Shown here: positions 1 through 25,689 of the stretch, in pieces
Position numbering within the stretch: position 1 is the first letter of the stretch
Layout of the letters: the number at the start of each line of letters is the position of its first letter
Origin: a virus
IMG/VR virus record: IMGVR_UViG_3300020021_000046
Span: 1-25,689 of that record
Reading direction: 5' to 3' (one strand)
DNA: 25,689 nucleotides
Translations under genes and position numbers: made by a program
Notes under the pieces: model-generated
The model's input: the letters and a program-made list of their open reading frames with translations, nothing else
Databases searched by the model: none
What the model was told of the DNA's origin: nothing

Positions 1-501
1 GACAAACGCCATGTCTACGTCTTCGGCTACCGGCCCGACCAGCTCGCGGAACCCCTGCGTCTCGGAGGAAGCGCCGAACTCATCTGGGACAAGATCAGCA
101 TGGGCAGCGGCGACCTCGCACGCCCCTGGGGACCCCGGCATGAATCGATCACGTTCGGCGTGCACGTCAAGCGCCGCGCCGGTCGTGCAGGTGGCGACGG
201 CCGCCTTGCCGCCCGACTGCGACAGGGATCGATTCTCCGCCACCAGCGACCCAACGCGGGCTCCGCGGTCCGGCATTCCAACGAGAAGCCGTGGCAGCTC
301 CTCGCCGATCTCATCGAATCGTCCACGGTCCGCGGAGACCTCGTCGTCGACCCGTGCGCCGGATCGGGCAGCACCGGCGTGGCCGCGGTCCTCGAAGGGC
401 GCCGGGCATTCCTCGTCGAGATCGACCACCGGTACGCCGAACTGGCCGTCCGCCGGGTGGTCGCCGCCGAACGCATCGCCGACCAGATCGACGCCGCCTG
501 A
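1..501 (+). CDS. DNA methyltransferase (N4/N6, PF01555-type), C-terminal part
   Basis: The reading frame is open from base 1, so the N-terminus is outside the window. The visible 166 residues end with a typical beta-class amino-methyltransferase tail: an EKPWQLLADLIE segment, then the S-adenosylmethionine-binding motif I DPCAGSGSTG (bases about 349-378) and an FLVEIDHRYAELA helix. In this class the catalytic DPPY motif comes before the target-recognition part and motif I comes last, which fits a missing N-terminus. It would transfer a methyl group from SAM to adenine or cytosine. No restriction enzyme gene is adjacent on the visible side, so an orphan phage methylase protecting against host restriction is the likeliest role (inference). 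The start and the specificity cannot be judged. Confidence 0.85.
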   Translation, partial: DKRHVYVFGYRPDQLAEPLRLGGSAELIWDKISMGSGDLARPWGPRHESITFGVHVKRRAGRAGGDGRLAARLRQGSILRHQRPNAGSAVRHSNEKPWQLLADLIESSTVRGDLVVDPCAGSGSTGVAAVLEGRRAFLVEIDHRYAELAVRRVVAAERIADQIDAA

Positions 502-562
502 CCCCCGACCACACCCCACCCGCCCGGAACAGCCAGGTGGGCCGCCTGAAAGGAACCGCCGC

Positions 563-805
563 ATGACCACGACCAGCACAAACACCCCGCCCGAGGTCGG
601 CCAGATCTGGGCCGACAACGACAAGCGCACGACCCACCGGTATCTGCGGGTGCTGTCCATCGACGACGGCACCGCGCTGGTCAAGCAGGTGACCGCCGCC
701 GGAGAGTCGACGGTGAAGACCCCGACCCGCATCCGGCTGAACCGGCTCCGGCCGACGTCCAGCGGTTACCGGCTGGTGCGGCACGCGGACGGGAGCGAGG
801 CGTGA
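563..805 (+). CDS. Hypothetical protein, 80 aa
   Basis: ATG start preceded by an extended Shine-Dalgarno, GAAAGGAACC (548-557). The protein begins with a Thr/Asn-rich stretch, then EVGQIWADNDKRTTHRYLRV, followed by alternating strands and several basic residues (TRIRLNRLRP). This pattern of a small, mostly beta protein opening with G-Q-x-W-x-D-N-D resembles small uncharacterised Streptomyces and actinophage proteins (DUF6354-like, from memory only). The stop overlaps the GTG of the next gene (GTGA), implying translational coupling. Function unknown. Confidence 0.7.
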   Translation: MTTTSTNTPPEVGQIWADNDKRTTHRYLRVLSIDDGTALVKQVTAAGESTVKTPTRIRLNRLRPTSSGYRLVRHADGSEA

Positions 806-966
806 GCGCCGCCGACCGCAACCCCACCCCCGTCCCGCCCCGCGAGGTGACGGCGACCCCCGGCTGGCCGCCCATCGCCATCCCCGGACGGCCCGGCTGG
901 TGGCGGCACCTGGTCGGCGGCCAGCAGGTGGACATGGCCACCAACGAGCGACAGGAGCAGCAGTGA
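802..966 (+). CDS. Hypothetical protein, 54 aa
   Basis: Small ORF with a GTG start inside the GTGA overlap with the preceding stop. Its own stop overlaps the ATG of the next gene (TGATG). The product is Pro-rich at the N-terminus, has a Trp-rich centre (PGRPGWWRHLVGG) and ends in a polar Glu/Gln tail. There is no signal peptide or clear membrane span. The exact fit between two overlapping neighbours is the main support. Function unknown. Confidence 0.5.
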   Translation: MSAADRNPTPVPPREVTATPGWPPIAIPGRPGWWRHLVGGQQVDMATNERQEQQ

Positions 967-1385
967 TGGCCGCACGAGTTCAGCGCACCCGCCCCCGCAT
1001 CAAGGGCCAGCGCGGCATGCCGCCCAACGCGAAATACGTCGGCCGCGGCAGCAAGTGGGGCAACCCGACCCGCGTCGTCTACGACCGGCAGACGGGCGGC
1101 TGGCACGCCGTCCACGACAACGGCTCGAACATCGGCACCTGGCCCACTGCGGCCGAGGCCCGCCGGTTTGCCGTCGAGAGCTACCGCCACCACCTCGACA
1201 CCCACCCGGACCTCGCCGAGGTCGCCCGCGCCGAGTTGGCGGGACGGGACCTGGCGTGCTGGTGCCCGCTGCCCGAGCCCGGCGAGCCGGACTACTGCCA
1301 TGGGGCGCTGCTGCTGGCCGCCGCCAACGTGACCCCCACACCCCCCGGCGCCGACGCCGATCAGCCCGCAGGAGACGTGAAGTGA
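966..1385 (+). CDS. DUF4326 domain protein
   Basis: 139 aa, ATG start overlapping the previous stop. An upstream in-frame start (900) would bury most of the neighbour. The body carries the DUF4326 (PF14216) signature: an N-terminal KYVGRGSKWGNP segment, a central helical stretch with WPTAAEARRFAVESYRHHL, and the C-terminal LAGRDLACWCPL followed by a Cys/His-containing DYCHGALLLAAAN. DUF4326 proteins are common in actinobacteria and their phages. The conserved Cys/His residues suggest metal or nucleotide chemistry, but no biochemical role is established to my knowledge. It sits in the overlapping chain of early genes. Confidence 0.85.
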   Translation: MAARVQRTRPRIKGQRGMPPNAKYVGRGSKWGNPTRVVYDRQTGGWHAVHDNGSNIGTWPTAAEARRFAVESYRHHLDTHPDLAEVARAELAGRDLACWCPLPEPGEPDYCHGALLLAAANVTPTPPGADADQPAGDVK

Positions 1386-1957
1386 GCGCCGACCGAGCGT
1401 GGATCGCTCAGCAGCACGGCGAGGGCGAGCACGCGTTCTGCGACCCCGAGTGCGAGAGCCCCGGCTTCCAGCCCCAGCCCGCCGTCCGGCTCCGTGCCGC
1501 CGCCGCGCTGGTGCGGGAGCGTGCCGTCGCCGCAACACCCGGCCCGTGGCACCGCCCGCTGAACACTCGCCGCAAGAACGCCGTGCGCGCCGTGCTGCCC
1601 GAGGGCGAGCGGGGCGAGTGGATCGATGGCATCGACCCGTCCACCGGGATGCGCGAGCACTGCACCGTGGCCACGATCCCGATCTGGTCCGACGGCAAGT
1701 TCGCCCGTGCCCGTGGCGGCCGGGACCTGGAGTGGATCGCCCTCATTGGCCCGGTGGTCGGCGAGCCGCTGGCCGCGTGGCTGGAGACGGTTGCCGACCG
1801 GCACTACGCCGACGACGTGACGCAGATCTGGCCGAACGGCGACGGCTACCAGATCTGCGGGGGCTGCTCCCCGATCGACAACGAGCAGCGCTGGCCCTGC
1901 CCGGACGTCCAAGCCGCCCTGGCCGTGGCCGACGCGCTCCTGGCGGTGACGTCGTGA
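1382..1957 (+). CDS. Hypothetical protein, 191 aa
   Basis: GTG start in a GTGA overlap with the DUF4326 gene. The N-terminus has a possible metal-binding HAFCDPEC cluster. The middle contains an ATPGPW motif followed by WIALIGPVVGEPLAAWLETVA, and near the C-terminus a Cys pair (ICGGCSP) precedes a final helix. The combination of a helix, ATPGPW, then a GP-VGE-LA-WLE segment recurs in many uncharacterised Streptomyces phage proteins (from memory, not searched). The product is soluble with no transmembrane span. Function unknown. Confidence 0.75.
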   Translation: MSADRAWIAQQHGEGEHAFCDPECESPGFQPQPAVRLRAAAALVRERAVAATPGPWHRPLNTRRKNAVRAVLPEGERGEWIDGIDPSTGMREHCTVATIPIWSDGKFARARGGRDLEWIALIGPVVGEPLAAWLETVADRHYADDVTQIWPNGDGYQICGGCSPIDNEQRWPCPDVQAALAVADALLAVTS

Positions 1958-2226
1958 CGGCGGGCGCCGCGTATCGGGCCGTGGTGCTGCGTGAGACCGC
2001 CCCGGAGGACGGCGGGGATTCCCGCGTCGGGCAGAACAGGGCCGAGACGGGCCAGAACGGCCCCTCTGACGGCCTGGCAGCCCTCCGGCGAGGAACGCCA
2101 GCCTCCCGGGCGGGAGCGGCAGCGAGGCAGGGCGCGGCGTGCGTCGTCACCCGGTGGTGGCGCTGGGCGGTCGTCGCGGGTGCCGTGGCGGCCGTCGTCG
2201 GGGTCGTCGGGTGGTGGGTGGGATGA
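1954..2226 (+). CDS. Small single-span membrane protein, 90 aa
   Basis: GTG start overlapping the preceding stop (GTGA), stop overlapping the next ATG. The first 65 or so residues are polar and rich in Arg, Ala, Gly and Gln. The last ~24 residues form one hydrophobic helix flanked by Trp (RWWRWAVVAGAVAAVVG then WWVG), so the protein looks tail-anchored with its N-terminus in the cytoplasm. There is no lipobox or cleavable signal. A membrane role such as exclusion or host takeover is possible but is only inference. Confidence 0.6.
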   Translation: MTAGAAYRAVVLRETAPEDGGDSRVGQNRAETGQNGPSDGLAALRRGTPASRAGAAARQGAACVVTRWWRWAVVAGAVAAVVGVVGWWVG

Positions 2227-2414
2227 GCAGCTACAGCACGATCTGCTGCGACGCCGAGATGCCATCCGGAGCCCAGTGCATGACCGAGGACTCACCGCTC
2301 GGCATGCCCAAGTCGGCGACCGTCGCGCGCCAGAAACTCGCCCGCGCCGGCTGGCACCACACCCGCGCCGGCCGCGACATCTGCCCTTCGTGCTGGGAGG
2401 CGGGACGCCGGTGA
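2223..2414 (+). CDS. Cys-rich hypothetical protein, 63 aa
   Basis: ATGA overlap with the preceding stop fixes the start. The protein has a Cys pair near its start (TICCDAE), a further Cys before a central helix (ATVARQKLARAGWHHTR), and a C-terminal CPSCW. The four or five Cys in pairs around a short basic helix suggest a small zinc-binding fold. It recalls short Cys-pair proteins common in actinophage early regions. Its stop overlaps the GTG of the following gene. Confidence 0.65.
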   Translation: MSSYSTICCDAEMPSGAQCMTEDSPLGMPKSATVARQKLARAGWHHTRAGRDICPSCWEAGRR

Positions 2415-2572
2415 AGAGCATCCACGCCAAGTGCCTCGCCACGACGGAGCGCGTCGGCCGCACCCTCATCTGCTGGAAATCCCCCGAGCACACCAAGAGC
2501 CGCGACCCGCACCGACGTAAGCACCACGACCCGTCCGCCTACGAGTGGTGGACCGACAAGGAGACCGCCTGA
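2411..2572 (+). CDS. Hypothetical protein, 53 aa
   Basis: GTG start inside the GTGA overlap. The product is strongly basic with two Cys (AKCLATTE and LICWKSPEH) and a His-rich centre (DPHRRKHHDP), ending in a Trp-containing acidic tail. The spaced Cys-x(n)-Cys...His-His content could bind a metal ion. There is no recognisable family. The tight overlap on both sides (ATGA to the next gene) supports it as a translated gene. Confidence 0.6.
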   Translation: MKSIHAKCLATTERVGRTLICWKSPEHTKSRDPHRRKHHDPSAYEWWTDKETA

Positions 2573-2721
2573 TGTCCATCGTGCAGATCGTGATCACCAT
2601 CGAGACCGACGACCCGAAGGCCGTCATCGCCGGCGCCGGCGAGAAGGTGCCGGCCGACTGGCCCGACCCGTCCTACTCCATCGACGGCGTGTGGGTGGAC
2701 GACGAGAGCGACGAACTCTGA
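2572..2721 (+). CDS. Hypothetical protein, 49 aa
   Basis: ATG overlaps the previous TGA. The short acidic protein starts with a beta strand (MSIVQIVITIETDDP), followed by a short helix and a W-x-D-D-E-S-D-E-L tail. A strand-helix-strand mini-fold is likely. It ends an uninterrupted run of overlapping genes, and an intergenic hairpin follows at 2741. Function unknown. Confidence 0.6.
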   Translation: MSIVQIVITIETDDPKAVIAGAGEKVPADWPDPSYSIDGVWVDDESDEL

Positions 2722-2740
2722 CCCCGCCCGCAGGGGCCGC

Positions 2741-2763
2741 CCGGCGTGTCTCCAGCACGCCGG
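2741..2763 (+). terminator. Intergenic hairpin, possible terminator or attenuator
   Basis: A perfect 8-bp inverted repeat, CCGGCGTG (2741-2748) and CACGCCGG (2756-2763), with a 7-nt loop. It lies in the gap after the overlapping gene chain and before the Shine-Dalgarno of the next gene. No U-tract follows, as is common in high-GC actinobacteria. It may end or weaken transcription or stabilise an mRNA end. Confidence 0.4.
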
Positions 2764-2804
2764 CCGGCCCTCGCCGGAAATCACACCACAGCCAAGGAGA
2801 ACCG

Positions 2805-3050
2805 ATGTCGAAGCCCGCGCCGCCCAACACCCGCCCGTACCGCCGTGAGTCCGAGGTGGGTACCGAGATGCGCACCATGACTCTCGAAGCCGAGCAGACG
2901 TGGCGGCAGGTCGGCTGGCACGGCCAGAGCGGGGCCTTCTACGCCCTCGACGAGCACCCCAGCCGCCACGAACCCGGCAGCTTCGGGCCGCTGTGGGTCC
3001 TCGTGGACAACGAGCCGCCGATCCTGCCCGACGAAACCCCCACCCCCTGA
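2805..3050 (+). CDS. Hypothetical protein, 81 aa
   Basis: ATG with a good Shine-Dalgarno (AAGGAGA, 2793-2799). An upstream in-frame start (2691) would run into the preceding gene and the hairpin. The N-terminus is basic and Pro-rich. The rest reads as a compact beta-rich domain (TWRQVGWHGQSGAFYALDE, then FGPLWVLVDNEPP). There are no Cys residues, unlike many neighbours. It has no family I recognise. The first of three genes set apart by real intergenic gaps. Confidence 0.7.
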   Translation: MSKPAPPNTRPYRRESEVGTEMRTMTLEAEQTWRQVGWHGQSGAFYALDEHPSRHEPGSFGPLWVLVDNEPPILPDETPTP

Positions 3051-3087
3051 CCCTTTACCGCATCCCCAACCACCATCAGGAGAACCC

Positions 3088-3489
3088 GTGTCCACCACTG
3101 ACGACTTCCAGGACCGGGGCGAAGCCGCCCGCCGCGCCGCAGGTATCGACGGCACCGCAGGCGACGCCCAGGACATCCGCCACCACTACGCCGAGGATCC
3201 CGACGGCGGCTGCCTCCTGTGCGGCCTCACGCCCGGCCACCGCCAGCACATCGACCGGCCCCTGTCGTGCGGCTTCTGCTTCGAAGAGGACGGTCAGGAG
3301 ATCCATCCGCACCCCGAATGTGCCATCGGCGCCGATCGCAACCAGCCCGTCATGCAGTCCCCGCCCACGCCGCCCACGCCCCGGTGCCCGGTCTGCCTGC
3401 ACCCCATGGGCGACCACAGCGTGCACACCCCGCCCCGGGACGCGTGGTGCCACGCCTGCGACACCACCTGCGCATACACAGCCCCCTGA
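3088..3489 (+). CDS. Cys-rich hypothetical protein with multiple Cys-x2-Cys pairs, 133 aa
   Basis: GTG start behind AGGAGA (3078-3083). The N-terminus is a helical Asp/Ala/Arg stretch. From about residue 46 come four Cys pairs: CLLCGL, CGFCFEE, CPVCLHP and CHACDTTC, with interspersed His (PGHRQHID, HPHPEC, MGDHSVH). The spacing fits two or three zinc-ribbon or treble-clef-like modules. Structural zinc is the likely purpose, with nucleic-acid or protein contact as the role (inference). It is the most Cys-dense protein in the cassette. Confidence 0.75.
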   Translation: MSTTDDFQDRGEAARRAAGIDGTAGDAQDIRHHYAEDPDGGCLLCGLTPGHRQHIDRPLSCGFCFEEDGQEIHPHPECAIGADRNQPVMQSPPTPPTPRCPVCLHPMGDHSVHTPPRDAWCHACDTTCAYTAP

Positions 3490-3497
3490 CCCCCACC

Positions 3498-3521
3498 GGC
3501 GCCCGGCCACGGTCGGGCGCC
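3498..3521 (+). terminator. Intergenic hairpin before gene at 3538
   Basis: Perfect 8-bp inverted repeat GGCGCCCG (3498-3505) and CGGGCGCC (3514-3521) with an 8-nt loop. It lies between the stop at 3489 and the Shine-Dalgarno GAAAGGA at 3525. It could be a transcript-end structure for the upstream gene or modulate access to the next ribosome site. Confidence 0.35.
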
Positions 3522-3537
3522 CCGGAAAGGAACCACC

Positions 3538-3798
3538 GTGCCTGACCTGGCCGAGCGCTTCGCCTGCCGGAACTGCCGTCGCCCCATCCACTGGCTGCCT
3601 GAACCGGGCTGGCTACACGGCGAACTCCCGCAGTACGCCAGCGAGCCCATGACCTGCGAGCGCCCCGAGCCCGTCTGCTCGCCCCGGCCGTTCACCAAGG
3701 CCGCGCCGGGATGCGAGGGATTCCACCTCGCGGTAGGCCCCGACCCGGACTGCCCGTGTGGCTGCCACCGGCCTCCGCCCGAAAGGAACCGACGATGA
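3538..3798 (+). CDS. Cys-rich hypothetical protein, 86 aa
   Basis: GTG start after the strong SD GAAAGGAACC (3525-3534). An N-terminal CRNCRRPIHW zinc-knuckle-like motif is followed by aromatic and Pro-rich segments and a C-terminal CPCGCH cluster. Additional single Cys residues (MTCERPEPVCS, GCEGFH) make a possible Cys4 or Cys3His set. The end overlaps the ATG of the next gene, whose own SD copy (GAAAGGAACC) lies within this coding sequence. Function unknown. Confidence 0.7.
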   Translation: MPDLAERFACRNCRRPIHWLPEPGWLHGELPQYASEPMTCERPEPVCSPRPFTKAAPGCEGFHLAVGPDPDCPCGCHRPPPERNRR

Positions 3799-3986
3799 CC
3801 AACTACGACCACCTCGAAAAGCGGGTCACGCAGCAACTGCTCGACCAGCAGGGCGAGATCAACGACCTGCGCGCCAAGCTCGACCGCATCCGTCATGCCG
3901 TGATGAACCAGAGCAGCTTGAATCCGGTCGACGAGGTGGTCCTCGCGATCCTCAACGACGAGACCTCCACCCAGGAGCCCTCATGA
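3795..3986 (+). CDS. Small coiled-coil protein, 63 aa
   Basis: ATG chosen because it follows a third copy of GAAAGGAACC (3781-3790) at a 4-nt spacing and overlaps the preceding stop. Residues 5-40 form a continuous amphipathic helix with heptad-like hydrophobics (LEKRVTQQLLDQQGEINDLR then AKLDRIRHAV). The C-terminal part is a second short helix (VDEVVLAILND). An oligomerising helical adaptor is the natural reading. No specific family recognised. Confidence 0.7.
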   Translation: MTNYDHLEKRVTQQLLDQQGEINDLRAKLDRIRHAVMNQSSLNPVDEVVLAILNDETSTQEPS

Positions 3987-4168
3987 CCACTCCGCCCGAG
4001 CCCACCTGCGGCGATCGCCTCGCCGACTGGACGTGCACCCTCGCGCCCGGACCGCACCCGTCGTGGCGTCACTGGGACGACGCCGCCAGGGCGTGGTGGA
4101 CGCAGTGCCGCGTCGCACCGCACAGCAACCGGGAGCTGCTCGCGACCGAGGAGGCCGACCGTGCCTGA
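3983..4168 (+). CDS. Hypothetical protein, 61 aa
   Basis: ATGA overlap with the coiled-coil gene. It contains TCGDRLADWTCTLAPGPHPSW, then RHWDD and WWTQC, so three Cys with several Trp/His residues. The C-x(n)-C-x-L-x-x-G-x-H pattern resembles a small single-ribbon Cys/His protein found in many actinobacterial sequences (TCTLP-GPHxxWRHxD-like repeats, from memory). The stop is overlapped by the next GTG. Function unknown. Confidence 0.65.
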   Translation: MTTPPEPTCGDRLADWTCTLAPGPHPSWRHWDDAARAWWTQCRVAPHSNRELLATEEADRA

Positions 4169-4898
4169 CGCCGTCCACGCCTGCCCGCCCGACGGCTCTG
4201 GCCTGACCCCGTGCTGCCGCCGCAACCCGGGCGAACTGCCCCGCGCCGACCAGCTCACCGAGGACGCGGACGCGGTCACCTGCGCCAGCCCGTGGCGCAG
4301 TGGTGCAGCGGACATCAACTCGGCCACCCCCACCCTGCGCGAGGCCATCGCGGGGGCTCTGCGGGCCGCAGCCTTCTTCTGCGGCGACGCCGACTGCGCC
4401 CTGACGGAGACTGAGTGCCTGAGCGCCCATCCAGTGCAGGTCGCAGCATGGCAGGGCGACGTCGTCTCGGACCTGTACGGGCCGATCGACGACATCGCCG
4501 GGGTGGCGGCCGGGGTCGTGCAGCCGGTCATCGACGAGCTCGCCGACTACCGCCACCGGATCAACTGGGAGACCAACTGCGGGGAGCACGCCCGGCTGCT
4601 GGACCACGCCTACGACGAGACGACGCGGCGGGAGACCGCCGAAGCGCGGATCGCGCGTCTCAGGCAGATGGCCGACGCCTGGGAGCAGCAACTCCCCGAC
4701 GTCATCCGCACCGCGACAGCAGTGGAGGCCATCCGGATGGCGACCGGCGACCAGCCCGGCGACGGGGATACCCCCGGCGGCGACATCGTCCGGAGCCTCA
4801 TCACCGGCCAGCGCACCTGGGATCAGGTCCAAGGACACCAGTTCACCGGGCTGTTCGGCGAGGACACAGACGTGCAGCCCGGCGACGGGGGCGCCTGA
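4161..4898 (+). CDS. Hypothetical protein with C-terminal helical region, 245 aa
   Basis: GTG start overlapping the previous gene by 8 nt. The N-terminal ~45 residues contain a Cys cluster (HACPPDGSG then CCRRNPGELP). The middle has LREAIAGALRAAAFFCGD and further Cys, with HPVQVAAWQGDVVSDLYGP. From about residue 120 to 205 the protein is a long helical, partly coiled-coil segment, ending in a Gly/Asp-rich tail with repeated PGDG. Several Streptomyces phages carry similar uncharacterised proteins (from memory). Largest gene of the cassette. No catalytic motif seen. Confidence 0.75.
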   Translation: MPDAVHACPPDGSGLTPCCRRNPGELPRADQLTEDADAVTCASPWRSGAADINSATPTLREAIAGALRAAAFFCGDADCALTETECLSAHPVQVAAWQGDVVSDLYGPIDDIAGVAAGVVQPVIDELADYRHRINWETNCGEHARLLDHAYDETTRRETAEARIARLRQMADAWEQQLPDVIRTATAVEAIRMATGDQPGDGDTPGGDIVRSLITGQRTWDQVQGHQFTGLFGEDTDVQPGDGGA

Positions 4899-5107
4899 TG
4901 CCCGGCCACCTCATCGGCCGCCTGGCCGTCGCCCTCACCCGCCTCGCCCACCGGCTCGGCGCTCACTGGTACATGTCCACCAGCTGCCTGCATGGTGAGC
5001 ACGCCTACTGCCAGGCCAAAACGGGGCGCGTCGGGGCGAAGGCGCCGGGGAAGTGCAAATTCTGTGACGCCCGATGTGGGTGTTTTTGCCACCGGGAGGG
5101 GCCGTGA
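4898..5107 (+). CDS. Cys-rich hypothetical protein, 69 aa
   Basis: ATG overlaps the preceding TGA. An N-terminal amphipathic helix (MPGHLIGRLAVALTRLAHRL) leads to a compact Cys/His region: SCLHGEHAYCQAK, then KCKFCDARCGCFCHREG. Seven Cys and several His within 45 residues could coordinate two zinc ions. The C-terminal CKFC-x3-C-x-C-x-CH is a distinctive dense pattern. The stop overlaps the start of the XRE regulator gene (GTGA), so the two are probably co-translated. Confidence 0.7.
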   Translation: MPGHLIGRLAVALTRLAHRLGAHWYMSTSCLHGEHAYCQAKTGRVGAKAPGKCKFCDARCGCFCHREGP

Positions 5108-5460
5108 CGGGCCGCCCCACCGGCACCGGCCGCACCCCCGACAGGACCGCCGTGTCCAGCGCCACCGGCCTCAACCTGCGGCGCCTGCGCAAGGCCCGGG
5201 GCCTGAGCCTCATCGAGGTCGCAGCCGCAGCCACCACCGCCGGATACCCCATGCCGCCCGCCACCGTCGCCCGCATCGAAACCGGGCGGACCTCATCCGG
5301 GGCGAGGCAGGCCGTCACCGTGGACCAGCTCGTCGCGCTGGCCGCGGCGATCGGGGCACAGCCCGCCGACCTGCTCGTGCCCTGCGTCTGCGAGGCATGC
5401 GGCGGGCATCTGCGGACCGGGTTCACCTGCCACACGTGCGGCCGGCGGGGCGAGGCGTGA
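5104..5460 (+). CDS. XRE-family helix-turn-helix regulator with C-terminal Cys motif
   Basis: 118 aa from GTG in a GTGA overlap. After a ~22-residue disordered basic tail comes an XRE/Cro-type domain: LNLRRLRKARGLSLIEVAAA (helices 1-2), a turn with an AGYPMPPATVARIETGRTSS recognition region, and VTVDQLVALAAAIGAQPADLL. The C-terminus then carries CVCEACGG and CHTCGRRG, a four-to-five Cys zinc-ribbon-like module. It is a DNA-binding candidate for the operator-like inverted repeat about 0.7 kb downstream (6143-6171), which is inference. It is shorter than typical phage repressors and lies within the early operon, so it may equally be a Cro-like or accessory regulator. Confidence 0.85.
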   Translation: MTGRPTGTGRTPDRTAVSSATGLNLRRLRKARGLSLIEVAAAATTAGYPMPPATVARIETGRTSSGARQAVTVDQLVALAAAIGAQPADLLVPCVCEACGGHLRTGFTCHTCGRRGEA

Positions 5461-5621
5461 CGGTCACCGGGCTGTGCCGGGTCTGCGGGCGGCAGCGGGA
5501 CCTGTGCCCGGACGGGCGGACCGTGGTGCGGCACTACCTGGACCGGGACGTGGCCAGCATCAAGCGGTGCCGGAGCGGGCGGAAGAAGGCGGCATCAACC
5601 ACGACACCGATGGGACACTGA
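5457..5621 (+). CDS. Small Cys-containing basic protein, 54 aa
   Basis: GTG start in a GTGA overlap with the XRE gene. It begins VTVTGLCRVCGRQRDLCPDG and contains a fourth Cys (IKRCRSGRKK), so a Cys-x2-Cys...Cys...Cys set in a very basic context, fitting a small zinc ribbon. The C-terminal tail is Ser/Thr-rich. Overlap with the regulator implies coupled expression. Function unknown; nucleic-acid contact is plausible from charge. Confidence 0.6.
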   Translation: MTVTGLCRVCGRQRDLCPDGRTVVRHYLDRDVASIKRCRSGRKKAASTTTPMGH

Positions 5622-5625
5622 CCAC

Positions 5626-5928
5626 ATGGCACTGAAGACGATCGAACACAAGGCCGAGAAGGGCCGCACCCTCACCCTCGACGAGGTGGCCGCATTCGTA
5701 GACGACGCCCGCCGCTCCGGCGCGACCGGCACCGAGGTCGTCAGCGTGACCGCATCCTGGCGCGGCAAGATCCAGGGGCTCGCCGCCGACGTCCAGGCCA
5801 CCGTCGGAAGCGCCGAGTCCGGGTCGATCGCCGTCGATCCGGGCGCGGAGTCGCGGACGGCCGATGTTCAGCCCTGGACGCCAGCCCAGAAGGACCACTG
5901 GAACCAGACCGGGATCCCCCCGCGCTGA
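5626..5928 (+). CDS. Hypothetical protein, 100 aa
   Basis: ATG four nucleotides after the preceding stop; no strong Shine-Dalgarno, so translation may depend on re-initiation. It reads MALKTIEHKAEKGRTLTLDE, then a helix (VAAFVDDARRSGATG) and a strand VVSVTASWRGKIQGL, followed by a low-complexity acidic tail. The alpha/beta first half resembles short uncharacterised Streptomyces proteins; no family named. The stop overlaps the next ATG. Confidence 0.65.
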   Translation: MALKTIEHKAEKGRTLTLDEVAAFVDDARRSGATGTEVVSVTASWRGKIQGLAADVQATVGSAESGSIAVDPGAESRTADVQPWTPAQKDHWNQTGIPPR

Positions 5929-6146
5929 TGCCGCGCCCCGACCCCCCGCTGCCCGGCCTCGCCACGGAGGGGCTGGCGGCGGACCGGGCGGTCGTCACCT
6001 GTCGGGAGTGCGAGAGGCCGCTCACGGGCCGGGTGGCGCGGTTGAGGGGCTGGGGTGACGAGTGCGCCCACAAGCTCGGGATGCGGGACGTGCGCGGCGT
6101 CGGCAGGTTCGAGGTGGAGCAGGAGGGGTTGTTCGGGGAGAGCTAG
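5928..6146 (+). CDS. DUF6011-like Cys-motif protein, 72 aa
   Basis: ATGA overlap fixes the start. The core reads VTCRECERPLTGRVARLRGWGDECAHKL, abbreviated here as C-x2-C-x2-P-L ... G-W-G-x2-C. This is the single-ribbon pattern of DUF6011-type proteins (C-x2-C-G-R-x-L ... G-x-G-x2-C), one of the commonest small actinophage motifs. A structural zinc site is expected. Its stop codon (6144-6146) lies inside the left arm of the inverted repeat at 6143, so the early operon ends exactly at that element. Confidence 0.7.
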   Translation: MPRPDPPLPGLATEGLAADRAVVTCRECERPLTGRVARLRGWGDECAHKLGMRDVRGVGRFEVEQEGLFGES

Positions 6147-6171
6147 CGCATAACGTTCCCTTATGCGCTAG
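6143..6171. promoter_or_regulatory. Perfect inverted repeat, candidate operator
   Basis: CTAGCGCATAA (6143-6153) and its exact reverse complement TTATGCGCTAG (6161-6171), with a 7-nt spacer. The centre-to-centre distance of 18 bp is about two helical turns, as expected for a dimeric repressor. The right arm overlaps the TAGAAT -10 box (6169-6174). It sits between the early cassette and the lysogeny genes. The regulator is unknown; the XRE protein at 5104 is one candidate. As RNA it could also form an AT-richer hairpin, but there is no U-tract. Confidence 0.6.
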
Positions 6172-6174
6172 AAT
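6169..6174 (+). promoter_or_regulatory. -10 box TAGAAT, likely leaderless promoter
   Basis: TAGAAT matches the actinobacterial TANNNT consensus. It is followed by 6 nt and then ATG at 6181, the spacing seen for leaderless transcripts in Streptomyces. No convincing -35 hexamer lies 17-18 nt upstream. No Shine-Dalgarno precedes the ATG, which fits a leaderless start. Confidence 0.5.
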
Positions 6175-6180
6175 TTGAAG

Positions 6181-6253
6181 ATGAATCAGGCGCCCGAACC
6201 GCCCCCCCGGAAGCAGCCTCACGCTGGAACAGCTCCGGGTCGAACTCCTTCGC
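6181..6253 (+). other. Probable 5' end of the following gene, separated by a frameshift at a C7 run
   Basis: ATG 6181 opens a frame beginning MNQAPEPPP that leaves the downstream coding frame at seven consecutive C (6202-6208). If one C is skipped or absent, the frame continues as GSSLTLEQLRVELLRLTS and joins the ORF below without a stop. As given, the 6181 frame reads into a Pro/His/Arg-rich shadow and stops near 6330. This is either a sequencing homopolymer error, a mutation, or true +1 slippage. Confidence 0.5.
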
Positions 6254-6586
6254 TTGACGTCGCTCGCCCTCACGGCAGAACTCCCGAAGCCGTCCGTCAT
6301 CAACGACGCGTTCCACCCCATGCCCGGACCTGAGTGGCGGGTGTCCCATCCCTGCGAGGTCGGGGAGCCGGAGGAGCACCGCGAGTACGGAGTCAGGGTC
6401 CTCAGCCACGACGACGTTGCCAACGTCGTCTACTACTCCACGCCCGGCCACATGCCGGGAGACTTCGCGGCAGCGACGACCACGGAGATCAGGCAGTTCG
6501 CCCTGTCGCTGCTGGCGGCCTGCAACGAGTCGGAGGCGCGCAGCGGAGGCGTCTCCCATCTCGCGAACCGCAGGCGGTCGGCATGA
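6254..6586 (+). CDS. Hypothetical protein upstream of integrase (probably N-terminally incomplete)
   Basis: As sequenced, the only in-frame start is a TTG at 6254 with no Shine-Dalgarno, giving 110 aa. Coding-like sequence (SLTLEQLRVELLRLTS) continues upstream in the same frame to a stop at 6182, which supports a true start at ATG 6181 across the C7 run (about 134 aa). The product reads PEWRVSHPCEVGEPEEHREY and GVRVLSHDDVANVVYYSTPG, then a helix (EIRQFALSLLAACNESEARS). It looks like a small alpha/beta protein with no family I recognise. Its stop overlaps the integrase ATG (ATGA), so the two genes are probably one operon under the operator-like repeat. Confidence 0.6.
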   Translation: MTSLALTAELPKPSVINDAFHPMPGPEWRVSHPCEVGEPEEHREYGVRVLSHDDVANVVYYSTPGHMPGDFAAATTTEIRQFALSLLAACNESEARSGGVSHLANRRRSA

Positions 6587-7728
6587 CCGAGACGCCCGGC
6601 CTTCCCGCCCCCCGAACTGGCCAGCCGATCGCGCTGCCCGGCTCGGACCTGTTCGAGACAGTCCGCCGCAAACTCGCCGACGACCTCGGCCGCGTCCAGG
6701 TCGGCCGCAGCGGGCAGGAGCGCACCTACCGGCCCCGCGCCGAACTGCTCGCCGAAGCCGTCACCGCTGATGCCTGGGTGATGATCCTCGACTGGCTGTC
6801 CTCCACCCGGCGCGGCAGCGTCCAGACCAAGCGCAACTACGTGGACGACATCCGCCGCGTCTGGGCCGCCTACGCCATCGAACTCGGGCACGAACGGTTC
6901 GCCCTCGGGATCTTTACCCCCGACCACATCCGGGCCTGGCGCATCCGCATGGAAGCCAACGAGGCACCGCCCACCACGATCAGCCGCTACCTCAACACCC
7001 TGTCCTCGCTGCACACCTACGCTGCCGAGAAGATCGACCTGCCCCGGAACCCCGTCACCCAGGACGACCGGCCCAAGGTCGACAAGGGCAACACCTCGAC
7101 GTCGACCCCCGTGCTGGAGGTGGAGGAGATCCAAGCCGTCGGCGCTGCCGCACAGAACGAGTTCGACCTGCTCGTGGTCTCCCTGCTGTACACGCTCGCC
7201 GGCCGGGTCTCCGAGATGTGCGCGGCAGACATCACGAACCGGATCGAGCGCGGACGCCGCAGCTTCCTCGACGTCACTCGCAAGGAGCACAAGGAGCGCG
7301 TCCTGCCGCTGCCGCTCACCGTCGCCGAGATGCTCGACGCGCACACGGCGGGTCGGACAGAGGGGCCTCTGCTGCTGGACGCCGACGGCCAGCGGCTCGA
7401 CCGGCACGACGTCGCCCGGCTCCTCACCCGCCTTGGGCGTAAGGCACGGGTGCTCACCTGCTCGGACATCGACGGACCCGCCAAGCACACCTTCACCAAG
7501 TGCCGGCGCTGCCGGAAGCTGACCCCGCACGTTCTCCGGGCCAGTCGCATCACTCACATGCTTGACGCCGGGGAGCCGCTCGCTGAGGTACAGGCGTTCG
7601 CCGACCACGACAACCCGGCCACGACCGTCGGCTACTGGAACCGCCGCAAGAAGGGCGAGCGGAACATGGCCCACGTCGACGCCGCCGAAGCTGTGTTCGC
7701 TGACGTGGTGTCGAAGTTCCGGACCTGA
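6583..7728 (+). CDS. int: Tyrosine-family site-specific integrase
   Basis: 381 aa from ATG 6583 (ATGA overlap). An N-terminal arm region is followed by a SAM-like core-binding domain (about residues 60-165, with SVQTKRNYVDDIRRVWAAYA) and the catalytic domain from about 180. The full active set is visible: R208 (AGRVSE), K234 (VTRKEHKERVLPL), H316 and R319 (PHVLRAS), H342 (DHDNPATT) and nucleophile Y351 (VGYW), with the usual 9-residue His-to-Tyr spacing. Box II uses LRAS instead of the common LRHS. An unusual insertion carries C293, H302, C307 and C310, a possible zinc knuckle. It should recombine attP with a chromosomal attB. No excisionase is recognised nearby with certainty. Confidence 0.92.
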   Translation: MTETPGLPAPRTGQPIALPGSDLFETVRRKLADDLGRVQVGRSGQERTYRPRAELLAEAVTADAWVMILDWLSSTRRGSVQTKRNYVDDIRRVWAAYAIELGHERFALGIFTPDHIRAWRIRMEANEAPPTTISRYLNTLSSLHTYAAEKIDLPRNPVTQDDRPKVDKGNTSTSTPVLEVEEIQAVGAAAQNEFDLLVVSLLYTLAGRVSEMCAADITNRIERGRRSFLDVTRKEHKERVLPLPLTVAEMLDAHTAGRTEGPLLLDADGQRLDRHDVARLLTRLGRKARVLTCSDIDGPAKHTFTKCRRCRKLTPHVLRASRITHMLDAGEPLAEVQAFADHDNPATTVGYWNRRKKGERNMAHVDAAEAVFADVVSKFRT

Positions 7729-7737
7729 CCTCCCATG

Positions 7738-7944
7738 TCACAGCCCGGCCACATCTCCCGCGCTTAGGTCGGACCGAACTGGCACGCTCGCCCCGGCGCA
7801 CCTCGCCCGCGCCCTCCCCAGCCACTTCCCCGACAGCATCAGCACCGGCCCCGCGGTCTCCAGGCCGAACGCGTCGCACATCCGCTGCAACGCAGCCTGC
7901 GCCTCGCCCTTGTCCTCCGACAGCACGGAGTACACCACCGCCAT
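7738..7944 (-). CDS. Probable small minus-strand protein, 68 aa
   Basis: An ATG at 7944 (reverse strand) opens MAVVYSVLSEDKGEAQAALQ, then a helix RMCDAFGLETAG and VLMLSGKWLGRARARC, ending near the integrase stop. The frame is open upstream to 8004, but this ATG gives a better protein-like start. There is no strong Shine-Dalgarno. If real, it is the only minus-strand gene of the window and converges on int. A regulatory or immunity-related role would fit this position, but the sequence shows no helix-turn-helix. Alternatively it is a chance ORF in GC-rich DNA. Confidence 0.4.
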   Translation of the reverse strand: MAVVYSVLSEDKGEAQAALQRMCDAFGLETAGPVLMLSGKWLGRARARCAGASVPVRSDLSAGDVAGL

Positions 7945-8003
7945 GAGGGGAGTGTGGCGGGGGAGGTGGGGCGGCGTCAGGAAGTTCAAACAATCGCACG
8001 CCA

Positions 8004-8023
8004 CGTCACAACCCCGTCACAAC
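8004..8023. repeat. Two direct repeats CGTCACAAC, 11-bp period; possible integrase arm sites
   Basis: CGTCACAAC occurs at 8004-8012 and again at 8015-8023. The 11-bp period is one helical turn, as for paired arm-type binding sites of tyrosine integrases. The location is 0.28 kb past the integrase stop. Only two copies were found by eye. Confidence 0.3.
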
Positions 8024-8086
8024 GCCCAGGACGGGCTAACCGGACTGCGACGCTCAACCCTCCACGGACCAACCCAGGGGGGACCC

Positions 8087-8710
8087 ATGCGCACCAACGC
8101 GCTCACCATCGGCCTGGCCGCAGCCGGCCTGCTCGCACTCACCGCATGTGGCGGCAGCGACGGCAAGCCCAACGCGGCCCCGGGCAACGCGCTACCCGCC
8201 ACGACCGCAGCAGCGAAGACCAAGGTCGACTGCACCGACCCCGGCCTGTCGCAAGCCGACTGGATCGCGAACTGCGGCGACAAGGCAGGCGGCAACGACC
8301 ACCTCCAGCAGGCGTTCGGGAAGATCTACTCCTGGCCCGACGGGGTGAAGGTGACCGTGACCGAGGCGCGCCGGTTCACGGACTACAACACGGACTACGG
8401 AGAGACCCCCGACGTAGACGACTTCCGCATCAAGGTCAGAGTGACCAACGGGGGCCACGCCCCATTTGACCTCGCCGACCTGTCGACGATCATCGAGGGT
8501 GCGACCAGCGGCGGGGAAGCGGCAACGACCACCTTCACCAACGGATCGTCCCCGCTCGAAGGCCGCGTCGCCCCCGGGGTCACCGTCGTCAAGACCGACG
8601 ACAACAACCTCGAAGCCAAGTACGGCAAGAAGATTGTTGTCACCGTGCAACGAATGACCGGTGGTGATGTGCAGGCGTTCCCTGAGTTCTCCGGGGCCAT
8701 CACCGGCTGA
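8087..8710 (+). CDS. Secreted lipoprotein with Ig-like (DUF4352-type) domain
   Basis: 207 aa from ATG 8087, with a G-rich Shine-Dalgarno (about 8077-8082). The N-terminus is a lipoprotein signal: basic MRTNALT, hydrophobic IGLAAAGLLAL, and lipobox LTAC with C21 as the lipidated residue, followed by a GGSDGKPN spacer. A linker with a Cys pair (VDCTDPGLSQADWIANCGDK) leads to a beta-rich domain from about residue 85 to the end (VKVTVTEARRFTD, FRIKVRVTNGGHAPFDL, GVTVVKTDDN), the pattern of telokin-like DUF4352 proteins. It would be anchored outside the host membrane. Between integrase and terminase and with its own terminator, it looks like a prophage-expressed moron, for example for superinfection exclusion (inference). 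Confidence 0.85.
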   Translation: MRTNALTIGLAAAGLLALTACGGSDGKPNAAPGNALPATTAAAKTKVDCTDPGLSQADWIANCGDKAGGNDHLQQAFGKIYSWPDGVKVTVTEARRFTDYNTDYGETPDVDDFRIKVRVTNGGHAPFDLADLSTIIEGATSGGEAATTTFTNGSSPLEGRVAPGVTVVKTDDNNLEAKYGKKIVVTVQRMTGGDVQAFPEFSGAITG

Positions 8711-8729
8711 CGCCGCCCCAAGCAGCCCG

Positions 8730-8760
8730 CAGCCCCCGGAGGCATGACCTCAGGGGGCTG
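8730..8760 (+). terminator. Hairpin terminator after lipoprotein gene
   Basis: Stem arms 8730-8742 and 8748-8760: eight pairs (CAGCCCCC with GGGGGCTG), one mismatch, then four more (GAGG with CCTC), around a 5-nt loop. It begins 20 nt after the stop and is followed by TTCGCGCTC. This strong structure separates the lipoprotein transcript from the virion genes. Confidence 0.7.
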
Positions 8761-8792
8761 TTCGCGCTCACGCCGCCCAAGTCGTGGGATGA

Positions 8793-8813
8793 TTCGACCT
8801 TTACGCCTACGAT
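8793..8813 (+). promoter_or_regulatory. Promoter-like box P1 upstream of small terminase
   Basis: TTCGACC, eight nucleotides, TACGAT, then TCAAA. The GACC-N8-TA arrangement and the following TTC-R-AA are shared with the box ahead of the portal gene (11029). The spacing is too short for an ordinary -35/-10 pair. TACGAT alone could serve as a -10. Confidence 0.35.
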
Positions 8814-8849
8814 TCAAAGGGAACCGCACCGGCGAGAGGGGGCAGGCCA

Positions 8850-9395
8850 ATGAGCGAAGACGAACAGCCGCGCGACGGCAACGGCGGGTTCCTTTATGTC
8901 AACTCAAGCGTTCAACGAGACGCCGACGCATCCCGCCTCCGCTCCGAGGGCAGGACGTTCCAGCAGATTGCCGACGAGCTCGGGTACAACGACAGGGGCC
9001 ACGCCTGGCGTGGGATTCAGCGTGCCCGACGGGCAATCCTGCGCGAGCCGGCCGAGGAACTGATCCAGGTGGAGTCGGCCCGGCTGGACGAGCTGTACGT
9101 GGCCGCCCTGGATGTCCTGGACCGCGACCACATTACCGTCAACAACGGTCACATCATCAAGGACGACGACGGCATACCCGTCCTCGACGACGGGCCCAAG
9201 CTCGCCGCGATCCGGGAACTGCGGGCGATCCGCGAGTCGTACCGGAAGCTGTACGGCCTCGACGCGGCGACCAAAACGGAGGCCACCGTCACCACCGTTC
9301 CGCAGGATGCCGAGCTGCAGGAGCGGCTGCGCGTCGCCCGCGAGCACGTCGCCGAGCAGGAACGCACGCTCCTCGAAGGCGATACCGAGGCGTAG
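8850..9395 (+). CDS. Terminase small subunit (probable)
   Basis: 181 aa, ATG 8850. The N-terminal ~70 residues contain a helix-turn-helix of the sort used by small terminases to bind the packaging site (SRLRSEGRTFQQIADELGYN then AWRGIQRARRAILREP). The next section is helical (EELIQVESARLDELYVAALD and LAAIRELRAIRESYRKLYGL), and a C-terminal coiled coil (ELQERLRVAREHVAEQERTL) could drive ring assembly. It directly abuts the large terminase gene (TAG then GTG), which is the main support. It selects phage DNA and stimulates the motor. A cos or pac site is expected nearby but was not identified. Confidence 0.8.
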   Translation: MSEDEQPRDGNGGFLYVNSSVQRDADASRLRSEGRTFQQIADELGYNDRGHAWRGIQRARRAILREPAEELIQVESARLDELYVAALDVLDRDHITVNNGHIIKDDDGIPVLDDGPKLAAIRELRAIRESYRKLYGLDAATKTEATVTTVPQDAELQERLRVAREHVAEQERTLLEGDTEA

Positions 9396-10982
9396 GTGGC
9401 CGCCTACCTGGACGGTCTGGACGCCGAGTCGTTCGACCTCGACGTCTACCTCGCCGCGCAGGACGCCGATCTCCTCGCGGACTCCGAGGGGCGCCGCCTG
9501 CTCACTCGGCTTGACCCGCTGCTGTTCGCGATCGTCTACCTGCGCCACCACCTCAAGGACGCCGACGGGGAACTGACGTTCGGCGACGCCCACCTGGACT
9601 GGTCCCGCGCTGGCCGCACGTGGGCGAAGCCGGTAACCCGGCCGGCCGAGCACCGGGACGCCTGGATCGCGCCCCGCAACACCGGCAAGTCCACGTGGTG
9701 GTTCCTGATCCTGCCGCTGTGGGGCGCGGCGCACAGGCACGTGCGGTTCGCCGCGGCGTTTGCGGCGTCGGCGACGCAGGCGGAGACGCATCTGGCCACG
9801 GCGAAGGGGGAGATCGACCGCAACGAGCTGCTGCGCCGCGATTTCCCCGACCTGTGTACACCGGCCAGGCGGCCGTCGGGTAACTCGGTGGCGGACACGC
9901 AGTCGATGTACGTGGCGAAGGGCGGGTTCGTCTTCGCGGCCCGCGGCATCGACAGCTCCAGCCTCGGCATGAAGGTGGGGGAGCAGCGCCCTGACTTGAT
10001 CTTGCTAGACGACATTGAGCCAGATGAGAGCAGCTACAGCCCCGACTTGGCAGCCAAGCGCAAGACGACCCTCCTCGACGCGATCCTGCCGCTGAACATC
10101 TACGCAAGGGTGGTGATCTGCGGCACCGTCACCATGCCCGGCAGCATCATCCACCAGCTCGTCAAGGCGGCCCGCGGCGTTGAGACCGCCACCTGGATCG
10201 CCGAGGAAGGCGTCCGCGCCCACTACTCCGCACCCATCGTGGAGCGGTCGGACGGCACCGAGCGGTCGATGTGGCCGGCGAAGTGGCCGCTGTCGTACCT
10301 GCTGGAGATCCGTCATACCCGGTCCTACGCCAAGAACATGGCCAACGACCCGATGGGCGCCGACGGCGGCCTGTGGCAGCCGGACGACTTCCGTTACCCG
10401 GAGCCCCTGGGTCCCATGGATCTGACCGAGGGTCTGAACCGCGCGGACCGCAGGGACCCGCTCACCGGCCTCGACCCGGCCACGCACATGATGCTGAGTA
10501 TCGACCCCGCCGTGACCGCGAAGAAGGGCTCGGACTTCACCGGGCTTGCCGTCGTGTCGTGGTCCGCGCAGCACCGGCGCTGCACCGTGCATGCGGCGCT
10601 TGCGTTGAAGGTCCCGCCGGGCCCGTTGCTCCGCGACCGCGTGCTGGCCCTGCTGGACGAGTACCCGCAGATCGGGCTGATTCTTGTCGAGGTCAACCAG
10701 GGCGGCGACACCTGGCAGTCCGTGCTGCACCACATGCCCGTGAAGGTGAAGCCCGTCTCGCAGAACGAGCCCAAGTTCACCCGCGCCGAGGGCGTCCTGA
10801 ACCACTACCAGCGGGGCCGGGTCCTGCACGCCCGCCGGCTGCCGGACCTTGAGGCGCAGATGTGCGCGTTCCCGAAGGCGCCCAACGACGACCTCGTCGA
10901 TGCCGTGGGGTCGGCGATCCGCCGGTTCATCCCGCCGCCACGGAAGGCCCCGCCATCCGCTTCGCAGTCGAGCTACGTCTAG
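9396..10982 (+). CDS. terL: Terminase large subunit
   Basis: 528 aa from GTG 9396, directly after the small-subunit stop. The N-terminal ATPase shows a Walker A-like APRNTGKST (residues 92-100) and Walker B LILLDDIE with D205/D206. The C-terminal RNase H-like nuclease shows the expected acidic residues: D370 (SIDPAVTAKKGSDFTGLAV), E432 (LVEVNQGG) and D498/D499/D502 (NDDLVDAVGSA). It drives ATP-dependent DNA packaging through the portal and cuts the concatemer. Length is normal for the family. The Walker A has the deviant R-N-T-G-K-S-T form common in phage terminases. Confidence 0.95.
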   Translation: MAAYLDGLDAESFDLDVYLAAQDADLLADSEGRRLLTRLDPLLFAIVYLRHHLKDADGELTFGDAHLDWSRAGRTWAKPVTRPAEHRDAWIAPRNTGKSTWWFLILPLWGAAHRHVRFAAAFAASATQAETHLATAKGEIDRNELLRRDFPDLCTPARRPSGNSVADTQSMYVAKGGFVFAARGIDSSSLGMKVGEQRPDLILLDDIEPDESSYSPDLAAKRKTTLLDAILPLNIYARVVICGTVTMPGSIIHQLVKAARGVETATWIAEEGVRAHYSAPIVERSDGTERSMWPAKWPLSYLLEIRHTRSYAKNMANDPMGADGGLWQPDDFRYPEPLGPMDLTEGLNRADRRDPLTGLDPATHMMLSIDPAVTAKKGSDFTGLAVVSWSAQHRRCTVHAALALKVPPGPLLRDRVLALLDEYPQIGLILVEVNQGGDTWQSVLHHMPVKVKPVSQNEPKFTRAEGVLNHYQRGRVLHARRLPDLEAQMCAFPKAPNDDLVDAVGSAIRRFIPPPRKAPPSASQSSYV

Positions 10983-10997
10983 CCTGCGTTTCGCAGG
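10983..10997 (+). terminator. Short hairpin after large terminase
   Basis: CCTGCG (10983-10988) and CGCAGG (10992-10997) with a TTT loop, starting immediately after the terminase stop. Only 6 bp and no U-tract, so a weak terminator or mRNA end structure at best. Confidence 0.35.
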
Positions 10998-11028
10998 TCT
11001 GACCGGTTCGTGCCTTGACTTCCTGCGC

Positions 11029-11048
11029 TTGACCCGTGCGGCTATCCT
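11029..11048 (+). promoter_or_regulatory. Promoter-like box P2 upstream of portal
   Basis: TTGACC, eight nucleotides, TATCCT, followed by TCGAA. A second TTGACT lies 14 nt upstream (11015-11020). It sits in the 84-bp gap between terminase and portal and shares exact GACC-N8-TA-N3-TTC-R-AA register with box P1. Confidence 0.4.
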
Positions 11049-11066
11049 TCGAATCACAGGTCGAGC

Positions 11067-12611
11067 GTGGAGGTCGCATTGGATGACGAGGCGCGCGCCG
11101 ACCTCATGTGCGGAATCAAAGCCCTCGGTGACAGCAGGCACGGCTACGACAAGGCGCAGGCGTACTTCGATGGCACCGTGCAGGAGGTCTTCTCCAGCAT
11201 CCGGCTGCGTCGCGCACTGGCCATCCAGGACGTGGACTTCCGCATCAACTTCGCGAAGACCCCCGTCACGGCAGTCGCCAACCGCTTGAAGATCACGGCG
11301 GTTACCAGTCCCGACCAGGCGCAGCAGGACGCTCTCACCGCCCTGTGGAAGTCGAACGAACTCGCGATCGAAATCCCGGACCTCATCACCAAGACCTGTG
11401 AGCTGGGCGACGGTTACCTGTTCGTACTGCCCATCGAGGACGAACAGGACAACGTCACCGGCGTCGAGATGTACTACAACTCGCCGCTGACGGTCCGCGC
11501 GATCTACCGCCAGGACCGCCCCCGCGAGATCGACTTCGTCATCAAGCGGTGGCGGGAGCGCGGATGCCTCCGCGCCGAGATGGTCTACGACGATCACATG
11601 GAGCGCTTCACCACCCTGCGGGGCTCCAAGGGCGACCAGCCCCGCGATTGGCACCAGTGGCCGGCCGACGACGAGGACCCCGAGTCGTGGACGATCCCCC
11701 ACTCGTGGGGCGTGGGCATGCCCGTGTTCCACTTCCGCACTGCCCGGCCCTACGGCGTGCCCGAGCACTTCGCCGCCTACGGCTCGCAGAACGCCATCAC
11801 GAAGCTGACGTCCACCCACATGGGGTCCGTCGACTACACGGGCGCCCCGCAGCGGTACGCCCTCACCGAGGCCGCGAACACCGACACCGGCGATCTTGAC
11901 CCGGGCGACTTCGACGACACCGACTGGCCCGAAAACGCCAACTCGGTCGGCCCCAAGGACATCGGCGACGACTCCAGCCTGAAGTCCGGGCCGGGTGAGC
12001 TGTGGCTGCTGCGGGGCTTCAAGTCTGTCGGGCAGTTCGAGGCGGCCGACCCGAAGGCGTTCCTCGACCCGGCCGACTGGTACGTCCGCGCGTTGGCCCA
12101 CGTCACCGACACGCCCGCACATTTGTTTGACATCACCGGTGACGCCCCGTCCGGTGAGTCCCTACGCCGCAAGAACGAGTCCATGGTCAACAAGGTCGAG
12201 GACCGACAGCGGCTCCTCGGCTCCACCAAGGTCCAGGCGTTCACCTTCGCCCTGCGGCTGCTCGGCTTCGACGACCCGGTGGTGGACATCCGGTGGCAGC
12301 CGGCCGCCACCGTCGACGACCTTCAGGGGTGGCAGGTCATCGCCGCGAAGATCGCTTCTGGTGTGCCCGTCGGGCAGGCGCTGATGGAGGCCGGGTACCG
12401 GCAGGAGCAGGTCGAGGCGTGGCTGTCCGAGACAGACGAGGCGGAGCTGACGCGCCGCGTCGGGATCCTCGCCCAGTTCGCGACCGCGGCGCAGCAGATG
12501 GGCGCCGCCGCAACCCTCGGGGTCCTCGCCCCGGAGCGGGCCACCGCGCTTCTGGAGGGCACACTGTCCGACATCGAACTCCTCGGCCAGCCCGCTGAGG
12601 AGACGGCCTGA
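11067..12611 (+). CDS. Portal protein (SPP1 gp6-like)
   Basis: 514 aa from GTG 11067. A TTG at 11079 has a better Shine-Dalgarno (GGAGG 11069-11073, 5-nt spacing) and may be the true start, trimming four residues. The protein follows the SPP1-type portal layout: an N-terminal region with FRINFAKTPVTAVANRLKI, a wing/clip with ELGDGYLFVLPIEDE, KRWRERG and PVFHFRTARPYGVPEH, a stem/crown section with TDTPAHLFDITGDAPSGESL, and a C-terminal helical tail. It forms the dodecameric vertex through which DNA is packaged and to which the tail binds. Position between terminase and the MuF-like gene is canonical. It overlaps the next gene at ATGA. Confidence 0.92.
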   Translation: MEVALDDEARADLMCGIKALGDSRHGYDKAQAYFDGTVQEVFSSIRLRRALAIQDVDFRINFAKTPVTAVANRLKITAVTSPDQAQQDALTALWKSNELAIEIPDLITKTCELGDGYLFVLPIEDEQDNVTGVEMYYNSPLTVRAIYRQDRPREIDFVIKRWRERGCLRAEMVYDDHMERFTTLRGSKGDQPRDWHQWPADDEDPESWTIPHSWGVGMPVFHFRTARPYGVPEHFAAYGSQNAITKLTSTHMGSVDYTGAPQRYALTEAANTDTGDLDPGDFDDTDWPENANSVGPKDIGDDSSLKSGPGELWLLRGFKSVGQFEAADPKAFLDPADWYVRALAHVTDTPAHLFDITGDAPSGESLRRKNESMVNKVEDRQRLLGSTKVQAFTFALRLLGFDDPVVDIRWQPAATVDDLQGWQVIAAKIASGVPVGQALMEAGYRQEQVEAWLSETDEAELTRRVGILAQFATAAQQMGAAATLGVLAPERATALLEGTLSDIELLGQPAEETA

Positions 12612-13627
12612 TGGCGTACCAGTCCGACAACCTGATGGGCCTGGTACAGGGCGACCACACCGACGCTGTGCGCGCCCTGGAGGACGCCACGGTGGAGCAG
12701 GCGGTGGGCGGCCTGGACGGGCAGTTCGACACGCTCGCCCAGTCATCGCTGGCCGCCTGGGTCGCGGCGTTCGGCGGCCCTGGTGCGGTGTCCACGGTCG
12801 GCTCCGCACTGGACCGGATGCTCGCCACCGTGAAGGCCGCAGTGCGCAGGCTGCTGGACCAGGTCGGGCCGCGGGCGCGGAACGCCCTGCGTGGCGCGCT
12901 GCCGAAGGCGCTGGACCTCGGCCTGTCGCAGGGCGCGGAGTTCATGCAGGCCGCGACCGGCCGCGTCCGTGCCGTACCGAGACTGCGCCTGCCGACCGCC
13001 TTGTCGGATGAGGCTGCCCGCATCGGGGACCTGATCGCCGACCACCGCAACCGTGCGCTGGCCCTGCTGGGTCGTGGGCAGGTGGCCCGCTGGTCGGACC
13101 TGTTGCACGCCATCGGTGCCGCCCGCTCGGCCGGGTCTGCGGTGCGCGGGCGCACGGCGTGGATCCTGGGCCGGGCGGTCAACGCCGGGCTCGACGCAGT
13201 GGCGCAGGGCGCGAATCTGGCCCGGCTGTGGGTGGCGGAGGCGAACGCGTGCGTGCGCTGCCTGGCGTACACCGGGCGCATCGCCGCGGTGGGCAAGGCG
13301 TTCCCCGGCGGCCTGTCGTGGGACCCGAGCACCCGCACCATCGGCGCCCCCGGCATTGACGGCCCGCCGCTTCACGCCCACTGCCGGTGCCGCACCGTCC
13401 CGTGGTCCAACCGCTGGCGCGCCACCGACGGGGTGCCGTTCCCGCTGGCCTTGCAGCGTGAGGCCCACCGCTCCCTCGCTTACGGACGCGCTCTGCCCAC
13501 CGAGTCGAGGGCCAGCCGGGTCCGCGCCGCACGCGAACTGCTGCGGGCCGAACCGGACCTGCTGCCCGCTGTCGAGACCACCGCCCGCAACGCTGTGCGG
13601 ACTGGACGCTTCCCGGTCGCCGCATGA
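12611..13627 (+). CDS. MuF-like minor capsid / head morphogenesis protein
   Basis: 338 aa, ATG in the overlap with the portal stop. Two-thirds is helical and Ala/Leu/Arg-rich. The MuF signature follows from about residue 208: LWVAEANACVRCLAYTGRIA, then PPLHAHCRCR, giving the C-x2-C ... H-x-H-C-x-C metal-like cluster of the phage Mu F family. Such proteins enter the procapsid with the portal, often in few copies, and may be ejected with DNA. There is no toxin domain after the MuF core, as found in some MuF polymorphic toxins; the C-terminus is just a helical tail. Confidence 0.9.
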   Translation: MAYQSDNLMGLVQGDHTDAVRALEDATVEQAVGGLDGQFDTLAQSSLAAWVAAFGGPGAVSTVGSALDRMLATVKAAVRRLLDQVGPRARNALRGALPKALDLGLSQGAEFMQAATGRVRAVPRLRLPTALSDEAARIGDLIADHRNRALALLGRGQVARWSDLLHAIGAARSAGSAVRGRTAWILGRAVNAGLDAVAQGANLARLWVAEANACVRCLAYTGRIAAVGKAFPGGLSWDPSTRTIGAPGIDGPPLHAHCRCRTVPWSNRWRATDGVPFPLALQREAHRSLAYGRALPTESRASRVRAARELLRAEPDLLPAVETTARNAVRTGRFPVAA

Positions 13628-13647
13628 CCCACCACCAGGAGACATCC

Positions 13648-13842
13648 ATGACCATCATCGCCACCGAGTCCACCACCGCCGACCTTGAGGCCCGGCAGGT
13701 CATGGCCGCGTTCAGGCAGGCGCTTCAGCAGGCCAACGAGACGGGCTCGGCCACGGTGGGATTCCGCAACAGCAGCGTCGACGCGACCGGCAACGAGAGC
13801 GCCGAGACGGGCTACGACATCACCATCGTGCGGATCGGCTGA
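13648..13842 (+). CDS. Small hypothetical protein between MuF and scaffold, 64 aa
   Basis: ATG 13648 has a clear Shine-Dalgarno (AGGAGA, 13637-13642, 5-nt spacing). An in-frame ATG at 13624 overlaps the MuF stop and would add eight residues. The protein has a helical first half (DLEARQVMAAFRQALQQANE) and a beta second half (GSATVGFRNSS, GYDITIVRIG). No family recognised. A minor head role is suggested by position only. Confidence 0.65.
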   Translation: MTIIATESTTADLEARQVMAAFRQALQQANETGSATVGFRNSSVDATGNESAETGYDITIVRIG

Positions 13843-13913
13843 GTGAGTCCGTCCGCGTGACCCCGGCGCCCGCGACGGGCCGCCGTGACACCAACCCCGT
13901 GATGGGAGACACC

Positions 13914-14633
13914 ATGGACATCCACCCGAGCCAGATCAGCGCCCCGCCGTGGGCGGTCCTCGGCTACCGCAAGGACGGCCGCCCGATCCGTTCGATCGCC
14001 GGCGGCGCCGAAGCCGACGACGACACGGACGTCGTGGTCGACGACCCCGAGCCGGTGCCGGACCCGGAGCCCGAGCCTCAGGACGACCCGGAGCCGGAGC
14101 CCGACGACCCGCCGAAGCCGAAGGCGCCCGCGAAGAAGGCGGCCCCGAAGCCGGGTGACGACGACTACGTGCCGTCCGCTGAGGAGTGGCGGCGCACGCA
14201 GGCCGCGCTGAAGAAGGCCAACGACGAGGCGAAGACCCACCGCCTGCGAGCCCGCGAGCTTGAGGACAAGGGCCGTGCGGACGAGTCGGATCACGACAAG
14301 GCTCTGCGCCTCGCCCGCGAGGAGGGCGAGGCCCGGTTCCGCGAGCCGATGAAGAAGGCGGGCGTGAAGACCGCGCTCGTCGAGGCGGGGTTCGTGGGCC
14401 CGGATCGGCTGATGCGCCTCGTGGACTGGGACGCGGTGACCGTCGAGGACGACGGCGGCCTGATCGGCGTAGAGGGCGAACTGTCGCGGCTGAAGGCCGA
14501 GTTCCCGGAGTTCCTGGAGCAGGACAAGCCGAAGCCGAAGGTGCGGCCGACGGGTGCGCCCCGTCCGGCGGCGGAGCCGGTGAAGAAGACGTCGGCTCAG
14601 ATCCATGCGGACAAGGCCCTCGGCAGGTCTTGA
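13914..14633 (+). CDS. Capsid scaffolding protein (probable)
   Basis: 239 aa from ATG 13914, behind GGGAGA (13904-13909). An upstream GTG (13857) is possible but has no ribosome site. The N-terminal ~45 residues are followed by a low-complexity acidic stretch of Asp/Pro/Glu repeats (residues about 42-65), a Lys/Pro/Ala stretch, and then a long charged helical segment (EWRRTQAALKKANDEAKTHR onward). Position just before the major capsid gene, high charge and coiled-coil content are the hallmarks of siphovirus scaffolds that guide procapsid assembly. No protease gene is visible, so scaffold exit would be uncleaved or rely on another activity. Confidence 0.8.
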   Translation: MDIHPSQISAPPWAVLGYRKDGRPIRSIAGGAEADDDTDVVVDDPEPVPDPEPEPQDDPEPEPDDPPKPKAPAKKAAPKPGDDDYVPSAEEWRRTQAALKKANDEAKTHRLRARELEDKGRADESDHDKALRLAREEGEARFREPMKKAGVKTALVEAGFVGPDRLMRLVDWDAVTVEDDGGLIGVEGELSRLKAEFPEFLEQDKPKPKVRPTGAPRPAAEPVKKTSAQIHADKALGRS

Positions 14634-14649
14634 CATTCGCAGGTATAGT
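14630..14649 (+). promoter_or_regulatory. Promoter-like box P3 upstream of major capsid gene
   Basis: TTGACA (14630-14635), eight nucleotides, TATAGT (14644-14649). Both hexamers are near consensus but the spacing is 8, as in boxes P1 and P2. With TTGACA as an ordinary -35, a 17-nt spacer would place CATAGA (14653-14658) as the -10. The -35 overlaps the scaffold stop codon. Confidence 0.45.
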
Positions 14650-14656
14650 CGCCATA

Positions 14657-14746
14657 GAACCTTTGATTCGGTGATCGAATAAGGTTCAAGCCTGTCTTGC
14701 GAAGGCGCCCGTGATGGGGCCCGAGCCCAACCGCTTCCCCATCACG
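14657..14746 (+). promoter_or_regulatory. Structured leader of the major capsid mRNA (two hairpins)
   Basis: Hairpin 1: GAACCTT and ATTCG (14657-14670, with a TG bulge) pair with CGAATAAGGTTC (14676-14687), loop GTGAT. Hairpin 2: CGTGATGGGG (14710-14719) pairs exactly with CCCCATCACG (14737-14746) around a 17-nt loop. Together they fill most of the 133-bp gap before the capsid gene. Hairpin 2 ends 8 nt before the AGGAGG ribosome site. Possible roles are mRNA stability or control of capsid translation. Confidence 0.45.
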
Positions 14747-14766
14747 CCGCCCGCAGGAGGGCCCCC

Positions 14767-15675
14767 GTGGCACGTAACACCCTAGAAGCCTGGATCCCGG
14801 AAGAGTACGGATCCGATGTCATCAGCCGCATCACCCAGACATCCGTGGTCGAGGCCGTTGCCTCCCGCATCGCGATGGCATCCGACACCCGCCACGTCGC
14901 CCGCTCCGCAGGCATGGACGTCGCCGTCGTGGACAAGGGCGGCGCCTACGGCGAGGACACGTCCACCAACGACGAGGTCATCCTCAGCGCGAAGAAGTTC
15001 GGCAAGGCCCTCCGCATCGCGGAGGAGGACATCAACGACGCCCTGCCCGATGTGATCGCGTCGAAGATGAAGGACTGGGCGATCAGCTACGCCAAGATCC
15101 TCGACAACGCGACCTTGGCCGTCACCGCCGCGGTCGGCACTGGCGTGCCGTTCACGTCCCTGTACAACCTGCTGCACACCACCGACTCCGGTCTCGGCTA
15201 CACCGCGGACGCGAACATCACCGTGGCGGCGACCGCGGGTGCGCCGACCTACGGCGAGTTCTCCACCACGATCGGCCTGGTCGAGGTCGGCGACTACTAC
15301 GACCCGGCGACGATGCTGGCCATCGCCCACCCGGCGTTCCGCAAGAGCCTCCGCGGCGTCCTGGACCTCCAGAACCGGCCGATCTTCGTCGAAGGTCTCG
15401 CGGGCACCCCCGACACCGTCTTCGGTGTGCAGGTCAAGTGGTCGCTCGGCGCGAAGCTGTCCGCGACCGCGACCAGCTCCCCGACCGGCCGCCCGATCAT
15501 GGCGTTCGTGTCCACCGAGCTGATGCAGCTCGGCGTCCGATCCGGCCCCGAGTCCGTGTTCATCGACGGCCGCGACGGGCTCTCCGCCCTGACCGACGAG
15601 TCGATCCTCAAGATGCGCGCCCGCCGCGGCTGGGCCTACGGGCACCCGGCCGGCGCGTCCATCCTCGTCGGCTGA
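14767..15675 (+). CDS. Major capsid protein (HK97 fold)
   Basis: 302 aa from GTG 14767, with a perfect AGGAGG (14755-14760) at 6-nt spacing, the strongest ribosome site in the window. The sequence starts with an N-arm (NTLEAWIPEEYGSDVISRIT) and has an E-loop-like section (AVVDKGGAYGED), a spine helix (LPDVIASKMKDWAISYAKIL), P-domain and A-domain segments (LGAKLSATATSSPTG then IMAFVSTELMQLGVRSGPES) and a C-terminal RARRGWAYGHPAGASILVG. There is no long delta-domain, consistent with a separate scaffold. It builds the icosahedral shell. Strong leader, ribosome site and downstream hairpin fit very high expression. Confidence 0.92.
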   Translation: MARNTLEAWIPEEYGSDVISRITQTSVVEAVASRIAMASDTRHVARSAGMDVAVVDKGGAYGEDTSTNDEVILSAKKFGKALRIAEEDINDALPDVIASKMKDWAISYAKILDNATLAVTAAVGTGVPFTSLYNLLHTTDSGLGYTADANITVAATAGAPTYGEFSTTIGLVEVGDYYDPATMLAIAHPAFRKSLRGVLDLQNRPIFVEGLAGTPDTVFGVQVKWSLGAKLSATATSSPTGRPIMAFVSTELMQLGVRSGPESVFIDGRDGLSALTDESILKMRARRGWAYGHPAGASILVG

Positions 15676-15688
15676 CCCACCCCCTTCT

Positions 15689-15723
15689 GCTGGTGCCGCC
15701 CGAAGGCTCCGGGCGGCACCAGC
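15689..15723 (+). terminator. Strong hairpin after major capsid gene
   Basis: Perfect 14-bp inverted repeat, GCTGGTGCCGCCCG (15689-15702) and CGGGCGGCACCAGC (15710-15723), 7-nt loop, beginning 13 nt past the capsid stop. It probably terminates a fraction of transcripts or protects the capsid mRNA, lowering expression of the connector genes. Confidence 0.75.
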
Positions 15724-15744
15724 CAGCAGGCAGGGAGGCGAGCC

Positions 15745-16125
15745 ATGGCAACCAGCAAGACCAGCAAGGCGGCGGCGGCGGCCCGGCAGTTCCCGGCGAA
15801 GGCCGGACACCCCGACGTCGAGGTTGACGAGCGGTCCACGGACGGCTCCGACGGCCTGCGCCACATCAAGCAGTTCGTCGTCCTGGCACGCGACTACTAC
15901 GACGACGCAGCGGCGCACCTGGCCAACGCGGCGGCGGTCGCGAACGAGGCGATCCAGCGCGGCCTGCACCCCCGCGGCGACGTGCGGTTCGACGGGGCGG
16001 AAGACCACCCCGACGGGCACTCCGTCACGCTCACCTACTCGGTGGAGACCGTGCCGTCCAGCATCGACCACACCCCGGGCGACACCACCACCCCGCACGA
16101 CATCATCACCGGCGACGGGGCCTGA
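15745..16125 (+). CDS. Hypothetical protein downstream of capsid, 126 aa
   Basis: ATG 15745 behind GGGAGG (15733-15738). A basic Ala/Lys-rich start is followed by a helix (IKQFVVLARDYYDDAAAHLA and NAAAVANEAIQRGL) and a beta section (GDVRFDGAEDHPDGHSVTLT and YSVETVPSS). Proteins with a GLHPRGDVRFDG-like segment occur downstream of capsid genes in other Streptomyces phages (from memory). A head decoration or minor head role is possible. It has no Ig-like or SH3 motif that I can name. Confidence 0.7.
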   Translation: MATSKTSKAAAAARQFPAKAGHPDVEVDERSTDGSDGLRHIKQFVVLARDYYDDAAAHLANAAAVANEAIQRGLHPRGDVRFDGAEDHPDGHSVTLTYSVETVPSSIDHTPGDTTTPHDIITGDGA

Positions 16126-16126
16126 C

Positions 16127-16570
16127 GTGACCGACGCCTGGGCGACCGCCGACGACGTCACCAAGGCCACTGGCGCCACGGTGACGGAGCCGCAGCTTGT
16201 CCAGGCGCAGGACGACATCGAGATCGCGACCGGCCGGATCTTCCTTGACACCCCGAGGCTCCGGCAGCGGGACCTCTACTGGCTGGGCAAGGCCGTCGCC
16301 CGCCAGGCAGCGTGGATCGTCGGGCAGTTCGGGCTGGAAGTGCGACTGGACGTCACGACGACCAAGCAGGACGGCGGAGCGACCACTCCGACGTCCGACG
16401 GCCTGGTCCTGGCGCCCATGGCGGCCCGCGCCATCAAGCGCGTGTCGTGGATGCGCAGCAGGTCCATCCACGTCCGTGCCCCCATCGAGGGCGTCGGCCC
16501 CGTCGGCAACTTCCTCGCCGAGGGCAACGACGAACTCCAGCAGTGGACCCCCACGGGCGGGGGTCGCTGA
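16127..16570 (+). CDS. Head-tail connector (adaptor) protein
   Basis: 147 aa, GTG start right after the previous stop; no independent ribosome site is obvious. The N-terminal half is helical (WATADDVTKATGATVTEPQL, QAQDDIEIATGRIFLD and YWLGKAVARQAAWIVGQFGL), the layout of SPP1 gp15/HK97 gp6-like adaptors that dock below the portal. The C-terminal half is beta and Gly-rich. Its position, first after the head genes and directly overlapping a stopper-like gene, supports the call. Sequence identity to any known adaptor is not demonstrated here. Confidence 0.75.
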   Translation: MTDAWATADDVTKATGATVTEPQLVQAQDDIEIATGRIFLDTPRLRQRDLYWLGKAVARQAAWIVGQFGLEVRLDVTTTKQDGGATTPTSDGLVLAPMAARAIKRVSWMRSRSIHVRAPIEGVGPVGNFLAEGNDELQQWTPTGGGR

Positions 16571-16911
16571 TGCGGGCCATCGCGAACACCCGCGCCACCA
16601 TCCTCACCGGCACCACGACGGACGAGTTCGGCGACGTCATCGACAGCGCCACGCCCGGCGCCGACCCCAGGCAGCGCGGCTTCCCCGCCTCCATCACGCA
16701 GTCCAGCAAGACGATCACCACCCCTGAGCAGCCCACTCCCCGCGTCATCCGAACCCACATCGCCCAGCTCCCCGCCGACACCCCCGTGGGCCCGGAGGAC
16801 CGGCTGCGGGACGACGTGACCGGCACCGTCTATGCGATCACCGCCGTGACCGCGGAGCGCGGCATCGGCCACGCCCCGGATGTGCGGCTCGACCTGAAGC
16901 AAGTCACCTGA
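16570..16911 (+). CDS. Head closure (stopper) protein, SPP1 gp16-like
   Basis: 113 aa, ATG overlapping the adaptor stop. Mostly beta: NTRATILTGTTTDEFGDVID, a loop, SITQSSKTITTPEQPTPRVI, and AQLPADTPVGPEDRLRDDVT with VYAITAVTAERGIGHAPDVR. The central P-A-D-T-x-V-x-x-x-D-R-L followed by G-x-V-Y-x-I is the typical head-closure pattern, in which the protein plugs the connector after packaging. It ends before an 81-bp gap with a small hairpin. Confidence 0.75.
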   Translation: MRAIANTRATILTGTTTDEFGDVIDSATPGADPRQRGFPASITQSSKTITTPEQPTPRVIRTHIAQLPADTPVGPEDRLRDDVTGTVYAITAVTAERGIGHAPDVRLDLKQVT

Positions 16912-16931
16912 ACCACCGGCCTGCGGGCCAA

Positions 16932-16950
16932 CGCCCGGGGAGACCGGGCG
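16932..16950 (+). other. Small hairpin in stopper-gp10 gap
   Basis: CGCCCGG (16932-16938) pairs with CCGGGCG (16944-16950) around a GGAGA loop. It is the only structure seen in the 81-bp gap. It precedes the ribosome site GAGGAG (16982-16987) of the next gene. Confidence 0.3.
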
Positions 16951-16992
16951 CCGCAGACCAACCGTGAACACCTGCGCCGGAGAGGAGCGGGG

Positions 16993-17346
16993 ATGGACAT
17001 CGACAACGCTGACCTGGAAGCGCACCTCGGGCCGGCCATCGACGAACTGATGGGCCGCCTCGGCGGCATGGTCAAGGACGACGCGTCAGGGATGGCCCCC
17101 AAGCGCACCGGTGAGCTGGCCGCGTCGATCCGCTGCGAGGTCATCGACGGCGTGTTCCGTGTCGGGTCGGACCTGGACCGGGCGCTGTGGATGGAAGAGG
17201 GCACCCTGCCTCACGTCATCCGCCCGAAGGTCGGCAAGGCCCTGTCGTGGCCCGGTGCGGATCACCCGTATGCGGTCGTCAACCACCCCGGGACCAGGGC
17301 GCAGCCGTTCCTGCGCCCCGCTCTGTGGATCAAGCGGGAGGCGTGA
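16993..17346 (+). CDS. Neck protein, HK97 gp10-like
   Basis: 117 aa, ATG 16993 with GAGGAG five nt upstream. It contains the HK97_gp10-type core: a helical start (LEAHLGPAIDELMGRLGGMV), MAPKRTGELAASIRCEV, VGSDLDRALWMEEGTLPHVI, and RPKVGKALSWPG leading to a NHPGTRAQPFLRPAL tail. The T-G-x-L-x-x-S-I and HPGT-x-x-x-P-F-L-x-P-A motifs are diagnostic. These proteins sit at the head-tail junction. The stop overlaps the tail terminator start (TGATG). Confidence 0.88.
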   Translation: MDIDNADLEAHLGPAIDELMGRLGGMVKDDASGMAPKRTGELAASIRCEVIDGVFRVGSDLDRALWMEEGTLPHVIRPKVGKALSWPGADHPYAVVNHPGTRAQPFLRPALWIKREA

Positions 17347-17816
17347 TGACGACCCTTACGCTCCGCGCGACCACCGACCTCGTTGCCGTCGCCTGGCTCA
17401 AGGGACTGGTCGGGGACATCGTCGCCACCACCGTCCCGCGCAACGACACCGTGGCCGCGTCCGGGTTCGTCACGGTCCACACCAGCGGCGGCAGCTCCAA
17501 CATGTACGTGCCACTGCGGGAGCCCGTGGTCCTCATCGACTGCTGGTGGGCGCCGAAGGACAGCGTGAAGCCCCCGTTCAACAAGGCGACCGCGCTGGCC
17601 GAGGCCATCGTCGCCGGGTGCTACGACCACGAGAACACGCCCCGACTGCTGACCCTGCCAGACGGTTACCCGCACGCCCGGGTGCTGTCCGCGCACGTCG
17701 TCCAGGACCCCCGCCGCCCCGTCGTCCCCGGCACCGGTGAGGCATCCGCAGACCACGGCTCGTGGGCCCGCATCGTCCTCGGCGTGCAGTTCCACTGGAT
17801 CCAGGTGGGCTCATGA
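17346..17816 (+). CDS. Tail terminator / tail completion protein (probable)
   Basis: 156 aa, ATG in the overlap with the gp10-like gene. The beginning is helical (LVAVAWLKGLVGDIVATTVP), then beta strands (SGFVTVHTSGGSS, PLREPVVLIDCWWAP) and a helix (FNKATALAEAIVAGCYD), followed by more strands (YPHARVLSAHVVQDPRR, ARIVLGVQFHWIQV). This alternation with a central aromatic cluster matches lambda gpU-like or SPP1 gp17-like tail terminators, which cap the tail tube. Gene order (after gp10, before major tail protein) is the stronger evidence. Confidence 0.75.
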   Translation: MTTLTLRATTDLVAVAWLKGLVGDIVATTVPRNDTVAASGFVTVHTSGGSSNMYVPLREPVVLIDCWWAPKDSVKPPFNKATALAEAIVAGCYDHENTPRLLTLPDGYPHARVLSAHVVQDPRRPVVPGTGEASADHGSWARIVLGVQFHWIQVGS

Positions 17817-18040
17817 GCACCCGCTGGGCCATCGAAGGCCCCCTCACCCGCGACCTGCTCACCTACGGCGGCAAGGTCATCGTGCACAACTCCCGGCCCG
17901 AGCTGGAGTGGCTGCTCGACGGCGCCCGCGTCGTGCCCTGCCCGAAGGCCATCCCGCCCGAGCAGACGATCAAGCTGCGCCACCACCCCCAATTCGACGG
18001 CTGCTCATGGCCCCTGCGCCGCGACGAGTTCCGCCGATGA
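17813..18040 (+). CDS. Small hypothetical protein in tail operon, 75 aa
   Basis: ATGA overlap with the tail terminator gene. The protein reads RWAIEGPLTRDLLTYGGKVI, VHNSRPELEWLLDGARVVPC and PKAIPPEQTIKLRHHPQFDG with two Cys. It is alpha/beta with a strand-helix-strand feel. Homologues likely occur in other actinophages at the same place, but I cannot name a family. A tail or connector accessory role is inferred from position. Confidence 0.65.
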   Translation: MSTRWAIEGPLTRDLLTYGGKVIVHNSRPELEWLLDGARVVPCPKAIPPEQTIKLRHHPQFDGCSWPLRRDEFRR

Positions 18041-18099
18041 CCCTCCACGCCACCACCCAGCGGCCCGCCCGGGTCACAACTACCGGAGGACCGCAATGA
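18037..18099 (+). CDS. Possible 20-aa linker ORF
   Basis: ATG overlaps the preceding stop (ATGA) and its TGA overlaps the major tail protein ATG (ATGA), so the 63-nt ORF bridges two genes without a gap. The product (MTLHATTQRPARVTTTGGPQ) has no structure worth naming. It contains the ribosome site GGAGGA (18085-18090) of the tail gene. It may act only to couple translation, or it may be chance. Confidence 0.3.
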   Translation: MTLHATTQRPARVTTTGGPQ

Positions 18100-18665
18100 G
18101 CATCGTGACCCCCGACAACCTGATCCAGGGCCCGGCGACCCTGTACCGCGGAGTTTTCCAGGCGGCCGAGCCGGCCGACAGTACCGCCGCCCTGAACGCG
18201 ACCCCGGCCGCGTCGGCGTGGACGGACTGCGGCGGCACCACCGACGGCGTGAAGCTGGCCATCGAGAACACCTACTCCGAGCTGGAAGTCGACCAGATCG
18301 TCGAGGTCGTCGGGTCGCGGCTGACGAAGCGCGCCACCACGGTCGAGACGAACATGGCCGAGGTCACGCTCGACAACCTGGTGTACGCCCTGAACGGCGG
18401 CACCACCGCGTCCGGGTCGGGCTACAAGACGTTCGAGCCGGCCGCGGCGGACGCCTCGTCGCAGCCGAACTACTCGGCGGTCATCTTCGACGGGTGGGCG
18501 CCGCAGTCGTTCCGGCGCCGGGTCATCGTCCGGAAGGTGCTGTCCACGGACTCGATCGAGCTGGCGTACACGAAGGACAAACAAACGGTGCTGGCGGTGA
18601 AGCTGACCGCGCACTACGTCAGCAGCGCCATCCGCCCTTACAAGATCATCGACGGTACTCCGTAA
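18096..18665 (+). CDS. Major tail (tube) protein
   Basis: 189 aa, ATG 18096 behind GGAGGA. It starts SIVTPDNLIQGPATLYRGVF, has AWTDCGGTTDGVKLAIENTY and SELEVDQIVEVVGSRLTKRA, TVETNMAEVTLDNLVYALNG, and ends in a strand-rich section (YSAVIFDGWAPQSFRRRVIV, KQTVLAVKLTAHYVSSAI). The G-T-T-x-G-V-x-L ... E-x-x-x-D-Q-x-x-x-x-V-x-x-R pattern is typical of siphovirus tube proteins of the lambda gpV/SPP1 gp17.1 fold. It polymerises into the tail tube around the tape measure. Strong ribosome site and following hairpin fit high expression. Confidence 0.88.
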   Translation: MSIVTPDNLIQGPATLYRGVFQAAEPADSTAALNATPAASAWTDCGGTTDGVKLAIENTYSELEVDQIVEVVGSRLTKRATTVETNMAEVTLDNLVYALNGGTTASGSGYKTFEPAAADASSQPNYSAVIFDGWAPQSFRRRVIVRKVLSTDSIELAYTKDKQTVLAVKLTAHYVSSAIRPYKIIDGTP

Positions 18666-18675
18666 CCCCCTCTAC

Positions 18676-18715
18676 CGGCCGGGCCTGTCGCCGTGGAGGG
18701 AGGCAGGCCCGGCCG
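18676..18715 (+). terminator. Strong hairpin after major tail gene
   Basis: Perfect 12-bp inverted repeat CGGCCGGGCCTG (18676-18687) and CAGGCCCGGCCG (18704-18715), 16-nt loop, starting 10 nt after the stop. A competing 8-bp pairing exists: GTGGAGGG in its loop (18693-18700) with CCCTCCAC (18716-18723). It probably reduces readthrough from the abundant tail-tube mRNA into the chaperone genes. Confidence 0.7.
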
Positions 18716-18755
18716 CCCTCCACAACCCTCCCTCCGCAGAAGGAGAACCAGAGCC

Positions 18756-19175
18756 ATGGCCGCCAACGCCCGTACCGCAGCCCGCCGCACCACCGCTGCC
18801 CGCAAGCCCCGACCCGCGCCCGCCCCCGCCGTCAAGGACGAGGCGGAGTTCGAGCCGGTGCGCCTCACCTCCAAGCCGGAGGTCGAAGACGACCGGGTCG
18901 TCCTCTTCTACGTCGATGACGTCGAGTACTCCATCCCCAAGAAGATCGGCCGTAACTACGGGCTCCGCTATTTGCGCACCGCGCGCCTCCAGGGCGAGGC
19001 GCTGGCGTCCCAGGAACTCCTGGAAACGCTGATCGGCGAAGAGGGATACGAGGCGCTCATGGACTGCGACGGCCTGGAGGACGCGGACCTCGACCGAATC
19101 ATGGAGCAGCTCCGCGACGGCGCTCTCGGCGCGGTTGAGGAGGCCCCGGGAAAGGGACGCCGGGGTCGTCGCTGA
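18756..19175 (+). CDS. Tail assembly chaperone, short form (lambda gpG-like)
   Basis: 139 aa, ATG 18756 with AAGGAG upstream. The N-terminus is a basic Ala/Arg/Pro-rich tail. The core (about residues 28-125) contains FEPVRLTSKPEVEDDRVVLF, YVDDVEYSIPKKIGRNYGLR and helices (LASQELLETLIGEEGYEALM and DADLDRIMEQLRDGAL). Location between tube and tape-measure genes and a -1 slippery site near the end identify it as the gpG-type chaperone, which holds the tape measure during tail assembly. It ends with a basic KGRRGRR tail encoded after the slip site. Confidence 0.88.
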   Translation: MAANARTAARRTTAARKPRPAPAPAVKDEAEFEPVRLTSKPEVEDDRVVLFYVDDVEYSIPKKIGRNYGLRYLRTARLQGEALASQELLETLIGEEGYEALMDCDGLEDADLDRIMEQLRDGALGAVEEAPGKGRRGRR

Positions 19176-19504
19176 CCAATGAGTGGTGGCGGGAGCGGAC
19201 CGAGCAGATCGCCTGGGTCCTCGAATTCAGCCGCGACCTGGACGCCGACTTCCTCACCTTCTACGGCATCGACCTCGAAGAACAGGACATCGACGGCCCC
19301 CGGTTCTTCGCCCTAGCCCACCGCACCCCCGCCTACCAGGGCGTCATGGCCGCCCGCATCGACGCCCTAGCCGACGAGCCAGATCCGCCGGCCCGACGAG
19401 AACCACCCGCGCAGAGCAGTGAACAGCCAAGGCCGCAGTACCAGTCCGCGGCGGCACTGGCAGCGAAGTACCCGGACGAGATCGAGCTAGTGAAGGCGGT
19501 GTAG
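18756..19504 (+). CDS. Tail assembly chaperone, frameshifted long form (gpGT-like)
   Basis: Translation of the gpG-like gene is expected to slip -1 at 19148-19154. The long form keeps the first 133 residues, then continues in the -1 frame with GTPGSSLTNEWWRERTEQIA and ends at TAG 19502-19504, for about 249 aa. The extension (116 residues) has a helical core (WVLEFSRDLDADFLTFYGID) and a hydrophilic tail ending with AAKYPDEIELVKAV. This extension has no good start codon of its own in frame near 19178, which supports frameshift expression. The T-like part bridges the tape measure to tube subunits. Confidence 0.85.
19148..19154 (+). promoter_or_regulatory. Programmed -1 ribosomal frameshift slippery site
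   Basis: G GGA AAG, in zero-frame register of the gpG-like gene, seven codons before its stop. This is the same heptamer used at the lambda G-T junction. Both tRNAs can re-pair in the -1 frame (GGG AAA). The -1 frame is then open to 19504. Confidence 0.85.
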
Positions 19505-19507
19505 GCG

Positions 19508-22500
19508 GTGGGCGAGTTCAAGCTGGCGGGCGCGTATGTCGAGGCGCGCATGGACCGCACGAAGCTCGACGCGGACATCGCCCGCCTGAAGAAGCAGACC
19601 GTCAGCATCAAGGTGAGGGCTGACCTCGACGCCGGGGCGGCCAACACGCGGATCGCCGCCCTGGTCAAGGCCCGCCGGATGAAGGTCGGAGTCGACCTCG
19701 ACGACAAGGCCGCGTCGGCATCCCTGCTCAAGCTGGGCAAGTCCCGGGCGATCAAGCTGACCGCGGCCTTCGACGGCAAAGCGGCGACGGCCGGGCTGGC
19801 CAAGCTCACCGCCGACCGCAAGGTGAAGATCCTCGCCGTGCTGGACGACAAGGCGGCGACGACTGGGCTGACCCGCCTGACGCGGGACCGGTCGGCGAAG
19901 CTCCGCATCGACGTGGACCAGTCGTCGGTGGCGAGCCTGGCCGGCAAGACCTACACCGCGCAGATCATCGCCATGGTCAACGAGCCTGCCTATCAGCGCG
20001 CCGCGAAGCGCCTCGACAAGCTCACCGCCGACCGCAACATCATCATCCGCCCGCAGGTCGACACGCGGGTGGCCGCGGATGAGATCCGGAACCTGACCCG
20101 GCGCCAGCGGGTCCGCATCGGCGTTGATGTCGACACGCGGGTGGCCGCGGACGACATCGCCAACCTGACCCGGCGCCGCGGCGTGTCGGTCGTCGCCAAC
20201 CTCAACGCCACCGAGGCGCGCGCCAGGATCACCGGCCTCACCCGCGACCGCACCATGGACGTGGACGTCCGCGTGCACGGCGAGGGCCTGTCCACCCTGG
20301 GCAACCTGGGGCGGAGCGCGGGCGGCAGTAGTGGCGGCATCGGGTCGCTGACGCGCAGCCTCACCAGCCTCGCCGGTGTGATCATTACGGCCTCTCCGAC
20401 GATCCTGTCGCTGGGCGAGTCGCTGGTGCAGATGGGGCCGGCCGCCGCGGTGGCCGCGCCGGCACTGCTGTCGCTGGTGAGTATTTTTGCCGCGATCAAG
20501 ATCGGCACCAGCGGGTTGGGTGCCGCGTTCAAGGCGGCGTTCGCGCCGGCCACCAGCAGCGGGGCGTCTGCCGCGTCCTCGATGCACGCCGTGGAGAACG
20601 CCGAACGCTCCCTGGCGAAGGCCACGGCGGGCGTGCGGGACGCGGAGGTCAACGCAGCTCAGGCCCGAGTCAAAGCCGCCCGCGACATCGCCGACGCCCA
20701 GCTCGCCCTGAAGAACACCGTTCAGAGCGTGGCCGACTCCAACTACCAGGCCGCCGAGTCCGTGGCGTCCGCCGAACGCGACCTGACCGCAGCGCAGAAG
20801 GCTGCGAGGCAGGCGCAGCTCGACCTCACCCAGGCCCGCAAGGACGCCGCGGCGGAGTTGCAGGACCTGAGTGACCAGCTCACGGACTCACAGCTGTCCG
20901 AGCGGCAGGACGTCCTCAATCTCGCCGACGCCGAGGCGCAGCTCGCCGCGGACAAGGCCGCCGGCGCCGCGGTGTCCGCCGAGCAGTTGGCCAAGGACCA
21001 GCTGGCCCGCGACCAGGCGGCGCAGGCCCTGGCCGAGCAGCAGCTCCAGACGCAGCGCCTCACCGACCAGAACGCTGCGGCGACCAAGGCGGGCGTCGAA
21101 GGGTCGGCGTCCGTCGTGGCTGCCAAGGATGGGGTCGCCGCGGCCAACCAGGACGTCGCGGACAAGACGCAGGCGCTGTCGGATGCGGAGACGGCCGCGG
21201 CGCGTGCGCAGCAGTCCGGTGCGCAGCAGATCGCCAAAGCTCAGCGGGACGTGGCGGACGCCCAGGCTGCTGCGACGCAGGCCGCAGTCGACGGGGCCCG
21301 GCAGATCGCTGACGCTCAGGCCGCGGTGATTCAGGCGGCGGAGGCACTGGCTGACGCGCAGACCTCGGGCGCGGCGGCGACGGACAAGCTCGGCGACGCC
21401 ATGGCCAAGTTGTCGCCGAACGCGCGGGCGTTCGTGAGCGCGGTGCTGGCGATGCACCCTGCGTGGACCGCCCTCAAGCTGGACGTGCAGGACAGGTTGT
21501 TCGCCGGACTCAGCGGCTCGTTCACGCGAATGGCGACCTCGGCGCTGCCCGCGCTGCGCGTCGGCCTGTCGGGCACGGCCGGGGTCCTCAACACCATGGC
21601 CCGCAACGCCATGTCCGCAGTCACCAACCTCGCGAAGACCGGGCAGCTCAAGGCCACGTTCGCCTCCCTCAACGAGGGACTGAAGCCGCTCAGCCGCATC
21701 CCCGGGCAGTTCATCACCGCCCTCGCGCAGCTGTCCATCGCCGCCGGACCGGCGTTCAAGCGGCTCACCACCGCGGCGTCGAACTCCGCCGACAGCGTCA
21801 TGAAGAAGCTGGCCGCCGCGCTGGCGAACGGGTCGCTGACCGACGCCATCAACAAGGCCATCGACGTGGCGAAAATGTTCGGCCACGTCATCGGCGACGC
21901 CTTCGGGATCCTCGGCAACGTCATGAAGGCAGCCGGCGGCGACGCGCTGGGCACGATCGGCGCGCTCCTCAAGGAGTTCCGCAAGGTCACGGCCATGCCG
22001 GAGATCCAGACGGCGATGAAGAACATCTTCGGAATGATCAACGCGTTCGCGAAGCTGCTCTCGGGCGCCGTCGGGACCGTGTTCGCCCAACTCGTCCTCG
22101 CCTTCGGGAAGATCGCCCCCGCCGTCACGACCATGCTCAACAGCCTGGGGAACATTGCCCCCCTGCTGGGCGGGATCCTGCTAGCGACGAACCCGATTCT
22201 GGGCATCTTCGTCCTGCTGGCCCCCGTCATCGGCCAGTTGATCAAGCCGATCGTCGGAATCGTCAACGCGGTCGGCCCGCTCCTGAAGACCATGTCCAGC
22301 CTGTTCGCCCTGGTCGGCCCGGCGCTGTCGATCCTTCTGCCGCCGATCCAGATCCTGATCACCGCACTAGGCGGGGCGCTGAAGCCCATCGTCGCCGCCC
22401 TCGGCCCGGTGCTGAACGCCGCGGCGAAGGCGGTCGGCGCGATGGTCGTGGCCTTCGCCCCGCTGCTGCCCATCGTCGGGCAGATGATCGCCGCCCTCGG

Positions 22501-24772
22501 GCCGATCCTCACCCCGATCCTGGGCATCATCGGCGGCCTGTTCACCGCCCTAGCGCCGGTCATCGCCCAACTCGGCAAGAGCCTGCTCCCGCCGCTCCTG
22601 AAGATCACGACGATGCTGGCCGGGGTGTTCCGGCAGCTGCAGCCGGTCCTCGGCGCCGCCCTCCAGCAGCTCGGCAGCAAGGGCCTGGTGCCGATCGTTG
22701 CGGCTCTCGGAGTCGTCATCGGCGACCTGGTCTCGCAGTACGCGGACCAGTTCGTGTCGATGTTCCAGATGCTGCTGCCGATCATCCCGGTCCTGATCCC
22801 GGTGGTGGTGCAGCTCGCCCAGTCCCTGGCGCAGATCCTGCTGTCCGTCGCGCCACTGATCCCGCAGATCATGCTGCTGGGCGCGCAGCTCCTGACCCAA
22901 CTGCTGCCCGCGATCCTGCCTTTGCTGCCGGTGCTGGTGCAGCTGGAGGCCGTGTTCCTGAGGCTCGCCACGGGAACGATCACCAACATCGTCATGCCGA
23001 TCCTGTCCGGGCTGGTCGCCTTCATGAGCGGCCTGCTCGGCGCCCTCCAGCCGGCCATCACTGCGGTCACCATCGTGACGAAGGCCATCGCCGCGGCGTT
23101 CCAGTGGCTGTACGACATCCTCATCGGGCACTCGATCATCCCGGACATGGTCCGCGGGATCATCTCCTGGTTCACCAGCCTGTGGACCAAGGCCAAGCAG
23201 ATCTTCAACAACCTCAAGCGGGACGTCGCCGCGATCTGGTCCAGCCTGTGGACCGGGATCCGCAACACGTGGAACCACTTCTGGTCCGGCCTGTCCACGG
23301 CGCTCGGCTCGGCCCGGTCGTGGATTGGCAACACCTTCAACGGGATCCGCACTACCGTCACCAACACCTGGTCCGGGCTGTGGAATGGGGTCAGCAGCGC
23401 CTTCGGCACGATCATCAATACGGTCAACACGAAGATCGGAAACTTCGCGGCCGGGGCGAAGAAGGCGTTTACCAACCTCCGTGACACCCTCGGCACCATC
23501 TGGTCCGGAATCCAGGCCAAGTTCTCCAGCCCAGTGAAGTTCCTGGTCGGGACCGTGTACAACAACGGCATCCGCAAAATGTGGGACACCATCGCGGACA
23601 AGGTCGGCTTGCCCCAGTTGCCGCAGATCAAGCTCGGGTTCAACACCGGCGGCGTCGTCCCTGGGACGGGCACCCGGGACACCGTGCCCGCCAAGCTCAC
23701 CCCGGGCGAGCGCGTCCTGTCCCTGTCGCAGGTGACGCAACTCGGCGGCCACCGGGGCATCGACGCGATGCTCGGCAAGGACCACCCCACCGGCACCGGT
23801 GGCAACCCGACCAGCGCGCAGGAACGCAAGCGCCAGCAGCCAGTGCCCGCGTTTAGCATCGGCGGGATCATCGGCAACACCGTCAAGGACATCGGCGGCG
23901 CCGTCTCCGGCGGCGTGTCCTGGGCGAAGGATCTCGTCGTGGGCGGGCTGGAAGCGGCGGCACGCAAGGCCATCTCCGCGATCGTGCGGCCGCTCATCAA
24001 CCGCATCCCCGGCGGCGCCATCGGCGGCCTGATGAAGGGCCTGTCCGGCAGCGCCCTGGACGGCATCCTCGGCAAGCTCGGCAAAGAGGACAAGAAGGCC
24101 GTCGGCGGCCCCGGGGTCCAGAAGGGCCTGTCCTGGGCGCAGTCGCAGGCGGGCAAGCCGTACCAGTGGGCGGGCAACGGCAACCCGTCATGGGACTGCT
24201 CGGGTCTGATGTCGGCGATCGAGTCGGTGATCCGCGGCGAGAACCCGCACCGCCGCTGGGCTACCGGCTCGTTCTCGGGCAACACGGCGCCCGCCGGCTG
24301 GGTCCACAACCTCGCCAGCCCCTTCATGATCGGCATCACCAACGCCGGAGTCGGCCACACCGCGGGCACCATCGCCGGGGTCAACGTCGAGTCCCGAGGC
24401 GGCGCCGGGGTCATCAACGGGCCCCACGCTCGCGGCTACAACGACTCCCTGTTCACCGACCACTACGGGTTCCAGCCCGCGACGAAGTTCGACCAGGGCG
24501 GGATTCTGCCGCCCGGTTTGTACAACGGCACCAAGCGCCCCGAGCGAGTCCTGAATGCGGACCACACGGCGAAGCTCGACGCGATCCTGGCCAACGCCGG
24601 CAGCACCGCGGGCGGCGACACCTACCAGTTCGGGGACATCAACATCAGCGGCAGCTTCGACTTCGCCAGTGCCACCGACCGGAAGCGCGCAGCGACCGCG
24701 ATGGTCGATGAGATGCGCGAGGCGATCCGGCAGCGGGAGAACAGCCAGCGACGGGGCGGGCGGCGCGGATGA
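19508..24772 (+). CDS. Tape measure protein with NlpC/P60-like domain
   Basis: 1754 aa from GTG 19508, three nt after the gpGT stop; the longest gene. Order: (1) residues about 36-257, some nine copies of a ~24-residue repeat with the pattern V-D-x-x-A-A ... L-T-x-x-R; (2) residues about 350-630, Ala/Gln/Asp-rich coiled coil; (3) residues about 640-1220, hydrophobic helices such as TNPILGIFVLLAPVIGQLIK; (4) Trp-rich helices to about 1370; (5) VPGTGTRDTVPAKLTPGERV; (6) a peptidoglycan-hydrolase domain, about 1538-1650, with C1564 (DCSGL) and H1617 (GVGHTAG); (7) a second GG-x-L ... ERVLNADHT motif. It sets tail length and probably helps DNA cross the envelope. Large size predicts a long tail. 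Confidence 0.93.
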   Translation: MGEFKLAGAYVEARMDRTKLDADIARLKKQTVSIKVRADLDAGAANTRIAALVKARRMKVGVDLDDKAASASLLKLGKSRAIKLTAAFDGKAATAGLAKLTADRKVKILAVLDDKAATTGLTRLTRDRSAKLRIDVDQSSVASLAGKTYTAQIIAMVNEPAYQRAAKRLDKLTADRNIIIRPQVDTRVAADEIRNLTRRQRVRIGVDVDTRVAADDIANLTRRRGVSVVANLNATEARARITGLTRDRTMDVDVRVHGEGLSTLGNLGRSAGGSSGGIGSLTRSLTSLAGVIITASPTILSLGESLVQMGPAAAVAAPALLSLVSIFAAIKIGTSGLGAAFKAAFAPATSSGASAASSMHAVENAERSLAKATAGVRDAEVNAAQARVKAARDIADAQLALKNTVQSVADSNYQAAESVASAERDLTAAQKAARQAQLDLTQARKDAAAELQDLSDQLTDSQLSERQDVLNLADAEAQLAADKAAGAAVSAEQLAKDQLARDQAAQALAEQQLQTQRLTDQNAAATKAGVEGSASVVAAKDGVAAANQDVADKTQALSDAETAAARAQQSGAQQIAKAQRDVADAQAAATQAAVDGARQIADAQAAVIQAAEALADAQTSGAAATDKLGDAMAKLSPNARAFVSAVLAMHPAWTALKLDVQDRLFAGLSGSFTRMATSALPALRVGLSGTAGVLNTMARNAMSAVTNLAKTGQLKATFASLNEGLKPLSRIPGQFITALAQLSIAAGPAFKRLTTAASNSADSVMKKLAAALANGSLTDAINKAIDVAKMFGHVIGDAFGILGNVMKAAGGDALGTIGALLKEFRKVTAMPEIQTAMKNIFGMINAFAKLLSGAVGTVFAQLVLAFGKIAPAVTTMLNSLGNIAPLLGGILLATNPILGIFVLLAPVIGQLIKPIVGIVNAVGPLLKTMSSLFALVGPALSILLPPIQILITALGGALKPIVAALGPVLNAAAKAVGAMVVAFAPLLPIVGQMIAALGPILTPILGIIGGLFTALAPVIAQLGKSLLPPLLKITTMLAGVFRQLQPVLGAALQQLGSKGLVPIVAALGVVIGDLVSQYADQFVSMFQMLLPIIPVLIPVVVQLAQSLAQILLSVAPLIPQIMLLGAQLLTQLLPAILPLLPVLVQLEAVFLRLATGTITNIVMPILSGLVAFMSGLLGALQPAITAVTIVTKAIAAAFQWLYDILIGHSIIPDMVRGIISWFTSLWTKAKQIFNNLKRDVAAIWSSLWTGIRNTWNHFWSGLSTALGSARSWIGNTFNGIRTTVTNTWSGLWNGVSSAFGTIINTVNTKIGNFAAGAKKAFTNLRDTLGTIWSGIQAKFSSPVKFLVGTVYNNGIRKMWDTIADKVGLPQLPQIKLGFNTGGVVPGTGTRDTVPAKLTPGERVLSLSQVTQLGGHRGIDAMLGKDHPTGTGGNPTSAQERKRQQPVPAFSIGGIIGNTVKDIGGAVSGGVSWAKDLVVGGLEAAARKAISAIVRPLINRIPGGAIGGLMKGLSGSALDGILGKLGKEDKKAVGGPGVQKGLSWAQSQAGKPYQWAGNGNPSWDCSGLMSAIESVIRGENPHRRWATGSFSGNTAPAGWVHNLASPFMIGITNAGVGHTAGTIAGVNVESRGGAGVINGPHARGYNDSLFTDHYGFQPATKFDQGGILPPGLYNGTKRPERVLNADHTAKLDAILANAGSTAGGDTYQFGDINISGSFDFASATDRKRAATAMVDEMREAIRQRENSQRRGGRRG
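19617..20280 (+). repeat. Tandem 72-nt repeats in tape measure gene
   Basis: The 24-residue protein repeat corresponds to a 72-nt period. Two adjacent copies are nearly identical at DNA level, both starting GTCGACACGCGGGTGGCCGC (20057 and 20129, exactly 72 nt apart). Others are diverged. This suggests recent tandem duplication in the segment encoding the N-terminal part. Confidence 0.7.
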
Positions 24773-25689
24773 GCGACTGGGGCAGTGTCCAGCTTGGCCG
24801 CACCCTGCTGCGGGAGACGTTCGACGCGACGGAGGCGGGCGGCGACCGCACCCTGGATATCGACGGGCAGGAGTCGTGGCCTCCGATGGCGACCCGGGCC
24901 GCGCTGGTCGGGACGCACGACAACATCAACGCCATGGAGGCGGACAGCCCGGTCGCGGTGACGTTCACTGACAAGCCGGGCCGCAACGGGTACTACCAGG
25001 TCAAGGCGAACTCCAGCACCATCACTGACTACCGGGGCGACGCGGTCTACGCCGACTGGAAGGTGACCCTGTCCCGGCTCGGCGCCGTCGGCGAGGTGGA
25101 CATCCAGAGCAGGCTGACGGGAGTCGTCCGCCTCAACGATTTCACCTTGACCGGGGAGCGCTGGCACGCCCCGGCGATCGGGGCGTTCGGCTACTACACC
25201 GGGGCCACCAACCCGACCACGATGACCCGGACCAGCGCCGACGGGTCGATCACCGTGTACCGCGGCATCCCGGCCGCCGTCTCGCCGCGGTGGGGCTGCG
25301 ACCCGCTGAACTACCTCAAGGGCCGCGTGCGGATCACGGACACCGTGGCGAGCCTGGAGACCGAGGGCACCGGTCGGGCGCTGCCCGCGGCCGGCTGGGC
25401 ACTGTCCAACGGGCTCGTCAACGTGGTGCCCACGGCCAGCGGCGGCGTCATCGACGTGCAGGCGTACACCAGCGGGGTGTGGCATAGCAAGCTGTGGAAC
25501 ATCACCGTCGCCGGCGCCAACGTCGCCACCTGGGATTCGGCGAGCATCCTCCGCAACGACCCGGAGCACGCCATCGTCCGCCTCACCGCGTCCCGCTCAC
25601 CGGGCCGGGCGACCCTGGACCTCGCGCTGCGCCGCGGCGGCCGGACCGTCGAGGGCTACCTGCAATCCGGGAGCAGCGCCACCCTCGCG
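24769..25689 (+). CDS. Distal/minor tail protein, N-terminal part
   Basis: ATGA overlap with the tape measure gene; open to the window end (307 residues seen). It begins MSDWGSVQLGRTLLRETFDA, then TLDIDGQESWPPMATRAALV and GTHDNINAMEADSPVAVTFT, which resembles the first domain of distal tail (Dit-like) or minor tail proteins following tape measures. The later part is beta-rich (FTLTGERWHAPAIGAFGYYT; GWALSNGLVNVVPTASGG), with jelly-roll-like spacing that could bind sugars. It should form the base of the tail tip. The C-terminus and any receptor-binding part are outside the window. Confidence 0.75.
   Translation, partial: MSDWGSVQLGRTLLRETFDATEAGGDRTLDIDGQESWPPMATRAALVGTHDNINAMEADSPVAVTFTDKPGRNGYYQVKANSSTITDYRGDAVYADWKVTLSRLGAVGEVDIQSRLTGVVRLNDFTLTGERWHAPAIGAFGYYTGATNPTTMTRTSADGSITVYRGIPAAVSPRWGCDPLNYLKGRVRITDTVASLETEGTGRALPAAGWALSNGLVNVVPTASGGVIDVQAYTSGVWHSKLWNITVAGANVATWDSASILRNDPEHAIVRLTASRSPGRATLDLALRRGGRTVEGYLQSGSSATLA

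Follow-up and report, generated by a model that had tools for sequence, protein, structure and literature searches.

The window analysed here comprises the 25,689 bases of a virus record, whose relatives were found in Streptomycetaceae genomes, plasmids and virus contigs. A 29-bp palindrome in it joins the end of an upstream gene to an operon composed of ORF1 and a tyrosine recombinase gene, YR-A (Table 1). The sequence-only reading had described a perfect 11-bp inverted repeat that overlaps the upstream stop codon and a TAGAAT element, 6 nt before an ATG at 6181 and with no Shine-Dalgarno sequence. All of these features are seen, and the two arms are fully complementary. The anatomy is that of a dif/lox-like core, with inverted arms of ~11 bp on both sides of an asymmetric centre of 6-8 nt, which has 7 nt in the phages. 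An ORF of 382 codons without a family follows directly after the recombinase gene; its homologue in genome G002 (126292-126957, 48% identity) is encoded on the opposite strand and at the opposite side of the site.

Table 1. Features at the palindrome and elsewhere in the window (window coordinates)
Feature	Position	Strand	Remarks
Upstream gene, Pfam DUF6011	5928..6146	+	stop codon in left arm
29-bp dyad	6143..6171		CTAGCGCATAA / CGTTCCC / TTATGCGCTAG; arms 100% complementary
Left arm CTAGCGCATAA	6143..6153	+	holds stop TAG (6144-6146) of upstream gene
Asymmetric centre CGTTCCC, 7 nt	6154..6160	+	proposed strand-exchange overlap
Right arm TTATGCGCTAG	6161..6171	+	degenerate at many loci, chiefly ones with other recombinases
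-10 element TAGAAT of leaderless promoter	6169..6174	+	overlaps right arm
ORF1, first gene of recombinase operon	6181..6583	+	frame broken in window
C7 run	6202..6208		frame break of ORF1
Tyrosine recombinase YR-A	6583..7728	+	PF00589, PF02899
ORF of 382 aa	7562..8710		no family
Other perfect inverted repeat	15690..15722		G+C-rich

The inverted repeat by itself is mildly unusual. Perfect inverted repeats of 11 bp or more, separated by 3-12 nt, occur at just two distinct places in the window; counted as four registers, they compare with a mean of 0.3 and a maximum of 3 in 20 first-order Markov simulations. No further copies of the arms were found in the window with up to two mismatches allowed. 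It is the conservation of the repeat that makes it significant. A scan of viral contigs for exact 10-nt arms separated by any 4-10 nt retrieved 17 IMG/VR contigs, of which 15 carry the identical asymmetric spacer CGTTCCC and one (L012) carries CGTTTCC; the last, L013, has the spacer AGTGACT and was treated as unrelated and excluded from later comparisons. The sequence-only reading had made its proposal depend on conservation of the repeat in related phages, and the 27-mer TAGCGCATAA-CGTTCCC-TTATGCGCTA, asymmetric spacer included, is indeed present in 15 contigs. A YR-A relative lies near it in 14 of them, and the remaining contig (L002) stops 70 nt past the site. Among the 17 loci with a YR-A relative, the window counted, 14 have the site with at most one change at 0.3-1.0 kb upstream of the recombinase match. 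The site of L031 has three changes, and that of L034, whose recombinase is 57% identical, has six, which alter the outer arms on both sides; these arms, TTCCGCATAA / TTATGCGGAT, still pair at 9 of 10 positions. In L032, no site was found in its mere 65 nt of upstream DNA.

The two arms are conserved to different degrees. Exact searches retrieved 48 contigs with the left arm plus spacer and 15 with the right arm plus spacer, and all of the latter have a perfect left arm. A search of 392 Streptomyces genomes allowing up to two mismatches found the site at nine places in eight genomes, with zero mismatches in the left arm, whereas the right arm across loci mostly retains GCGC and varies in its inner bases. 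Since left-arm mismatches are absent across these searches, the left arm is the invariant part. Of 25 genomes or records, 24 have the site in a single place and the L032 record has none. The left half-site is single in 10 of 11 genomes; the other genome, G391, carries it twice, at a distance of 89,881 bp, within a duplication that spans at least 13.4 kb and may represent a tandem element or an assembly effect. A blastn search of the region against GenBank phages gave no match, and no description of the site was found in the titles and abstract openings of the literature searched. An RNA hairpin with a conserved loop was also considered and rejected, because the varying right arm breaks the pairing in many loci, as judged by eye, and because the expected start of the leaderless transcript falls after the dyad.

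The leaderless promoter under the palindrome is conserved as well. Of 18 class A phage loci, 17 have the pattern TANNNT-N5-7-ATG at the site's right edge, L031 being the lone exception, and none of 3492 random 45-nt pieces of those loci has it; L008, a duplicate of L005, was dropped from this count and from the flank and pair comparisons. The box overlaps the right arm in 11 of the 17 loci and starts 8-9 nt further in five; in the remaining one, L015, the recombinase gene is located on the opposite side and the spacer runs in the reverse direction with respect to this gene. Leaderless mRNAs are common in Streptomyces, with 264 in S. coelicolor (PMC4681348). The first operon gene behind the promoter is not always identical across class A loci. 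In the window, the reading frame from the leaderless ATG has only 50 codons, whereas its homologue in L006 is open over 134; compared with L006, the frame breaks 9 codons in, at the C7 run, which may reflect a sequencing error, a natural mutation or a frameshift signal. The stretch 6254-6583 has a 74% identical relative in L019. The sequence-only reading had placed the promoter ahead of a gene pair ending in the integrase, and the arrangement of promoter, palindrome and gene pair ending in a tyrosine recombinase stands, although the name of integrase is not supported, as discussed below. The dyad thus lies over the promoter, as recognised by its consensus, of the operon that it could control, and because this overlap is conserved, binding at the site probably affects the ORF1-YR operon.

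The same position gave rise to the idea of an operator, in which a dimer of a phage or element regulator on the palindrome would repress the ORF1-YR promoter without any recombination. Besides the conserved promoter, this idea draws on the presence of GntR or HTH regulator genes in the wider surroundings of some sites and on a second dyad, CTCGATAACATGCCATATCGCGGGC, in many loci with another tyrosine recombinase, YR-B. In 10 of the 17 loci read, a TANAAT box (TACAAT or TAAAAT) and an ATG come after this dyad, the same layout as at the site. This second dyad, counted at 19 or more matches of 25, occurs in 28 of 47 loci, yet in only 2 of 13 close YR-A loci. It lies 44-45 bp or more to the right of the site in L149, L091, L012, L164 and others and, in many loci, ahead of an operon of ORF1' and YR-B. 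It mostly, not exclusively, accompanies YR-B, for whose family it may serve as the core site. Against an operator without recombination stand the conserved asymmetric spacer and the loci L155, L139 and L092, in which the nearest recombinase gene reads towards the site, so that the site cannot be the operator of its promoter.

YR-A belongs to the tyrosine recombinases: it matches PF00589, and an alignment of 19 homologues, 11 of them plasmid-borne, shows R208, K237, H316, R319, H342 and Y351 to be invariant in all. Its profile was compared with solved sequences, of which eight matched at E <= 0.001, and an XerC-like protein (4a8e), XerA (5hxy) and XerD (1a0p) came before IntI4 and Int; the second-best match carries the label of another protein (9i5v, RaiA). 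The best PHROG match is named 'integrase'. The protein matches 119 phage records, all at less than 60% identity and, among the 30 matches listed, at 28-33%. At a profile cut-off of E <= 1e-4, 52 of 59 loci have a site-specific recombinase match that starts no more than 2 kb from the site, to YR-A or its remote forms (of which one has a measured identity of 32%), to YR-B (24-28% identical to YR-A) or to a small serine resolvase; a few matches are weak (26-46 bits), and the other seven loci have little flank or no match. Serine resolvase matches replace the tyrosine recombinase near the site in L086 (G391), L090 (G141), L144, L151 and L152. The loci with YR-B or a serine resolvase retain the left arm and spacer exactly; it was with an exact search for these elements that the loci had been retrieved. 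Within a few kb of the recombinase, Ku-like proteins are encoded at L067:11233-12129 and L070:7656-8957, which may point to end joining in phage circularisation. TROVE (Ro60-like) proteins are encoded near the site at L070:12329-13969 and L091:11521-13158.

YR-A homologues are also present on plasmids of Streptomycetaceae, at 37-52% identity in 11 sequences and at 66% in one more. We read 15 plasmid loci, from 10 circular and 5 linear records. A dyad of the form arm-TAA-6/7 nt-TTA-arm was found in seven of them, within 100 nt upstream of the recombinase gene (in L181, of ORF1), and in each it is the sole such site apart from register variants. The same design appeared in 23 of 3000 simulated 550-nt pieces. 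The centre has 6 nt in six plasmid dyads and 7 nt in one, and six of the seven records are circular. Examples are AGCGCATAA-CGTGAA-TTATGCGTT in L053, GCCTCTTAA-CGTGAA-TTATGAGGC in L054 (pFP3), GCCTCTTAA-TCTGAA-TTAAGAGGC in L055 and AACACATAA-CGTGTG-TTAAGTGTC in L057 (pCQ4); the further ones are in L181, L183 and L185. The plasmid arms have diverged from the phage arms, yet they are still paired. In the remaining 8 of the 15 loci, no arm-TAA-N6/7-TTA-arm dyad was found. When the seven dyad loci and L182 were checked for the promoter, TANNNT stood 6-8 nt ahead of the annotated start in 7 of 8, and in L185 it lies apart from the dyad.

A comparison of the DNA on both sides of the site suggests that phages have swapped genome parts exactly there. 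In 52 of 57 loci, the rest lacking 300 nt on both sides, we compared 300 nt on either side, taking flanks as similar when they are alike up to within 60 nt of the site edge; L158, a duplicate of L149, was dropped from this strict test and from the comparison of pair labels. There are 16 pairs of loci similar on the left and 31 similar on the right, but none similar on both sides. The left flanks of L006 and L138, for example, are 91% identical over 259 nt, and left flanks differ between loci with a common right flank. At eight control positions between -1500 and +2000, a fraction of 0.50-1.00 of left-similar pairs are also right-similar, three left-hand points resting on just 5, 1 and 2 pairs. 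The 16 left-similar pairs are not independent, as they fall into six groups and one group of five loci yields 10 of them. Under looser criteria, 6 of 35 left-similar pairs are also right-similar, one of these involving a duplicate locus. The right arm differs in 15 of the 16 pairs. By score-based labels, the recombinase subclass differs in 13 of the 16 and the broad class (YR-A, YR-B or resolvase) in nine, with one more pair unassigned. Flank similarity is therefore one-sided at the site and the right arms differ, which places the change of partner at the site and, in these pairs, on the left-hand side of the variable right arm. Read in this way, the site is a recombination joint between phage genomes, at the position expected for strand exchange by a tyrosine recombinase. 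Dimers that arise by homologous recombination anywhere and are then resolved at the site would leave an identical trace.

The change of flank partners at the site, together with the recombinases reading towards it, led us to reject a pure operator, which we regard as unlikely. With respect to the switch that the sequence-only reading had proposed, its place over a conserved promoter holds, but regulation does not appear to be the primary function in view of the core-site anatomy, the paired but diverged plasmid arms and the recombination joint; judged by position, the operator role of the site would be secondary. A joint could also arise at a passive linker, that is, at a short sequence conserved for other reasons, such as a promoter and gene ends, where phage modules become joined by homologous recombination. 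These phages are generally mosaic, the upstream gene has its stop codon within an arm in the window, and genes end inside the site, as judged by eye, also in L078, L079 and L081. A linker of this kind does not account for the fixed centre of the dyad, for the same design in a different sequence beside YR homologues on plasmids or for the closeness of a recombinase match in most loci, and we consider it improbable.

Another candidate is the attP core of a prophage integrase, by which the phage would be inserted at a matching chromosomal attB. The tyrosine recombinase with an adjoining dyad fits this idea, as do the phage-like genes on one side of the site in G001, with host-like genes from ~5 kb on the other. 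No other integrase was found by PF00589 or PF00239 in 6 of 10 virus records, an absence that says little, since the integrase of G002 was itself missed by PF00589. A second recombinase match is present in G008, G017 (a short frame), G018 and G020. The sequence-only reading had asked for further copies of the repeat, and CGCATAACGTTC, the left half-site, occurs in the 11 genomes solely at the site, or at its duplicate in G391, and thus has no partner. The right half-site is found at the site in seven of these genomes and is absent in four with a degenerate right arm; one extra copy, in contig 1 of G003, lacks the first base of the spacer and the left arm. In G002, an 85-kb prophage occupies positions 51712-136928 of contig 8 in bacA/uppP. 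Its ends are marked by an 87-bp repeat in bacA at 51712 and 136842, 85,130 bp apart, and a PHROG-1 integrase of its own (51807-53198) lies by the repeat, whereas the site is intact ~9.5 kb inside. No attL/attR halves were thus found among the 11 genomes, and the one delimited prophage has its borders elsewhere; direct repeats fixed no prophage borders in G001, G069, G408 or G394. Since half-site partners are missing in the 11 genomes and G002 is inserted at another att site, the attP reading was rejected and is very unlikely. The naming of YR-A as the integrase of a lysogeny switch is likewise not supported, because in this prophage the site is intact and a different integrase lies at the real att site.

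In our judgement, the palindrome is probably the core (crossover) site for the apparently Xer-like tyrosine recombinase whose gene lies 0.4 kb downstream. The anatomy of the site, its conservation, its linkage to YR genes, the leaderless promoter, the joint and the lack of attP use in the genomes examined can all be read from the sequences. Two recombinase protomers are predicted to bind the inverted arms, and YR-A would exchange strands in the 7-nt centre. Its role would be intermolecular recombination and the resolution of multimers of the circular phage or plasmid genome, similar to Cre/lox of P1 and XerA/dif, and chromosomal insertion would not be the likely job of the site. Because the leaderless ORF1-YR promoter and the site overlap, recombinase bound there should also repress its own expression, so that the operon is probably autoregulated.

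Three known systems can be compared with the proposed core site. The lambda-type attP/Int system has a tyrosine recombinase beside the core site in a temperate phage, an arrangement shared by our site, but the latter shows no use for insertion in the delimited prophage and no half-site partners in the 11 genomes. The Cre/lox system of phage P1 has perfect inverted arms, an asymmetric centre and one recombinase gene on a phage/plasmid replicon, all of which recur here. Unlike in Cre/lox, however, Cre is absent from the solved relatives of YR-A at E <= 0.001, the centre has 7 nt rather than the 8 nt of lox, and at least one carrier (G002) is an integrated prophage. The motifs GCGCATAA and TTATG resemble E. 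coli dif. The Xer/dif systems (XerA/dif with a single recombinase; XerCD/dif, cer and psi) share two arms of ~11 bp, a short asymmetric centre, one site per replicon and, as far as the solved relatives indicate, an Xer-like recombinase. In contrast to them, the recombinase gene here lies next to the site on a mobile element, the site overlaps the recombinase promoter, the phage centre has 7 nt and the dyad is perfect in most class A loci. In Xer/dif, a 28-bp dyad is bound by tyrosine recombinases (PMC7901474).

Some observations count against the preferred core-site reading. A site strictly specific for YR-A fails to predict that the left arm and spacer are kept in the loci with YR-B or a resolvase. 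A YR-A encoded by other elements, or else a shared factor, may still act on this half. A self-resolution site has no need of the same spacer in different phages, and homologous recombination in a short conserved 'linker' would form a joint alike. The plasmid loci without a dyad (8 of 15), the reversed spacer of L015 and the loss of the promoter in L031 also speak against it. A wider proposal, possible though somewhat doubtful, is that the invariant half-site TAGCGCATAACGTTCCC would be a docking joint common to Streptomyces phages, at which modules of the two YR families and serine resolvases, plus genome parts beyond them, would be swapped by site-specific exchange in the 7-nt centre, thereby making it a hot spot of phage shuffling.

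Collectively, a plausible 'operator' becomes a testable recombination system that would link Streptomyces phages and plasmids, and it offers a mechanism for mosaicism at one defined base-pair position. The dose of the recombinase would be coupled to the occupancy of its own site. If active, the recombinase and its 29-bp site would also provide a compact Cre/lox-like tool for actinomycetes.
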